Below, in pieces: positions 1 to 64,000 of a stretch of DNA of 64,000 bases. The stretch lies in contig NZ_CP042288.1 of the NCBI RefSeq assembly GCF_022559625.1, positions 1,326,409-1,390,408 of the forward strand. Direction: 5' to 3'. This DNA comes from Aquisalinus flavus (GTDB lineage Bacteria; Pseudomonadota; Alphaproteobacteria; Caulobacterales; Parvularculaceae). A program made the translations under genes and the position numbers. The notes under the pieces are model-generated. The model did no database searches. It had not been told where the DNA came from and saw only the letters and a list, made by a program, of their open reading frames with translations. Numbering within the stretch: position 1 is the first letter of the stretch; the number at the start of each line of letters is the position of its first letter.

Positions 1-2033
1 ACAACAAGGTCGTCATCATCGATGAGTTTACGGGCCGCATGATGGAAGGCAGACGCTGGTCAGACGGCCTCCACCAGGCTGTCGAGGCAAAGGAAGAAGT
101 CGATATCCAGCCGGAGAACGTGACCCTCGCCTCGATCACATTCCAGAATTACTTCCGCCTCTATGACCGCCTGTCCGGAATGACCGGCACGGCCCTCACC
201 GAGGAATCCGAATTTGCCGACATCTATCAACTCAACGTGGTCGAAGTGCCGACCAACAAGCCTATCGCCCGCGATGACATGGATGACGAGCTCTACATCA
301 CGGCGGAAGAGAAACACAAAGCCATTGTCCGGCAGATCATTGACTGCGTCGACCGTGGCCAGCCCGTTCTCGTCGGCACCGCCTCGATCGAGAAGTCTGA
401 ACTGATCTCGCAGCTTCTCTCCAACAAGAAGTTCTTCAAACAACTGGCCAAGGATACATTGCGCTATCTGGATGATCTCAAGGAAGGCAAGCACGACACC
501 GAGATTGCCGAGGTCAAGCGCATGTCGAAGATCTATGAGGACTATTCGCGCCGGCCGGTGCCGATCCCTCATAATGTGCTCAACGCGCGCTTCCACGAAC
601 AGGAAGCCGAGATTATCGCCCAGGCCGGTGTGCCCGGTGCCGTCACCATCGCCACGAACATGGCCGGCCGCGGGACCGACATCCAGCTCGGCGGCTCCGT
701 CGACATGGAGCTGATCAAGCAGCTCGAGGAGAATGACGACGAGGAGACGATCGCCCGCAAACGTGCGGAGATTGCCGCGCACATCAAGGAACAGAAGCAA
801 AAGGCGCTCGATGCCGGCGGTCTTTATGTTCTGGCCACGGAACGTCACGAAAGCCGCCGCATCGACAATCAGCTGCGCGGTCGTTCCGGCCGTCAGGGCG
901 ACCCGGGCGCCACGAAATTCTATCTCTCTCTCGAGGACGACCTGATGCGTATCTTCGGCACTGGCATGGAAAACATGCTGAAGCGCTTTGGCATCAAGCC
1001 GGATGAATCGATCGAGCATCCCTGGTTCAGCAAGGCGGTAGAACGGGCCCAGCGCAAGATCGAGCAACGCAATTTCGACATTCGCAAGAACGTGCTGAAA
1101 TATGACGATGTGATCAACGATCAGCGCAAGGCGATCTTCGAGCAGCGCATCGAGTTCATGTCATCCGAGAGCGTCAACGACATCATCGACGATATGCGCG
1201 TACAACTGGTTCAGGATCTCGTTGGCGCGCACATTCCGCCGAACTCCTATGCCGAACGGTGGGACATTGCCGGTCTCGACAAGGAACTGAAGGAGCTGTT
1301 CCTGACGGAATTCCCTGTCCATGACTGGGCGGCCGAGGAAGGCGTTGCCGATACCGAAATCCTCGACCGCCTGCTCGACAGCACGGCAGAGATCTACCGC
1401 AAGAAGGAAGAGGACCTCGTTGCCATCGCCAACGAGAAAGGCCTGACCGATCCTGACAACATGATGCGCCGGGTCGAGAAATCGATCCTGCTGCGGACGA
1501 TCGACAATAACTGGCGTGACCATATCCAGCAGATCGACCATTTGCGCTCGATCGTGTCCTTCCGTGCCCTCGGCCAGCGCGACCCGCTGAACGAGTTCAA
1601 GACCGAGAGCTTCACCCTGTTCGAATTGCTGCTCGACGGGCTGCGCCGCGATGTGACTGCCTCGCTGATGGGGATCCAGATTCAGGTGCGCGAGAACGCT
1701 TCGTCAGGCCCGGCCCAGACCGATCAGGCGCGCAAGATGCTTGAGCAGCTGGCTGCCCGCCGCAAGCTGGATGCCTCGAAACTGCAGGCTACCCATATCG
1801 ACGCCTCGACGGGCGAGAACGATGCCGGCGGTCCCGGCGGCGGAAATCCGGACGGGCCGCGTCATTTCCCCACCTATGGCAAGGCGCTGGCTCAGGCTCC
1901 CTCCGTTGCCCGCCAGGGCGCAGCCGAGTTCGACCCAAAAGACCCCGAAACATGGGGCCGCGTCTCGCGCAACGCGCCGTGCCCCTGCGGCTCCGGTAAC
2001 AAGTTCAAACATTGCCACGGCAAGACCGCCTGA
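1..2033 (+). CDS. secA: Protein translocase ATPase SecA (3' part, 5' end outside window)
   Basis: SecA is the cytoplasmic ATPase motor that pushes preproteins through SecYEG. The frame is open from base 3 and gives about 676 residues, so the N-terminal nucleotide-binding fold lies outside. The visible part begins at the conserved [19 protein letters not shown] stretch, continues through NMAGRGTDI and [11 protein letters not shown] of the second helicase fold, then the helical scaffold and wing. A Gly/Pro-rich linker leads to a C-terminal SEC-C zinc motif ([14 protein letters not shown]), which in known SecAs binds SecB and phospholipid. Nothing looks broken. Identification is very secure. Confidence 0.98.
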
Positions 2034-2045
2034 TCCGGCTATCCG

Positions 2046-2417
2046 TCACCTCTTCCCGGCCAGCCATTGCAGGCCGGGACGCAGTTTCAAAAAGCAGTCA
2101 TAAACCCTGTCGAGTAGCCAGCGGCTCGCCATATTGCGCCCCAGTGGCCGCAGCCAGACCAGCCATGGCACCTTGCTCCATGCCTCGGTAAAGGCCTGTG
2201 CACCCTGAACCACAGACCCGTTCGTCAAACGGGCATGGAACCGTGCCATCAAACTGGTGCGAGCGATGTCGCAACTGGGCGCAGCATCAGGCGGTGAGAC
2301 ATCCTCGAAGTCGATCGCCCCGGTCCGCGCCAACTTTCGCAACAGGCCGATCTCCCGAACGCAGAGCGGGCAGGCGCCGTCATAGAAAACTGTGATCCGG
2401 GAAGCTTTTGTCATCAC
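2046..2417 (-). CDS. DCC-family (DUF393) thiol-disulfide oxidoreductase-like protein
   Basis: This 123-residue protein has the hallmark DGACPLC near residues 13-19, after a short beta strand (ITVFYDG), as in the YuxK/DUF393 'DCC' family. The family has a thioredoxin-like pattern with a CxxC pair, but its substrates are mostly unknown. No signal peptide is visible, so it is probably cytoplasmic. It is convergent with secA, with 12 bases between the stops. The start could be the first or second of two adjacent ATG codons (2417 or 2414). Family assignment is good; biochemical role is not known. Confidence 0.85.
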   Translation of the reverse strand: MMTKASRITVFYDGACPLCVREIGLLRKLARTGAIDFEDVSPPDAAPSCDIARTSLMARFHARLTNGSVVQGAQAFTEAWSKVPWLVWLRPLGRNMASRWLLDRVYDCFLKLRPGLQWLAGKR

Positions 2418-2519
2418 TGCGAATATAAATCCTGTCGCGAGTACGGGGATAGGTCAGATTGTCCCGTGCCGCCCGTTCTCCCCTTGTTCCGTTAAGCGCT
2501 GCGCCCTACATTCCGCTTC

Positions 2520-4847
2520 ATGACTGACAGCTACGAGACCCCCGACACTCTCCCGGAAGGCACAGGCTTCAATGAGGCGATAGAGACCTATCACCAGCGC
2601 ATGGCCCCGATGCTCTGGACGCCGCACAGACCGGAACGCCCGGCCAAGAGCCAGGGCGGCAAGCGCTTCCAGGTCGTGTCGGACTATGAGCCGGCGGGCG
2701 ACCAGCCGGCGGCGATCGCCGAACTGGTCAAGGGCGCGCAGGACGCCGGCGAACAGGACCAGGTGCTGCTCGGCGTCACCGGATCGGGCAAGACCTATAC
2801 CATGGCCAAGGTGATCGAGGCGTGCCAGCGCCCTGCCCTGATCCTCGCCCACAACAAGACCCTCGCGGCGCAGCTCTATAACGAGTTCAAGGCCTTCTTC
2901 CCCAATAACGCGGTGGAGTATTTCGTCTCCTATTACGACTATTACCAGCCGGAAGCCTATGTTCCGCGTACGGATACCTATATTGAGAAGGAATCCTCGA
3001 TCAACGAGCAGATCGACCGGATGCGCCACTCGGCGACCCGGGCGCTGCTGGAGCGCGACGACGTGATCATCGTCGCCTCGGTGTCCTGCATCTACGGTAT
3101 CGGCTCTGTCGAGACCTATACCGCGATGACCTTCTCGCTGGAGGTTGGCCAGACGATCGAGCGCAAGACCCTTCTGGCTGACCTCGTCGCGCTGCAATAC
3201 AAGCGCAATGACATGGCCTTTGTGCGCGGCTCGTTCCGCGCGCGCGGCGATGTCATCGAGATCTTCCCGGCCCACTATGAGGACCGCGCCTGGCGGGTGT
3301 CGATGTTCGGTGACGAAGTCGAGGGGATCACCGAGTTCGATCCGCTCACCGGTCAGAAGACGGACGATCTCGAAACCATCAAGCTCTATGCCAACTCCCA
3401 CTATGTCACGCCGCGCCCGACCCTGATCCAGGCGATGGACGGTATCCAGAAGGAGCTGGCGATAACCCTGCCGATCCTGAAGGCCGAGGGCAAGCTGATC
3501 GAGGCGCAACGGCTGGAGCAGCGCGTCCAGTTCGATCTGGAGATGATGCAGGCGACCGGCTCGTGCAATGGCATCGAGAACTATTCCCGCTATCTGACCG
3601 GCCGCAAGCCGGGCGAGCCGCCCCCCACCCTGTTCGAATATGTCCCCGACAATGCGCTCCTGTTCGTCGACGAGAGCCATGTCACCGTGCCCCAGATCGG
3701 CGCTATGTTCAAAGGCGACTTCAACCGCAAGCGCACGCTCGCGGAATATGGCTTCCGTCTGCCGAGTTGCATGGACAACCGGCCGCTGAAATTCGAGGAA
3801 TGGGACGCGATGCGCCCGCAAACCACCCATGTCTCGGCGACCCCCGGCAAATGGGAGATGGAGCGCACCGGCGGCGTGTTCACCGAACAGGTCATCCGCC
3901 CGACCGGCCTGATCGACCCGCCGGTGGAAATCCGCCCCGTCGCCAAGGACGGCTTCAGCCAGGTCGACGATGTCATCGACGAGTGCAAGAAGGTCGCGAG
4001 GCAGGGCGGCCGTGTTCTCGTCACCACACTGACGAAACGCATGGCCGAGGACCTGACCGAGTACATGCATGATCAGGGCGTGCGCGTGCGCTACATGCAC
4101 TCCGATATCGACACGCTGGAGCGGATCGAGATCATCCGCGATCTGCGCCTTGGCACGTTCGACGTACTGGTCGGCATCAACCTGCTGCGCGAAGGCCTCG
4201 ATATTCCCGAATGCCAGCTGGTCGCGATCCTCGATGCCGACAAGGAAGGCTTCCTGCGATCCGAGACCTCGCTGATCCAGACCATCGGCCGGGCGGCGCG
4301 GAACATCGACGGGCGCGTCATTCTCTATGCCGACAACATGACCGGCTCCATGGAACGGGCGATGGAAGAGACCAGACGCCGCCGCGAGAAGCAGATTGCC
4401 CATAATGAGGCAAACGGCATCACCCCGACCTCCGTCAAGGCCAGGATCGCCGAGGCCATGAGCTCCGACGACGAAGGCAAGAAGGCTGCCTATGGCACGT
4501 CCTTTGTCGGCCAGAACCTGGCCAAGAGCCTTGCCGGCTTTGCCGAGGAGGGCGAGGAGTTCGAGGCTGGCGGCAATCTGCGCAAGCATCTCGACGCGCT
4601 GGAAGCCCAGATGCGCGACGCGGCCGGCAATCTCGAATTCGAGGAAGCAGCCCGCATCCGCGACGAGATCAAGCGCTTGCAGGAAGTGGAGATGACCATC
4701 TCCAACGACCCGATAGCGCGCCAGTCGGCAATGGAGCAATCGGCAACCCGCAACTCCAAAGGCCGCATCACCAAGTCCGAAGGCACCGTAAGCACCCTCA
4801 CTTCCACGCCGAGGGGGGCGAAGAGCCACAAGCGCCGTCGACGCTGA
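2520..4847 (+). CDS. uvrB: Excinuclease ABC subunit B
   Basis: UvrB is the damage-verifying helicase-like subunit of nucleotide excision repair and works with UvrA and UvrC. The 775-residue product has Walker A GVTGSGKT at 85-92, the beta-hairpin region [12 protein letters not shown] that probes the damaged strand, helicase motifs such as [12 protein letters not shown] and QTIGRAARN, and a C-terminal UVR motif ([14 protein letters not shown]) that contacts UvrC. Compared with E. coli UvrB it has about 45 extra N-terminal residues and a basic tail ending KSHKRRRR. A terminator-like hairpin follows. Confidence 0.98.
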
Positions 4848-4884
4848 GGATCATAGGGTGAACGGTCTTTGATCGTTTAGCGGC

Positions 4885-4916
4885 AACCGGGTGGCAAAGC
4901 TGCCCGGTTCTTTTTT
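4885..4916 (+). terminator. Rho-independent terminator after uvrB
   Basis: Arms aaccggg (4885-4891) and cccggtt (4903-4909) enclose an 11-base loop and are followed by an unbroken T run. It sits 37 bases after the uvrB stop. Confidence 0.8.
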
Positions 4917-5028
4917 GTCGGGCGAAAACTCATCTTTAAGTGCCTGATCAGAGGGGCATTTCCGGACGCGGGCACAAGTTCCGTCCTGAAAATTACGGTT
5001 CGATGAAACATCGGTAATTCCTCCGTAC

Positions 5029-5053
5029 CGAACCCGTCTTGGCGAAAATCGTT
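5029..5053 (+). promoter_or_regulatory. Candidate EcfG-type (general stress) promoter of the SYLF gene
   Basis: CGAAC (5029-5033), a 16-base spacer and CGTT (5050-5053) match the alphaproteobacterial EcfG pattern GGAAC-N16/17-CGTT with one mismatch in the -35 element. The predicted transcript would start about 50 bases before the SYLF gene. One mismatch makes this a candidate only. Confidence 0.4.
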
Positions 5054-5114
5054 AGCTAGGCGTCGGTCGTCGATGATGAGGACCGTATCCAATGTAATGT
5101 GATGGAGGTTTGAG

Positions 5115-6044
5115 ATGACCAATATGATGAAATTTTTTGCCGCCAGTGCTTCTGCCGCTGCCATGGCAACCGCCGGTATCGCAGCCAATGCGCAGGTCGA
5201 TATCAATGCGGATGAGCCTGTTACGCAGGCTGAGGAAGCGGCAACCAGTGCCGAGGAACTGAACCAGATCCAGCTGGCGCAGTATCGGGACAATGGTCGC
5301 ATGGCGATGAGCACCCAGACAAGCACTCAGACGACGACCCAGACCGGAACGCAGACAAGCCAGGACTGGGACACTGACACAGAGGATGACTGGTCTGCTG
5401 AGCGCGCCACTGAATCGGAGTGGAGCGAGAAGAAAATGACGTGGGATTCCGCTGCCCGGGCGACGCTTGATGAATGTGTCGCGCTGTCCGAGGCCTGCAA
5501 TGTCGCATCGACCAATGCCGCTGGCGTTCTCGTCTTCCCTGAACTGACATCTGCCAGCTTCATCGCCGGTGGGACGGGCGGTAAGGGCGTGCTGATGGTC
5601 GACGGCCAGCCTCAGGGCTATTACCAGCTCGCTGCCGGCTCGGTCGGCTTCCAGGCCGGGATCGAGCAGATCAGCCAGGTCATGACGTTCAACACCCAGA
5701 ACGCGCTTGACGACCTGACAGGCGGCGCCGAATGGCGCGCCGGTGCCGATGCCAAGATCACCGTGATCAACACGGGTGCCCAGGCCAAGGTCGTGACGGA
5801 TGGTGACATCGACGAACTCGGCGAGGTCACCGCGATCACCTTCAACCAGCAGGGCTTCGCCGGTGGCGTTTCGATCGAAGGCATTCGCATTGCCGAAGTG
5901 ACCTATGACGATCAGAACGGCATGTTCGGCGATGACGACACATCGATGATGGATGACGAAGACGGTGTCGACGACGCCGCCGACTGGGGCGAGCAGGATA
6001 TGATCGGCGAACGCGAGTTCGACGACGACGACAGCAGCATGTAA
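5115..6044 (+). CDS. Secreted SYLF/Ysc84-like domain protein with acidic tail
   Basis: The 309-residue product has a signal peptide (hydrophobic to about residue 26, ending IAANAQ), a Thr/Gln/Ser-rich low-complexity linker (about 66-85), then a SYLF-type domain. Typical stretches include GVLVFPELTSASFIAGG, GYYQLAAGSVGFQAG and INTGAQAKV. SYLF domains bind phosphoinositides in eukaryotes; bacterial members are periplasmic or outer-membrane associated and poorly understood. The last 45 residues are very acidic (runs of Asp). It stands alone between two terminators, with an EcfG-like promoter upstream, which hints at stress or envelope duty. Function is inferred at family level only. Confidence 0.85.
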   Translation: MTNMMKFFAASASAAAMATAGIAANAQVDINADEPVTQAEEAATSAEELNQIQLAQYRDNGRMAMSTQTSTQTTTQTGTQTSQDWDTDTEDDWSAERATESEWSEKKMTWDSAARATLDECVALSEACNVASTNAAGVLVFPELTSASFIAGGTGGKGVLMVDGQPQGYYQLAAGSVGFQAGIEQISQVMTFNTQNALDDLTGGAEWRAGADAKITVINTGAQAKVVTDGDIDELGEVTAITFNQQGFAGGVSIEGIRIAEVTYDDQNGMFGDDDTSMMDDEDGVDDAADWGEQDMIGEREFDDDDSSM

Positions 6045-6067
6045 TCGCTGAGCGTCCTTCCATTCAA

Positions 6068-6097
6068 AGCCCCCGGCACCGCCGGGGGCTTTTTTTT
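6068..6097 (+). terminator. Rho-independent terminator after the SYLF gene
   Basis: Arms agcccccggc and gccgggggct enclose a 3-base loop (acc) and run directly into eight Ts. Confidence 0.9.
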
Positions 6098-6130
6098 GTG
6101 GCTTGCCTGACGCCCCGCTGGCAGGGCACG

Positions 6131-6592
6131 ATGGGCCGGACAAAGGATCAGATTCCGGAGGCAAAATTGACCAGCAGCACAAAGCAGGGCGCCACACCGA
6201 CATTGCTTTCCGGCGGCAACCCGCAGATACCCAAGGGCGTCGGCGACGCGCCGGTGCAGGCCTGGATCGCCGCCGCGCCCGGCTGGAAGGGTGACCTCGC
6301 GGTGCGGATCGATGCGATCATCGCCGAAATGGTGCCGGATGCCGAAAAGGCGGTGAAGTGGAACTCCCCCTTCTATGGCGTCGAACAGGGCCGCTGGTTT
6401 GCCAGCCTTCATTGCTACACGAAATTCCTGCGCGTCACTTTCTTCGATGGCTCGGCACTAAACCCGCCCCCGAAGAAGACCTCCAAATATGAGCGCGTGC
6501 GCTATCACGACATCCCCGAAGGCGGCCTCGACGAGGCGCAATTCGCCGACTGGATCGCGCAGGCGGCGGCGCTGCCGGGCGAGAAGTTGTAG
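6131..6592 (+). CDS. DUF1801 (YdhG/YjbR-like) domain protein
   Basis: About 153 residues. The region from VQAWIAAAPGW through MVPDAEKAVKWNSPFYGVE, CYTKFLRVTFFDG and YERVRYHDIPEGGLDEAQ is typical of DUF1801 proteins, small cytoplasmic proteins with a YdhG-like fold and no settled activity. Two starts are possible: ATG at 6131, or TTG at 6167, which has a perfect GGAGG at 6157-6161 five bases upstream and gives 141 residues. The TTG may be the true start. It is convergent with the sensor kinase gene. Confidence 0.75.
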   Translation: MGRTKDQIPEAKLTSSTKQGATPTLLSGGNPQIPKGVGDAPVQAWIAAAPGWKGDLAVRIDAIIAEMVPDAEKAVKWNSPFYGVEQGRWFASLHCYTKFLRVTFFDGSALNPPPKKTSKYERVRYHDIPEGGLDEAQFADWIAQAAALPGEKL

Positions 6593-6636
6593 AGAGCATC
6601 GTTTGCATTGCCTTACCCCACGGCGGTGATCTGGTG

Positions 6637-6728
6637 CCGGGCCGATTGCGAGCATAGACGGGTCGGGTGTTGCGGGGATAAGTGTCGCGTCATTGGCTGA
6701 TCATAGTTTAGCGTGCGTGGAGCAAAGC
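6637..6728. repeat. Decayed ~93-bp repeat, copy A
   Basis: This stretch aligns with 8426-8519 in the same orientation. The first 48 bases differ at about 10 positions, and a second block ending in ggagcaaagc matches ggagcgaagc of copy B with 4 differences in 19. The middle is poorly conserved. The two copies flank the sensor kinase gene. Confidence 0.55.
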
Positions 6729-6831
6729 CCGATCGATCATTGAGAGCGTTGCTTTGGCGACAAACCGGTGCGGGTAGAGATCGCTTCGGCGACCGGACTG
6801 GAACCGTGCACTTGGTGCGGACAGGCGTTTG

Positions 6832-7884
6832 TTATTTTGCTGTCGGGAGATAGACCGGCAGGTCTGCGTCGCCGCGATGACTGATCGTGACAGTCGTGCC
6901 CGGCTCGCCATCGCTTAACTCGATGACACCGAGCAGATTCTTGGCGAGGGCTTCGACAATGCCGCTGCCCAGCCCTGCCTTGGGCGCCGCGCTGCCAACG
7001 GGCATGCCGATCCCGTCATCGCTTACCGACAGCGTCCAGTCGTCACCGGAAGCGTGATAGTCGATGGCAATCGTGCCATGCCGCTGATCGGGAAAGGCAT
7101 GTTTGAGGGCGTTTATCACCAGTTCGGTGACGATCAGGCCGAGGCTGACGGAGATGTCCGGGCCGACGGTGCTGTCATCGACAGTCACCGATATCGAGAC
7201 CTGGTCGGGGTCAGCGATCATCGAGGCACCCAGGCTTCTGGCAAGCTGCGTGAAATAGGTCCGCAATTCAACATTGGCGCCATTGGAGGAAGAGAGCTGG
7301 CGCTGCAAGGTCGCGATCGACATGACCCGCTGATGGGCGCTTTCCAGCTGGCCGCGCGCCTCCTCGGACTGAACCCGGCGCGCCCCCTGCATGAGAACGC
7401 TGACGATGATCTGGAGGCTGTTGGCGACGCGATGCTGGATCTCCTGCATCAACAGCGCCTTTTCGCGAAGAAGGTCGTCCTTTTGCCGGGTCTCGGAACG
7501 GGCGACGCTAACATCGGTTACCGCCAGCAGAAGCCGGATATGGTCCTTGTCGCCATCGTCGAGCGTCCGCGCATTGACGACCAGTTGCTGTATCGGCCGG
7601 TCGGGCCGCTTCAGGTCTATTTCGTAGGCTTCGATCTGCGCCTTCCCGGAGGCGGTCGCGGCAAGCAGCGAGGCGAGCGTGGGCATGGCCCATTCGCCAT
7701 CGCCCAACTCGGCCAGCAGACTGCCGGACACGGTTGCAGGGTCGATGCCGAAAGCGCTGCAAAACGAGCTGCTCGCGGCAATCACCCTGAGATTTTCGGA
7801 GAGGAGAAGCAGCGGCTCGTGCGATGATACCACGACGGCAAGAGTGCTCGCTGCTTCGAAATGTTCAGTCGTATAATTTGACAT
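6832..7884 (-). CDS. Sensor histidine kinase, PAS plus HisKA_2/HWE-type
   Basis: The 350-residue protein has a PAS-like N-terminal half (about residues 20-125), a HisKA_2 H-box EIQHRVANSLQII with phospho-accepting His151, and an HATPase domain with an N-box (ELVINALKHAF) and G-boxes (DDGIGM, GLGSGIV). No membrane segments are visible, so it is probably cytoplasmic. No response regulator lies in the window, so it is an orphan. Kinases of this class often feed alphaproteobacterial stress or light signalling, but the PAS region lacks the NCRFLQ flavin motif of LOV sensors. The chosen start (7884) drops a 14-residue extension lacking family similarity and has AGGGA upstream. Confidence 0.85.
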   Translation of the reverse strand: MSNYTTEHFEAASTLAVVVSSHEPLLLLSENLRVIAASSSFCSAFGIDPATVSGSLLAELGDGEWAMPTLASLLAATASGKAQIEAYEIDLKRPDRPIQQLVVNARTLDDGDKDHIRLLLAVTDVSVARSETRQKDDLLREKALLMQEIQHRVANSLQIIVSVLMQGARRVQSEEARGQLESAHQRVMSIATLQRQLSSSNGANVELRTYFTQLARSLGASMIADPDQVSISVTVDDSTVGPDISVSLGLIVTELVINALKHAFPDQRHGTIAIDYHASGDDWTLSVSDDGIGMPVGSAAPKAGLGSGIVEALAKNLLGVIELSDGEPGTTVTISHRGDADLPVYLPTAK

Positions 7885-8425
7885 TGGATGGTCCCTAATG
7901 GACCGGAGACCTGCGGTGCAGGTCATGGCTCGGCAGAACGCTTAGGTCACAGACCTATGGTTGACGCACGACGCAATAGTATCATCGACAGTACCAGCAA
8001 GCCAGACAATTCTATTGCGAGGGCCGCCGCGCACCTCCGGACAACGCAGGACAGCAGCGAGAGCACCGCCAGCCATGGCTGCGGTGATGGAATTGATATC
8101 CGCCGTCGCCAAGGCTCGGCGCGAGAACCCGCTTACGCCCTTCGGGCTTCAGCGCGGCTAGGAGGGGGCCCGTGGGAGCGCTACGGCCCCATAAGCAAAA
8201 ATCCAAGTGTAGGTATAGCCTCACGCTCCGCCATTCTGCTTAGGCGGGGGCGATGTTCTGGTACAGGGCCGATACGCGGCTCACCCGTCCGGGGCGCTAA
8301 ACCCCGAAACACCGCTCCGGCGGACGATGCGAAGCTTGCGCACACCCTCTCATGCCACCGGAAACCTGATGGAATGGCTTCAGCGACCGGTTATCGCCTC
8401 CACACATCCCCTGCCCCGATCCGCA

Positions 8426-8519
8426 CCGGGACGATTGGGAGTATAGGCGGATTGGGCGGCGCGGGGATAAGTTTGGGAGAGTTTGTAGTTTCAAGTTTGT
8501 AGGGCGGGTGGAGCGAAGC
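8426..8519. repeat. Decayed ~93-bp repeat, copy B
   Basis: Partner of 6637-6728. The shared block is ccggg-cgattg-gag-ata-cgg-ggg-cggggataagt with scattered substitutions. Its end overlaps the left arm of the long palindrome at 8499-8583. Confidence 0.55.
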
Positions 8520-8583
8520 GATACCCGCCAAGATGCGAAAGCCATGATCGGCTGGTATCGCCTGTCGGCTCCACCCGCCCTAC
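8499..8583. repeat. Long REP-like palindrome
   Basis: A 15-bp arm gtagggcgggtggag (8499-8513) is repeated as its exact reverse complement at 8569-8583. Inner arms gcgatacccgcc (8518-8529) and ggctggtatcgc (8550-8561) also pair with one mismatch. The whole element can fold into an ~85-base cruciform or hairpin. It resembles bacterial intergenic REP elements in form. No other full copy is visible in the window. Confidence 0.75.
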
Positions 8584-8749
8584 GGGGCAAAAAGCCCCAT
8601 TACTATTTCCCTGACATTCCGGCACCATTTTCCGCATTCTTAAACTCAAACAAACAACATTTTGCGACACTTTGTCCATCCGGGTGTGCACATTCTGCTC
8701 TGACGCTAGTTCTTCGTTTACACCATGAAGTGCAAAAAGGGAGCAAGAA

Positions 8750-9541
8750 ATGGAAATAATAACTTCGGGGCAATATGACCTCATATACAATGCCTTCTCT
8801 TTCGCATTTGCGACTCTCGCTGCGGCGACAATATTTTTCTGGTTGGGCCGAAGTCAGGTCGCTCCGCAGTACAAATCTGCAATGACAATTACAGGTCTCG
8901 TGACCTTCATTGCGGCATATCATTACTTCAGAATATTTGAGAGTTGGGGAGCGGCGTATGACGTCTCCGATGGCGTAGTCACAACCACCGGTTACGCGTT
9001 CAATCAAGCCTACCGTTATGTAGACTGGTTCCTCACCGTACCATTACTACTGGTTGAACTCATTCTTGTCATGGGACTGAGCCGGTCGGAAACCATTTCT
9101 CGTGCGTTGCGACTAGGCATTCTGGCAGCGCTTATGATCGCCCTCGGCTATCCCGGCGAGGTTGCAGAAACCGTCACCGCGCGCTGGATCTGGGGCATCG
9201 CGTCTATGATTCCGTTCCTCTGGATAGTGTACGAACTCTTTGCCGGTCTGTCCAAATCCATTGCGAGCCAGCCTGAAGACGCGCGCGGCCTCGTGAAAGC
9301 CGCACGATACGTCGTCGTAGGTAGCTGGGCATTCTATCCGGTAGTCTACTTTGCCGGTGCGGTAGGCCTCGACAGCGCCGCAGCGACCGTTATCGTCGAA
9401 GTGGGCTACACCATTGCAGACATAACTGCCAAAGCGGTTTTTGGTGTGTTGATCTTCATGATCGCCCAGAGAAAAAGCGCTTCCTACTTTGAAAGCCATA
9501 AAGCGCCAGTTGAGAAGGCGGCGGTGCGCCCGACAGCATAA
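8750..9541 (+). CDS. Xanthorhodopsin-like proton-pumping rhodopsin with predicted carotenoid window
   Basis: A 263-residue, seven-helix microbial rhodopsin. Helix C reads RYVDWFLTVPLLLVE: Asp92, Thr96 and Glu103 match the proteorhodopsin triad (D97, T101, E108) of outward proton pumps, and Leu100 matches the green-tuning Leu105. Helix G has Lys228 for the retinal Schiff base, with Asp224 four residues before (D227-K231 in GPR). His58 matches the helix B His partner. The B-C loop is long and helix E reads RWIWGIAS. Gly149 aligns with Gly156 of xanthorhodopsin, where GPR has Phe and bacteriorhodopsin Trp, so a carotenoid antenna could bind. GGGAG lies six bases before the ATG. Codons are more A/T-ending than in neighbours, suggesting transfer. 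Confidence 0.95.
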   Translation: MEIITSGQYDLIYNAFSFAFATLAAATIFFWLGRSQVAPQYKSAMTITGLVTFIAAYHYFRIFESWGAAYDVSDGVVTTTGYAFNQAYRYVDWFLTVPLLLVELILVMGLSRSETISRALRLGILAALMIALGYPGEVAETVTARWIWGIASMIPFLWIVYELFAGLSKSIASQPEDARGLVKAARYVVVGSWAFYPVVYFAGAVGLDSAAATVIVEVGYTIADITAKAVFGVLIFMIAQRKSASYFESHKAPVEKAAVRPTA

Positions 9542-9555
9542 CATCGCCACGAATA

Positions 9556-9580
9556 CACTGCCCGCAGATGGCGGGCAGTG
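9556..9580 (+). promoter_or_regulatory. Intercistronic hairpin between rhodopsin and blh
   Basis: A perfect 10-bp stem cactgcccgc/gcgggcagtg encloses a 5-base loop, 14 bases after the rhodopsin stop. No T run follows (next bases are tccccc), so it looks less like a terminator than like an mRNA-stability or processing hairpin. That could give more rhodopsin than blh message. The role is inferred. Confidence 0.6.
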
Positions 9581-9622
9581 TCCCCCTCGTTGTCATATTC
9601 GCCCCGTCCCGGAAGGAAGATC

Positions 9623-9718
9623 ATGCAAATTGCTCTGAACTCAAACGACGGACCGATCACAAAGTCTATGCACGGCGCTGTCGTAGGCCACTTTTTCGAC
9701 ATTCTTTTTCCGGAATGA
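9623..9718 (+). CDS. Putative 31-residue leader peptide coupled to blh
   Basis: An ATG at 9623 follows a strong ribosome binding site (GGAAGGA, 9611-9617) at suitable spacing. The frame runs 31 codons, starting MQIALNSNDG and ending HFFDILFPE, and stops with TGA at 9716-9718, which overlaps the blh ATG at 9715 as ATGA. The blh start itself has only a weak binding site. This arrangement suggests translational coupling: ribosomes ending the small frame reinitiate on blh. I do not recognise the peptide. It could be functional only as a translated leader, or a remnant of a longer gene. Confidence 0.5.
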   Translation: MQIALNSNDGPITKSMHGAVVGHFFDILFPE

Positions 9719-10641
9719 CAATCGCCCCGGTCTGGCAGACTTTTTTGTTCGGTTCATGTGCTTGCGTCGCTATTGCCATGCAGGCGACAATGGATCTCAA
9801 TCCTTCATCCCAGTTTCTTATTCTGGCGCCGCTTATCGCCGTCTTCGGCCTGCCTCATGGAGCACTGGACCTTCCCATCGCCGAACGCTTGTGGCCGCTG
9901 GAAGGCGTATCCGGAAAACTGAAATTTATTGCAAGCTATGTTGGCCTCATCCTTCTGGTAATCGCTGTGTGGCTGGTCGCGCCGGGAGTCGCGCTGTCTG
10001 CGTTTCTCGCCTATTCGGCATTGCATTTTTCCGGCGATTGGGCAGGCACGGCCGCGCCATTGCGCTGGGCAGGCGGTGTTGCCGCCATCGGCGCCCCGGC
10101 ATTGCTGCACCCCACGGAAGTCACAGCCCTTTTCGGCCATCTTGCTCCACTGCCTGCTGCAGCGATTGCGGCAGATGCAGCTGCACTTGCCGGAGCACTG
10201 GCAATCATACCGTTGGCCCTGACCCTCGCGATCAGGAGGAGACTAAGTCAACCGGTCATAGAATTGATGATACTCTGGATCGCTGCATGGTTGCTTCCAC
10301 CGCTGCTGTTCTTCGGCATTTATTTCTGCAGCCTGCACTCTATCCGCCACTATCGTTCTTCAATCCGCCGCATGCCAAGTGCCAGGCGCGCCTTGTTCAC
10401 GGCCATCGGTCTGTCGAGTATCGTTGCGCTGGCTGGAGTGAGTTTTGTTCTCGTGCGAAGCGTCGCCGATCCGGCGGTCCCGTTCGAATTGGGATTACAG
10501 GCGGTCTTTATAGGACTGGCAGCCTTGACCGTACCGCACATGATACTCGTTGAACGCTTTGATCGCCGCCTTTTCGTGACGAGGGTTGGCCAAAAAAATA
10601 CGGGTGACGGGATTGAACCGCTTCCACCCGTCTCTGCTTAA
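9715..10641 (+). CDS. blh: Brp/Blh-family beta-carotene 15,15'-dioxygenase
   Basis: Blh cleaves beta-carotene into two retinals, the chromophore of the upstream rhodopsin. The 308-residue integral membrane protein carries the family's histidine motifs, thought to bind iron: GLPHGALDLP, YSALHFSGDW, YFCSLHSIRHYR and TVPHMILVERFD, spread over about eight hydrophobic helices. The ATG at 9715 is chosen because the residues from MTIAPVWQ onward start the first hydrophobic helix. An in-frame ATG at 9568 falls in the loop of a hairpin and would add a charged, family-unlike extension. No carotenoid-synthesis genes are in the window, so beta-carotene must be made elsewhere in the genome. Confidence 0.92.
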   Translation: MTIAPVWQTFLFGSCACVAIAMQATMDLNPSSQFLILAPLIAVFGLPHGALDLPIAERLWPLEGVSGKLKFIASYVGLILLVIAVWLVAPGVALSAFLAYSALHFSGDWAGTAAPLRWAGGVAAIGAPALLHPTEVTALFGHLAPLPAAAIAADAAALAGALAIIPLALTLAIRRRLSQPVIELMILWIAAWLLPPLLFFGIYFCSLHSIRHYRSSIRRMPSARRALFTAIGLSSIVALAGVSFVLVRSVADPAVPFELGLQAVFIGLAALTVPHMILVERFDRRLFVTRVGQKNTGDGIEPLPPVSA

Positions 10642-10807
10642 TCTATCCTATCCTATGATCGTCGCAATAATTACCCCCATGCAATATGCGATGGTGGCGG
10701 CGCAATTTCCGGCTGCTTCAAGATCAAGGCTTCCACGCGAGGCATAGCCAGATCGGATCGCGCTCGCTCGCGCAGCATAGCCACGACGCTTTTCTCAGCA
10801 CACCAGC

Positions 10808-10843
10808 TAAAAAAAGCGGGCCAGATTTAAACCCGACCCGCTT
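10808..10843 (-). terminator. Rho-independent terminator after clpA
   Basis: On the minus strand agcgggtc pairs with ggcccgct (one G-U pair) and is followed by a run of seven Ts, 23 bases after the clpA stop. Confidence 0.8.
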
Positions 10844-10865
10844 GCCTGTGGCTAAACACGGATCA

Positions 10866-13196
10866 TTACCGCTCGACCTTGGCCTCTTCGACCTTGCCGT
10901 TGCCCTCGACCGGCTCGACCGATTCGGGGTCTTCCGGGATATATTCGAAGGCGAGCTTGGTGGGGTCCTTGGTGTCGATCAGCACGCGGACGATGCCGCC
11001 CTTGCGCAGGGACCCGAACAGGATCTCGTCGGCGATCGGCTTCTTGACATATTCCTGGATGGTGCGGGCCAGCGGCCGTGCGCCCATCTCCTCGTCGAAG
11101 CCGCGCTCGGCGAGCCAGCGGGTCGCCTCCTCCGACAGCTCGAAGGTGACATTGCGGTCGGCAAGCTGCGCTTCCAGCTGGAGCACGAACTTGGCGACGA
11201 TGCGGTCGATGATCGGCGCCGACAGGCCGGCGAAGTTGATGATCGCATCGAGGCGGTTGCGGAATTCCGGGGTGAACAGGCGGCGGATCGCCTCGCCCTG
11301 CTCGCCGGTCTTCTTGCCGGCACCGAAGCCGATGGCGTTCTTGGTCGCATCGGACGCGCCCGCATTGGTCGTCATGATGACGATGACATTGCGGAAGTCG
11401 ATCTTCTTGCCATGGGTGTCGGTCAGCGAGCCATTGTCCATGACCTGAAGCAAGATGTTGTAGATTTCCGGATGCGCCTTCTCGATCTCGTCGAGCAGTA
11501 CGACGGAATGCGGGTGCTGGTCGACGGCGTCGGTCAGCATGCCGCCGCCCTGTTCGAAGCCGACATAGCCCGGCGGGGCGCCGATCAGACGCGAGACCGT
11601 ATGGCGCTCGCCATATTCGGACATGTCGAAGCGCAACAGTTCAACGCCCATCATCGAGGCGAGCTGCTTGGCGACTTCCGTCTTGCCGACGCCGGTGGGG
11701 CCGGCGAACAGATAGGAGCCAATCGGCTTTTCCGGTTCGCGCAGGCCGGCGCGGGACAGCTTGATCGCGGCGGAGAGCTGGTCGATTGCCTCATTCTGTC
11801 CGTAGACGACGCGCTTGATATCGTCCGGCAGGGAGCGCAGGCGCTCGACATCGTTCTTGGAGACGGACTTGGCCGGGATGCGGGCCATGGTGGCGACCAC
11901 ATCCTCGATCTGCTCGACGCCGATAGTGGTGACCCGGTCCTCGGGCTTGAACAGCATCTGGCGGGCTCCGGCTTCGTCGATCACGTCGATCGCCTTGTCC
12001 GGCAGCTTGCGGTCGGTCATGTATTTCGAGGCCAGCTCGACGGCGGTCTTGATCGCCTCATCGGTGTATTTCAGCTTGTGGTGATCCTCGAAATAGGACT
12101 TCACGCCGCGCAGGATCTCGATCGTGTCGTGCACGGACGGCTCGGTGATGTCGATCTTCTGGAAGCGGCGGGCAAGGGCCCGGTCCTTTTCGAAATGCTG
12201 CTTGTATTCCTTGTAGGTGGTCGAGCCCATGCAGCGGAAATTGCCGTCCTGCAGGGCGGGCTTCAAGAGGTTGGAGGCATCCATCGCCCCGCCCGATGTG
12301 GCGCCCGCACCGATGACAGTGTGGATTTCGTCGATGAACAGCACGGCGCCGTCCATGTCGGTGATCTGCTTCAGGACGGCCTTCAGCCGTTCCTCGAAAT
12401 CGCCGCGATAGCGCGTGCCGGCGAGCAGCGCGCCCATGTCGAGGGAATAGATGACGGCGTCTTCCAGCACTTCCGGCACGTCGCTCTCGACGATCTTGCG
12501 GGCGAGGCCTTCAGCGATGGCAGTCTTGCCGACGCCGGGATCACCGACGAGGATCGGGTTGTTCTTGCGACGGCGGCACAGCACCTGAATGGCGCGTTCG
12601 ACTTCGCGCTCGCGCCCGATCAGCGGGTCGACCTTGCCCTTGCGGGCCTTGTCGTTGAGGTTGATCGTATAGGCCTCGAGCGCATCCGGGCCCTGGCGGG
12701 TCTGGGTGTCGTCATCCTCGCCAATGCCCGATGGCGAGCGCGATTCGTTCATGGCCGGGTTCTTCGACAGGCCATGGGAGATGTAATTGACCGCATCATA
12801 GCGGGTCATGTCCTGGGCCTGGAGGAAATAGGCAGCGTGGCTCTCGCGCTCGGCGAACAGCGCGACGATGATGTTGGCGCCGGTCACTTCGGAGCGGCCG
12901 GAGGTTTCCACATGGATCAGCGCGCGCTGGACGACGCGGTGGAAGCCGGTGGTCGGCTTGGCCTCGTCGAGGTCCTCCACGACCAGCTTGGCGAGGTCTT
13001 CCTCGAGATAGTCGATGACGTTCTGGCGCAGCAGCACGATATCGACCGAGCATGCCTTCATGACGCCGATTGCGTCCGGGTCTTCGGTCAGGGAAAGAAG
13101 CAGGTGTTCAAGGGTCGCGAGCTCGTGCTTGTGCTCGCTGGCGATGGCTATGGCGCGATGGATGGTTTTTTCGAGATTTTCACTGAAAGCGGCCAA
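10866..13196 (-). CDS. clpA: ATP-dependent Clp protease ATP-binding subunit ClpA
   Basis: ClpA is the AAA+ unfoldase that feeds substrates, including N-degron proteins brought by ClpS, into ClpP. The 776-residue protein has an N-domain (residues 1-140), first AAA module with GDPGVGKT, and a second with GPTGVGKT and the sensor/arginine-finger regions. The AIGFGAG segment supplies the IGF/IGL loop that docks on ClpP. It lies 48 bases downstream of clpS on the same strand and ends at a terminator. Very long open frames on the opposite strand are a by-product of its codon bias. Confidence 0.98.
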
Positions 13197-13244
13197 AAGA
13201 TACTCCGTGGGGTTTGGTACTGTCTCTACTATGTGGGTACGCCG

Positions 13245-13670
13245 TTAATCCTTTTCCATGATGCACTGGAGCGGATGCTCGTTTCGCCGGGCCAGCTCAA
13301 GCACTTGTGCGACCTTGGTCTCCGCGACTTCGAAGGTATAGACCCCGCAAATGCCGACACCGGTCTGGTGTACATGCAGCATGATCCGAGTCGCTTCTTC
13401 CCGGCCCTTTTTGAAGACCGCCTCGAGGAGCCAGATCACGAACTCCTGCGGGGTATAATCGTCGTTCAGAAGTATGACCTTGTAAAGGGCCGGCCGCGCG
13501 GGCTTGACGCGCGTCTTCGTGACCGTGCCGGTTTCCCGGCCAGGACTGCCCCTTCCGGGATTATTATTGTCCGGATCATCGGGATCGTTATCGGCCAGGT
13601 GGGTCGGTCGTGTGGTTGGCATAGGAACTGTCATCGCGCGGCGGTCTGATTTCATCTCGAGATGTAGCAT
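13245..13670 (-). CDS. clpS: ATP-dependent Clp protease adaptor ClpS
   Basis: ClpS recognises N-terminal destabilising residues and delivers substrates to ClpA. The core from about residue 60 is typical: [16 protein letters not shown], the [20 protein letters not shown] helix region, [12 protein letters not shown] and ending [11 protein letters not shown]. The first ~55 residues are a polar, Pro/Asn/Gly-rich extension. Several starts are possible (13670, 13655, 13634), none with a strong binding site, so the N-terminus is uncertain. It is the first gene of the clpS-clpA pair. Confidence 0.95.
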
Positions 13671-13774
13671 GATGTGATTGAAGAAGAGTGTAGTCTAACG
13701 GGGATCGCGGCTCAGGTCAGCCACAACACGCCTGCGACCAAACCCTGCACGCGATAAGCTGGGTCCGATAAGGT

Positions 13775-14182
13775 TTATTTCAAGGGCAGGCGCCGCTCGA
13801 GGTCGGCGAGCCAGCCCAGCACGCGCTGCTTGTTCACGCCAAAATCGTAATAGCCGTATCTGGCCTGGCTGTGCAGCAGGACGCGGGTTGCGGGCAAGCC
13901 GCCCTCCTCGCCGGCAACGAAGCGCACGGTGATGGTGTCCGGCAAATGCAGGAACCGGGTGCGCTGGACATATTCGCGCTGCCAGCCATCGCTCGAGCGC
14001 GCCGTTTCCTCGAGCCGCGGCTGCTCGGCGATCAACGCCTCCCAGGCCTCGACAAGTTGAGCCAGCGGGACGTCGAAGACCGGGGCGGGCAAGTCGCAGC
14101 CCGCTTTCGGACAATGCTCTTCGGTGCAGGCGAGATAATTGTTCGGCCTGGACGGGCGGGTGAAGGTCAAAAAATCGATCAT
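13775..14182 (-). CDS. DUF1499 family protein
   Basis: The 135-residue protein starts PNNYLACTEEHC after a short leader and ends with a segment close to the DUF1499 signature, VLLHSQARYGYYDFGVNKQRV. The family is widespread in proteobacteria and has no established function. The ATG at 14182 is chosen over an upstream one at 14329 because AAAGG-CCAGG lies just before it and the upstream extension is Arg-rich and unlike the family. No signal peptide or membrane helix is evident. Confidence 0.8.
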   Translation of the reverse strand: MIDFLTFTRPSRPNNYLACTEEHCPKAGCDLPAPVFDVPLAQLVEAWEALIAEQPRLEETARSSDGWQREYVQRTRFLHLPDTITVRFVAGEEGGLPATRVLLHSQARYGYYDFGVNKQRVLGWLADLERRLPLK

Positions 14183-14396
14183 GGCCTGGCCTTTCTGCGA
14201 ATTATGACGGCGGCTTGGCGCCGATGCGCTGATGGCTGCGAAGACTGCCGGTCGTTCGATGGTTCCTGGGGCGTCGAAGATGACGCAGGGGCGGCGAAGA
14301 CAGGAAAGGCCCGGCTGCAAGAGTCTCACAGCCGGGCCCGGAAACGCTACAGGGAAGATGTCAGGCTATCCCCTTGATAGCCCGGCGACCCTTTAA

Positions 14397-14879
14397 TCAG
14401 ACGCGGAAGGACTGGACCTTCTCGACCATCGCGGTATAGCGGCGGCTGAGCGGCTCGGTGCAATCCTTGGCAGTGGCGATCCACATGTCGGACAGCTTGT
14501 TCATCTGCGACATGTTGGATTCGAACGCGGAGCGCACATAGTCGGTTTGCGCTTCCATGAAGTCCTGCGGGGTTTTTGCCGACGCAACGGTCTTCATCTG
14601 CTCGACGGATTTTTCCATCGAGGATTTGGCGTAGTTGGCCTGCTCGGTCGCGATGTCCTCGAAGCCTTTGGCAAAGGTCGACGCGGAAGCAACAACGGCT
14701 TCGACGTTGTCTTTGCCGAATTCACCAAACTCAGCCATGCCCTTGGACATTTTTTCCATGTTCTCTTTCATGGTCGCCGAGGCTTGCGTGCTGTAATCTT
14801 TCATTTTCTCTTCGAATTTCTTCGCCACGTCGTTTGCGGCGTCGACGGTTTCTGCTTGAGCTTTTTTCGCTGCACTCAT
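14397..14879 (-). CDS. Phasin family protein
   Basis: Phasins coat polyhydroxyalkanoate granules. This 160-residue protein is almost entirely amphipathic helix, rich in Ala, Lys, Glu and Met, with FGKDNVEAVVASASTFAKGFEDI and EAQTDYVRSAFESNMSQM, typical of alphaproteobacterial phasins. AGGAGA (14888-14883 on the minus strand) is the ribosome binding site. Two palindromes resembling PhaR operators lie upstream, which supports a storage-granule role. No PHA synthase is in the window. The product could instead be a general granule or stress protein of the same fold. Confidence 0.9.
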   Translation of the reverse strand: MSAAKKAQAETVDAANDVAKKFEEKMKDYSTQASATMKENMEKMSKGMAEFGEFGKDNVEAVVASASTFAKGFEDIATEQANYAKSSMEKSVEQMKTVASAKTPQDFMEAQTDYVRSAFESNMSQMNKLSDMWIATAKDCTEPLSRRYTAMVEKVQSFRV

Positions 14880-14940
14880 GAGGGATCTCCTTTAAGTTAT
14901 AACCCGTATGTACATTCGGGACTAACCCGCTATGCCTATG

Positions 14941-15001
14941 TTGCACTGCAAAAGATGGTGGAATCGGCGGGGAATGTCAAGACTTTTGTTGCAGCGCACA
15001 A
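14941..15001 (-). promoter_or_regulatory. Phasin promoter region with two PhaR-like palindromes
   Basis: TTGCACTGCAA (14941-14951) is a near-perfect palindrome, and TTGTTGCAGCGCACAA (14986-15001) is a TGC-rich, partly symmetric element. Both resemble sites bound by PhaR, the repressor of phasin genes in Paracoccus and relatives. Between them, minus-strand TTGACA (14980-14975) could be a -35 box; a -10 box about 17 bases on (CATCTT) is weak. The downstream palindrome would then overlap the promoter. Confidence 0.5.
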
Positions 15002-15051
15002 TTTTTTCATGAGCAGAAAACCGGAGACTCGTGGTGTTTTGGTAAACAGTT

Positions 15052-15068
15052 CCTTAACCGCTTGTTTA
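15052..15068 (+). promoter_or_regulatory. Possible CtrA half-consensus site
   Basis: TTAA-N7-TTTA (within ccttaaccgcttgtttacc) differs by one base from the CtrA binding pattern TTAA-N7-TTAA. It lies about 115 bases upstream of the D,D-carboxypeptidase gene. Such near matches are common by chance. Confidence 0.2.
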
Positions 15069-15179
15069 CCCAAATAGCAGAAACTGTAACCTGACATTGC
15101 AACTGTGATATTGTATCGTACAGAAAACGCATTGGGTCAGGGTATTGGGTAAAACGTCAATCAGGGGTACCATGAAGCT

Positions 15180-16613
15180 ATGTCGGTAGGTAAGTTGTGT
15201 TCAATCGCCATGTTGGCAGTCGTGATGATAGCGCTCGCCGCCGTCTCGCCAGCCAGCGCCAATAGCAAGTATGCCGCGCTCGTGATTCATGCGGATACCG
15301 GCGACATCCTGTTCGACCGGTATTCGACCCAGAAGCGCTACCCGGCCTCCCTCACCAAGATGATGACGCTGTATATGCTCTTCCGCGAGCTGGAAGCAGG
15401 CAATGTCGATCTCGATACGCCGTTGAAGGTCAGCAGCACCGCCGCTTCCATGCCCGCGTCCAAGCTGGGCGTGACAGCCGGGTCGACGATTACGGTCGAG
15501 GAGGCGATCCACGCCCTGATCATCAAGTCAGCCAATGATGTCGCCGTCGTCGTCGCCGAGAAGATCGGTGATAGCGAGAGCAGGTTCGCCCGCATGATGA
15601 CGGAGCAGGCCCATACCATGGGCATGCACGCCACGACATTCCGCAATGCCTCCGGTCTGCCGAATTCCACCCAGGTATCAACGGCGCGCGATCTCGCCAT
15701 CCTGTCCCAGCGCATCGTGCAGGACTTTCCGCAATATTATCACTTTTTTGGCGAGACGTCGTTCACCTGGAAAGGCAAGACCATCAATGGCCACAACAAG
15801 CTCGTCGATACGTTCGACGGTGCCGATGGCCTGAAGACCGGCTATACCCGCCTGTCCGGCTATAACCTCGCGACGACGGCGCGGCGCGGCGATGACCGCC
15901 TGATCGGCATCGTGCTCGGTGGCCGCTCCAGCTATACCCGCGACGCGCATATGAAGAAAATTCTCGATGATGCCTATCAGGCGATCGAGGCCACGCCGAC
16001 GCTGATCAGCGCCCTGCACCGTGAAAAGCCCGAACCCAACCTGAAGCCGACGACGCTCGCCAAGCTCGGCGGCGTCTGGCCGAAACCGGCGTCCGGACCT
16101 GACCGTCCGGTGGTCATGGCGGCGGCGGAAATGGACACCGTGTCCGGCTCCCCGGCCCTGCAGGCGCAGTTGAAAGAAAAGATCGAGTCCGGTGACTGGA
16201 AGGATGCCGACGCCCTGACCGCGGCCGGCGACCTCGCCGCTCTCAGCGATGCCGACAAGCTCAATACGGCCGCTCTGCGCGTTGCCAGTTCGGACGAGGA
16301 AGATATCACTATCGGCGAAGGCGACATCGACTATGCCAGCCTGAGCCGTGAGCGCCGCTGGTCGATCCAGACCGGCGCCTATCGCGATGCCTCCCTCGCC
16401 AGCACGGAAATGGTCAATACCAAGACCGTCATCGCAGGCGTTGCCGACATTCTGATCAACGAGATTTCAGAAACGACCTCCGCCGGCAAGCCGATCTATC
16501 GCATCCGCTTCAACGGGATGACGGAGAACGAGGCCCAGACGGCGTGCAAGGCCGTGATCGCTGATGGCGGTGACTGCTTCACGCTGGTCAATCCGGCCAT
16601 GTCCGGCATCTGA
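15180..16613 (+). CDS. D-alanyl-D-alanine carboxypeptidase (S11) with C-terminal SPOR-like domain
   Basis: A periplasmic penicillin-binding protein of the PBP5/DacA type that trims the terminal D-Ala of peptidoglycan peptides. A signal peptide ends near residue 27 (SPASA-N). The active-site motifs are SLTK (57-60), SAN (117-119) and KTG (219-221). After the catalytic domain and an acidic linker, the last ~100 residues (WSIQTGAYRDASLA to DGGDCFTLV) resemble a SPOR domain, which binds denuded septal glycan strands. The fusion suggests recruitment to the division site; this layout is known in other alphaproteobacteria. The gene is monocistronic here. Confidence 0.93.
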   Translation: MSVGKLCSIAMLAVVMIALAAVSPASANSKYAALVIHADTGDILFDRYSTQKRYPASLTKMMTLYMLFRELEAGNVDLDTPLKVSSTAASMPASKLGVTAGSTITVEEAIHALIIKSANDVAVVVAEKIGDSESRFARMMTEQAHTMGMHATTFRNASGLPNSTQVSTARDLAILSQRIVQDFPQYYHFFGETSFTWKGKTINGHNKLVDTFDGADGLKTGYTRLSGYNLATTARRGDDRLIGIVLGGRSSYTRDAHMKKILDDAYQAIEATPTLISALHREKPEPNLKPTTLAKLGGVWPKPASGPDRPVVMAAAEMDTVSGSPALQAQLKEKIESGDWKDADALTAAGDLAALSDADKLNTAALRVASSDEEDITIGEGDIDYASLSRERRWSIQTGAYRDASLASTEMVNTKTVIAGVADILINEISETTSAGKPIYRIRFNGMTENEAQTACKAVIADGGDCFTLVNPAMSGI

Positions 16614-16724
16614 CCGGCCTCTTTTCGTCGAAAGCCGCTTGGTTCCTGCGCATACAGAAGGGCTGCGAGCGACCGTCCCGGGACGGCGAGGTCTTTCGAC
16701 TTGAAGGCAGCGGCGGGGAGAAAC

Positions 16725-16798
16725 TGGAGCGGGTAGCGGGAATCGAACCCGCATATTCAGCTTGGAAGGCTGCTGCTCTACCATTGAGCTATACCCGC
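16725..16798 (-). tRNA. tRNA-Gly (anticodon UCC)
   Basis: Acceptor GCGGGTA (16798-16792) pairs with TACCCGC (16735-16729). The anticodon arm reads CAGCCTTCCAAGCTG with anticodon TCC, the T arm contains GGTTCGATTCCC, and the 3' CCA is encoded (16727-16725). Confidence 0.95.
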
Positions 16799-16896
16799 CT
16801 TCGCTGCGCTTCGGCGCGGCAAGCCCGCACGATCACAGCGAACACCTTGGATACGAAGGTGTGGTGATGATTGCAAGGGGGATTTGGGGGGAGGTG

Positions 16897-17136
16897 TTAG
16901 AGCTGCTTCTTGGAAAAAGCGCGATCCGACGCCGTCTTCAGATATTTCTCGAACGCCAGCGCCTTCTCATGATCGGAAAACGCAAGATAGGTTTTGATTG
17001 CCCAAGGCCTGAATTTGGCAGTGTGTGCGACAGCACCGCAATTGTGTTTGCTCAACCGATCCTTGAGGTCGGACGCAATCCCGACATAGTGTCTATCGGG
17101 ATCCAGCTCACTTTTGGGGATATAAACGTATTTCAT
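16897..17136 (-). CDS. GIY-YIG superfamily small protein
   Basis: A 79-residue single-domain GIY-YIG protein, the size of YhbQ/UPF0213-type members. It begins MKYVYIPKSELDPDRHYVGIA, which supplies the YVYI...YVG pair of the family core, then DLKDRLSKHNCG with the conserved Arg, and FEKYLK with the conserved Glu. Such proteins are structure-related to UvrC and homing nucleases; activity of these small ones is rarely shown. It lies between tRNA-Gly and tRNA-Tyr, next to a cluster of hairpin repeats. Whether it acts on nearby DNA is unknown. Confidence 0.85.
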   Translation of the reverse strand: MKYVYIPKSELDPDRHYVGIASDLKDRLSKHNCGAVAHTAKFRPWAIKTYLAFSDHEKALAFEKYLKTASDRAFSKKQL

Positions 17137-17156
17137 AACGGCCCGCCGGCGCTAAG

Positions 17157-17306
17157 GCTTCGGCTCGGCAGCCATCGCGACTTCGAGCCGGATGATGTCG
17201 TTCTTGCCTGGGCCTGCCGAGCCGTAGCTCGAAGAGCGAAGCCCCTGCCGGGGCATTCTCCGTCTAAAATCGATCCACTGGATCGATTTTTCTGCCTCCG
17301 GCAGAC
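17157..17306. repeat. Cluster of inverted repeats between GIY-YIG gene and tRNA-Tyr
   Basis: Four nested or tandem palindromes fill this gap: gcttcggctcggcag (17157-17171) with ctgccgagccgtagc (17214-17228, one mismatch); cttcgagc (17181-17188) with gctcgaag (17227-17234); gcccc/ggggc (17241-17254); and a 12-bp exact arm aaaatcgatcca (17266-17277) with tggatcgatttt (17279-17290), followed by tctgcc/ggcaga (17291-17305). The 12-bp one could act as a two-way terminator. Confidence 0.7.
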
Positions 17307-17316
17307 CGACTATGAA

Positions 17317-17401
17317 TGGTGGAGGGGGCTGGATTCGAACCAGCGTACGCTATGCGGGCAGATTTACAGTCTGCTGCCTTTAACCACTCGGCCACCCCTC
17401 C
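17317..17401 (-). tRNA. tRNA-Tyr (anticodon GUA)
   Basis: Acceptor GGAGGGG (17401-17395) pairs with CCCCTCC (17327-17321). The anticodon arm is GCAGACTGTAAATCTGC with anticodon GTA, a long variable arm is present as expected for a class II tRNA, and CCA is encoded (17319-17317). Confidence 0.95.
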
Positions 17402-17541
17402 ACAGGGCTCACGAGATTACCATATGCGGTAAAAGAGCAGGCGTTATAGAAACGACTCGGGGACCATGCAACACCTAAGCTGCCCTCTCATAATGTTTTT
17501 TCGTGCTTTTCCTGCCCCCGCCACTCCTGTATGGCGACGCC

Positions 17542-18375
17542 ATGAATGACAAACGCCCCCCTGCCCGCAAGCCCTCCTCCAAACCCGGCTCAAAACACAT
17601 TTCGGCCGGCGGAAAGCCCCGCCCGAAAAAAGGCCCGCCGCACCGCCATGAGCGCGAACTCGACGAAGACCGCCCGGTCTGGCTCTATGGCCGCCATGCC
17701 GTTGCCGCGGCGCTGAAGAACCCGGACCGAAAGATCCACCGGCTGGTCGCAACCCTGAACGCGGCCCAATGGCTGACGGACCAGGGTATCGAGGCAACGC
17801 CGGATGATCTCAAGCCCGACGCGATCGACGGCATGCTGCCGCCGGGCTCCGTCCATCAGGGCCTTGCCGCTTACGTGGACGAACTGCCCCGCGCCCGCCT
17901 GAAGGAGACCTGCCAGCCGGTCGCGGGCGAGAACCGCCCGGTCATCGTGCTCGACCAGGTAACCGATGTGCACAATATCGGGGCGATCTTCCGGACCGCT
18001 GCCGCCTTCAATGCCCGTGCGATCATCGTGCAGGAGCGGCGCACGCCACCGCTCGCCGGCGCTCTGGCCAAAGCCGCAGCGGGCGCCGTGGACATCGTGC
18101 CCTGCGTGCAGGCGGTCAACATTGCCCGCTCGCTCGAGGCGCTGAAGGAAATGGGCTATTTCTGCGCCGGGCTCGCTGGCGAGGCAGTCGCGCTGATCGC
18201 TGACATGCCGAAGGAAAAACCGGTGGTGCTGGTGATGGGTGCCGAAGGGGCCGGTCTTCGCGACCTGGTCGGACAGACCTGCGACATGCTGGTCCGTATC
18301 CCGATCTCGGCCGAGATGGACAGCCTCAACGTCTCCAACGCCGCCGCCATCGCGCTATACGAGATCGCCCGATAG
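17542..18375 (+). CDS. rlmB: 23S rRNA (guanosine-2'-O-)-methyltransferase RlmB/TrmH family
   Basis: A 277-residue SPOUT methyltransferase. After a basic, Pro/Lys-rich N-terminus (about 1-45) comes a substrate-binding domain starting WLYGRHAVAAALKNP, then the knotted catalytic domain: VTDVHNIGAIFRTAAAFNA (motif 1), VLVMGAEGAGLRDLV (motif 2) and MDSLNVSNAAAIALYE (motif 3). This layout matches RlmB, which methylates G2251 of 23S rRNA, although other TrmH-family targets cannot be excluded. The ATG at 17542 is preferred over 17503, whose extra residues are hydrophobic and unlike the family. It ends at a two-way terminator. Confidence 0.9.
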   Translation: MNDKRPPARKPSSKPGSKHISAGGKPRPKKGPPHRHERELDEDRPVWLYGRHAVAAALKNPDRKIHRLVATLNAAQWLTDQGIEATPDDLKPDAIDGMLPPGSVHQGLAAYVDELPRARLKETCQPVAGENRPVIVLDQVTDVHNIGAIFRTAAAFNARAIIVQERRTPPLAGALAKAAAGAVDIVPCVQAVNIARSLEALKEMGYFCAGLAGEAVALIADMPKEKPVVLVMGAEGAGLRDLVGQTCDMLVRIPISAEMDSLNVSNAAAIALYEIAR

Positions 18376-18387
18376 ACCATCAGGATC

Positions 18388-18421
18388 AAAAAAAGCCCGC
18401 CTCGATGAGGCGGGCAGTTTT
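18388..18421. terminator. Bidirectional terminator between rlmB and the EF-hand gene
   Basis: A perfect 9-bp stem gcccgcctc/gaggcgggc (18395-18415) with a 3-base loop has seven As on its left and a short T run on its right. It can terminate both convergent genes. Confidence 0.85.
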
Positions 18422-18458
18422 GAGGGTTTCCAAAAGTTAGGCGTAGTCAGGGTAGGTA

Positions 18459-18983
18459 TCAGCTTACCGACGTCTGGAAACGCGCAAAGTTGAGCGTATA
18501 GACTTCCAGCTCCGGTCCGGTCAGCCTGCCGTCTTCGTTGAAGTCGACTTCGGCAAAATCATTCAGCTTCGCAGCAATCCATTCGCGGCGATCCATCGCG
18601 CTGTCGGACCCGGCAAAGGCATAGAATTCATTGCGGGCGATCGCGTCGATCGTCGTCTGCTCGTAAGGGGCAAGACGACCGGTGGCCTCGCTCGGCAGGG
18701 TAATATGGAAGGTCTGGCGCCCATCGATCGCGACCACCCCGTTGAAACGGGAAAGCGACGCATTGACGACAGCCTGTGACGCATATTCGTCGATGGAAAT
18801 CAGGCCGTCGGCGTTGACGTCAATCTTGTCGAACATGTTATCCGCATTCAGGCGGGCATCTTCGAGGACGATTTCGGTGCCTTCGGCGCCGAACTGGCTC
18901 GGCACAACGTAAGTGCTTGCAAAGCTGGCAGCCCCGAAACCGGTGGCGGCGATGCCCAGTAATACAGCAGTTGTACGTTTCAT
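18459..18983 (-). CDS. Secreted EF-hand calcium-binding protein
   Basis: A 174-residue protein with a signal peptide (to about residue 22, SFAS-T) and two canonical EF-hand loops: DVNADGLISIDE (55-66) and DFNEDGRLTGPE (147-158). All calcium-ligand positions (1, 3, 5, 12) are filled. It should be periplasmic or secreted. The region between the loops resembles no family I know. AGGAG lies before the ATG. An exact EcfG-type promoter just upstream suggests it is part of the general stress response, which links calcium binding in the envelope to stress. Binding partners are unknown. Confidence 0.88.
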   Translation of the reverse strand: MKRTTAVLLGIAATGFGAASFASTYVVPSQFGAEGTEIVLEDARLNADNMFDKIDVNADGLISIDEYASQAVVNASLSRFNGVVAIDGRQTFHITLPSEATGRLAPYEQTTIDAIARNEFYAFAGSDSAMDRREWIAAKLNDFAEVDFNEDGRLTGPELEVYTLNFARFQTSVS

Positions 18984-19009
18984 GACCTTTACTCCTTGTT
19001 CCCATCAAT

Positions 19010-19035
19010 AACGGTCTGATACCGATAATTGTTCC
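19010..19035 (-). promoter_or_regulatory. EcfG-type general-stress promoter of the EF-hand gene
   Basis: On the minus strand GGAAC (19035-19031), a 17-base spacer, and CGTT (19013-19010) match the EcfG consensus GGAAC-N16/17-CGTT without a mismatch. It lies 27 bases from the ATG at 18983, giving a short leader that still includes the AGGAG ribosome binding site. Confidence 0.7.
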
Positions 19036-19106
19036 CCGCACCGTCTTTTTCGCGACGTCATACAGGTCTTTTCAGGGCAAATGTGGCTTCTTTTTGCACA
19101 TATGGG

Positions 19107-19136
19107 AAAGAAAGAGGCAGCCCCCAAGGCTGCCTC
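19107..19136 (-). terminator. Rho-independent terminator after ndk
   Basis: A 9-bp stem gaggcagcc/ggctgcctc (19114-19136) with a 5-base loop is followed on the minus strand by a T-rich tract (tttctttc). It lies about 54 bases after the ndk stop. Confidence 0.7.
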
Positions 19137-19189
19137 ACGTGACTGTGCATCTCAGTGTTGATGCAGGTTTGAGCCCCGCATCAGCGTGT

Positions 19190-19612
19190 TTAGCCGACGA
19201 TTTCGTCTTCAGTGAAGAAAAACGCGATCTCGTCCTTGGCCGTATCGGGACCATCGGAGCCGTGGACCGAGTTTTCGCCGATGGATTCGGCGAACTCGGC
19301 GCGGATGGTGCCTTCTGCGGCGTCGGCCGGGTTGGTGGCACCCATGATCTCACGGTTGCGCGAGATTGCGTTTTCGCCTTCCAGCACCTGGACGACAACC
19401 GGGCCGGACATCATGGAATCGACCAGCTCACCGAAAAACGGGCGTTCCTTGTGGACAGCGTAAAAGCCTTCGGCCTGCTCCCGGCTCATGTGAATGCGTT
19501 TGGAGGCGACGACGCGAAGGCCGCCCTCTTCCAGCTTGGAAATGATCTTGCCGGTGATGTTGCGGCGCGTTGCGTCCGGCTTGATGATCGAAAAAGTGCG
19601 CTCGAGGCCCAT
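19190..19612 (-). CDS. ndk: Nucleoside diphosphate kinase
   Basis: Transfers the gamma phosphate of ATP to nucleoside diphosphates through a phospho-histidine. The 140-residue protein has the standard start [15 protein letters not shown], the Kpn loop region, and the active-site segment NSVHGSD with the phosphorylated His117. Length matches the bacterial family exactly. It is a single-gene unit ending in a terminator, and is divergent from the small membrane protein at 19750. Confidence 0.98.
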
Positions 19613-19749
19613 GGTTCGGTATCCTTGTACAGTGGAAGAAATTGGTGTCGCGGGCCTATAGCAATGGGGAAGCAGCCTAGCAAGTCCTGCCGGACCACTC
19701 TATATCAGGTGATACAGACAGAGGGCGAAAAAACAGGAATGAGAGAATT

Positions 19750-20163
19750 ATGAGCGATCTATCCGCTTCCGAAGGCTCTTCCCGCCAAGACTCTGCCCAG
19801 ATGCCGGTTGTGATCTATGTGCTTTATCTGGTCGGGTTCTTCATCATTTTTACGCCGGTCGTGGGCGTGATCCTCGCCTATGTCAGCAAAGCGCGGCCTG
19901 CGAGCTGGCTCGACAGCCATTATGACAATGCCATCCACATTTTCTGGAAGGGCATCCTGTACATGATCCTGTCCGTCGTGCTGATCTGCCTGTGCATTCC
20001 GTTCTTCATTCAGGAACAGATCCTGCCGGGTATCCTCGTCGCTCTCATCGGCTCTTTTGCCGCTCTCGCGCAGCTCGTCTGGTACATCGTGCGCTGCGTG
20101 AAGGGCATCATGATGGCCTCGGAGAAGCGGGCCTATCCGGACCCGGAAAGCTGGGGCTTCTGA
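19750..20163 (+). CDS. Small DUF4870-like membrane protein
   Basis: A 137-residue protein with a polar N-terminus and three hydrophobic segments (about 18-44, 68-92 and 97-117). Stretches such as VYVLYLVGFFIIFTP and LIGSFAALAQLVWYIVRCVKGIMMA resemble the DUF4870/TIC20-like family, which has no firm function. It precedes the ABC-F gene by 64 bases on the same strand and might be co-transcribed. Confidence 0.7.
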   Translation: MSDLSASEGSSRQDSAQMPVVIYVLYLVGFFIIFTPVVGVILAYVSKARPASWLDSHYDNAIHIFWKGILYMILSVVLICLCIPFFIQEQILPGILVALIGSFAALAQLVWYIVRCVKGIMMASEKRAYPDPESWGF

Positions 20164-20227
20164 TCCCCCGTCTGTTCGGTGCGAAAGGGATTTATTCCCG
20201 CTGCGCTAGCCGCTAAGACCCTCGCCC

Positions 20228-22141
20228 ATGATGCTGCATATCAACGACCTGACCTATCGCATTGAGGGGCGCGTGCTGTTCGACCAGGCGACGGCTGCGA
20301 TCTCCGATGGCTGGAAGGTCGGGTTCGTCGGGCGCAACGGCACCGGCAAGTCGACCATGCTGAAGCTGATCCGCGAGGAAATCTCGCCGGATGACGGCTC
20401 GCTGTCGCTGCGCAAGGGCCGGCGCATCGGCTCGGTTGCGCAGGAAGCCCCGGCGACGCGGGACTCGCTGCTCGACACGGTGCTCGTCGCGGATACGGAG
20501 CGCACCGCCCTCCTCGCCGAGGCGGAGACGGCGTCAGACCCGATCCGTATCGCCGAGATACAGACCCGCCTCGCCGACATCGACGCCCATTCGGCGGAGG
20601 CGCGGGCCGCGATCATCCTGTCTGGCCTGGGCTTCGACCATGTGGCGCAGGCCCGTCCGTGTTCTGACTTTTCCGGCGGCTGGCGAATGCGCGTCGCCCT
20701 TGCCGCCGTCCTGTTCGCCGCGCCCGATCTGCTGCTGCTGGACGAGCCGACCAACTATCTCGACATGGAAGGCGCGCTGTGGCTGGAGAACTATATCCGC
20801 CGCTATCCGTATACGGCATTGATCGTCAGCCACGATCGCGGCCTGCTTAACAGTGCGGTCACGCATATCCTGGCCCTGGAACAGGGCAAGCTCTCGGTCC
20901 ATAACGGCAATTACGATACCTATGAACGCCGCCGCGCCGAGCAGCGGGCCGTGGCGATGGCGCAGGCGACCAAGCAGGACGCGGCCCGCCGCCACATGCA
21001 GTCCTTCGTCGACCGGTTCCGGGCCAAGGCCTCCAAGGCCAAGCAGGCGCAGTCGCGCATCAAGATGCTGGAGAAGATGCAGGCGGTCTCGATCCCGATC
21101 GAAGAGCGGACCATTCCCTTTCACTTTCCCGACCCGAAGCCGCCCATGGCGCCGCCGATCGTGCGCGTGGTCGAGGCCGATCTTGGTTATACAGAGGGTC
21201 AGCCGGTCCTGCGCGATGTCAATCTGCGCATCGACCAGGATGACCGCATCGCCATTCTCGGCTCCAACGGCCAGGGCAAGTCGACTCTGGTCAAGGCGAT
21301 CTCCGGCCGCCTGCCTGCCCTGTCCGGCAATGTCTACAGGTCGAAGAAGCTGCGTATCGCCTATTTCGCCCAGCACCAGATCGACGAGTTGAAGCCGAAG
21401 CAGTCGCCCTATGACCATGTCCGCGCGCTGATGCCGGATGGCACCGAAGCCGAAGTGCGGGCCCGGACCGCGCAGATCGGCTTCGGACCGGACAAGGCCG
21501 ATGTGCTTGCCGAGAAGCTGTCGGGGGGCGAGAAGGCGCGCCTTCTGTTCGGGCTCATCACCTTCGAGGGACCGCATCTGATGATCCTCGACGAACCGAC
21601 CAATCACCTCGACATCGACTCGCGCGAGGCGCTGATGATGGCGCTGAACGAATATCAGGGGGCGGTCATTCTGATCACCCATGATGCCCACCTTGCCGAG
21701 GCGGTCGCCGACCGGCTGTGGCTGATCAAGAATGGCCGGGCCGAACGGTTCGACGGCGACCTGTCCGACTATCGCGACCTGATCCTCGATGCGAACCGGA
21801 CCGAGAAATCCGACAAGAAGCCTGTCGAGTCCAAACCTCTGATCAGCAAGGCGGACCAGCGCAAGGCCGCCGCCGACATGCGCAAGGCGCTCAGCCCGCT
21901 GAAGAAGACATGCGAGGATCTTGAAAAGGCAATGGACCGGCTGCACGGCGAGATCGCACAGATCGATCAGGCGCTGGCGGCGCCGGGCCTGTTCGAAAAG
22001 GACATCGCCAGGGCGACACAGCTGTCGAAGGATCGCGCCCGCACCGTCGAGGCACTGGCGCAGGCCGAGGAGGACTGGCTTGGTGCCACCGAGACCTATG
22101 AGCATGCCAGGGCTGAAGCAGAACAGGCCCTGCCGGGCTGA
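20228..22141 (+). CDS. ABC-F family ATPase (YheS-like)
   Basis: A 637-residue protein with two ABC ATPase domains and no membrane domain, so a ribosome-associated ABC-F factor rather than a transporter. Walker A motifs are GRNGTGKST (about 36-44) and GSNGQGKST; signatures are FSGGWRMRVALA and LSGGEKARL; Walker B segments end in DEPTNYLD and DEPTNHLD. The interdomain linker (RAKASKAKQAQSRIKMLEK) and the C-terminal coiled coil (from about 560) fit the YheS group. Its stop overlaps the next gene's ATG, so the two are probably translated together. It could equally be called Uup-like. Confidence 0.92.
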   Translation: MMLHINDLTYRIEGRVLFDQATAAISDGWKVGFVGRNGTGKSTMLKLIREEISPDDGSLSLRKGRRIGSVAQEAPATRDSLLDTVLVADTERTALLAEAETASDPIRIAEIQTRLADIDAHSAEARAAIILSGLGFDHVAQARPCSDFSGGWRMRVALAAVLFAAPDLLLLDEPTNYLDMEGALWLENYIRRYPYTALIVSHDRGLLNSAVTHILALEQGKLSVHNGNYDTYERRRAEQRAVAMAQATKQDAARRHMQSFVDRFRAKASKAKQAQSRIKMLEKMQAVSIPIEERTIPFHFPDPKPPMAPPIVRVVEADLGYTEGQPVLRDVNLRIDQDDRIAILGSNGQGKSTLVKAISGRLPALSGNVYRSKKLRIAYFAQHQIDELKPKQSPYDHVRALMPDGTEAEVRARTAQIGFGPDKADVLAEKLSGGEKARLLFGLITFEGPHLMILDEPTNHLDIDSREALMMALNEYQGAVILITHDAHLAEAVADRLWLIKNGRAERFDGDLSDYRDLILDANRTEKSDKKPVESKPLISKADQRKAAADMRKALSPLKKTCEDLEKAMDRLHGEIAQIDQALAAPGLFEKDIARATQLSKDRARTVEALAQAEEDWLGATETYEHARAEAEQALPG

Positions 22142-22803
22142 TGGCGTTCGCTCGGTCACGCCCCGTTACTTCGAACCAGACCGGTATCCATGCCGATCTC
22201 GACGCACGGGTCAGCCGCTATCGCGATACCGACTTTCGCAGGCCGCCGGCCGGTCATTCCCTGAAGGCGTTGCGGACGGTCGAGGCGGCAAGGGCAGCGT
22301 ATCAGGGCATGCCGGTCATTCTCGATTCCGGGTGCGGTACCGGCGACAGCACCCGGGCGCTCGCCGAACAGCACCCCGGTCATCTCGTTCTCGGCATCGA
22401 CCGGTCTCTTGCCCGGCTATCGCGTGAGCGCGCCCCCCTGCCCGCGAACGCTCGCCTTGTGCGCGGCAATCTCATGGACCTCTACCCGATGATGGCCGAG
22501 ACGGGCTGGCACCTCGACCGGCATTACCTGCTCTACCCCAATCCCTATCCGAAAGCGGCCCACCTGTCGCGCCGCTGGCATGGCTCGCCCGTATTCCCGG
22601 CAATGCTGGCGCTGGGCGGTACGCTGGAGTTGCGCACCAATTGGGAAATATATGCGAAGGAATTCCTCCAGGCGCTGACGGCGCATCATCGCGATGCGGT
22701 CCTGGCGCCGCTGGACATTGACGCCGCGCCGTTAACCCCTTTCGAGAAAAAGTATCACGTCAGCGGCCACCGGCTGTACCGGGTACTGGCGCACAACCCC
22801 TGA
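22141..22803 (+). CDS. TrmB-like (tRNA guanine-N7) methyltransferase
   Basis: A 220-residue Rossmann-fold SAM methyltransferase. Motif I is ILDSGCGTGDSTRALAE, followed by LVLGIDRSLARL. The segment HYLLYPNPYPKAAHLSRRW corresponds to the FPDPWPKKRHHKRR signature of TrmB, and TPFEKKYHVSGHRLYR to its C-terminal TxFE. The signature is diverged (NPYPK for DPWPK), so it may be a paralogue rather than the housekeeping TrmB that makes m7G46. Its ATG overlaps the stop of the ABC-F gene (TGATG), which implies translational coupling and perhaps a shared translation-related role. Confidence 0.75.
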   Translation: MAFARSRPVTSNQTGIHADLDARVSRYRDTDFRRPPAGHSLKALRTVEAARAAYQGMPVILDSGCGTGDSTRALAEQHPGHLVLGIDRSLARLSRERAPLPANARLVRGNLMDLYPMMAETGWHLDRHYLLYPNPYPKAAHLSRRWHGSPVFPAMLALGGTLELRTNWEIYAKEFLQALTAHHRDAVLAPLDIDAAPLTPFEKKYHVSGHRLYRVLAHNP

Positions 22804-22927
22804 GCGTCTGACGTGTTTGAATTACTTTAAAATACTGCATTTTCGACCCGCGATTAACCAAATTCCCACCAATTTCCGGGATGATCCGGACAACGATAAA
22901 ACTGTATTCGGCCGCCGGGGGATCTGC

Positions 22928-24007
22928 ATGAGCCAGCCAAAAGAAAATCAGTATGTCACGCAGGTAGCAACCAATGATGACTACTCGCATAGCGTCCAGG
23001 TCGCGAGCGAGGTGTTCGACCTCGTCGCACGCTACATGACCCCGCCCAAGCCCAAGACCTATGAGCTCTGGTACTCCTATGCTTCGCGCGACAACGAGGC
23101 CCTGCGCGAGGATGTCGAGGATATCCTGCGCAAAAGCGGTACGCTGAGCGAATATGATATCGACCAGATCCTGTCGGAATATCGCGACAATGAAAAACGC
23201 ATCGTCCAGGCGCAGGACGCCATCGGCAAGCATTTCGACAAGGAGCTGTCGAACATTCTCCACATGATGGAAGCCAGCGCCGATCGCAGCCAGGACTATT
23301 CGACCAGCCTCGGCGAAGCCAATGAAGTCCTGCCCGGCCTGTCCGATCCCTCAAAGATCCGCGACCTGGTACAGTCCCTCATCCTGCGCAACAGGGAAAT
23401 GCAGGTCCAGACCGAAGCGCTGAGCGAAAACCTTAACCGCTCGAAGGACCATATCCAGTCGCTGCGCGACGACCTCGCCGATCTGCGCGCGCGCAGCCTG
23501 AAAGACCCGCTGACCCAGGTCGGCAATCGCGGATATTTCGATGCGACGCTGGCCCATGAAGTGTCCACCGCCAAGGCCGCGGGTCACGACCTGTGCCTCG
23601 TCATGACCGATATCGACCACTTCAAGCGGGTCAACGACGTCCACGGCCATATTATCGGCGACTGGATCCTCAAGGATTTCGCGGCGATGATCTCCTCCTC
23701 GATCAAGGGGCGCGATTCGGTCGCGCGCTATGGCGGCGAGGAATTCGGCATCGTCCTGCCGATGACGGATCTGCGCGGCGCAAAGACGCTGATCGAAAAC
23801 ATCCGCCGCCAGTTCGAAGCCAAGGAGCGCGTCCTGAAGACAACCGGCAAACCGATGGAACCGGTGACGGCCTCCTTCGGCATTGCCAGCCTGGGCGAGA
23901 GCGACGACTCGCTCAGCCTGTTGAGCCGGGCAGACGAAAAGCTGTACGAAGCCAAACGCGGCGGCCGGAACAAGACCGTCACCGACGAGTTGTCTCACTC
24001 CGCATAG
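22928..24007 (+). CDS. Diguanylate cyclase (GGDEF domain)
   Basis: A 359-residue cytoplasmic protein. The N-terminal half (1-170) is helical and lacks a recognised sensor domain; a coiled coil (about 145-185) leads to the GGDEF domain, which starts SLKDPLTQVGNRGYFD and has the active site RYGGEEFGIVLP. The Mg and GTP residues look intact, so it should make cyclic di-GMP. The inhibitory I-site position, normally RxxD, reads KGRD, so product inhibition may be weak. The ATG at 22928 begins the conserved MSQPKENQY; upstream in-frame codons are not similar. A terminator follows. Confidence 0.9.
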   Translation: MSQPKENQYVTQVATNDDYSHSVQVASEVFDLVARYMTPPKPKTYELWYSYASRDNEALREDVEDILRKSGTLSEYDIDQILSEYRDNEKRIVQAQDAIGKHFDKELSNILHMMEASADRSQDYSTSLGEANEVLPGLSDPSKIRDLVQSLILRNREMQVQTEALSENLNRSKDHIQSLRDDLADLRARSLKDPLTQVGNRGYFDATLAHEVSTAKAAGHDLCLVMTDIDHFKRVNDVHGHIIGDWILKDFAAMISSSIKGRDSVARYGGEEFGIVLPMTDLRGAKTLIENIRRQFEAKERVLKTTGKPMEPVTASFGIASLGESDDSLSLLSRADEKLYEAKRGGRNKTVTDELSHSA

Positions 24008-24035
24008 CCGGCGTTAGCCATCTCACGACGAACAG

Positions 24036-24060
24036 GCCTCGCCATGCGCGAGGCTTTTTC
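24036..24060 (+). terminator. Rho-independent terminator after the GGDEF gene
   Basis: A 7-bp stem gcctcgc/gcgaggc (24036-24054) is followed by five Ts. Confidence 0.8.
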
Positions 24061-24196
24061 ATTTCCGGGGTGGGTCATCACGTTTTCTCCCGAACGGCAC
24101 TCGCGGGTTGTGGCCGGATGGCCGGACGTGGGACAATGGGATTTCCGCAACACGGCGCCGGCGCGGCGCCATTTCGGTCTTCAGGAGATGCGATCC

Positions 24197-25438
24197 ATGG
24201 CAGGCAATATCGTCAAGCACACTTTCACCGGCGCGTCGGGCGCGCAACTCTCTGCCCGGCTCGACATGCCGGCAGGCCGGGTCGAGGCCTATGCGCTGTT
24301 CGCCCACTGCTTCACCTGCTCCAAGGACCTGACCGCCTCACGCAAGATCGCCGAATCACTGACCGCTTCGGGTATCGCCGTGCTGCGGTTCGATTTCACC
24401 GGTCTGGGTAGTTCGGAAGGCGACTTTGCCTCGACCAATTTCTCGCTCAACCTCGCCGACCTGAAAAGCGCTGCCGATTATCTGCGCCAGAACTATGAAG
24501 CGCCGAGCCTCCTGATCGGCCATTCTCTGGGCGGGGCCGCCGTCATCGCGGTAGCGGCCGAGATACCGGAAGTCAAAGCCGTCGCGACCATCGCCGCGCC
24601 CGCCGACGCAGCCCATGTGACGGAGAATTTCGCCGGCAAGCTGGCCGAGATCCGCGACAAGGGCGAGGCGCAAGTCAGCCTCGGCGAACGGCCTTTCACC
24701 ATCAAGAAGCAGTTCCTCGACGATCTCGACCGGCACGATGTCGAGAAGAGCATTGGCTCGCTGAAACGCGCCCTGCTGATCCTGCATTCCCCGATCGATG
24801 CGACCGTCGGCATCGACAATGCACGGCGGCTGTTCGAGGCGGCACGTCATCCGAAGAGCTTCTGCTCGCTGGATCAGGCCGACCACCTGCTCTCCGACAA
24901 GCGCGACGCCGCCTATGCCGCTCAGGTCATCTCCGCCTGGGCGACACGCTATATCGGCACCCGCGACCCGATGCCGGAGGAACAGGACGAGGCGGGCTTC
25001 GTCGAGTTGACCGAGACCGGCCATGGCAAGTTCCAGAACGCCGTCAAGGTCGGTCCCCACGGCATGCTTGCTGACGAGCCGACCAGCGTCGGCGGCCTCG
25101 GCACTGGCCCGACGCCATACGAATTTCTCTCCATCGCGCTCGGTGCCTGCACCAACATGACCCTGCGCATGTATGCCGACCACAAGAAGATCCCGCTGGA
25201 GAAGGTCGCGATCCGCGTGCGCCACGACCGCAAGCATATCGACGATTGCGAGCACTGCACCGAGAAGGACCGCGCCATGGGCACGCATATCGACCAATTC
25301 GAGCGGGAGCTGACCTTCACCGGCGACCTCGACGAGGCGACCCGCAAACGGCTCCTGGAGATCGCCGACAAATGTCCTGTTCATCGCACCCTTGAAAAAG
25401 GCGCGAAAGTGCTCACAAAGGAGGTTCGTGAAGCATAA
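24197..25438 (+). CDS. Bifunctional alpha/beta-hydrolase / OsmC-family protein
   Basis: A 413-residue natural fusion. Residues 1-255 form an alpha/beta hydrolase with nucleophile motif GHSLGG and a late acid/His pair (SPIDATVG, QADHLLSDK). Residues 270-413 form an OsmC/YhfA-like domain with its peroxidatic and resolving cysteines in GACTNMTLRMYADHK and DKCPVHRTLEKG. OsmC proteins reduce organic hydroperoxides. The fusion is known in proteobacteria and may handle peroxidised esters, but the substrate is not established. The ATG at 24197 is placed nine bases after GGAG; upstream in-frame codons look non-coding. Confidence 0.92.
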   Translation: MAGNIVKHTFTGASGAQLSARLDMPAGRVEAYALFAHCFTCSKDLTASRKIAESLTASGIAVLRFDFTGLGSSEGDFASTNFSLNLADLKSAADYLRQNYEAPSLLIGHSLGGAAVIAVAAEIPEVKAVATIAAPADAAHVTENFAGKLAEIRDKGEAQVSLGERPFTIKKQFLDDLDRHDVEKSIGSLKRALLILHSPIDATVGIDNARRLFEAARHPKSFCSLDQADHLLSDKRDAAYAAQVISAWATRYIGTRDPMPEEQDEAGFVELTETGHGKFQNAVKVGPHGMLADEPTSVGGLGTGPTPYEFLSIALGACTNMTLRMYADHKKIPLEKVAIRVRHDRKHIDDCEHCTEKDRAMGTHIDQFERELTFTGDLDEATRKRLLEIADKCPVHRTLEKGAKVLTKEVREA

Positions 25439-25477
25439 AGCGCCAAGCCCTCACAGGGGGCAGGAAAAGGACAGGAC

Positions 25478-25774
25478 ATGAGCAAGGCACCGCAGGACTG
25501 CAAGGACATGGATGAAGTGCGCGTCGAGATCGACCGTCTGGACGCAGCGATCGTCGACCTGATGGCCGAGCGCTGGGGCTATGTCGACCGCGCCTGGCAG
25601 CTGAAATCCAGGCCGGAAGAGGCAACTGTACCCTGGCGTATCCAACAGGTGATCGATCGTGTTAAGCAGAGGGCCGATGAAAAAGGCCTGCCGCCCTCGC
25701 TGGTCGAAGCCCTGTGGCGCCAGCTGATCGGGTGGGGCATTCAGTATGAAGAAGAAAAACTGCGTAATTCATGA
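25478..25774 (+). CDS. Monofunctional chorismate mutase (AroQ type)
   Basis: A 98-residue all-helical protein of the AroQ class that converts chorismate to prephenate for Phe/Tyr synthesis. The core VRVEIDRLDAAIVDLMAERWGYV and the later ALWRQLIGWGIQYEE fit the three-helix fold; Arg15 and the conserved Lys43 region supply active-site charges. The stop overlaps the next ATG (ATGA), so it is coupled to a thioesterase gene. No prephenate dehydratase domain is attached. Isochorismate-pyruvate lyase of the same fold is a less likely alternative. Confidence 0.88.
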   Translation: MSKAPQDCKDMDEVRVEIDRLDAAIVDLMAERWGYVDRAWQLKSRPEEATVPWRIQQVIDRVKQRADEKGLPPSLVEALWRQLIGWGIQYEEEKLRNS

Positions 25775-26295
25775 GTGACACGCCTGCCCAGCCGGACGAC
25801 CAGAAGCTAGAAATCGGCGACGACCTGCCGGATTTCATCCTGCCGATGATGGAAGCCTCGCGCCAGTTCATCCAGAACGAGCACAATCTGTTCGCCCGGC
25901 TGAAGACATTCAGGCCGACGCGGATCATGCGCGGCCAGGCCGATTTCAGCATCACCGTCCCGGCGGACTTCTCCGCGGCGCCCGCTGATTCGGGCGGCCA
26001 GGTCATTCATGGCGGCATTTTCACGATCCTGCTGGACACGATACTCGCCTATACCGTCTGGACGCGCCTCGACCGGTTCATGCCGATCGCGACGATCAAT
26101 TTGAAGACGGATTATCTCGGCCATGCCGAACCGGAACAGGCGATCAAGGTGATGGCCCAGTGCGAAGGGATCGCCGACGATGTCGCCTTCTGTTCCGGCA
26201 AGGCGGTCTGCGCCGGTACCGGCGACGTGATCGCGCTGGCCGAAGGCACGTTCATGGTCGGCACCAAGGGGCGGTCCTCCGCTTCACGGCTGTGA
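25771..26295 (+). CDS. Hotdog-fold (PaaI-like) thioesterase
   Basis: A 174-residue protein with the hotdog pattern: GQVIHGGIFTILLDTILAYTVW (HGG helix), MPIATINLKTDYLGHA, and AEGTFMVG at the end. PaaI-type enzymes hydrolyse acyl-CoA thioesters, often aromatic ones. It overlaps the chorismate mutase gene by four bases and is followed 11 bases later by a second hotdog gene, so the three form one operon. The specific substrate is unknown. Confidence 0.85.
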   Translation: MSDTPAQPDDQKLEIGDDLPDFILPMMEASRQFIQNEHNLFARLKTFRPTRIMRGQADFSITVPADFSAAPADSGGQVIHGGIFTILLDTILAYTVWTRLDRFMPIATINLKTDYLGHAEPEQAIKVMAQCEGIADDVAFCSGKAVCAGTGDVIALAEGTFMVGTKGRSSASRL

Positions 26296-26306
26296 GGGAG
26301 GCGAGC

Positions 26307-26753
26307 ATGGCAAACAGCGTACCCGACCTCACTCCCGACGCGCTCGAACGGATCGAGAAAGATATCGCCGGCTCCGGCATGAGCCGGTGGCTGAATATTT
26401 CCGCGACGGCAGAGAACGATGGCCTCAGCTACCGGCTCGGCTTTGCGGAGGGCCATATCGGCAATCCCGTGATCCGCGCCCTGCATGGCGGGGTGATCTC
26501 TTCTTTTCTTGAAAGCTGCGCCCGGCTGGAACTGATCGCCCGACTGTCGCCCGGTGTGCATCTGCGCACGACCAGCGTCCACACCAGCTATTTCCGCTCG
26601 TCCAAGGCGCAAGACATGCTGGCACGGATTTCCCTGCAACGGGTCGGTCGCCGCTTTGCCTTCGTGGAGGCCACCGGCTGGCAGGGCGAGGAAGACAATG
26701 TCGTCGCCCGGTCCGCAATCGGCATCCGCGTCATCCGATCCGGGGAAGAGTGA
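26307..26753 (+). CDS. Second hotdog-fold thioesterase
   Basis: A 148-residue PaaI-like protein with ALHGGVISSFLESCARLELI as the HGG helix and TSVHTSYFRSSK in the substrate strand. It differs clearly in sequence from the gene before it, so the pair is not a recent duplication. A strong GGGAGG lies upstream of the ATG at 26307. It is convergent with the DksA/TraR-like gene, with no base between the two coding ends. Confidence 0.85.
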   Translation: MANSVPDLTPDALERIEKDIAGSGMSRWLNISATAENDGLSYRLGFAEGHIGNPVIRALHGGVISSFLESCARLELIARLSPGVHLRTTSVHTSYFRSSKAQDMLARISLQRVGRRFAFVEATGWQGEEDNVVARSAIGIRVIRSGEE

Positions 26754-27086
26754 TCAACCCTTGCAGTCGACACACAACTCGGCCAGCGGGTCGATCGCCA
26801 GCCTCTTCGGCGCGATTTCCTCGCCGCAGTCGAGGCAATAACCGAACTCGCCCGCCTGCAGCCGCGCCAGCGCCTGGTCTATTCGTTTCAACTCGCGCTT
26901 CCTGAGCTGCTCCTGGGCGTTGGCCATGGCCTGTTGCTGCAGGGCATCCTGGCGCGACAGGCGCCCCACCGATTGCTGGTCGAGCTCGACCGGCTTGCGG
27001 GCGTCCGCGCTGATCCCCGAGCGTGCCAGCAGATCCTCGCGCAGATCTTCAATCCGCACACGCCATTGTTCCGGTGTTTCCGTCAC
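26754..27086 (-). CDS. DksA/TraR-type C4 zinc-finger protein
   Basis: About 110 residues. A long helical region is followed by GEFGYCLDCGEEI and LCVDCKG, the CxxC...CxxC finger of DksA/TraR proteins, which bind the RNA polymerase secondary channel. The protein is shorter than DksA and lacks an obvious DxxDxA coiled-coil tip, so it is a small paralogue. The GTG at 27086 overlaps the holC stop as GTGA, implying coupling; an ATG at 27125 is possible and would overlap holC by 43 bases. Confidence 0.82.
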   Translation of the reverse strand: MTETPEQWRVRIEDLREDLLARSGISADARKPVELDQQSVGRLSRQDALQQQAMANAQEQLRKRELKRIDQALARLQAGEFGYCLDCGEEIAPKRLAIDPLAELCVDCKG

Positions 27087-27532
27087 CCCTGCTTTTCCCA
27101 ACGTCCGCTCTGGTTCTGGCGCCAATAGGTCGCAGCGTGACCCGCGGCCTTGACCTTTGTCCAGAAGCCGCGCGCTGCCGTCACGGCCTGCTCGTCACCA
27201 CCATCAAAGATCCTGATACAGCGGATGAGGTTTTCTATCGTTTCCGGTTCGGCTTCTGCCCCCTCGACCAGGAAAAGGACATCGCGCTCACCGCCGGTTG
27301 AGTCGGTCTCGGTAATGAAAATCGGGTGGTCGGCGCCATCGCCATCGGTGCCATGGGGCAGAAAACTTTCATCCGTATAGGTCCAGAGAAAATTATTTAT
27401 CGTGTCCGCCATGTCACGGGTGCTTGTGGCAACAAGGACACGCCAGCCACGTTCCATCGATTTTTCGAGCAGATCGGGCAGAATATGCTCAAGCCTGGCC
27501 CTCTCAAGATGATAAAAAAGCACTTCTGTCAT
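27083..27532 (-). CDS. holC: DNA polymerase III chi subunit
   Basis: Chi links the clamp loader to single-strand-binding protein. The 149-residue product starts TEVLFYHLERARLEHILPDLLEKS, then RVLVATSTRDMADTINNFLWTYTDESFLPHG and PIFITE, matching HolC along its length. The pepA gene, a common neighbour of holC, lies about 900 bases upstream, with an outer-membrane protein gene between. The start at 27532 fits the family; 27550 is an alternative. Confidence 0.93.
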   Translation of the reverse strand: MTEVLFYHLERARLEHILPDLLEKSMERGWRVLVATSTRDMADTINNFLWTYTDESFLPHGTDGDGADHPIFITETDSTGGERDVLFLVEGAEAEPETIENLIRCIRIFDGGDEQAVTAARGFWTKVKAAGHAATYWRQNQSGRWEKQG

Positions 27533-27731
27533 GCTGGCGTTGATCCCCATGCGGAATTAACCTTTTTCACGGATGCGAGAGGTGAAACTTGCCCCTTTAA
27601 AACCATCATCCGTCTCCCACTTAACGCTTCGCTGCAGGCCACGACAGGTCGTGACCTGGCGAGACCGGACACCATGCGGGCGACGCTGGTGCCGGCCTTC
27701 AACACAAAATGATCATGAGGAGGGACAATCA

Positions 27732-28358
27732 ATGTCTCTGAAAAATTTCGCACTTTCCACTTCCGTTCTGGCTGCAGTCGCATTCGGCGGCTCCGCTCTC
27801 GCTCAGGATAGCGGGTACTACGTTCAAGGCAATCTTGGCGCCAATGTCATCGTACAGGATGACGCCGACCTGTCGGTCGACGGGCTTGGCGATTTCTCCG
27901 GCAGCTATGATGCTGACACCGGTTATGCGATCGGCGGCGCGCTCGGCAAATATTTCGGCAACGGTTTCCGCAGCGAGATCGAGCTGGCCCATCGTTCCAA
28001 CGATATCGGCAACATCGAAGCTGAAGGCCAAGAGTTCGAAACCGATGGCGACATCTCGTCGACCTCTGTTTTCCTGAACGGCTATTACGACTTTGCCGTC
28101 GAGAACAGCATTTTCGTTCCCTATATCGGCGCCGGCCTCGGCTATGTGAATGTCGATGCTGAGGACGAGAACGAAGGCGTCTTCGGCTACCAGTTCAAGG
28201 GCGGCGTTGCCCGTCCGGTCGGCGCAAGCGGCGGCCTCATCGGGGTCGAAGCAAGCTATCTCGGCACCAGCAAAGTCGAGTTCGATGTCGATGGCGGCAC
28301 GCTCGAAGCCGATTACGGCAACACGGCGCTTGGCGTTTTCTACCGTCAGTCCCTGTAA
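27732..28358 (+). CDS. Small outer-membrane beta-barrel protein (OmpA-like/porin-type)
   Basis: A 208-residue protein with a clear signal peptide (cleavage after residues ~24, GSALA-Q) and alternating beta strands rich in Gly, Tyr and Asp. It ends in a typical outer-membrane C-terminus (ALGVFYRQSL, aromatic near the end). Segments such as YVQGNLGANVIVQDD, FVPYIGAGLGYVNVD and YQFKGGVARPV match the eight-stranded OmpW/OmpA_membrane superfamily. AGGAGGGA lies before the ATG. It is inserted between pepA and holC. Cargo or role is unknown. Confidence 0.88.
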   Translation: MSLKNFALSTSVLAAVAFGGSALAQDSGYYVQGNLGANVIVQDDADLSVDGLGDFSGSYDADTGYAIGGALGKYFGNGFRSEIELAHRSNDIGNIEAEGQEFETDGDISSTSVFLNGYYDFAVENSIFVPYIGAGLGYVNVDAEDENEGVFGYQFKGGVARPVGASGGLIGVEASYLGTSKVEFDVDGGTLEADYGNTALGVFYRQSL

Positions 28359-28387
28359 CCTACCCCCCCTCATCAGGACTGATGAAG

Positions 28388-28416
28388 AAAGGCCCGGGAT
28401 CTCGTCCCGGGCCTTT
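28388..28416. terminator. Bidirectional terminator between the barrel gene and pepA
   Basis: A perfect stem aaaggcccggga/tcccgggccttt with a 5-base loop, flanked by As on the left and Ts on the right, serves both convergent genes. Confidence 0.9.
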
Positions 28417-28427
28417 TATCTTGCTCC

Positions 28428-29912
28428 CTATGCCTCGTAATTGGCGCGGATGAACTCATCCAGCAGGCGCACGCCATAACCGGTGCCGCCCTTCGGGATG
28501 ATCGGGGTCTCTTTCTCAGTCCACGCCATACCGGCGATATCGAGATGCGCCCACGGCACACCGTCATCGACGAACTGTTTCAGGAACGCCGCCGCCGTCG
28601 ACGATCCGCCTTCACGGCCGCCAATATTCTTCATGTCGGCGATCGGGGACTTGATCATGTCCTCATGCGCCTTGTCTACCGGCATGCGCCAGACGCGGTC
28701 GCCGGTCGCCTTGCCGGCGGCATCGAGCTTGGCCACCAAGTCATCATCGCCCGAGAAGACCCCTGCATATTCGTGGGCGAGCGCAATGATGATCGCGCCG
28801 GTCAGCGTCGCGAGGTCGATGATCGCGGACGGCTTGAACTTCTGCTGGGCGTAGGTCAGCGCGTCGGCGAGGACGAGTCGGCCCTCGGCATCGGTGTTCA
28901 GTACCTCGATCGTCTTGCCGGACATCGACGTCAGGACATCGCCCGGGCGAATCGCATTGCCGTCAGGCATGTTCTCGACCAGGCCGAGAATGCCGATGAC
29001 ATTGGCTTTCGCCTTGCGCCCGGCGAGCGCGGCCATGGCACCGGTCACGGCACCGGCGCCGCCCATATCCCATTTCATGTCGCCCATGCCCGGTCCCGGC
29101 TTCAGCGAGATGCCGCCGGTGTCGAAGCACACGCCCTTGCCGACGAAGCAGACCGGCGCCTCGGATTTCGCGCCGCCCATCCATTTCATGATGGCGAGCT
29201 TGCTTTCCCTGGCCGAGCCCTGCCCGACGCCGAGAAGCGAGCCCATGCCGAGCTTTTTCATCTGCGCCTCGCCGAGGATCTCGACCTTCACGCCAAGGCT
29301 CTCCAGCTCTTTGCAGCGCTGGGCAAAGGTCTCGGGATAGAGAAAGTTGGCCGGCTCGGAAACGAGATCGCGGGTCAGGAAAACCCCGTCGGCGATTTTT
29401 TCCAGCTCCGCATAAGCCGATTTCACCGCAGCCGATTTCGTGCTGTGCATGGCGATTTTGGTCAGGCTCGGCAGTTCGGATTTTTCCGCCGTGGTGCGGT
29501 ACTTGTCGAAGGAATAGCTGCGCAGGCGCGCACCGAAGGCGACGCGGGCGGCGAGGCCGGCATCGTCATCGGCAAACCCCTCGAGCGCGAATACCAAGGC
29601 CTTTTCCCCGTCGCGCAGATATTTTGCGATGACCCGGCCGCCGAGGGCTTCGGCTGCCAGCAGGTCGAGCTCGCTACGCTTGCCCGCCCCGGCAAGGCAG
29701 ATGGCGGCATTGTCGAGACCCTTCGGGCTCGGGATCTCGAGCAACTGGCCGGCCTTGCCGGAGAAGTCCCGGGCCTTGGTCGCGCGGGTCAGCGCCCCAT
29801 CGGTCTTGCCGTCGAGATCGGTAAAGGCCGCGGTCTGATCGCCATCGGCAAAGACGGGCACGACGATAATACCGGCTTTCGGCAGGCTGGCCTTGGAAAA
29901 AGTAATGTTCAT
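28428..29912 (-). CDS. pepA: Leucyl aminopeptidase (M17)
   Basis: A two-metal cytosolic aminopeptidase of 494 residues. The catalytic part has VGKGVCFDTGGISLKP, KWDMGGAGAVTG and the signature NTDAEGRLVLADAL, with metal-binding Asp, Glu and Lys residues in place. The N-terminal ~170 residues form the diverged regulatory domain. The ATG at 29912 follows AGGGAG and begins MNITFSKA, as in relatives. It is divergent from lptF, a common arrangement in proteobacteria. Confidence 0.97.
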   Translation of the reverse strand: MNITFSKASLPKAGIIVVPVFADGDQTAAFTDLDGKTDGALTRATKARDFSGKAGQLLEIPSPKGLDNAAICLAGAGKRSELDLLAAEALGGRVIAKYLRDGEKALVFALEGFADDDAGLAARVAFGARLRSYSFDKYRTTAEKSELPSLTKIAMHSTKSAAVKSAYAELEKIADGVFLTRDLVSEPANFLYPETFAQRCKELESLGVKVEILGEAQMKKLGMGSLLGVGQGSARESKLAIMKWMGGAKSEAPVCFVGKGVCFDTGGISLKPGPGMGDMKWDMGGAGAVTGAMAALAGRKAKANVIGILGLVENMPDGNAIRPGDVLTSMSGKTIEVLNTDAEGRLVLADALTYAQQKFKPSAIIDLATLTGAIIIALAHEYAGVFSGDDDLVAKLDAAGKATGDRVWRMPVDKAHEDMIKSPIADMKNIGGREGGSSTAAAFLKQFVDDGVPWAHLDIAGMAWTEKETPIIPKGGTGYGVRLLDEFIRANYEA

Positions 29913-30113
29913 TCGATACTCCCTGTTGAGTGGTGCGTGTAACACGGGGAAATGCGCAGATGAGACCGGCATGTCTCAATTTTTGGTAAGGTACAATTTC
30001 CTGTAAGGTATGACGCGGCTTCCTTTGCCTTCAAGATCAAATATGCTAGCGAACGGTGGGGGATAGGCGTTATGTGCGTCATCTGTCCGCGCAACGGCTC
30101 TTAAGGAACACTC

Positions 30114-31256
30114 GTGTCACAACTCGACAGATATCTCTTTTCGCAGAGTATCAAACCCCTGATGCTGATCACCATCTGCGTGACAGCGATCGTGTGGCTG
30201 ACACAAATCCTCCAGCGCGTCGATCTGATGGTCGAGGATGGCGGCACGCTGAGTGCCTTTCTCAAGGTGACCGTGCTGATCATCCCGAACCTGCTGGCGG
30301 TGGTCACGCCGTTCACCCTGTTCGCGACCGCACTGTTCATTCTCAATCGGCTGAAGGGCGACAGCGAGATAGCGGTTATGTCCGCTTCCGGCGCCAGCAC
30401 CTTCCGCGTCGCCCGTCCGCTGCTCGCCCTCGCCCTGCTCGGTACAGTATTGAGCTTCTATCTCAATCTCGACCTGATGCCGCGCAGCTACCGCGTGCTG
30501 AAGGACACGGTACAGACCGTGCGCAGCGACATTGCCAAATCGCTGATTCGCGCCGGCGAGTTCACCACCGTCGTCGATGGCCTGATGGTCTATGCCGAGG
30601 AGGTGCGCCCGGGCGGACAGTATCTCGGTATGCTGATCTATGACGAACGCAATCCGACACGCCCGACGACCTATATGGCCGAGGCCGGTCTTTATCGGAA
30701 CACCGTTTTCGGACCGCGCCTGCACCTGGCGCGCGGCAATTTCCAGCAGCCTGGCAATGACGGCAAGGTCAACGTCACCGGCTTCACCGAAACCGCTGTC
30801 GACCTGACCCAGTACCAGCGCTCGGCAGGGCCCGGCTATCGCGAGCCGACGGAGCGGTATATCTCCGAGCTGCTCTATCCGGACATGAGCGTCCCCTATG
30901 ACATCCAGCAGGAAGGCGTGCTCAAAGCCGAAGGCCATGCCCGCCTGTCCAACCCGTTCTACAATATCCTCTTCGTCCTCATCGCCATGCTGGCGCTGAT
31001 CAAGGGGCCGTTCAATCGCAACGGCTATTCACGGCGCATTCTCTATGCCTCCGGTATCGCGATCTTCCTGCGGGTCATCGGCTTCACGCTTGAAAACGCG
31101 GCAGCATCGACGCCGGCGATGAACATCGTGCAATATATCCTGCCGATCGGCGGCAGCATCGTCTGTCTGGCCATCCTGGTCGGCCTGCCCCGCCTTGGCC
31201 TGCGCAGGTCCCGGCGCGACCTGACCAACAAACTCTATCCGAGGAGAGCGCACTGA
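30114..31256 (+). CDS. lptF: LPS export permease LptF
   Basis: LptF and LptG form the inner-membrane permease that, with LptB, extracts lipopolysaccharide toward LptC and LptA. The 380-residue protein has the YjgP/YjgQ layout: three helices at the start (SQSIKPLMLITICVTAIVW and onward), a periplasmic beta-jellyroll, and three helices at the end. It starts with GTG, seven bases after AAGGA. Its stop overlaps the lptG ATG (TGATG). First gene of lptF-lptG-lptD-surA-pdxA-rsmA. Confidence 0.96.
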   Translation: MSQLDRYLFSQSIKPLMLITICVTAIVWLTQILQRVDLMVEDGGTLSAFLKVTVLIIPNLLAVVTPFTLFATALFILNRLKGDSEIAVMSASGASTFRVARPLLALALLGTVLSFYLNLDLMPRSYRVLKDTVQTVRSDIAKSLIRAGEFTTVVDGLMVYAEEVRPGGQYLGMLIYDERNPTRPTTYMAEAGLYRNTVFGPRLHLARGNFQQPGNDGKVNVTGFTETAVDLTQYQRSAGPGYREPTERYISELLYPDMSVPYDIQQEGVLKAEGHARLSNPFYNILFVLIAMLALIKGPFNRNGYSRRILYASGIAIFLRVIGFTLENAAASTPAMNIVQYILPIGGSIVCLAILVGLPRLGLRRSRRDLTNKLYPRRAH

Positions 31257-32350
31257 TGCCCAGATTTACGCTCTACCGCTATCTCAGCGTCCGCACCCTG
31301 ACCGGCGTCATCGGCCTGCTGATCATTCTCGCCATGATGACCATCCTGATCGACATGATCGAAAGCCTCAGGGAGGTCGAACGAATCGAAAATGCAGGCA
31401 TCGGCTTCGCCGCGCAGCTGACCTTGCTGCGGGCGCCGAAACTGGTGCTCACCACCATGCCCTTCATCTTCCTGTTCGGATCGATGTGGGCTTTCTACCA
31501 GCTCAACAAGCGCTCCGAGGTCGCGGTGATGCGCTCGGCCGGCCTGTCCATCTGGGGCATCATCCTGCCGTCGGCGATCCTCGCCGTACTGACCGGAATC
31601 GCCGTGCTGACCTTTGCCGACCCGGCGGCGTCGCGCATGTCGAGCGAGGCGGAATCGATCAAGAACGACATTCGCGGCAAGAGCGCCAACCTGATCAAGG
31701 AGCTCAATGGCGGCATCTGGTTGCGTCAGCGCACGGACGAGCAGACCCTGATCCTGCATGCCTCCAGCTATGATGCGGATAATAATTTGCTGCGGGACGT
31801 GGTCCTGTGGAAACAGACCCTCGACGGCGTCTTCCTCGAACGCTGGGATGCAGAGCAGGCTGAAATCCAGGATCGCCGCTATGTCCTGCACGATGCGCGC
31901 CTGCGCACCCTCGAAGGCCAGGACAGACAGGTTCGGGAAACCCAGGTCGTCGATGCGCTGTTTTCCATCGACGAGCTGCGCGAGGACATCGCCAAGCCTG
32001 AAACCATGTCGATCTGGGCCTTGCCGAGATTCATCGACCTTGCCCGCGATGCCGGTCTGCCTACGGTGAAATACGAATTGCGCTATCACGACCTGCTGGC
32101 CTTGCCGGTCAAGCTGCTGGCGATGGTGCTGATCGCGGCGTCGTTCTCGATGAAACCGGTCCGTCAGGGCGGCACTGTCAGGCTGGTCCTGTGGGGCATC
32201 GCGGCGGGCTTCCTGCTGTTCATTTCCGCCGAGATATCCAATGCGACGGCCGAGGCAAGGCTGGTTCCGGTTGTGCTCGCCGCCTGGGCACCCGTCTTCA
32301 TAGCAGGGTTTCTTGCGCTCACATTCCTGTTCAATACCGAAGACGGTTGA
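31256..32350 (+). CDS. lptG: LPS export permease LptG
   Basis: Partner of LptF in the LptB2FG complex. The 364-residue protein shows the same six-helix plus periplasmic-domain layout, with YRYLSVRTLTGVIGLLIILAMM at the start and SFSMKPVRQGGTVRLV near the C-terminal helices, typical of LptG. One-base overlap with lptF suggests translational coupling and fixed stoichiometry. A short gap with its own promoter-like sequence separates it from lptD. Confidence 0.96.
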   Translation: MPRFTLYRYLSVRTLTGVIGLLIILAMMTILIDMIESLREVERIENAGIGFAAQLTLLRAPKLVLTTMPFIFLFGSMWAFYQLNKRSEVAVMRSAGLSIWGIILPSAILAVLTGIAVLTFADPAASRMSSEAESIKNDIRGKSANLIKELNGGIWLRQRTDEQTLILHASSYDADNNLLRDVVLWKQTLDGVFLERWDAEQAEIQDRRYVLHDARLRTLEGQDRQVRETQVVDALFSIDELREDIAKPETMSIWALPRFIDLARDAGLPTVKYELRYHDLLALPVKLLAMVLIAASFSMKPVRQGGTVRLVLWGIAAGFLLFISAEISNATAEARLVPVVLAAWAPVFIAGFLALTFLFNTEDG

Positions 32351-32364
32351 TTGCCTTTAATAAA

Positions 32365-32392
32365 TTGGACTGTTGCTGCGATGCATTATAAG
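32365..32392 (+). promoter_or_regulatory. Candidate promoter of lptD
   Basis: TTGGAC (32365-32370), a 16-base spacer and TATAAG (32387-32392). The -10 box matches TATAAT at five of six bases; the -35 box is weaker. Transcription would begin near 32399. Confidence 0.45.
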
Positions 32393-32406
32393 TTTGGGGT
32401 AAGAGT

Positions 32407-34731
32407 ATGGCTTTATCTACAGGCCTTGTGAAAGGGCACAGAGGGGGATCACTGTTGCAGGTTTCACGCAAAGCATTATTGGCGGGTCTCGCGGGCGGCA
32501 TGGCAATCACGGCGGTGTCTCACGCCCAGTTCTCGCCGACCACCGAAGACGAAAGCGTCGTGTTCGAGGCGGACACGGTCACGCGTCAGACCAAGGACAG
32601 CCCGGTCATCGCCGAAGGCAATGTCAAAGCCTATTACGGCGAACGCTTTATCACTTCCGACCGCATCGTTTATGATCCGACGACCGATATCGTCACGGCC
32701 ATCGGCAATGTTTCCATTACTGAGGCTGACGGCCAGACCTATTTCGCCGACGACATCGTCCTCACAGGCGACATGGCGGATGGCGTTGTTAACAATTTCT
32801 CTGCCCTGCTCGAAGGCGATGCGCGGCTCGCCAGCGCCACGCTCGTCAAGGAAGGCGACGAGCGCAATATCCTCAACCGCGCGGTCTATACCGGCTGCGA
32901 TGTCTGCACGGAAGACGGCTCGCCGAAGACACCATCCTGGCAGCTAAAGGCCCTGAGAGTCGTTCAGGACAAGGAAGAAAAGGTCATCCGTTTCCGGAAT
33001 GCCTTCTTCGAGGTCAAGGGCGTTCCCATTATGTATACGCCCTACATGCAGATCCCCGATCCGTCGGTGAAGCGCCAGAGCGGTCTGCTGACCCCTTCCT
33101 TCGGCTCGACGACGACCCAGGGGGTCTATCTTGAGACGCCCTACTATTTCGCGATTTCCGATTACCAGGACTTCACCTTCCGGCCCAAATTCATGGAAAC
33201 CCAGGGCGTGCTGCTGCAGGGCGAATACCGCATCAACAACTGGCGCGGCGGCTCGGTGATCCAGGCCGGTATCATCGACGCCAATGAGAACAACGAGTAT
33301 TTCGTTTCCGGACAGCCTTCCGGCAACACGCCCGAGAACCGCTTTCACCTCTTTGGCAAGGGCCATCAGAATTTTTCCGAGAGCTGGCGCGCGAGCTTCG
33401 ATGCCAATTATGTCTCCGACAAGCGCTACCTGCAGACCTATGACGTCAGCCGCGTCGGCAATCTTGAGGTCGGCTCGGAACTGTTCCGTCCCGACCGCCT
33501 GAGCAGCGAGATCAAACTGCAACGGCGCACCGACCGCTCGCTCTTCGCCCTCGAAGGGCTCGGTTTCCAGTCGCTGCGCAGCAACGAAGACAATTCCTAT
33601 GTCGCCCAGGGCGTGCCGCGTATCCGGTATAATGGCGTGTTCGATACGCCGAGGGTCGGTGGCCAGACGACGCTGAACGGTCAGTTCCTGTCGCTGCGCC
33701 GCGAGAATGGCCTCGATTCCTATCTGACCACCGTCTCGGCGGACTGGGAGCGCCGCTTCACAAGTACCAACGGCCATATGTTCCGTGTTTTCGGCCAGGC
33801 CCGCGGCGACATCCACAGCTATCAGGACCTCGAAGCCGGCAATGAAGTCTGCAATATCGACAATCTCAGCGCTGCGGCCTATCAGGAATGCATCGTCACC
33901 CTGCCCCTGCCCGAAGATGGCGGCAGCACCGCTGTCAGCCGCTTTCTGCCGACCGCCGGTGTCGAATGGTCCTATCCGCTCGCCAAGCAGACCGGGAATG
34001 CCACCTATATCGTCGAGCCGCGCATCCAGCTGATCGCCAGCCCCGAAGCCGATTACATCGACGAGGTACTCAACGAGGACAGCCAGTATTACGAGTTCGA
34101 CACGACGACGCTGTTCAGCGAAAACAAGTCCGCCGGCTACGACATCTGGGAAGACGGCCAGCGCGCCAATATCGGCCTGTCGGCAGCGGCAATCTTCGAC
34201 AATGGCCTGTCCGTCGAAGGCGAGATCGGCCAGCAGTTCCGCAGCGAGGAAAGCTCCGTCTATTCCGCCTACGGGCTGCAAACGGGCCTTGGCGGTACCG
34301 AGTCCGACATTGTCGGTACGGTTAACGTCGGCTGGAACAACTCGCTTTATTTCAACAACTCTTTCCGTCTCGACAAGGACGACGGCACAGTGCGCCGCGC
34401 CGAGACCCAGCTTTACGGCGTCTATGGGCGGCTGAAGGGCTCGGCAAGCTATCTCAAGACACAGCAGCCGGACCTGACTGGCGTCAGCCAGGTGGAAGAG
34501 TTCGTCAACGCCAGCGTGCAATACAACATCACGCGCGAATGGGCCGTGGCCGCAGGCGCTATCCGTGACGTGACGGCAGGCGAAAACACCAAGGAAGAGA
34601 TATCCCTGATCTATCAGGATGAGTGCACTCGCATCATTCTGGGCTACCGCAACGATCCGCGGCGAGACCTGGATTTCGATTTCGACAAGTCGATCACGTT
34701 CAAGATCGAGCTGCTCGGCATCACGCAATAG
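32407..34731 (+). CDS. lptD: LPS-assembly outer-membrane protein LptD
   Basis: LptD is the 26-strand barrel that, plugged by LptE, inserts LPS into the outer leaflet. The 774-residue product has a signal peptide ending SHA-Q (residue 40), an OstA-like beta-jellyroll (about 50-160), a Cys pair CDVC at the plug-barrel junction, PYMQIPDPSVKRQSGLLTP, and the barrel. The start is uncertain: an in-frame TTG at 32455 sits seven bases after GGGGGA and gives a much neater signal peptide, and the candidate promoter would leave only ~7 bases before ATG 32407 but ~55 before the TTG. Confidence 0.95.
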   Translation: MALSTGLVKGHRGGSLLQVSRKALLAGLAGGMAITAVSHAQFSPTTEDESVVFEADTVTRQTKDSPVIAEGNVKAYYGERFITSDRIVYDPTTDIVTAIGNVSITEADGQTYFADDIVLTGDMADGVVNNFSALLEGDARLASATLVKEGDERNILNRAVYTGCDVCTEDGSPKTPSWQLKALRVVQDKEEKVIRFRNAFFEVKGVPIMYTPYMQIPDPSVKRQSGLLTPSFGSTTTQGVYLETPYYFAISDYQDFTFRPKFMETQGVLLQGEYRINNWRGGSVIQAGIIDANENNEYFVSGQPSGNTPENRFHLFGKGHQNFSESWRASFDANYVSDKRYLQTYDVSRVGNLEVGSELFRPDRLSSEIKLQRRTDRSLFALEGLGFQSLRSNEDNSYVAQGVPRIRYNGVFDTPRVGGQTTLNGQFLSLRRENGLDSYLTTVSADWERRFTSTNGHMFRVFGQARGDIHSYQDLEAGNEVCNIDNLSAAAYQECIVTLPLPEDGGSTAVSRFLPTAGVEWSYPLAKQTGNATYIVEPRIQLIASPEADYIDEVLNEDSQYYEFDTTTLFSENKSAGYDIWEDGQRANIGLSAAAIFDNGLSVEGEIGQQFRSEESSVYSAYGLQTGLGGTESDIVGTVNVGWNNSLYFNNSFRLDKDDGTVRRAETQLYGVYGRLKGSASYLKTQQPDLTGVSQVEEFVNASVQYNITREWAVAAGAIRDVTAGENTKEEISLIYQDECTRIILGYRNDPRRDLDFDFDKSITFKIELLGITQ

Positions 34732-34863
34732 GCCGGCGCCAGCCATATTGACGCCACGGTTAACGGCCATGGTATCCAGAAGGTATGTTTACACAGGCAG
34801 TCGGGCAATTTAGCTTGTGAAATGCCGATATAACGTTATCGTCTCGGCCAAAAAGGGCGGGAG

Positions 34864-36219
34864 ATGAAAGGGTCTGTTTGTTTCATGATCAAGAGTTCGC
34901 AGTTGAAGAAATCCGGGCTTTTCTGCAGCGTGGCGGGTGTTCTCGCCATTGCCTTCGCCGGCGCGTCACTGCCTGTCATGGCACAGGACGGGAGCCAGCA
35001 AGCTAATCAGGAACCGCAGATACAGGCGCTCGAATCGGTCGCTGCCGTCGTAAACGACAAGGTGATTTCGACCTTCGACCTGCGCCAGCGCATCCAGCTG
35101 ATCGCCCTGACCTCCGGCGGACAGATCCCCGAATCGGCCATGGCCCAGGTCCAGGCCAAGGCGCTGCAGGACCTGATCGAGGAGCAGCTGAAGCTGGCAG
35201 AAGCCGAATCCGTCGACTTCGACGTCGATCCGGAAGAAGTCGACCAGGAACTGGCTGGCATCGCCGCCAATTCCGGCAATACCATTGAACAGCTCGAGCA
35301 GCAGCTCAATGCCGTCGGGATTTCCATCGAAACGCTGCGCCGCCAGATTCGCACCCGTCTCGTCTGGCAGCAGCTTGTCGCCGGGCGCTATTCCAGCCGC
35401 GTGCGAATTTCGGACTCCGAGATCGACGCCGTCATGAACCGGCTGCGCGCCGAGAGCCAGGACGAGCAATATTTGGTTTCCGAAATCTGCCTGCCGGTTC
35501 GCGAGAATTTCTCGACCGCCCAGATTGAACAGGCCGGGATGCAGATCATCCAGCAGATGCAGCAGGGCACGCCTTTCGAGGCAATGGCAAGACAGTTTTC
35601 GGTCTGCTCGTCGGCAGCCAATGGCGGTGATCTCGGCTGGCTGCGTGCCGGCGAAATGGAACCGGAGCTCGGCAATGTCGTGCGCCAGATGGCAGCAGGC
35701 AATGTCTCCCGTCCCATCGCGCTTGACGGCACCGTCCGCATCCTTGCGGTCCGCGAGACCCGCGAAGCGGCCGAACAGGGCGTGAAGTCCTATGAACTCG
35801 GATATGCCAGCGCACCGGCCAGCATGAGCCGTGAAGAAGTGGCCGAGATCACGTCCAAGCTGCCCCAGACCAATATCTGCGCCGGCGATGCGTTGAGTAT
35901 CGATCTCGGCCAGGACGTTGATTTCGAACTCCTTCCCATGATCCCGGCAAGCCGTATGCAGGAGCCGTTCCGTGCCCCCGCAGAACAGCTGGAGCGCGGC
36001 GAAGTCTCCGAGCCTATCCGGTCCGGCGATTCATGGCATGCGATACTGCTTTGCGCCAAGGATGACGGGCTCGGCCTGCCATCGCGCGGCCAAATCGAAG
36101 ATCGCCTCTTCGCCCAGGAACTCGACCTGATCTCCCGCCGTTACCTGCGCGATGTGGAGCGGGATTCCTCTGTTCAGATTCTTCTTGGTAATAACGGGCC
36201 CCAGAACCAGAACGGCTAA
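34864..36219 (+). CDS. surA: Periplasmic PpiC-type peptidyl-prolyl isomerase (SurA-like)
   Basis: A 451-residue chaperone for outer-membrane proteins. The signal peptide ends near residue 39 (LPVMA-Q). The N-terminal chaperone part begins VAAVVNDKVISTFDLRQRI, as in SurA, followed by a parvulin domain (about 195-310) with FEAMARQFSVCSSAANGGDLGWLRAGEM. The C-terminal part is less conserved. Placement between lptD and pdxA-rsmA repeats the E. coli order lptD-surA-pdxA-rsmA, which makes the name secure. A second in-frame ATG at 34885 could be the start. Confidence 0.94.
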   Translation: MKGSVCFMIKSSQLKKSGLFCSVAGVLAIAFAGASLPVMAQDGSQQANQEPQIQALESVAAVVNDKVISTFDLRQRIQLIALTSGGQIPESAMAQVQAKALQDLIEEQLKLAEAESVDFDVDPEEVDQELAGIAANSGNTIEQLEQQLNAVGISIETLRRQIRTRLVWQQLVAGRYSSRVRISDSEIDAVMNRLRAESQDEQYLVSEICLPVRENFSTAQIEQAGMQIIQQMQQGTPFEAMARQFSVCSSAANGGDLGWLRAGEMEPELGNVVRQMAAGNVSRPIALDGTVRILAVRETREAAEQGVKSYELGYASAPASMSREEVAEITSKLPQTNICAGDALSIDLGQDVDFELLPMIPASRMQEPFRAPAEQLERGEVSEPIRSGDSWHAILLCAKDDGLGLPSRGQIEDRLFAQELDLISRRYLRDVERDSSVQILLGNNGPQNQNG

Positions 36220-36245
36220 CAGACCAGATCGGTTAAGGCATACTT

Positions 36246-37346
36246 TTGAAACATGACCCGGCAGGACCGCCCCTCCCCCTCGCCCTGACCATGGGCGAGC
36301 CGGCGGGTATAGGCCTCGAAATAACCCTCAAGGCCTGGCATCATTTCGCCACGAGCTACACGCCCGGCGCGCATCATTTCTTCCTGATCGACGATCCCGT
36401 CCGCGTGGCCAGGGCGCTGCGCCATCTCGGCTCGCCGATCCGCATGTCGACGATCGGCACGCCGGCGGAAGCGGGCAATGCCTTCAAGAAGACCCTGCCG
36501 GTCCTGCCGCTGGAGATGGATCCCCTGCCCGCCGACACCGCGGTCGGCTTCGGCAAGCCAAGCGTGGCAACGGCCGAGGCAGTGATCCTGTCGATCCGCC
36601 AGGCTGTGAAGCTGGCGCTCGACGGCAAGGTCGCGGGGATCGTCACCAACCCGATCCAGAAGAAAACGCTGATTGATAGCGGTTTTGCCTTTTCGGGGCA
36701 TACGGAATATCTGGGTGACCTGACCAAGGATGTCGCATTGCCGAGCGAGGGCCTGGTGCGCGGACCTGTCATGCTGCTCGCCAGTGACACGCTGCGCGTC
36801 GCGCCGGTCACGGTGCACACGCCTCTCGCCAAAGTATCCCAAGAGCTGACCACGCAACGCATCGCCGATGTCGCCATCGTTGTCGCCCAGGCGCTGGTGC
36901 GTGATTTCGGCGTATCCAGTCCGCGCCTTGCCGTCAGCGGCCTCAACCCCCATGCCGGCGAAGGCGGTGCGCTGGGACTGGAAGACCAGCACATCATCGT
37001 GCCGGCGATTGCCTGGCTGCGCGAGCACGGGGTCGATGCCTTCGGCCCGCTGCCAGCCGATACGATGTTCCACGAGGAAGCAAGGGCCCAGTATCATGCG
37101 GCGATCACCATGTATCACGACCAGGGCCTGATCCCGATCAAGACGATCGCCTTCCATTCGGCATCCAACATCACCCTCGGCCTGCCGATAATCCGTACGT
37201 CACCGGACCACGGCACCGGCCTTGATATCGCCGGGCGCAATATCGCCCGGCCGGACAGCCTGATCGCCTCGATCCGCATGGCCAACCTGATGGCCGCGCG
37301 GCGTCAGGCCTATGATGCCTCCCTGACCAGCGGAAGTAGTTCATGA
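36246..37346 (+). CDS. pdxA: 4-hydroxythreonine-4-phosphate dehydrogenase
   Basis: PdxA oxidises 4-phosphohydroxy-L-threonine in vitamin B6 synthesis. The 366-residue protein has LALTMGEPAGIGLEI, the metal-binding His in SGHTEYL, NPHAGEGGALG and ITMYHDQGLIPIKTI. The apparent start is TTG at 36246 with AAGG eight bases upstream; no ATG gives the full conserved N-terminus, so a TTG start is likely. The stop overlaps the rsmA ATG (ATGA). Confidence 0.96.
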   Translation: MKHDPAGPPLPLALTMGEPAGIGLEITLKAWHHFATSYTPGAHHFFLIDDPVRVARALRHLGSPIRMSTIGTPAEAGNAFKKTLPVLPLEMDPLPADTAVGFGKPSVATAEAVILSIRQAVKLALDGKVAGIVTNPIQKKTLIDSGFAFSGHTEYLGDLTKDVALPSEGLVRGPVMLLASDTLRVAPVTVHTPLAKVSQELTTQRIADVAIVVAQALVRDFGVSSPRLAVSGLNPHAGEGGALGLEDQHIIVPAIAWLREHGVDAFGPLPADTMFHEEARAQYHAAITMYHDQGLIPIKTIAFHSASNITLGLPIIRTSPDHGTGLDIAGRNIARPDSLIASIRMANLMAARRQAYDASLTSGSSS

Positions 37347-38185
37347 GTATGTATCCGGGCTCTGCCCTCCCGCCCCTGCGCGACGTCATCGACCGCCATG
37401 AACTCGGCGCGAAAAAGGCGCTCGGCCAGCATTTCCTCCTTGATCTGAACATCACCCGCAAGATCGCCCGGCTGAGCGGCCTTGAGCGCAGCGAGACGGT
37501 GGTGGAGATCGGCCCCGGCCCCGGCGGCCTGACCCGGGCGCTGCTGGAGACCGGTGCCGACATGATCGCGATCGAGCGCGACCGGCGCTGCATCGGCGCC
37601 CTCGAAGAGCTGAAGCCCCATTATGACGGCAGGTTGTTGCTGGTCGAGGATGATGCGCTGATCGCCGACGAGCCGGCCTTGCTGGCGCTGCACGGCGTCA
37701 ACGGCACGGTCCGGCTTGCCTCCAACCTGCCCTACAACATTTCGACGGAACTGCTGATCAAATGGCTCAAGGTGACCCCGCGCTGGTGGACGTCGATGAC
37801 GCTGATGTTCCAGAAGGAAGTCGGCGACCGTATCCTCGCCCAGCCGGGCTCCAAGACCTATGGCCGCCTGTCGGTGATATCGCAGGCCATGTCGAAACCC
37901 GAGAAAGGCTTCGTCCTCCCGGCCCGCGCCTTCACGCCGGCGCCGAAGATCGATTCGATCGTCCTGAATTTTACGCCGAACCCGGACATTTCCGTCGATC
38001 CGCTGCTGCTGGAAAAGATCACCGCTGCCGCCTTTTCCCAGCGCCGCAAGATGTTGCGCTCGTCGCTGAAGGCGATCTTCGGCAACGAGGTCGAGGCGAA
38101 GCTCGAGGAAGTCGGCATACCGGCGACACGCCGGGCCGAAGACGTGCCGGTGAAGGGATATGTCAAGCTGTGCGAGCTTCTCTGA
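37343..38185 (+). CDS. rsmA: 16S rRNA dimethyladenosine transferase
   Basis: RsmA (KsgA) dimethylates A1518 and A1519 of 16S rRNA late in 30S assembly. The 280-residue product has KKALGQHFLLDLNITRKIA at the N-terminus, SAM motif VVEIGPGPGGLTRALLE, and catalytic NLPYNISTELLIKWL. The C-terminal domain ends AEDVPVKGYVKLCELL. It overlaps pdxA by four bases and is the last gene of the lptF cluster, convergent with gmk. Confidence 0.97.
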   Translation: MSMYPGSALPPLRDVIDRHELGAKKALGQHFLLDLNITRKIARLSGLERSETVVEIGPGPGGLTRALLETGADMIAIERDRRCIGALEELKPHYDGRLLLVEDDALIADEPALLALHGVNGTVRLASNLPYNISTELLIKWLKVTPRWWTSMTLMFQKEVGDRILAQPGSKTYGRLSVISQAMSKPEKGFVLPARAFTPAPKIDSIVLNFTPNPDISVDPLLLEKITAAAFSQRRKMLRSSLKAIFGNEVEAKLEEVGIPATRRAEDVPVKGYVKLCELL

Positions 38186-38290
38186 GGGTCAGAGCAGCCT
38201 GCGCCCGGATGGACGCAGAGGAGCTGCGCCAACACTCTGGAAACGATCAACTTTTCTGCCTTCAAATGAGTCCATTGAAGACCGGTTGAT

Positions 38291-38938
38291 CTAGCTGCCC
38301 TCGATGATCGCCTTGACCTTGGCACCCAGCCCGATCTGGCGCGTCCGCTTGAGCCGCTCCGCCACGAGGATCGACTGCAACAGGGCTTCGGATTCATCGA
38401 GCTCGTAGTTCAGCACGACATAATCATATTCCGCCCAGTGAGAGATTTCGCTGTCAGCCTTGGCCATGCGGGCGGCCACGACCTCGGCAGAGTCCTGCGC
38501 GCGCGTGTGCAGGCGGCGCTCCAGCTCGTCGCGCGATGGCGGCAGGATGAAGACTTTCACCAGATCATCGCGGGCGATCTCGCCCAGTTGCTGTGCGCCC
38601 TGCCAGTCGATGTCGAACAGCACGTCCTTGCCGGACGACAATGCCTCCTCGACCTGTGCTTTCGGCGTGCCATAGTAATTATCGAAAACCTTCGCCGATT
38701 CCAGGAACGCGCCAGTCTCACGCATACGGAGGAATTCGTCCTGGTCGATAAAATGATAGTCGACGCCGTCCCGCTCGCCCGGTCGCGGCTTGCGCGTGGT
38801 TGCCGACACCGACAGCGACAGGTCCGGATCCGCCTGCAGCAGCCGGTTGCACAGGGTCGTCTTGCCGGCGCCTGACGGGCTGGAAACGACGAACATGAGA
38901 CCCCGGCGGGGGATGCGGTTGACGGCAGGACTTTTCAT
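38291..38938 (-). CDS. gmk: Guanylate kinase
   Basis: Phosphorylates GMP to GDP. The 215-residue protein has P-loop SSPSGAGKTT (19-28), the GMP-binding stretch SATTRKPRPGERDGVDYHF, and FDIDWQGAQQL. Its ATG follows the yicC stop with no base between, so the two are translated as a pair. It is the last gene of the minus-strand fab cluster. Confidence 0.97.
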   Translation of the reverse strand: MKSPAVNRIPRRGLMFVVSSPSGAGKTTLCNRLLQADPDLSLSVSATTRKPRPGERDGVDYHFIDQDEFLRMRETGAFLESAKVFDNYYGTPKAQVEEALSSGKDVLFDIDWQGAQQLGEIARDDLVKVFILPPSRDELERRLHTRAQDSAEVVAARMAKADSEISHWAEYDYVVLNYELDESEALLQSILVAERLKRTRQIGLGAKVKAIIEGS

Positions 38939-39814
38939 CTACTCGACATTCTGGATCTGTTCACGCATCTGGTCGATGACGGTTTTCAGGTCGAGACCGA
39001 CCTGTTTCAACTCGATCGTCTGGGCCTTGGAACACAGCGTGTTGGCCTCGCGGTTGAACTCCTGGACGAGAAAATCGAACTTGCGCCCGATCGGGCCGCC
39101 TTGCGTCATCAACTGGCGGGCGGAGGCGATATGCGCCGTCAGCCGGTCCAGTTCCTCGCGCACATCGGCTTTGACGGCGAGCAGGGCAATTTCCTGCGCC
39201 AGCCGCTCTTCCGGCAACTCGGTCTGCAGGTCCCTGAGCTGGTCCTTCAGGCGCTGGCGGATCGTCTCCGTGTTCTGCCCGGCAATATCGGTGGCCTGCG
39301 CCGTCAGGGTATCGATCACCGACACCTGGCCATCCAGCACTCTGGCGAGCCGGGCGCCTTCCTCACCGCGCGCCGCGACAAGCGCCTCAAGCGCCGCCTG
39401 GAAGCTGGTGGTGATCTCGGCGCCGAGGGCCGCGGCGTCATCCTCGTCCAGCGACTTCTCCTCGGTGACGAGCACGCCCTTGAGCGCGAGCAGGCCGTCA
39501 GCCGTCGGCGGCGCGCAATCCGTCAGATTACTGACTTTTTCGGCGGCGGCAATGACCGCGGCGAGCGCATCCTCGTCAAGCCGCGGCCGCGCGTCCGGCT
39601 GGTCGGACTGGAGCTGAAGGTTCAGCATGACCGAGCCGCGATTGATCTGTGTCGGTACCAGCGTCCGCAGGTCCGCCTCGAGGAAATCAAGCATGGAGGG
39701 CAGGCGCAGCTTCACGTCGAGACCGCGATTGTTGAGACTGCGGCACTCCCACACCCAGCGCCAGGACTGCTCGCCCTGTTGGTGAGAGCCATCGACCCGG
39801 GCAAAGCCGGTCAT
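38939..39814 (-). CDS. yicC: YicC family endoribonuclease-like protein
   Basis: A 291-residue cytoplasmic protein. It begins MTGFARVDG, the conserved YicC N-terminus, followed by WVWECRSLNNRGLDVKLRLP; the C-terminal DUF1732 part has REELDRLTAHIASARQLM and GRKFDFLVQEFNREANTL. YicC proteins are metal-dependent oligomeric RNA endonucleases; E. coli YicC is tied to small-RNA decay. An upstream in-frame ATG at 39937 lies inside mltG and is unlikely. Neighbour of gmk, a conserved pairing. Confidence 0.95.
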   Translation of the reverse strand: MTGFARVDGSHQQGEQSWRWVWECRSLNNRGLDVKLRLPSMLDFLEADLRTLVPTQINRGSVMLNLQLQSDQPDARPRLDEDALAAVIAAAEKVSNLTDCAPPTADGLLALKGVLVTEEKSLDEDDAAALGAEITTSFQAALEALVAARGEEGARLARVLDGQVSVIDTLTAQATDIAGQNTETIRQRLKDQLRDLQTELPEERLAQEIALLAVKADVREELDRLTAHIASARQLMTQGGPIGRKFDFLVQEFNREANTLCSKAQTIELKQVGLDLKTVIDQMREQIQNVE

Positions 39815-39830
39815 GCTGTTCAGGGTATTT

Positions 39831-40871
39831 TCACTGGGCACTGGCGCGCTCCCGCTCGATCCGCCGCCATTTCGCGACATTGGCATTGTGTTCGGCAAGG
39901 GTCGAGGCGAAGGCGTGACCGCCAGTCCCGTCGGCAACGAAGAAGATATAATCGGTATCCGCCGGGTTCAGCACCGCCGCGATGGACGCACGGCCGGGAT
40001 TGGCGATCGGCGTCGGCGGCAGGCCGCGGATGACATAGGTGTTGTAAGCTGTCTCACCGCGCAGTTCCGACTGGCGAATGCCGCGGCCGAGCGGCTCGCC
40101 GCCGGTCAGGCCATAGATGATGGTCGGGTCCGATTCGAGCCGCATGCCGCGATTCAGGCGATTGACGAAGACGGACGCCACCAGCGGGCGTTCTGCCGCA
40201 ACGGCGGTTTCCTTTTCGACGATGGAGGCCAGGATGACCGCCTCTTCCCTGGTCTCGAAGGGCAGGTCTTCGGCCCGCGTCTCCCACAGCAGGTCGAGCA
40301 CCTCGTCATGGGCATCCATCATGCGCTGGACGAGTTCATCGCGGGTATCGCCGCGCGGGAAGGCGTAGGTTTCCGGCAGCAGGTCGCCCTCGGCCGGCGC
40401 GAGCGTAATCTCCCCCTCCAGCACGTTATTCGCGTTGATCAGCGCCATGATCATGTTCGTCGTCAGCCCCTCCGGGAAGGTGATGAGGTGCATGTAGATC
40501 TTGCCGGAGACGATGGTGTCGACAATGTCGAGCACGCTCGCGCCGGCCGCGATCTCGAACTCGCCGGCGCGCAGTCGCGTATCGGCCTGGCGCAGCTTGG
40601 TGGCGATGAGGAAATATTCCTCGCGTTTGATCGCGCCTTCCTCGACCAGCATCGCAGCGATGTCGGTCACCCCCATGCCGGGCTTGACCCAGATCACCGT
40701 CCTCGCGGCGAGCGGCCCGTCGGACGATATTTCCTTCTGGATGAAATAGGCCAGCGCCGCAAAGGCCGCGATGGCGACCAGCGCCAGAATGAAAATGGTG
40801 CGGATAGCCGCGCCGACGGCTCCGCCCTGCTGGACCTGTCGGCGTCTTGCTGAAATCGGTTTTCCCGTCAT
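39831..40871 (-). CDS. mltG: Endolytic murein transglycosylase
   Basis: MltG cuts nascent glycan strands and so sets their length. The 346-residue protein has a basic cytoplasmic start, one membrane helix (about 24-44), a LysM-like segment (RTVIWVKPGMGVTDIAAML) and the YceG catalytic domain with ILASIVEKETAV (catalytic Glu) and SDPTIIYGLTGG. The ATG at 40871 sets the correct N-terminus; the longer open frame upstream to 41279 merely overlaps fabF. It lies 31 bases downstream of fabF, a conserved neighbour. Confidence 0.95.
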   Translation of the reverse strand: MTGKPISARRRQVQQGGAVGAAIRTIFILALVAIAAFAALAYFIQKEISSDGPLAARTVIWVKPGMGVTDIAAMLVEEGAIKREEYFLIATKLRQADTRLRAGEFEIAAGASVLDIVDTIVSGKIYMHLITFPEGLTTNMIMALINANNVLEGEITLAPAEGDLLPETYAFPRGDTRDELVQRMMDAHDEVLDLLWETRAEDLPFETREEAVILASIVEKETAVAAERPLVASVFVNRLNRGMRLESDPTIIYGLTGGEPLGRGIRQSELRGETAYNTYVIRGLPPTPIANPGRASIAAVLNPADTDYIFFVADGTGGHAFASTLAEHNANVAKWRRIERERASAQ

Positions 40872-40902
40872 GACCTGGCGCGCTGCCCCCGCGTTAAATG
40901 AC

Positions 40903-42204
<1,302 letters not shown>

Positions 42205-42352
42205 AAATCCTCCGGCTTGTTCCCGGTCAATAAACAGGACCGGCGCTGCCGCGTCACCTAAAACCGGCGCCGCATATAAAGAAAAAGCCACCATGATTTT
42301 CCCGGTCGGGAGGTCATGATGGCTTTCAAACTCTCATCGGTCGGTGCGGACC

Positions 42353-42589
42353 TTAAGCGTTGTTCTTTTCGATGTAAGCAATGGCATCGCCGACGGTCTG
42401 AATCGTCTCGGCGGCATCGTCCGGAATTTCAATATCGAATTCTTCTTCAAACGCCATAACCAGCTCGACAATATCGAGGCTGTCTGCGCCCAGATCGTCG
42501 ATGAAGCTCGCCTTGGGCTCGACCTTGGCAGCGTCGACATCAAGGTGTTCAACGGTGATCTTCTTAACGCGTTCAGCGATATCGGACAT
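42353..42589 (-). CDS. acpP: Acyl carrier protein
   Basis: A 78-residue acidic four-helix carrier of fatty-acid intermediates. The phosphopantetheine attachment site is Ser37 in [10 protein letters not shown]. The product is typical of alphaproteobacterial AcpP throughout. AAGGAG lies just before the ATG. Between fabG and fabF, the standard order. Confidence 0.98.
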
Positions 42590-42729
42590 TCTTTGCTCCT
42601 TTTCTTGAGTATCACTCTGCCGGACACCCAGCGGTTTATTCTATTAACGCCCGGACTGTTCCTGCAGTTCGTAACCGACAATTGCGCGATAGGGCAAATT
42701 GTTTTCGAAAGCAACCGAAACAAAATGCA

Positions 42730-43467
42730 CTAAATCATCACCATTCCGCCATTGACGTGGAGGGTCTGGCCGGTGACGTAGCCTGCCTCATCCGACGCCA
42801 GATAAACGACGGCAGAGGCGATATCCTCGGGCGTGCCCATCTTGCCGGCCGGGATCTTGCCGTAGATCGCTTCCTTTTGCTGATCGCTCAGCGCATCGGT
42901 CATCGCCGTGGCGATAAAGCCGGGGGCGACGCAGTTCACGGTGATCCCGCGCGTCGCCATCTCCTGGGCCAGCGATTTCGACATGCCGATCATGCCCGCC
43001 TTGGAGGCCGCATAATTGGCCTGCCCGGCATTGCCCATGACCCCGACCACCGACGTGATACCGATGATTCGACCGAATCGCTTCTTCGCCATGCCGCGCA
43101 GGCAGGCCTTGGCGAGGCGGTGATAGGCGGTCAGGTTGATGCGCAGGACGTCGTCCCATTCGTCTTCCTTCATGCGCATGAAGATCTGGTCCCGGGTGAC
43201 ACCGGCATTGGAGATGAGGATATCGAGCGAGCCCATCGCCTCGACCGCTTGCCCCGGCAGGGCGTCAACCGCCTCGAGGTCAGACAGATTACAGGGCAGA
43301 ACATGAACCCGCTCGCCGAGTTCCTTTTCCAGCCCTTCGAGCTTCTCTGCCCGTGTGCCCGAGATAGCGACCGTCGCGCCGCGCGCGTGGAGCGCCGTGG
43401 CAATGGCGCCGCCAATACCTCCCGTAGCACCTGTAACAAGGGCTGTTTTTCCAGTAAGATCAAACAT
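42730..43467 (-). CDS. fabG: 3-oxoacyl-ACP reductase
   Basis: NADPH-dependent reductase of fatty-acid synthesis, 245 residues, short-chain dehydrogenase fold. Cofactor loop TGATGGIGGAIA (12-23), NAG at 87-89, catalytic Ser139, Tyr152 and Lys156 (NYAASKAG). The C-terminus (GYVTGQTLHVNGGMVMI) is the classic FabG ending. It lies 22 bases after fabD. Confidence 0.98.
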   Translation of the reverse strand: MFDLTGKTALVTGATGGIGGAIATALHARGATVAISGTRAEKLEGLEKELGERVHVLPCNLSDLEAVDALPGQAVEAMGSLDILISNAGVTRDQIFMRMKEDEWDDVLRINLTAYHRLAKACLRGMAKKRFGRIIGITSVVGVMGNAGQANYAASKAGMIGMSKSLAQEMATRGITVNCVAPGFIATAMTDALSDQQKEAIYGKIPAGKMGTPEDIASAVVYLASDEAGYVTGQTLHVNGGMVMI

Positions 43468-43489
43468 TTATAGCGCCTTCCTCAAGCTC

Positions 43490-44425
43490 TTAAAGTGACT
43501 TGTACTTCTCGATATCATCGGGCCCGCCAATGGAGATGGCGTCGGCTTCACTGGCGATGCGCTTGACCAGACCGGCGAGGACCTTGCCGGTGCCGATCTC
43601 GATGAACTGGTCGACGCCCTCGCTCCGCATCCGCGCGACACTTTCGGTCCAGCGGACACGGCCGGTCACCTGCCGGACAAGAAGATCGCGGATGGCGTCG
43701 GTATCGACGGTCGGCCCGGCCGTGACATTGGCGATGACCGGTATGGCCGGCGCCTTTATTTCGGCCTGCTGCAGCGCCTCGGCCATGCGTTCGGCGGCGG
43801 GGGCCATCAGCGTGGAGTGAAACGCCGCCGACACCGGCAAGGGCAGGACGCGCTTGGCGCCTTTCGCCTTCAACGCCTCGGCGGCAGCCTCGACAGCCGG
43901 CTTCTGGCCGGAGATGACGACCTGTCCCGGCGCATTGTCATTGGCGATCTCGCAGACGCCATCGCTCTCGAGCCCGGCAAGCACGGTCTCGACATCCTCG
44001 AGGCTCAGCCCGAGAACGGCGGCCATCGCCCCCTCGCCGACCGGCACGGCGGCCTGCATCGCCTCACCGCGAATGCGCAGCAGCCGGGCCGTGTCGGCCA
44101 GGCTGAACGCACCGGCGGCGCACAGGGCGGAATATTCGCCGAGGGAATGGCCCGCGACGCAGGCGGCATCCTCGATCTCGAGGTCAGCCTCGCTCTGCAG
44201 GACACGGAAAACGGCGATCGAATGCGCCATCAGCGCAGGCTGGGTATTGGCGGTGAGGGTCAGCTCATCGGCCGGCCCCTCCCACATGATCTTCGAGAGT
44301 TTCTGCCCCAGGGCTTCGTCGACTTCATCAAAGACAGACCTTGCGACCGAAAACCTGTCGGCGAGGTCCTTGCCCATGCCGACCGACTGCGAGCCCTGTC
44401 CGGGGAAAATGAACGCCTTTGCCAT
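43490..44425 (-). CDS. fabD: Malonyl-CoA:ACP transacylase
   Basis: FabD loads malonyl groups onto AcpP. The 311-residue protein has the start KAFIFPGQGSQSVGMG, nucleophile Ser94 in GHSLGEYSA, the conserved Arg in LRIRGEAMQ, and His in VSAAFHSTLM. The ATG at 44425 gives the conserved N-terminus. First gene of fabD-fabG-acpP-fabF-mltG-yicC-gmk. The 275 bases upstream, to accA, hold no gene that I can support. Confidence 0.97.
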   Translation of the reverse strand: MAKAFIFPGQGSQSVGMGKDLADRFSVARSVFDEVDEALGQKLSKIMWEGPADELTLTANTQPALMAHSIAVFRVLQSEADLEIEDAACVAGHSLGEYSALCAAGAFSLADTARLLRIRGEAMQAAVPVGEGAMAAVLGLSLEDVETVLAGLESDGVCEIANDNAPGQVVISGQKPAVEAAAEALKAKGAKRVLPLPVSAAFHSTLMAPAAERMAEALQQAEIKAPAIPVIANVTAGPTVDTDAIRDLLVRQVTGRVRWTESVARMRSEGVDQFIEIGTGKVLAGLVKRIASEADAISIGGPDDIEKYKSL

Positions 44426-44700
44426 AATAGATTCCTTCCTGATCGGTCTTAAGACTGCCCGGCTGGCGGTGCAAGCGCCGCGGCGCAAAGTTGTGTGTCG
44501 GCCGCGGCGGGCCATGTCGAGCCCGCGTCACAGCAGAGCGGTCCAAAGCCCTGATTTTGCGCCACTTTCGCCTGTTTCTCGTGGCGATGAAAAGCGCTGT
44601 CGGCGAGGCCTGACGCCCCCTCGACCACCCATTTCCTGATGGATTACCTTAAGGACGCTCGCCAAGACAGGGTTGTGTAACCTGCATATGCCTGAAATGC

Positions 44701-45678
44701 CTAAGCGAGACCGACCCGGCCGATGGTGAGGAATTTCTCGCGCCGTTGCTTGCGCAGCTCGTCAGGCGACAGATCTTCGAGATCGTGAATCGCATGCTCC
44801 ACCGCATCGCCGAGACGTTCGATCGTTGCCTTCACGTCGCGATGGGCGCCGCCAAGCGGCTCCGAAATGATCTGGTCGATGACGCCGAGTTCCAGCAGGT
44901 CGGCAGCTGAGATCTTCATCGCCTCGGCAGCATCGGGTGCCTTGTTGTCGCCCTTGGCCTGGGCGTCGCGCCACAGGATCGAGGCGCAGCCTTCCGGCGA
45001 GATCACCGAATAGATCGCATGTTCCAGCATCATGACGCGGTTACCGGCTGCGATGGCGACGGCCCCGCCGGACCCGCCCTCGCCGACGATGACGGAAATC
45101 AGCGGCGATCCGAGCGCGAGGCATGTCTCGGTGCAGGTCGCGATCGCTTCGGCCTGGCCGCGCTCCTCCGCGCCAAGACCGGGATAGGCCCCGGCGGTGT
45201 CGACAAGGGTGACGACCGGCATTTGAAAGCGCTCTGCCATCTCCATCAGGCGGATCGCCTTGCGATAGCCCTCCGGCCGGGCCGAGCCGAAATTGTGCTT
45301 CAGGCGGCTTTCCGTATCGCGGCCCTTTTCATGGCCGATGAACATCACCGAGCGGCCGCGGAATCGCGCCGGCCCGCCAACGATGGCTTCATCTTCGCCG
45401 AAGGACCGGTCACCGGCCAGGGGCGTGAAGTCCTCGGTGAGGCCTTCGATATAATCACAGAAATGCGGGCGCTGGGCGTGGCGCGCAACGGAGGTTTTCT
45501 GCCACCGCGTCAGGTTCGAATAGGTGTCGGACAGCAGTTTCTGCGCCTTGACCTCGAGGCGCGAGATTTCGTCATTCACATTGACGTCCGCGCTCTTTTC
45601 CATGCCGCGCAGGTCTTCAATACGGCTTTCCAGTTCAGCGATCGGTTTTTCAAAGTCCAGATAGGTGCGCATACTCAT
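44701..45678 (-). CDS. accA: Acetyl-CoA carboxylase carboxyltransferase subunit alpha
   Basis: With AccD it transfers CO2 from biotin to acetyl-CoA, the first step of fatty-acid synthesis. The 325-residue protein begins [19 protein letters not shown] and carries the crotonase-fold core ([53 protein letters not shown]). The start may be ATG 45678 or 45672. Upstream of the fab cluster on the same strand, 275 bases away. Confidence 0.97.
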
Positions 45679-45834
45679 ACCCGCGGGTTTATAGGGGTTT
45701 CGTTACGATGGGCCTAAAAAGCCCGCCAATTCAATACTCAGGTAAGCCAATATGCCCGGAATGCCAAGTTTCGAGGGCCGGGCACAAGGGGAAACACCGA
45801 CGCAAATCCGGCATTTCGACGGGTCGATGGCACC

Positions 45835-46731
45835 TCAGGGCGCTCCTGTCTCATCGGCGAGACGCTGCCTCAGGCGCCGATCGACCGCCTCGGCATAATC
45901 GCTGCAGGCGGCAGGATCGGTCAGCGTGCCCGCCTCAAGCCGCTCGCGCAGCGCGCTGGCAGAGGGATGCGGTGTCAGCAGCAGGGTGCAGTCGAGGCCG
46001 GACAGTTTCTCGATGGACGCCCGGTACGCCGCCAGAAAGGCCGGGTGATCGGAAAAGCGGTACTCGTCGGCGCTGACCGGGGACATGCTGTCGGCATAGA
46101 CAATGGTCTCACACTGGCTGTCGTCGCAGCTTTGCCACTGCCAGCTCATCGCCCCGGCGGTGTGACCGGGTGTAGCGACAGCGGTAATCACTATATCGCC
46201 GAGCGTCAGCACGTCACCGTCCTCGACCACACCATCGACGCGGGCAGCCGGAAATGGCTCATGCATGCCGTATTGCGGGTCCGATGGCGCATCCTCACCG
46301 GTGTCCAGCACCGGCGCGGCGGCGGGTGAGGCCAAAAGGCGAGCATCGCTGAGCCGCTGCAGGGCGGCAAGCCCGGCGACATGGTCGAAATGCTCGTGGC
46401 TGTAGAGAAGGATCCTGATATCGGCGATATCGAAGCCCAGCGCCTGCACGTTGGCCGCGATGATCTCCGCACCGGTTTCCGTGCCGCCGTCGATCAGAAC
46501 GTGCCCGTCGCTCCCCGTGATCAGGATCGCGCCGATACCGCACGTACCGACATAATAGGTGTTGCCGAACACCCTGAAGGGCGGGCCGGGCTTGTCCCAA
46601 TCATCCCAGTCTGCGCAGACCTCTTCCCACTGGTGTGACGCCGCTTCGGCGGTCTGAGGCGCAGGTACAGCCTGTACGGCGTCGCCACCCGTGATGGCGG
46701 CGATCAGACCTGCCCAGAGGAGTACGGTCAT
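45835..46731 (-). CDS. Subclass B3 metallo-beta-lactamase-like protein
   Basis: A 298-residue secreted metallo-hydrolase. A signal peptide covers about residues 1-21. Zinc ligands follow the B3 pattern: HEHFDH (His112, His114, Asp116, His117), His190 in TPGHTAGAMSW and His255 in LLLTPHPSA. The segments VLIDGGTETGA and ADSMSPVSADEYRFSDHP also match B3 enzymes such as L1 and THIN-B. It is predicted to hydrolyse beta-lactams, possibly carbapenems. It is codirectional with, and eight bases after, an LpxR-like gene. No mobile element is adjacent, so it looks like a resident chromosomal gene. Confidence 0.88.
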   Translation of the reverse strand: MTVLLWAGLIAAITGGDAVQAVPAPQTAEAASHQWEEVCADWDDWDKPGPPFRVFGNTYYVGTCGIGAILITGSDGHVLIDGGTETGAEIIAANVQALGFDIADIRILLYSHEHFDHVAGLAALQRLSDARLLASPAAAPVLDTGEDAPSDPQYGMHEPFPAARVDGVVEDGDVLTLGDIVITAVATPGHTAGAMSWQWQSCDDSQCETIVYADSMSPVSADEYRFSDHPAFLAAYRASIEKLSGLDCTLLLTPHPSASALRERLEAGTLTDPAACSDYAEAVDRRLRQRLADETGAP

Positions 46732-46739
46732 GGACGTTC

Positions 46740-47741
46740 CTAGAAATTGACCGACAGCGCGATGGAGCCGATTTTCTGCGGGGTCATCTGGGTCTCGTAT
46801 TCCTTGCCACGCTGCTGATAGGTGAAGCTGACCTGGGTGAAGGCGAGCTGGGCCGCCGCGCCGATGAAGAAATCGCCGACGAACGGCTCCTTGTCGACAT
46901 TCGGGCTGTCCTCGAAGCTCGACCCGTCGAGGAAGACGTTGCGCGCGACAAGGCGGGCCTGCATCCCGGCGAAGAGATAGGCCGACAGGATCGAGTCATT
47001 GTCCCAGAACCCGGCGCCGGAATAGGGGAACATGCGGGCCGGCAGGAAATCGTCGCCCAGATCCTTGCCGAGGCGCACATAGCCGCCGCCTGTCGCCTGG
47101 ACGAGGGTATTGCCGAGCGTGCCGCCGCCCTGGGCGATGACATCCGCCCCGAAGCCCATCGGCCCTTCGACCATCAGGATCTTCTGCATCCGGTCATAGG
47201 AAACCGCGACCGCCGGCTCCGTCCCCAACTGGCTGTCCCAGCCCTGGGCCTCGTTGTCGTCGAAAATCTCGTGGAAGGCGTCCTGAAGCTGCTCGGCCTG
47301 GGCTTCCGGGCCGATAATGCCGACGGAAATGGCAAGGCGCTCCAGCGTATTGCCGCGCTGCTCGAAAACCGAATATTCACCGCCAAGATAGCCGGCATAG
47401 GGGTGTTGCCCCTCAGGCACGCCGGCCGTGGCGGTATCATTGGGCACGAACATCATATGGTTCAGCGAAATACCGGTGCGCACGCGGCTCCCGGAATCCG
47501 CGCCAAGGAATTGCGTCGCCAGACGCCCCGTCCAGCCATCGCCGACCGCGCTTTCGCCGGAGACGTAATCAAGCCGGATACCGCTGGAATAGTCGCGGTC
47601 CTGGTTGAACATCCAGTCATTCTCGTGGACCAGCGTGTAGGTGCCGCCGCCCTCGCCCGCCTGCGCTGCGCCAATGCCAAGGGCCATCATGGCGGCCAGT
47701 ATGCCTGCCGAAGCAGTCGTCTTCAGTACGGTGCGGTTCAT
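46740..47741 (-). CDS. LpxR-like (DUF2219) outer-membrane lipid A deacylase homologue
   Basis: A 333-residue outer-membrane barrel with a signal peptide (to about residue 28, AAQA-G). The start of the mature protein, LVHENDWMFNQDRDYSSGIRL, matches the LpxR family, in which the N-D pair (here Asn41-Asp42) and the downstream Ser/Arg form part of the active site. LpxR removes the 3'-acyloxyacyl group of lipid A. The protein ends in F (ALSVNF), the usual barrel signature. It precedes the metallo-beta-lactamase gene by eight bases, so both are probably co-transcribed. Activity on this species' lipid A is inferred. Confidence 0.83.
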   Translation of the reverse strand: MNRTVLKTTASAGILAAMMALGIGAAQAGEGGGTYTLVHENDWMFNQDRDYSSGIRLDYVSGESAVGDGWTGRLATQFLGADSGSRVRTGISLNHMMFVPNDTATAGVPEGQHPYAGYLGGEYSVFEQRGNTLERLAISVGIIGPEAQAEQLQDAFHEIFDDNEAQGWDSQLGTEPAVAVSYDRMQKILMVEGPMGFGADVIAQGGGTLGNTLVQATGGGYVRLGKDLGDDFLPARMFPYSGAGFWDNDSILSAYLFAGMQARLVARNVFLDGSSFEDSPNVDKEPFVGDFFIGAAAQLAFTQVSFTYQQRGKEYETQMTPQKIGSIALSVNF

Positions 47742-47821
47742 TGTGTCCCCTGCCTGTCACTCGTGAGCTATATCCCGGCGGCAATATGGCCGGTTTCATT
47801 AACCGTGAACAGTAGCCTGCT

Positions 47822-48790
47822 TTATTTTTTGGCGAGGGGGTGTTTCTCCAGAACCAGCTTGCGCAGGCGCGCCTGCTGGACATGGGTGTAGATCTGCGTC
47901 GTCGTGATGTCGGCATGGCCGAGCATCTGCTGCACCGCCCTCAGGTCAGCCCCGCCTTCCAGCAGATGGGTGGCAAAGGCGTGGCGCAGGACGTGGGGCG
48001 AGACGCCTGCGGGCGGCACGCCGGCGGCGACCGCCAGGTCCTTGAGCAATTGCGCGAACCGCGCGGCAGTCAGATGCCCCGTCTTGCCGCGCGAGGGAAA
48101 CAGCCAGCGCTGGAACGCGCCCCCCGCGTCCGGCACGGTATGCCGCCAGCCCGCCTCCAGCCATTGGCGTGCTGCGGCCATCGCAGGATCGGACAACGGC
48201 ACCAGCCGTTCCTTGTCGCCCTTGCCGATGACACAGAGAAATGGCTGCCCCTCGCGGATCGCCGATTTCGGCAGGCCGACAAGCTCCGACACGCGCAAAC
48301 CCGTCGCATAGAGAATCTCCAGCATGGCGAGGAGACGCAGGGCCTTTGCCCGCTCCACCTCATCCTGCGCGCCGGATACCGCGTCGCTTGCGGCCTGCAG
48401 CAGGGCGTCCACCTGTTCGCCGCTCAACACTTTCGGCAGGGGGCGGACGGTTTTCGGCCGGTCGACGGTCTCCATCGGATTGTCGGCGCGCAGCTTCTCG
48501 CCATAGAGGAAGGCATAGAATTGCCGCAGCGCCGAGACACACAGCGCCTGTGTCGCCGCCGCGATACCGGAGGCCTTCAGCCCCTCGATATAGGCGCGGA
48601 TATCGTCCGTCTGCGCATTGAAAAGGTTTTTCCGTCGGCGCCTGAGGAAGGCCGCGACACGGTCAAGGTCACGCCCGTAATTGCGGATCGTGCGCGCGCT
48701 GGCACCGCGCTCGACCAGCATCATTTCCAGAAAGGCTTCCTTGAGGGCGAGGCTGTCGGCACCCCCGCTGACGTCGCCGGGACTACTCAT
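47822..48790 (-). CDS. xerD: Site-specific tyrosine recombinase XerD
   Basis: XerD with XerC resolves chromosome dimers at dif. The 322-residue protein has the N-terminal SAM-like domain (FLEMMLVERGASARTIRNY) and catalytic domain with Arg in ATGLRVSELVGL, Lys in IGKGDKERLVPL, HVLRHAFATHLLEGGADLRA, the second His in LGHADITTTQ, and Tyr in IYTHV. The RHAFATHLLEGG and QQMLGHADITTTQIYTHV stretches favour Xer over integrase. The ATG at 48790 overlaps the stop of the upstream gene by eight bases. Confidence 0.94.
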   Translation of the reverse strand: MSSPGDVSGGADSLALKEAFLEMMLVERGASARTIRNYGRDLDRVAAFLRRRRKNLFNAQTDDIRAYIEGLKASGIAAATQALCVSALRQFYAFLYGEKLRADNPMETVDRPKTVRPLPKVLSGEQVDALLQAASDAVSGAQDEVERAKALRLLAMLEILYATGLRVSELVGLPKSAIREGQPFLCVIGKGDKERLVPLSDPAMAAARQWLEAGWRHTVPDAGGAFQRWLFPSRGKTGHLTAARFAQLLKDLAVAAGVPPAGVSPHVLRHAFATHLLEGGADLRAVQQMLGHADITTTQIYTHVQQARLRKLVLEKHPLAKK

Positions 48791-50501
48791 CGCCATCCGG
48801 TTTGACGCGCGGCATGATGCGCGATTGCGGTCCGCTAGCCGGGGCACCATTGGCTTCCTCGGGCACGATCGCAGGGCCGTTTTCATAGAGCGGCCTTGCC
48901 GCGGCAATCGCGGTGATCACCTGACCAAGCGCCGCCTCGAACGCCAGCTCGCCCTCGATATCCACCGTCACCAGGATCTCCTCGGCATCGGCGAGCAACG
49001 TCTCCCGGATCGATCCGAGCAGGCCGTCACCATCTTCCGTATGCGCCAGAATGAGCCATGACAGGGCAGCCGCCCCTTCCGCCTCGCCCCGGGCATTGTT
49101 CAGGCTGACGCGGACGAGATCCGGAAGCAGTTCGCGCGCGATGGTCTGGTCTGTCGACCAGCTGGTCTCGATCGGCTCGATGGTAATACCGTTCTGCCCG
49201 GCGAGCGACGTCGCGAGAGCCGGGTCGCGCAGGTTGAGCAGCGAAAGCAGCATGGCCGCCTGGTCAAGGCCGTCCGGATTGCTCTGGTCGGCGGTCAGTG
49301 CGCCGGTCCATTTGCGGATCAGGCTTTCATTGCGCGCGACGATACCGGCAAGCGCATAGTCCATGGCATAGGGGGTATAATTGACCACCACTTCGACCTG
49401 GTCGGCCATCGGCGCGAACAGCTTGGCGAGGACGGTGAATTCCTCGGGCGTTTGCGCGGCCTGCAGCGCATCGCCGATCAGCGCCGAGCGGTCGATGGTA
49501 AATTCCGGCGCAGTCATTTCCGCGGCGGCCCGCCAGACGAGCAATGGCGTCAGCGGATCGTCCGGCAGGGTCTCCAGCGCCTCGCGGGCCGTGGCGATCT
49601 GCTCCGGCGACAATTGCAGCGTCTGGACGAGGCTGCGGGCATCGGACGGGCGCAACACGCCCATATAGAGACCTTCACGGATGGCATAGGTCCGCGCCTC
49701 CAGGCTTGCCTGGGGGTCGTTCGCGATCGCACGCAGGATGATGCCGCTCGCGCCCTCGAGCTGGCCGGCGGTGAAGGACGCCCCCAGTTGACGGGCAGCA
49801 ACATAATCGAAGCCTGTCTCGGGTGCAGGGAAGCTCTGCGGTGTCGCGCCATTGATCAGCGCCGTGAACAGCTGCCCCTCGCCGCCCTCGAGGGCGTCCT
49901 GCTCGCGCAGCAGCCCGAGCGACAGGTCGGCGGCAGCCGTCTCGCCATTCTCAAGATAGCACAACAGGCGCAGTTTCAGCCAGAAAGGCTCGCTGCGCCC
50001 GGCCTGCAGATTGGCGCCGCGGCGGCAGGCGGTGGCAAGATCGCCGTTCAGCATGTCGGCATAGGCGACGGCCTGGGCCAGTTTCGGCTGGCGCGACAGG
50101 CCGCCGGAAAGCTCTGCCAGCGATGCGGCTTCCTCGTAGAAGCCGGCATCGGCGAGCGTGCGCAGCTTGATCACCGTCAGGTCGGTATCGGCCCCGTCGG
50201 GCCCCGGCCCGGCGGAGAGCAGGACGCGACGCAGCAGGTCGAGTTCGGCGGGATTGGAATAGACCGTCGGAACGGCCTGCAGCAGGAAGGCGATGTCCTC
50301 TGCCTGCGTACCGCGCCACAGGGTCGACTGGAGAGCCCCGGTCGACGGTGTCAATGACCCGATATCGAACGTGTTCTGGCCGAATTCAGCCGTCTCGACC
50401 TCGACCGGTCCGATATCCTGGACAGGCTGGGCGACGGCGGCGCTGGCGAAAGCGGACAGAACAAGGGCCGGAAGCGCCTTATGGATCGGGTTGCGGGGCA
50501 T
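48783..50501 (-). CDS. Large secreted helical-repeat protein of unknown function
   Basis: A 572-residue protein with a signal peptide (ALPALVLSAFASAAVA-Q). The rest is Ala/Leu/Glu-rich, apparently all-helical repeats like a TPR/SEL or antitoxin-free solenoid, with a tail GAPASGPQSRIMPRVKPDGDE. It matches no named family that I know, but its start (AGGAG ten bases upstream) and overlap with xerD show it to be a real gene. A small membrane protein is encoded just upstream and overlaps it. Role unknown; periplasmic localisation is inferred. Confidence 0.75.
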   Translation of the reverse strand: MPRNPIHKALPALVLSAFASAAVAQPVQDIGPVEVETAEFGQNTFDIGSLTPSTGALQSTLWRGTQAEDIAFLLQAVPTVYSNPAELDLLRRVLLSAGPGPDGADTDLTVIKLRTLADAGFYEEAASLAELSGGLSRQPKLAQAVAYADMLNGDLATACRRGANLQAGRSEPFWLKLRLLCYLENGETAAADLSLGLLREQDALEGGEGQLFTALINGATPQSFPAPETGFDYVAARQLGASFTAGQLEGASGIILRAIANDPQASLEARTYAIREGLYMGVLRPSDARSLVQTLQLSPEQIATAREALETLPDDPLTPLLVWRAAAEMTAPEFTIDRSALIGDALQAAQTPEEFTVLAKLFAPMADQVEVVVNYTPYAMDYALAGIVARNESLIRKWTGALTADQSNPDGLDQAAMLLSLLNLRDPALATSLAGQNGITIEPIETSWSTDQTIARELLPDLVRVSLNNARGEAEGAAALSWLILAHTEDGDGLLGSIRETLLADAEEILVTVDIEGELAFEAALGQVITAIAAARPLYENGPAIVPEEANGAPASGPQSRIMPRVKPDGDE

Positions 50502-50616
50502 TGAGATCAATCTCCTGCTCAATCATTCTCGTGTTGGGCGTGCGGCTGGCGCCCATGACATACAGAACTATCAAGGTCATGATGAACAGCACAAACAAAA
50601 ACATGAAGAAACGCAA
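50479..50616 (-). CDS. 45-residue membrane protein (TTG start)
   Basis: A TTG codon at 50616 has a perfect AGGAG (50629-50625) eight bases upstream. The frame encodes 45 residues: a short basic start (RFF), one hydrophobic helix (MFLFVLFIMTLIVLYVMG), then a polar tail ending LNAPQPDP. An ATG four codons later (50604) is a second option. It ends inside the start of the next gene, overlapping it by 23 bases. I do not recognise it. Good binding site, a clean helix and gene overlap make it a likely real micro-protein. Confidence 0.6.
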   Translation of the reverse strand: MRFFMFLFVLFIMTLIVLYVMGASRTPNTRMIEQEIDLNAPQPDP

Positions 50617-50795
50617 AGTCTCATCTCCTGATCGCCATTACCGTCCTGACAGCCCTTTGCCTCGGAAAGTCACTTTAGCCCCAATCGATAGGAGAGTGAC
50701 AGGCCAAGGTGACAGGAAAAAGGCGCAATGATCCTGCAAACTTGAGCCTGCGCCCCGATCACGGCTGGCAACGGGCGCCGGTTTCGGATAAAGCC

Positions 50796-51368
50796 ATGCC
50801 GGTTATGTCAGATTCTGCCGCTAGCGCACCGAAATATGGCGAGATTCCTCAAAAAACCATCGTCCTCGTGGGCATGATGGGCGTGGGCAAGACCACTGTC
50901 GGGCGCAAGCTCGCCGACATGCTCGACATCCCGTTTTTCGACGCCGACCACGAGATCGAGAAGGCAGCCAACATGTCGGTCAGCGACATCTTCTCGGAGC
51001 TCGGCGAAGCGTCCTTCCGCCAGGGCGAGCGCCGCGTGATCCGGCGGCTGCTGAAAGGCCCGCGCCATGTGCTCGCCACCGGCGGCGGTGCCTTTGCCGA
51101 CGAGAAGACGCGCACGCTCGTCAAGGAGACGGCGATCTCTGTCTGGCTGCAGGCGGAGATCGACGTGATCCTCAGGCGCACCGGCAAGCGTGACACCCGC
51201 CCGCTCCTGCGCCAGGGCGATCCGCGCGAGACGCTGTCCCGGCTTCTGAAGCAGCGTGAACAATTTTATGCTCAGGCCGATATCGCCATCGTCAGCAAGG
51301 ATGGACCGCACAAGCTGACGGCTGACAGAATACTGGACGAACTGGCAAAACTGGGCCAACAGGATTGA
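50796..51368 (+). CDS. aroK: Shikimate kinase
   Basis: Phosphorylates shikimate in aromatic amino-acid synthesis. About 190 residues. Walker A is [27 protein letters not shown] holds the Asp that binds shikimate; [20 protein letters not shown] and RDTRPLLR (lid arginines) follow. The start could be 50796 or 50805; the extra 29 codons from 50709 have no family match. It precedes aroB by four bases, the usual aroKB pair, and is divergent from the 45-residue protein gene. Confidence 0.96.
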
Positions 51369-51372
51369 TGTT

Positions 51373-52509
51373 ATGACACAGCCAGAAACCGGGGCAGAAG
51401 CAGGGCCAGAAACAGTGCGCGTGGGCCTTGGCGGGCGCGCCTATGATATCCGTATCGGCGCGGGGCTGATCGGCAATGCGGGCGAGCATATCGCGCCGCT
51501 GCTGCCGCGCCGCAGGACGGTGATCGTCACGGACGAGCATGTCGCCGCCCTGCATGGCGAGGCGCTGACCGCCGCCCTTGCCAGAGCCGGTATCGCGACG
51601 GACTTGATCACCCTGCCCGCCGGCGAAGCGACGAAGCGATTCGAGATGCTGGAAAGCCTGACCGAGCAGCTGCTCGCCCTTGGCGTGGAACGCAAGGACG
51701 CGATCATTGCCCTTGGTGGCGGCGTCATCGGCGACATCACCGGCTTTGCCGCCGCGATCCTGCGGCGCGGCTGCCGCTTCATCCAGATCCCGACCAGCCT
51801 GCTGGCGCAGGTCGACAGCTCCGTAGGCGGAAAGACCGCGATCAATGCGAAGGCCGGCAAGAACCTGGTCGGCGCCTTTCACCAGCCGGTGCTGGTGCTC
51901 GCCGATACGGATGTGCTGCACACCCTGCCCGAACGGGAGCTGAAGGCCGGCTATGCCGAGATCGTCAAATATGGCGCCCTTGGCGATTTCGCCTTCTTCG
52001 AATGGCTGGAGGAAAACGGCACGGCGCTTCTTGCCGGCGATGACGACCTGCGCCGCGAAGCCGTCACGCGGTCGGTCAGCGCCAAGGCGCGGATCGTCGA
52101 GGAAGACGAGACCGAGGGCGGCGTGCGCGCCCTGCTGAATCTCGGCCACACTTTCGGCCATGCGCTGGAGGCGGCTACGGGCTATTCCTCGACCCTGCTC
52201 CATGGGGAAGGCGTCGCCATCGGCATGGCCATGGCCCTGCGCTATTCAGCCGAAGAAGGCCTGTGCCCGGGCCAGGACGCGGCGCGGCTGGAAGCGCATC
52301 TGGCGGCCTGCGGCATGCTGCCCGATATCACCACGCTCGCCGGTGTGCGAGAGGCTGGCGCTGAAGGGCTGCTCAAGCTCATGTATCAGGACAAGAAGGT
52401 CGAAGACGGCAAATTGACGCTGATCCTCGCCCGCCGCCTCGGCGAGGCCTTCATCGCCAGGGATGTCGAGCCCGACAAGGTTACACGCTTTCTGGAGCGC
52501 TATTTCTGA
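51373..52509 (+). CDS. aroB: 3-dehydroquinate synthase
   Basis: Closes the ring of DAHP to dehydroquinate, second step of the shikimate pathway. The 378-residue protein has [40 protein letters not shown] and [18 protein letters not shown], with NAD- and Zn-binding residues in place. Stop overlaps the next ATG (TGATG), so translation continues into the CNNM/CorC gene. Confidence 0.97.
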
Positions 52510-53777
52510 TGGAACAGATTCTACCCACCTCGCTCATCATTTTCGGCCTTCTGCTGCTGTCGGCCTTTTTCTCCGGCTCGGAGACGGCCCTGACGGCGAC
52601 ATCACGCGCCCGCATGCGTTCCATGGAAGATCAGGGATCGAGCGCCGCCGGCGCGGTCAACAAGCTGATCAGCGACCGCGAAAGGCTGATCGGCGCAATC
52701 CTGCTCGGTAACAATCTCGTCAATATCCTCGCCTCGGCGCTGGCGACCAGCATGTTCATTTCGCTGTTCCCAGACGGTCCGGGCGAGGTCTATGCCACCA
52801 TCGTCATGACGGTTCTCGTGCTGGTGTTCGCTGAGGTAACTCCCAAGACAGCGGCGATCGCGCGGCCTGAGGCCATCGCCATGCTCGTCGCCCGGCCGAT
52901 GCGGATCGTCGTCACCCTGTTCGCCCCGGTCACCGCCGTCGTGCAGTGGATCGTGCGCTCCTCCCTGCGCACATTCGGACTGGATGTATCGCGGCAGGCG
53001 GACGTTCTGTCCGTCAGCGACGAGATCAAGGGCGCCCTCGACCTGCACCATGAGGAAGGCCAGATCGACAAGGAAGCCCGCGATATCATCCGCGGGGCGC
53101 TGGAGCTTGACGACATCCGCGTCGAAGAGATCATGCTCCACCGCAAGCAGATCGAGATGCTGGATATCAGCCTGCCGGTCGACGAGATCATCAGTGCCAT
53201 GATGAATTCCAACCATACCCGCATTCCGCTATGGAAGGACGATTCGGACAATATCGTCGGCGTGCTGCACGCCAAGGACCTGCTGCGCGCCCTGTGGAGC
53301 GCGAAGATGGACACGTCCCGGATCGATATTGCGAGCCTGGCGATGGAGCCTTACTTCGTGCCGGAGACGACGACGCTGCAGGAACAGCTCGACGCCTTCA
53401 AGCTGACCCAGCAGCACTTTGCGCTGATCGTCGATGAATATGGCGCGCTGATGGGCCTGGTCACGCTGGAGGACATCCTCGAGGAGATCGTCGGCGAGAT
53501 CGAGGACGAATATGACGAACCGCTGCAGGGCGTGCGCCCGCAGTCCGATGGCTCGATCAATGTCGACGGATCGGTCACGATCCGCGACCTCAACCGCGCC
53601 ATGGACTGGCGCCTGCCCGACGAGGAAGCGGTAACCATTGCCGGCCTCGTTATCCATGAAGGCCAGTGCATCCCTGATGTCGGCCAGATCTTTTCCTTTC
53701 ACGGGTTTCGCTTCGAAGTGCTCAAGCGCCGCCGCAACCAGATCACGGCGCTCAAGGTCACGCCGCTGGAGCAATAG
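52509..53777 (+). CDS. CNNM/CorC-family hemolysin-like transporter
   Basis: A 422-residue membrane protein with a DUF21 (CNNM) domain of about four helices (10-190), beginning ILPTSLIIFGLLLLSAFFSGSETALTATSR, two CBS domains (about 210-340, including HTRIPLWKDDSDNIVGVLHAKDLL), and a CorC_HlyC C-terminal domain. Related proteins export or regulate Mg2+ or Co2+. It is translationally coupled to aroB; the linkage aroB-CNNM is frequent in alphaproteobacteria. Confidence 0.93.
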   Translation: MEQILPTSLIIFGLLLLSAFFSGSETALTATSRARMRSMEDQGSSAAGAVNKLISDRERLIGAILLGNNLVNILASALATSMFISLFPDGPGEVYATIVMTVLVLVFAEVTPKTAAIARPEAIAMLVARPMRIVVTLFAPVTAVVQWIVRSSLRTFGLDVSRQADVLSVSDEIKGALDLHHEEGQIDKEARDIIRGALELDDIRVEEIMLHRKQIEMLDISLPVDEIISAMMNSNHTRIPLWKDDSDNIVGVLHAKDLLRALWSAKMDTSRIDIASLAMEPYFVPETTTLQEQLDAFKLTQQHFALIVDEYGALMGLVTLEDILEEIVGEIEDEYDEPLQGVRPQSDGSINVDGSVTIRDLNRAMDWRLPDEEAVTIAGLVIHEGQCIPDVGQIFSFHGFRFEVLKRRRNQITALKVTPLEQ

Positions 53778-53792
53778 GACACACCCTTTTTC

Positions 53793-55085
53793 ATGGCCCC
53801 CTTTTCCCGCAAACCGGGCAAGTATGCACTCGCCTTCCTGTTTGTGACGGTGCTGCTCGATATTATTGGCCTGGGCATCATCATCCCGGTCATGCCGACC
53901 CTGCTGACCGAGCTGACCGGCAAGTCGGTATCAGAGGCCGCACCCTATGGCGGGGCGCTCCTGTTCGTTTATGCGGTGATGCAATTCTTCATGTCGCCCA
54001 TCCTCGGCGGCCTGTCGGACAGGTTCGGCCGCCGCCCGGTGATCCTGTTCTCCCTGCTGGGCTATTCGATCGATTTCCTGTTGATGGCGCTCGCCCCGAC
54101 CTATTGGTGGCTATTCCTCGGACGGGCCCTGTCCGGGGCGTTCGCGGCGACCTTCGCCACGGCCAATGCCTATATCGCCGACATCTCGCCGCCGGAAAAA
54201 CGCGCCGCCAATTTCGGCCTGCTCGGCGCCGCCTTCGGCCTCGGCTTCATCATCGGGCCCGGCATCGGCGGCTGGCTCGGCGAAATGGGCACGCGCCTGC
54301 CCTTCTTTGCAGCGAGCGCGATCATCTTCGTCAACTTCGTATACGGCTTTTTCGTCTTGCCGGAGACGCTCGCCGAAGAGAACCGCCGTCCCTTCTCCTG
54401 GGGCCGGGCAAACCCGTTCGGCAGCCTGATCCAGGTGGCCAAATACCCGGTCGTGATCGGCGTGCTGGTCACCTATTTCGTGATGCAGTTCGCCCACAAC
54501 TCGCTGCCTGCGATCTGGGCCTATTTCACCGAATGGAAATATGGCTGGTCACCGTTCGAGGTCGGCACGTCACTGATGTTTGTTGGTGTGCTCGCGGCCC
54601 TGGTGCAGGGCGGGCTGACGCGCAAGCTGATCCCGGTGATCGGCGAGCGCCGGGCGGTGCTGATCGGCGCGGCCTCGATGATCGCGTCTTTCGTCGGCTA
54701 TTCCCTGCTCGCACCGACGGGCGTCTGGGTCTATCTCTGGCTCGTCATCGGCGCGCTTGGCGGCTTCATGATGCCGGCGATGCAGGGCCTGATGAGCCGG
54801 GCAACGCCGTCCAACGCCCAGGGCGAATTGCAGGGCGCCATAGCCTCGGTGATGTCGATCACCATGATGACCTCGCCGCTGACCATGACCCTGTTGTTCG
54901 AATATTTTACCGGGACCGGCGCGCCGGTGCAGTTCGCCGGCGCACCGTTCCTCGCCGCCGCGATCCTGCTGGCACTCGCCATGATCCCGTTCTGGATCAC
55001 GATGGAAAGGGCAGACCTGCGCGCCCGCAACGCAGAGACGATTACCGATCAAAAGCCGGACGCGGCGAAAGAAACCCCCGCCTAA
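53793..55085 (+). CDS. MFS transporter, TCR/Tet-like
   Basis: A 430-residue 12-helix major-facilitator protein. The start FLFVTVLLDIIGLGIIIPVMP and the loop 2-3 motif GGLSDRFGRRPVIL place it with the TetA-like drug:H+ antiporters, with AFGLGFIIGPGIGGWLG as the family's helix 5 motif. It could export drugs or metabolites; tetracycline resistance is not implied by this level of similarity. It lies 15 bases after the CNNM gene, and its stop overlaps the convergent bolA stop. Confidence 0.9.
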   Translation: MAPFSRKPGKYALAFLFVTVLLDIIGLGIIIPVMPTLLTELTGKSVSEAAPYGGALLFVYAVMQFFMSPILGGLSDRFGRRPVILFSLLGYSIDFLLMALAPTYWWLFLGRALSGAFAATFATANAYIADISPPEKRAANFGLLGAAFGLGFIIGPGIGGWLGEMGTRLPFFAASAIIFVNFVYGFFVLPETLAEENRRPFSWGRANPFGSLIQVAKYPVVIGVLVTYFVMQFAHNSLPAIWAYFTEWKYGWSPFEVGTSLMFVGVLAALVQGGLTRKLIPVIGERRAVLIGAASMIASFVGYSLLAPTGVWVYLWLVIGALGGFMMPAMQGLMSRATPSNAQGELQGAIASVMSITMMTSPLTMTLLFEYFTGTGAPVQFAGAPFLAAAILLALAMIPFWITMERADLRARNAETITDQKPDAAKETPA

Positions 55086-55345
55086 CTCGGCACTTCCGTC
55101 ATCATCGTCAGGGCATGGACCGGGCCGGCTAGTTCTTCGGCGAGGATCTCGTTCACCATCTTGTGACGCTGCAGGCGCGTCTTGCCCTCGAAGGCGGCGG
55201 AGACGATTCGCACCCGGAAATGGCTCTCGCCCGCGTCAGGCGCACCAGCGTGCCCCTTGTGCAGGTAGGACTGGTCCTCGATCTCCAGTTCAGCGGGCGA
55301 AAGCGCCGCTTCCAGCTTGTTTCTGATCGTGTCTGCAACGCTCAT
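55082..55345 (-). CDS. BolA-family protein
   Basis: An 87-residue BolA protein, partner of monothiol glutaredoxins in Fe-S trafficking. The fold core is SVADTIRNKLEAALSPAELEIEDQS, HFRVRIVSAAFEGKTRLQRHKMVNEIL and GPVHALTM. The ATG at 55345 follows GGAAGGG. BolA beside a DnaJ-like gene and cobS is a conserved alphaproteobacterial order. Confidence 0.94.
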   Translation of the reverse strand: MSVADTIRNKLEAALSPAELEIEDQSYLHKGHAGAPDAGESHFRVRIVSAAFEGKTRLQRHKMVNEILAEELAGPVHALTMMTEVPS

Positions 55346-55444
55346 GTCACCACCCTTCCGGTAAAGGAAAACCGCTGAGGAAGCCACTTACCGGCCTGCA
55401 AGTCAAGACTGTTTTATCGCCGGCAAAACGCCCATAATCCCGCC

Positions 55445-56092
55445 ATGCCAAAGAGTTACGAATACAAGCCGCGTATGGGCTTCGATATCCGCGCCAAGCC
55501 GACCAAGGGCGGGCGTACCGCGCGCAAGTCATGGGCCAAGCAGGACGTGCGTACCTGCGATCATCCGGAATGCGAAAACCCGGCTGAAGTGAGGGCACCG
55601 AAATCGCCCGACCAGCTCACCGAATTCTACTGGTTTTGCCCGGTCCATGCCCGCGAGCACAACAAGAACTGGAATTTCTTCGAGGGCAAGAGCGAGAGCG
55701 AGGCCCAGAAGATCCGTGAGTCGGCCCGCTATGGCGACCGCCCGACCTGGGAAATGGCAAGGAACTCCCGCGCTGCCGCAGCCGCACGCGCCTCTGTCGG
55801 CGACGAGGCCGTGATCAACGACTCCCTGGGTGTCTTCGCCCAGAGCCCTGATGCGAAGATCGACCGCGAAGCGGTGATGCGCGAGGGCCGCCGCCTGACC
55901 AAGCTGCAGATCAACGCGTTCAAGACCCTCAACCTGCAGCCGAACGCCTCCGCCGCCGATATCCGCAAACGCTATGCCGGGCTCGTCAAGCGCTTCCACC
56001 CGGACTCCAATGCGGGCGACCGCGGCGCCGAGGAGCAGTTACAGGAAGTGATCAAGGCGCACCAGATCTTGAAAAAGGCGAATTTCGTCTAA
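55445..56092 (+). CDS. DnaJ-domain protein (cobS-linked)
   Basis: A 215-residue protein. The N-terminal half has a conserved Cys/His set (RTCDHPECENPAEV and FYWFCPVHAREHNKNWNFF), probably metal binding, and the C-terminus is a J domain (LNLQPNASAADIRKRYAGLVKRFHPDSN) with the HPD motif that stimulates DnaK. It does not have the Gly/Phe and zinc-finger regions of DnaJ itself. Its place between bolA and cobS is conserved in related genomes. Substrate unknown. Confidence 0.9.
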   Translation: MPKSYEYKPRMGFDIRAKPTKGGRTARKSWAKQDVRTCDHPECENPAEVRAPKSPDQLTEFYWFCPVHAREHNKNWNFFEGKSESEAQKIRESARYGDRPTWEMARNSRAAAAARASVGDEAVINDSLGVFAQSPDAKIDREAVMREGRRLTKLQINAFKTLNLQPNASAADIRKRYAGLVKRFHPDSNAGDRGAEEQLQEVIKAHQILKKANFV

Positions 56093-56185
56093 CTACCCTG
56101 TCAACACCGACTGCGCTGAACGGGCACCTTGCACCTGGGCCCGGTTTGCGTGATGTTGCGCTGCATTATTGTTGAAGAGAGCCCT

Positions 56186-57178
56186 ATGACGTCGATCGAT
56201 ACCAATGCCAGCTTTGCCGAAGCACCCGATATCACCGTCTCCGCCAGGCAGATGTTCGGCGTGCCGCTGGACATGGATGTGCCGGCCTTTTCCAAGGGCA
56301 ATGAATATGTGCCGCCGCGCGACGAGACCTATCGCTTCGACCCGGAGACGACCCTGTCGATCCTCGCCGGCTTTGCCCATAACCGCCGCGTCATGGTCCA
56401 GGGCTATCACGGTACCGGCAAGTCTACCCATATCGAACAGGTCGCCGCGCGCCTCAACTGGCCGTGTATCCGGATCAACCTCGACAGCCATGTCAGCCGG
56501 ATCGACCTGATCGGCAAGGACGCCATCGTGGTCGAGGACGGCAAGCAGATCACCGCCTTCCGCGAGGGGCTCTTGCCCTGGGCCTTCCAGCGCCCTGTCG
56601 CGCTCGTCTTTGATGAGTATGACGCCGGTCGCCCGGATGTGATGTTCGTGATCCAGCGCGTACTCGAGGCCGAAGGCCGCCTGACCCTGCTCGACCAGAA
56701 CCGCGTCCTGTCACCGAACCCCTATTTCCGCCTGTTCGCAACGACCAACACGATCGGTCTCGGCGATACGACCGGGCTGTATCATGGCACCCAGCAGATC
56801 AATCAGGGCCAGATGGACCGGTGGTCGATCGTGACAACGCTGAATTACCTTGAGCATGACGAGGAAGCGGCGATCGTGCTGGCCAAGCTGCCGACCTATG
56901 ACACCAGGGAAGGCAAGGAGAAAATCTCCGCCATGGTGCGGGTGGCGGACATGACCCGCAACGGCTTCATCAATGGCGATATCTCGACCGTGATGAGCCC
57001 GCGCACGGTCATCACCTGGGCGCAGAATGCGGAAATCTTCCAGAATATCGGCTATGCGTTCCGGGTGACGTTCCTGAACAAATGCGACGAGCTGGAGCGG
57101 CCGACGGTCGCGGAATTCTACCAGCGTGCCTTTGGCGAGGACCTGCCCGAGGCCGCCCACCAGCTCGGCATCAGCTAG
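56186..57178 (+). CDS. cobS: Cobaltochelatase subunit CobS-like AAA+ ATPase
   Basis: CobS, with CobT and CobN, inserts cobalt into hydrogenobyrinate a,c-diamide in the aerobic B12 route. The 330-residue AAA+ protein has [22 protein letters not shown] as Walker A and downstream helix, [20 protein letters not shown] as Walker B and sensor, and [18 protein letters not shown] 56186 gives the conserved start. Unusually, cobT is not next to it: the following gene is a tiny membrane protein on the other strand. It could be another MoxR-like ATPase, but the match to CobS is close. Confidence 0.93.
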
Positions 57179-57309
57179 AAGGCAGCGATCAGGTACAGCC
57201 CCAGCGGGATCGCGACCAGGACACCGATGAACACCAGCCCGACGAGGTCGAGCGAGGGTTCTTTCGGATAATCGTCTGACCCGATCTTGTCGTGATGCTC
57301 GTTGAACAT
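57175..57309 (-). CDS. 44-residue single-pass membrane protein
   Basis: A very small protein with a charged, acidic start ([18 protein letters not shown]) and one C-terminal membrane helix ([23 protein letters not shown]). AAGGAGA lies just before the ATG at 57309. A longer open frame to 57369 adds residues without a binding site. It is convergent with cobS, overlapping its stop by four bases, where cobT is normally found. I do not recognise it. Confidence 0.65.
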
Positions 57310-57460
57310 GGCGAAATCTCCTTGCGGCATTACAACCCACGCGCCGCCTCGATGCCCATAAGACACCACGAACTGGGCATTTCTAAGGCTTTGACGGGGC
57401 CATACCGCGCACGCTAGAAGGCGCGGACTTGACGCTACTCAGTTATTTTCAGGCAGCACC

Positions 57461-59275
57461 ATGACGCCTCCCCTGCTCACCCTCCGCGATATCGCATTGA
57501 CCTTCGGCGGCACACCGTTGCTGACCGGGGCGGAGTTGTTCGTCCAGGACCGCGACCGGCTCTGCCTCGTCGGCCGTAACGGCTCGGGCAAATCGACGCT
57601 GCTGAAGATCGCGGCGGGCCTCGTCGAGGCCGACAGCGGCGAGCGCATGATCAAGCCGGACGTGACCGTGCGCTATCTGGAGCAGGAGCCGGATTTTTCC
57701 GGCCATGCGACGATCCGCGACTATGTCGCCGCCGGGCTGACGCTGGGCGATGAGGAATATCGCATCGACTACATGCTGACCGAGCTTGGCCTGACCGGCG
57801 CGGAACACCCGGCAAAGCTGTCCGGCGGCGAGGCGCGCCGCGCCGCGCTTGCCCGTGTCATGGCGCCCGAGCCTGACATCCTGCTGATGGACGAGCCGAC
57901 CAACCATCTCGACCTGCCGGTCATCGACTGGCTGGAGCGCGAACTGAAATCGACCCGCTCTGCGGTCGTGCTGATCAGCCACGACCGGCGGTTCCTCGAG
58001 AACATCACGTCACGGACGATCTGGCTCGACCGCGGCAAGACGCGCGACCTGAACCAGGGCTTCGGCGCGTTCGAGGAATGGCGCGACACGGTGCTCGAGC
58101 AGGAGGAGATGGAACAGCACAAGCTCGACCGCAAGATCGTGCGCGAGGAACACTGGGTCACCTATGGCGTCACCGCGCGGCGCAAGCGCAATGTCCGCCG
58201 CATGAAGGAGCTTGGCGATCTGCGCGCCCAGCGCCGCGAGACGGTGAAGGTCCAGGGCGGGGTCAAACTCGCTGCCAGCGAGAGCGGCCAGTCCGGCAAG
58301 CTGGTGATCGAGGCCGAGCATCTCGCCAAGTCCTATGGCGAACGCGAAATCGTGAAGGATTTCTCCATTCGCATCCAGCGCGGCGACCGCATCGGCTTTG
58401 CCGGGCCCAATGGCGCGGGCAAGACGACGCTGTTGAAGATGCTGATCGGCGCGCTCGAGCCCGACAGCGGCTCGATCCGTATCGGCACCAATCTGGAAAT
58501 CATCACCCTGGACCAGAAGCGCGACAGCCTGAAGCCGGAAACGCGGCTGATGGATGCGCTGACCGGCGGGCGCGGCGACATGGTTTCCGTCGGCGGCCAG
58601 CAGCGCCACGTCATGAGCTATCTCAAGGACTTCCTGTTCCAGCCGGAACAGGCCCGCTCGCAGGTTTCGGCTCTGTCCGGCGGCGAGCGCGGGCGGCTGG
58701 CGCTGGCCATCGCCCTCGCCCAGCCCTCCAATTTGATGGTGCTCGACGAGCCGACCAACGATCTCGATCTGGAGACCCTCGACCTGTTGCAGGAGATGAT
58801 CGCGGCGTATGACGGCACCGTGCTGCTCGTCTCCCACGACCGCGATTTCCTCGACCGCACGGTCACAGCGACCATCGCGCCGGAAGGCGATGGCACATGG
58901 CGCGTCTGGCCCGGCGGCTATACCGACATGATGCGCCAGAAACGCGAAATGCCGGTGCGCGAGGCACCCGCCACGGACAAGACTGCGGACAAACCGAAGC
59001 CCGACATGGCTTCAGCCGCACCCCAGCCACACAAGAAGGCCAAACTGTCCTACAAGGATCAATACGCGCTCGATACGCTTCCAACGGAGCTGGAAAAGCT
59101 GCAACAGGAAATCGCGGCATATGAAAAAGTCCTCGCCGATGCCAACCTGTTCATGAAGGACCCGGACAAATTCAAGAAAGCGACCGCCGCGCTTGAGGCA
59201 GCACAGGCGAGTCTCGCCGAGAAGGAAGAGCGCTGGCTCGAGCTGGAAATGATGCGCGAGAGCCTTGAGGGCTGA
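57461..59275 (+). CDS. uup: ABC-F family ATPase Uup-like
   Basis: A 604-residue protein with two ABC domains, no membrane part, and a C-terminal coiled coil (DTLPTELEKLQQEIAAYEKVL), the layout of Uup, which binds DNA and ribosomes. Walker A motifs GRNGSGKST and GPNGAGKTT; signatures LSGGEARRAALA and LSGGERGRLALA; DEPTNHLD and DEPTNDLD. It is a second, diverged ABC-F in this window (compare 20228-22141). Followed by an oxidoreductase gene on the same strand. Confidence 0.92.
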   Translation: MTPPLLTLRDIALTFGGTPLLTGAELFVQDRDRLCLVGRNGSGKSTLLKIAAGLVEADSGERMIKPDVTVRYLEQEPDFSGHATIRDYVAAGLTLGDEEYRIDYMLTELGLTGAEHPAKLSGGEARRAALARVMAPEPDILLMDEPTNHLDLPVIDWLERELKSTRSAVVLISHDRRFLENITSRTIWLDRGKTRDLNQGFGAFEEWRDTVLEQEEMEQHKLDRKIVREEHWVTYGVTARRKRNVRRMKELGDLRAQRRETVKVQGGVKLAASESGQSGKLVIEAEHLAKSYGEREIVKDFSIRIQRGDRIGFAGPNGAGKTTLLKMLIGALEPDSGSIRIGTNLEIITLDQKRDSLKPETRLMDALTGGRGDMVSVGGQQRHVMSYLKDFLFQPEQARSQVSALSGGERGRLALAIALAQPSNLMVLDEPTNDLDLETLDLLQEMIAAYDGTVLLVSHDRDFLDRTVTATIAPEGDGTWRVWPGGYTDMMRQKREMPVREAPATDKTADKPKPDMASAAPQPHKKAKLSYKDQYALDTLPTELEKLQQEIAAYEKVLADANLFMKDPDKFKKATAALEAAQASLAEKEERWLELEMMRESLEG

Positions 59276-59298
59276 GCGCGAACCGCAAGGAGGAATAC

Positions 59299-60270
59299 AT
59301 GCTGAGAATCGGACTGCTGGGCGCCTCGAGGATCGCCCCGAAGGCCCTGATCCCGCAAGTCGCCAAGCGTGACGACTGCACCATCGTCGCTGCCAGCTGC
59401 CGCGATGTGGAGCGCGGCAAGGCCTATGCCCTCGAACACGCCATAGAGCGCTGCGAGACGAGCTATGAGGCGCTCGTGGACGCCGGCGATATCGACATCG
59501 TCTACAATGCCCTGCCGCCGCACCGGCACAAGGATCTGACCATCCGTGCGCTGAAGGCCGGCAAGCATGTTCTGTGCGAGAAACCCTTCGCCATGAACGC
59601 CGCCGAGGCGCAGGAAATGGCCGATGCTGCGGCACAAAGCGGAACAGTGCTGCTCGAAGCCTTTCACTATCGCTTCCATCCCGCTTTTGCCCGCGTGCTG
59701 GAGATCGTACGCGAGGGCCGTCTCGGCACGCTGCGCGAAATGGAAAGCGTCTTCACCGTGACCATTCCCGACCGCGACGGCGAGCTGCGTCATGAGCCAG
59801 ACCTCGGCGGCGGCTCGCTGATGGATCTCGGCTGCTATTGCATTCACGCGCTGCGCTCCATCGCCGGGAGCGAGCCGCATGTCGAGCGGGCCGTGGCGCA
59901 GGACAATGGCAAGGGCGCGGATATGGGCATGGAGGCCTATCTCACCTTTCCGGGCGGCATATCGGCGCACATCCATTCCTCCATGCGCGAGGATATCGGC
60001 TTCGAGGCGAGCGTGAAGCTGACCGGCGAGAACGGCATCCTCCACTACGCCAATTTCGTCCACCCCCATAAGGGCCACAAGATCACCCTGCGCGTGCACG
60101 GGCAGGACGATATCGAGACCGTGCAGGGCGAGACGACCTATGACCACCAGCTCGATCATTTCATCAATCTGGTGAAGGGCGAGGCCGAACCGGTCCTGCC
60201 GCCCTCCGACGCCGTCGCCAATATGGCGCTGATCAACGCGATCTACGCGGCGGCGGGCATGACGCGATAA
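59299..60270 (+). CDS. Gfo/Idh/MocA-family oxidoreductase
   Basis: A 323-residue NAD(P)-dependent dehydrogenase. N-terminal Rossmann fold: LRIGLLGASRIAPKALI, then DIDIVYNALPPHRHKDLTIRALKAGKHVLCEKPFAMN with the conserved EKP. The C-terminal domain has GGSLMDLGCYCIHALRSIAG. Enzymes of this family act on sugars, inositols or dihydrodiols (trans-1,2-dihydrobenzene-1,2-diol dehydrogenase-like). AAGGAGG precedes the ATG. Substrate not predictable. Confidence 0.9.
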   Translation: MLRIGLLGASRIAPKALIPQVAKRDDCTIVAASCRDVERGKAYALEHAIERCETSYEALVDAGDIDIVYNALPPHRHKDLTIRALKAGKHVLCEKPFAMNAAEAQEMADAAAQSGTVLLEAFHYRFHPAFARVLEIVREGRLGTLREMESVFTVTIPDRDGELRHEPDLGGGSLMDLGCYCIHALRSIAGSEPHVERAVAQDNGKGADMGMEAYLTFPGGISAHIHSSMREDIGFEASVKLTGENGILHYANFVHPHKGHKITLRVHGQDDIETVQGETTYDHQLDHFINLVKGEAEPVLPPSDAVANMALINAIYAAAGMTR

Positions 60271-60271
60271 A

Positions 60272-60308
60272 AAAACGGCGCCGCCGGTTGAACCGGACGG
60301 CGCTGCAT
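60272..60308 (-). terminator. Terminator of the P-II gene (shared with oxidoreductase gene)
   Basis: An imperfect long stem (ggcgccgccggtt with aaccggacggcgct, 60277-60304) is followed on the minus strand by a run of Ts. Confidence 0.75.
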
Positions 60309-60331
60309 AAACCCTGTCTGGAAGGGTGCTT

Positions 60332-60670
60332 CTAGAGAGCTGATTCGTCGACTTCGCCGGTCCGGATGCGGACGGCTTTTTCAAGGTCGACGACAAAAAC
60401 CTTGCCGTCACCGATGGAGCCCGAGCCGGCTGCCTTGACCACCGCCTCGACCACCTGGTCGGCAATGCCGGCAGCAACCGCGATCTCCAACTTCAGCTTG
60501 GGAAGGAAATTCACCTGGTATTCCGTGCCGCGATAAACCTCGGCATGCCCCTTCTGGCGGCCATAGCCCTTGACGTCGCTGACAGTCATGCCCTGAACGC
60601 CGACCTTGCCGAGCGCGTCGCGCACTTCATCCAGTTTCTGCGGTTTGATAATTGCTGTGATCAGTTTCAC
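60332..60670 (-). CDS. Nitrogen regulatory protein P-II (GlnB/GlnK)
   Basis: P-II senses 2-oxoglutarate and ATP/ADP and controls nitrogen assimilation. With the GTG start at 60670 the protein is 112 residues, the usual length, beginning MKLITAIIKPQKLDEVRDAL. Tyr51 in RGTEYQVNFLPK is the uridylylation site, and the B- and C-loops (VVEAVVKAAGSGSIGDGKVFV, DLEKAVRIRTGE) are intact. A GTG three codons upstream is a second option. No glnA or amtB is next to it, so GlnB versus GlnK cannot be decided. Confidence 0.96.
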   Translation of the reverse strand: MKLITAIIKPQKLDEVRDALGKVGVQGMTVSDVKGYGRQKGHAEVYRGTEYQVNFLPKLKLEIAVAAGIADQVVEAVVKAAGSGSIGDGKVFVVDLEKAVRIRTGEVDESAL

Positions 60671-60840
60671 TGGCCTCACCTTCCGGTTCGTATGGAAAAA
60701 CAGATTTATAGCCTGTTCACCCGGGAAGATAAAGTGCCAGCGTTTTATATTTTCATAGCATTAAGTGGCGCACGCCTGCCCCAAAACCGGCCATTTGCCC
60801 CGCGGTCTCGCTCTAATCTGCCTTTCGGTGATTGGCGGCC

Positions 60841-61122
60841 CTAGAGAGACATCGCGCCCTGGCGGTTTGACAGCCATTCGCGCGCCATGCGCTGGGCATC
60901 GGCAACCTGGTCGGACGTCATCTCCAGCAGCAATTCCTTGCGATAGAGGCGCGCATCGGCATTGCCCTTCATCGCGGACAGGTTGAACCATTTATGCGCC
61001 TTGACGATGTCGTAATCCGCCGCGCCCGGCGTCGATGCTTCCAGGCCCAGACGGTACATGTCGTCGGCGCTGAGCAGTTTTTCGGCCCCTTGCAGGATAT
61101 TCGGTGTAATACTGATGGACAT
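60841..61122 (-). CDS. Small Sel1-like repeat protein
   Basis: A 93-residue protein with one Sel1-like motif (MYRLGLEASTPGAADYDIVKAHKWFNLSAMKGNADAR), followed by a helix RMAREWLSNRQ. Such small alphaproteobacterial proteins often have a single Sel1 unit and unknown function. No signal peptide is seen. GGGG-rich sequence (aaaggggctcaga) lies before the ATG. The 155 bases upstream hold no gene but have an inverted repeat cgtaaac/gtttacg. Confidence 0.75.
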   Translation of the reverse strand: MSISITPNILQGAEKLLSADDMYRLGLEASTPGAADYDIVKAHKWFNLSAMKGNADARLYRKELLLEMTSDQVADAQRMAREWLSNRQGAMSL

Positions 61123-61277
61123 TCTGAGCCCCTTTCCTTCTTCCAGACAGTGCGATGAACAGGCCTAAGACCCGTTAACCACGCCGACTATGTCAGGATC
61201 AGGATGAAGATCACGTAAACGGCAAATTTATCGTTTGTTTACGGAGTTTTTAGACGGCGTTAATAATTGAAACGCTC

Positions 61278-62834
61278 TTACGGCCAGGGTTTGTCCGTAC
61301 AGAAATTATTGTAGAACGGGTCAGTTTCCGGCACGGGAGATATGCCCCATTGCGTGCTGCGCCAGCCATTTGCGCGAATCGGGTGGTTCCACGGCGCGTC
61401 GACGATGCGCGTTCCGGGGGTCTCTGAAACCGCCCTGAACTGGTCCTGCACCGGCTGGCCGAGCAGTTCTTCCGACCAGACGAAATAGCAGGCGCGCCCG
61501 CCGCGCGTGTCGATCGTATTGTAAAAAAGCAGGTTCATGGCGCGCACATCGGCATCGGGCAGCAGGCGGCGCAGATTGCCGGCGGTGTTCTCCTCATAGG
61601 CAATATAGATACCGCCCTTGTCGAAGCCCTCTTCCTCGATCGCCGTCTCCAGCGCGTCATAGGGGATCCAGCGCCAGCATTCGTCACACACCGGCGCGCC
61701 GGCCCAGCCGACATTGACGACGCGCAGTACCGCCATCACGGCGACCGCACCGATCAGCGTCTTCACCCATGTGCCATCGCCCTTTTCGGCCACGGCCACC
61801 CGCACCCGCGCCATCAGCCAGAAGAAGCCCGGGAGGAAGAACGGCACAACATAGCGCTCGGTCACGTTGGACACGCCGAGGAACAGGACGCCCGCGAGAA
61901 TGACTACGATACTGACGATGATCGAGCGGCGGCTCAGCTGCAGCAACGGATCGCTGACGATCGCCGCTCTTGTGAAGGCCTTGCGGGCGATGACGGCGAC
62001 AATGATCAAAAACGGCACATAGAAGGACAGGATCGCGACCAGCGCATCGCCAAGCCCTTCGCCGACCCGTTCCCAATGGCCGCCATCGAGGCCGAGCTTC
62101 ACGCCCGCATACCATTCCAGCAGCTCGCGATGGGCGTTGAGCCACAGGATATGCGGCAGCAGGATCAGCCCGGCGAGGAGCACGGAGGTGCCGATACGCC
62201 AGTGCAGCATGGTCCTGCGCATGTCGCGATCGAGCACTAGGGGAATGCCGACCGCGACGAGGAAACCGGCGAAATTATACTTCGCCATCAGGCCGAAGCC
62301 GACCGAGGCGCCGAAGATCAGGTAATCCGCCCACCGCTTTTCCTGTAACAGGCGGATCAGCGCCCAGAAGGAAAAGCAGGTCGCGGCGATGGTCATCAGC
62401 GAGTGGGTGAAGGCCTGATGATAGTTCCAGCCGATCTGGTAGAGCAGTAGCGCGGAGAAGACGGTAATCGCGGCCCAGCGCTGGCCCGCGCCATCGCTGC
62501 CGAACAGCCGCCGCCCGGCCAGGAACAGAAAGCCCGCCGAGAACACCAGGAGCCCGTATTTGACGATCAGGAAGGAGACAAGCCCCGGCCCCGTCAGTTG
62601 CTGCACCAGTGTCAGCGACCATTCGAACAGCGGCGGGTTGTCGGGCAGATAACCCCAGCGCAGTTCCTGGGTGAAGATATTTTCCTTCGGATCATCCATC
62701 GCCAGCTGGAACCCGGCAATCAGCCGGATCAGCGAATTGACGATGCCGTAAAGCGTGGCAAGGATCAGCACGCCGCCGAAGGAGAATGGCTCGAAGCCCT
62801 TCCTGGCTGTCGCCCCCTCGCCCCGCGCCAGCAT
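61278..62834 (-). CDS. Glycosyltransferase family 39 (ArnT/PMT-like) membrane protein
   Basis: A 518-residue integral membrane protein with about ten helices. The first periplasmic loop carries the acidic stretch WGYLPDNPPLFEW, resembling the DD/DE loop of GT39 enzymes that use polyprenyl-phosphate sugars. The C-terminal third is a soluble periplasmic domain. ArnT relatives modify lipid A with aminoarabinose, but the specific acceptor here is unknown. It lies one base downstream of gatB. Confidence 0.85.
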   Translation of the reverse strand: MLARGEGATARKGFEPFSFGGVLILATLYGIVNSLIRLIAGFQLAMDDPKENIFTQELRWGYLPDNPPLFEWSLTLVQQLTGPGLVSFLIVKYGLLVFSAGFLFLAGRRLFGSDGAGQRWAAITVFSALLLYQIGWNYHQAFTHSLMTIAATCFSFWALIRLLQEKRWADYLIFGASVGFGLMAKYNFAGFLVAVGIPLVLDRDMRRTMLHWRIGTSVLLAGLILLPHILWLNAHRELLEWYAGVKLGLDGGHWERVGEGLGDALVAILSFYVPFLIIVAVIARKAFTRAAIVSDPLLQLSRRSIIVSIVVILAGVLFLGVSNVTERYVVPFFLPGFFWLMARVRVAVAEKGDGTWVKTLIGAVAVMAVLRVVNVGWAGAPVCDECWRWIPYDALETAIEEEGFDKGGIYIAYEENTAGNLRRLLPDADVRAMNLLFYNTIDTRGGRACYFVWSEELLGQPVQDQFRAVSETPGTRIVDAPWNHPIRANGWRSTQWGISPVPETDPFYNNFCTDKPWP

Positions 62835-62835
62835 G

Positions 62836-64000
62836 CTATTCGACGCCCAGCTTGGCTTTCAGGATATCGTTGACCGCCTGCGGATTGGCCTTGCCGCCGG
62901 TCGCCTTCATCACCTGGCCGACGAACCAGCCCATCGTCTTGGGCTTTTCCTTCAACTGCGCGACCTGGTCCGGATTGGCGGCGATGATGTCATCGACGAC
63001 CTTCTCGATCGCGCCCGTATCGGTGACCTGTTTCAGGCCGCGGGCCTCGACGATCTCGGCCGGGTCGCCGCCCTCTTCCAGCATGATCTCGAAAACCTGC
63101 TTGGCGATCTTGCCGGAGATGGTCTTGTCGGCGATCAGGTCGAGCAGCCCGCCAAGCTGGTCGGCGCTGACCGGCGAGTCGGAAATGTCGCGGTCCATCT
63201 TGTTCAGGGCACCGAAGAAATCGCCCATCACCCAGTTCGCCGCCATCTTGCCGTCACGGCCCTTGGCGACCGCCTCGAAGAAGTCGGCCTTCTCCCGGTC
63301 CATGGCGAGGATGGTCGAGTCGTAAAGCGGCAGGCCGTATTCCTCGACGAAGCGGCGCTTCTTCTCGTCCGGCAGTTCCGGCAGCGTCGCGCGGATCTCC
63401 TCGACCCAGTCTTGTGAAAATTCCAGCGGTAACAGGTCCGGATCGGGGAAGTAGCGATAGTCATGCGCGTCTTCCTTGGTGCGCATGATCCGCGTCTCGC
63501 CGGTCGCGACATTGAACAGGCGCGTCTCCTGGTCGATCCTGCCGCCGGCCTCCAGCACCTCGATCTGGCGGCGCGCTTCATAGTCGATGACCTGGCGCAC
63601 ATAGCGGATCGAGTTGACGTTCTTGGTTTCCGTCCGTGTACCGAGATGTTTGAAATCGCCGGTCTCGAGGAACTTGTCATAACCGCCGGCACGACACACC
63701 GAGACGTTCACGTCCGCCCGCATCGAGCCCTGCTCCATATTGCCGTCGCAGGTGCCGAGATAGCGCACGATGGTGCGCAGCTTGGAAAAGTAGGCCGAGC
63801 CCTCCTCGGCCGAGCGCATATGCGGCTTGGAGACGATCTCCATCAGCGCGACGCCGGAACGGTTGAGGTCGACATAAGATTCTTTCGGCGCAAGGTCGTG
63901 GATCGACTTGCCGGCATCCTGTTCCAGATGCAGCCGCTCGATACCGACCGTGATCACCTCGCCATCATCGAGCTCGACCTCGATCTCGCCCTCGCCGACG
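62836..64000 (-). CDS. gatB: Aspartyl/glutamyl-tRNA amidotransferase subunit B (5' part outside window)
   Basis: GatB with GatA and GatC converts Glu-tRNA(Gln) or Asp-tRNA(Asn) to the amides. About 388 residues are visible, reading onward past the window end. Signature stretches are [51 protein letters not shown] and the C-terminal YqeY/GatB tail ([28 protein letters not shown]). The N-terminal ~100 residues lie outside. Identification is secure. Confidence 0.97.

Follow-up and report, generated by a model that had tools for sequence, protein, structure and literature searches.

The rhodopsin encoded in the 64,000-nucleotide stretch of Aquisalinus flavus DNA analysed here (the window) is best explained as an Octadecabacter-type (subgroup II) xanthorhodopsin, and it probably works as an outward proton pump with retinal as its only working chromophore. 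The original prediction had proposed, from a glycine at position 149, that a carotenoid antenna may add blue-light capture to a green-absorbing pump. The glycine was confirmed, but the antenna claim was not supported: the carotenoid slot, the lock threonine pair of Gloeobacter rhodopsin and the Kin4B8 residue Ser208 are all replaced, and judged by these residues an antenna is unlikely. In the proposed mechanism, green light would isomerise retinal bound to Lys228, Asp92, together with His58, would accept the Schiff-base proton, and Glu103 would return one from the cytoplasm. Blh would supply the retinal by cleaving beta-carotene from the host crtB/crtI/crtY pathway, and Gly149 would leave a gap beside the retinal ring. 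In known antenna rhodopsins a groove holds the chain and ring of the carotenoid; here almost all of its tested positions differ, so that an antenna of any known type is not to be expected, and we infer retinal-only operation.

The open reading frame gave a single Pfam match, Bac_rhodopsin (PF01036; 131 bits, E 5e-38). Among PDB sequences it matched psXR (1.5e-72) and xanthorhodopsin (XR; 6.4e-72) best, followed by Gloeobacter rhodopsin (GR; 3.2e-69) and Kin4B8 (2.1e-66), with thermophilic rhodopsin (TR) also among the nearest; these matches are far beyond chance. At E 0.001 the search of the host genome turned up no further rhodopsin. The functional residues of the original prediction (His58, Asp92/Thr96/Glu103, Leu100, Asp224/Lys228 and Gly149) all stood where it had placed them when the translation was read. 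The proton acceptor Asp92, Thr96, the green-type Leu100 and the proton donor Glu103 were shared with each of the five PDB relatives examined, and His58 is presumably the partner of the acceptor.

The predicted model of the protein (mean pLDDT 93.9) contained seven helices, and the long helix B-C loop that had been noticed earlier was modelled as a beta-hairpin (strands 70-73 and 76-79). Overlay on XR, one of the checks proposed with the original prediction, gave an XR-like predicted fold (3ddl; Z 34.3, rmsd 1.4 over 247 residues), and the model also matched zeaxanthin-bound Kin4B8 (8i2z; Z 32.9, rmsd 1.7 over 249 residues) and GR (6nwd; Z 31.6). The seven helices, the retinal lysine and the Asp/Thr/Glu residues of a microbial rhodopsin proton pump were thus all present, and the protein grouped with XR, GR and Kin4B8 over other rhodopsins and had the B-C hairpin of the xanthorhodopsin family. 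Published work on relatives is consistent with a pumping role: two Octadecabacter xanthorhodopsins with the glycine were reported to cause light-driven acidification, with maxima at 533 and 535 nm (PMC3646047). Sequence, predicted fold and these relatives together support the proton-pump and green-type assignments of the original prediction, and by analogy the protein would be a light-driven outward proton pump.

Features of the rhodopsin locus and associated genes (window positions unless stated otherwise)
Feature	Coordinates	Strand	Remarks
PAS + HisKA_2 histidine kinase	6832-7926	-	
Xanthorhodopsin-family proton-pump rhodopsin	8750..9541	+	263 aa, ATG to TAA; from ORF, Pfam, PDB matches and model
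His58 codon	8921..8923	+	residue read from translation
Asp92 (9023-9025), Thr96 (9035-9037), Leu100 (9047-9049), Glu103 (9056-9058)	9023..9058	+	
Gly149 codon	9194..9196	+	GGC; equivalent of XR Gly156, GR Gly178, Kin4B8 Gly153
Met153 codon	9206..9208	+	Thr in XR, GR and Kin4B8
Helix F slot: Tyr187, Val190, Gly191, Ala194, Val198	9308..9343	+	XR: Leu194, Leu197, Ala198, Gly201, Ile205
Ring-site stretch Tyr200-Phe201-Ala202-Gly203-Ala204-Val205	9347..9364	+	Ala204/Val205 = Kin4B8 Ser208/Tyr209
Asp224 (9419-9421) and retinal-binding Lys228 (9431-9433)	9419..9433	+	residues read from translation
blh (retinal synthesis)	9568..10641	+	PF15461 126.6 bits; TIGR03753 167.9 bits, over cut-off
crtG-like gene	L105:13598-14413 (host genome C1:379597-380412)		divergent from crtY; fatty-acid-hydroxylase family

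A histidine kinase with a PAS domain lies about 0.8 kb from the rhodopsin gene, which raised the alternative of a light sensor that signals via this kinase and is not a pump. Such a role has been proposed for the AAP5 protein, whose operon includes a kinase (PMC7762795). When 89 loci were searched, a homolog of this kinase was found near two, L045 and L053, which do not belong to the nearest relatives. With the kinase on the opposite strand and the pump residues complete, a sensor was rejected as the most likely role, and we regard it as extremely improbable.

A phylogeny of rhodopsins, also proposed as a check of the original prediction, placed the protein in a Rhodobacteraceae-type clade. 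The tree comprised 93 sequences (the A. flavus protein, five PDB proteins, 83 relatives and four outgroup sequences); because the relatives had been narrowed to the best 80 of 144, sequences close to the query are over-represented. Left out were the partial L101 and L102, L001/L002 (the query itself) and the minus-strand xanthorhodopsins of L020-L023, and the structure alignment covered 48 of 78 relatives at <88% mutual identity. The A. flavus protein fell in a clade of 34 sequences (99/92; hereafter the query clade), in which the identical proteins of L017 and L091, whose contigs are equally long, are probably one gene counted twice. Its nearest kin were Rhodobacter calidifons M37P and a Loktanella MAG (100/99). 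The sister clade of 50 sequences (99/85; hereafter the Sphingomonad clade) held Sphingomonas, including S. glacialis, as well as Sphingorhabdus, Brevundimonas and Caulobacter. The tree carried a long-branch warning, with the placement of XR itself at 94/62.

The grouping with Octadecabacter came through an Octadecabacter-labelled MAG in the query clade (L029), whose protein is 71% identical to the query; this MAG stood in the tree for the genus. The two subgroup II proteins of O. arcticus and O. antarcticus, compared through the published description of their sequences, resemble the query in having the Gly156 equivalent together with a changed slot (PMC3646047). Other labels in the query clade were Roseobacter, Devosia, Geminicoccaceae, Gemmatimonadaceae, Gammaproteobacteria and others, a mixture that indicates wide horizontal transfer. 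Among genomes of the host family, two carried xanthorhodopsins 61-65% identical to the query, one falling with the Sphingomonads (L003, genome G054) and one in the query clade (L004, genome G058); the family has therefore acquired such genes more than once. Three further family genomes (G050, G053 and G055; loci L005, L006, L009 and L012-L016) held two to three other rhodopsins, 28-33% identical to the query.

The protein is of a kind already known, its subgroup or nearest relative having been described in PMC3646047, PMC3832224 (Spiribacter) and PMC9231093. The last of these names an Aquisalinus flavus homolog 82% (212/257) identical to the M37P rhodopsin. We likewise counted 212 identical residues between the query and M37P (82.49% in tblastn; 212/258 alignment columns), and by this count the query is probably the homolog named there. 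The M37P protein (L024) shares Met153, Phe201, Ala204, Val205 and Gly149 with the query. Its pocket was judged from a homology model to be able to take a second chromophore, and the same report noted pigment spectra like those of salinixanthin and asked for work on the purified protein and for HPLC (PMC9231093). A limited literature search found no binding test of the query rhodopsin, and none of hydroxylated carotenoids or beta-carotene on its clade.

Alignments agreed in placing Gly149 at the position of XR Gly156 and GR Gly178, as the original prediction had claimed, and at that of Kin4B8 Gly153. In GR, the G178W substitution abolishes carotenoid binding (PMC9151804), and in Kin4B8 a bulkier residue at Gly153 blocks zeaxanthin binding (PMC12308411). 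Glycine alone is nevertheless insufficient for an antenna, since the Octadecabacter proteins have it and bind no salinixanthin: salinixanthin bands were reported as lacking from them, while GR showed them (PMC3646047). Vollmers et al. (2013) drew attention to changes at the XR slot positions Thr160, Leu194, Leu197, Ala198, Gly201 and Ile205 (PMC3646047). The query matched XR at none of these six (Met153 and the five helix F residues of the table), whereas the solved relatives matched at four (GR, Kin4B8 and TR) or five (psXR). In the 33 relatives of the query clade the score was zero in 23 and one in 10, and in the Sphingomonad clade its median was four (exactly four in 41/50 sequences); the score tells the clades apart, though its power to predict carotenoid binding is unproven. 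The helix F position of XR Gly201 had Gly in all five PDB proteins, in 50/50 sequences of the Sphingomonad clade and in 0/34 of the query clade; the query has Ala194.

When both GR threonines of the lock motif, Thr179 and Thr182, were replaced by Gly, the binding ratio fell from 87% to 19% (PMC9151804), and in the query these positions are Ile150 and Met153. The query thus has the fold, pump residues and glycine of XR (3ddl) and GR (6nwd), which bind 4-keto carotenoids, but differs at all six XR slot positions and at both lock threonines. Met153 lies four residues past Gly149. A Thr there is not indispensable, because the S. glacialis proteins (L056 and L078) have Ala at this position. A bulky side chain filling the opening at Gly149 had been named at the outset as what would speak against an antenna; Met153 and Phe201 may in part provide such bulk.

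Kin4B8 (8i2z) shares its fold and the equivalents of Gly153 and Tyr204 with the query, but its Ser208, Tyr209 and Thr157 correspond to Ala204, Val205 and Met153. Thus the polar ring anchor for 3-hydroxy carotenoids formed by Ser208 and Tyr209 is absent. In Kin4B8, S208A keeps 2% of wild-type zeaxanthin binding, and with Y209F energy transfer drops to about 18%, compared with about 40% before the change (PMC12308411). The ring-site residues of XR and GR are also apolar, yet these proteins bind 4-keto carotenoids (PMC12308411).

Gly149 was kept in 31 of the 34 query-clade sequences, a retention that could mean that the glycine is used. The other three have Trp (L046:6001-6771, L088:5977-6732 and L094:5971-6732) and group together inside the clade (97/88). 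Most subgroup II members of Vollmers et al. have Trp (PMC3646047), unlike the 3/34 seen in this query-centred sample. Among 150 GR homologs, only Trp or Phe occurred as single substitutes at GR position 178 (PMC9151804). A site with two such states need not point to a ligand; the way the retinal ring packs could explain it too.

The pigments available to the pump were examined in the host genome, which is 92.75% complete, so that absences are not final. The host has crtB, crtI and crtY together, with a fatty-acid-hydroxylase-family gene next to crtY in divergent orientation, and crtZ elsewhere. The same layout is found in the nostoxanthin producer Sphingomonas elodea, in which crtG is divergent from crtY, crtI and crtB and crtZ lies outside the cluster; crtG homologs carry sterol desaturase or fatty acid hydroxylase annotations (PMC3324416). 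The divergent host gene had no NCBIfam match at E 0.01. By position and distribution it is probably crtG: matches were found in 13/13 Sphingomonad-clade hosts searched and in 0/8 query-clade hosts. The match in the L050 genome (Erythrobacter sp. QSSC1-22B; G411:C2:423436-424176) contains one in-frame TGA. Host CrtZ shared 44% identity across the alignment, and 48% within the local match, with the product of the gene beside crtB in a Pantoea carotenoid cluster. Judged by this CrtZ and the crtG-like gene next to crtY, the host can probably make zeaxanthin and perhaps also nostoxanthin.

A keto-carotenoid antenna was rejected, as no 4-ketolase was found in the host at this completeness. CrtW scores reached at most 30 and 26 bits, where the cut-off is 350, with no match at E 1e-5, and CrtO gave no sign, because the host has a single protein of the crtI family TIGR02734 (E 1e-10). 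CrtW matches occurred in 4/13 Sphingomonad-clade hosts, all under the cut-off. Bacteriochlorophyll-based phototrophy was not indicated either, the host genome giving no Photo_RC match; the species of M37P, in contrast, is an aerobic anoxygenic phototroph (PMC9231093).

These pigments bear on a second reading, in which the pump carries a hydroxylated xanthophyll of the host (zeaxanthin, caloxanthin or nostoxanthin) at Gly149, anchored unlike in Kin4B8, and passes blue-light energy from it to retinal. The conserved glycine and the S. elodea-like gene layout (PMC3324416) agree with it. Moreover, salinixanthin was the only pigment reported as tried on the Octadecabacter proteins (PMC3646047), and the xanthorhodopsin of Sphingomonas glacialis AAP5 is reported to bind nostoxanthin (PMC12308411), although position 153 is Ala in the S. 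glacialis type. That type (61-62% identical to the query), found in hosts that likewise carry CrtZ and the crtG-like gene, belongs to the sister clade; it keeps the helix F Gly and has Tyr at query position 204, both of which the query lacks. Against a xanthophyll antenna stand the Ala/Val pair at the Ser208/Tyr209 equivalents, where S208A nearly abolishes zeaxanthin binding by Kin4B8 (PMC12308411), the helix F Ala, and the distribution of CrtZ. With host CrtZ as the query, all 13 Sphingomonad-clade hosts matched and none of 13 query-clade hosts besides A. flavus did. A 13-row CrtZ profile run over 32 other query-clade genomes, some of them small or fragmentary MAGs, matched in four (the hosts of L004, L033, L046 and L091) and not in 28; among hydroxylases, this survey of the relatives covered the CrtZ type, as distinct from the P450 and CrtR types. 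CrtZ is thus scarce among these hosts, and the clade therefore mostly evolves without such pigments. Since some of these MAGs are small or fragmentary, and rhodopsin clade and host kinship are themselves linked, the pairing of CrtZ with rhodopsin clade is an association only. A. flavus is one of the few hosts with both CrtZ and a slotless rhodopsin; the L046 genome has CrtZ despite Trp at the Gly149 position. On balance we consider the xanthophyll reading unlikely.

Retinal as the only working chromophore, the reading preferred here, is served by the gene next to the rhodopsin. The first ATG of blh lies 26 bases downstream of the rhodopsin frame, and its true start is perhaps Met50 (position 9715), since the Pfam match starts at residue 90. 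Many relatives in the query clade have the order rhodopsin, a gap of ~1 kb, crtI, crtB, crtY and blh; for M37P, a polyprenyl synthetase was described as the first gene after the rhodopsin (PMC9231093). In the window, blh follows the rhodopsin directly, and host crtB, crtI and crtY are about 0.95 Mb away. The M37P blh is 52% identical to that of the query but is separated from its rhodopsin by crtI, crtB and crtY. Octadecabacter rhodopsins likewise sit in a fuller gene cluster, whereas the query has blh alone beside it; several retinal-synthesis genes clustered with the rhodopsin are a reported property of subgroup II and not its definition (PMC3646047). At the search sensitivity used, a rhodopsin-blh pair alone was seen also in L046 and L091 of the query clade.

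The pair looks horizontally acquired, with unusual codon composition. The rhodopsin has a GC3 of 0.58 and blh one of 0.57, which puts both among the four lowest values in 43 non-overlapping open reading frames of at least 200 aa, a set that includes some unlikely to be genes. The same rhodopsin type was found in none of five other genomes of the genus, one of which has a 34% relative, and a plasmid collection yielded two Polymorphobacter rhodopsins at 59% and nothing closer. Identity of blh was 52% and 50% to the genes of the two nearest relatives, 33-52% across the rest of the query clade and 25-37% in the Sphingomonad clade. Rhodopsin and blh probably entered the genome as a unit, taken from a Rhodobacteraceae-type cassette whose carotene genes did not come along, a transfer and direction that we infer from these comparisons. 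A promoter and terminator scan around the pair gave a promoter-like count near the shuffled mean and was not used. Just upstream of the rhodopsin lies an inverted repeat (8499-8583) with perfect 16-nt arms 53 bases apart; its 22-base core occurred at five places in the genome with up to two mismatches and at none in a reversed control, and it looks like a dispersed intergenic repeat.

The cassette order also bears on an alternative in which beta-carotene itself, without modification, binds at the apolar opening and serves either as antenna or as an intermediate in delivery. The ring site is indeed apolar, crtI, crtB, crtY and blh follow the rhodopsin in many relatives, and CrtZ was not found in most hosts searched. 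Kin4B8, however, does not bind beta-carotene (PMC12308411), and the residues of the chain slot are changed as well, which leaves this reading very improbable. In more general terms, an open glycine gap without the known slot might be a third kind of site, retained for docking a ligand that is neither a keto- nor a hydroxy-carotenoid. The simplest such ligand would be unmodified beta-carotene, which the typical operon of the clade yields and from which its retinal is made, for antenna function or for retinal loading; we give this idea a slim chance.

Glycine at the XR 156 position serves as a marker of antenna rhodopsins (e.g. PMC13043013). The query gene and its clade are natural counter-examples, in which glycine is present in 31/34 sequences, the groove is changed and CrtZ was not found in 28/32 hosts. 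If no pigment is bound, counts based on the glycine only would overstate antenna phototrophy; should a pigment turn out to be bound in this clade after all, what is known of the requirements for an antenna would be incomplete. A. flavus provides a natural test of the two, as a host seemingly able to make nostoxanthin-type pigments and yet carrying a rhodopsin of the slotless clade.
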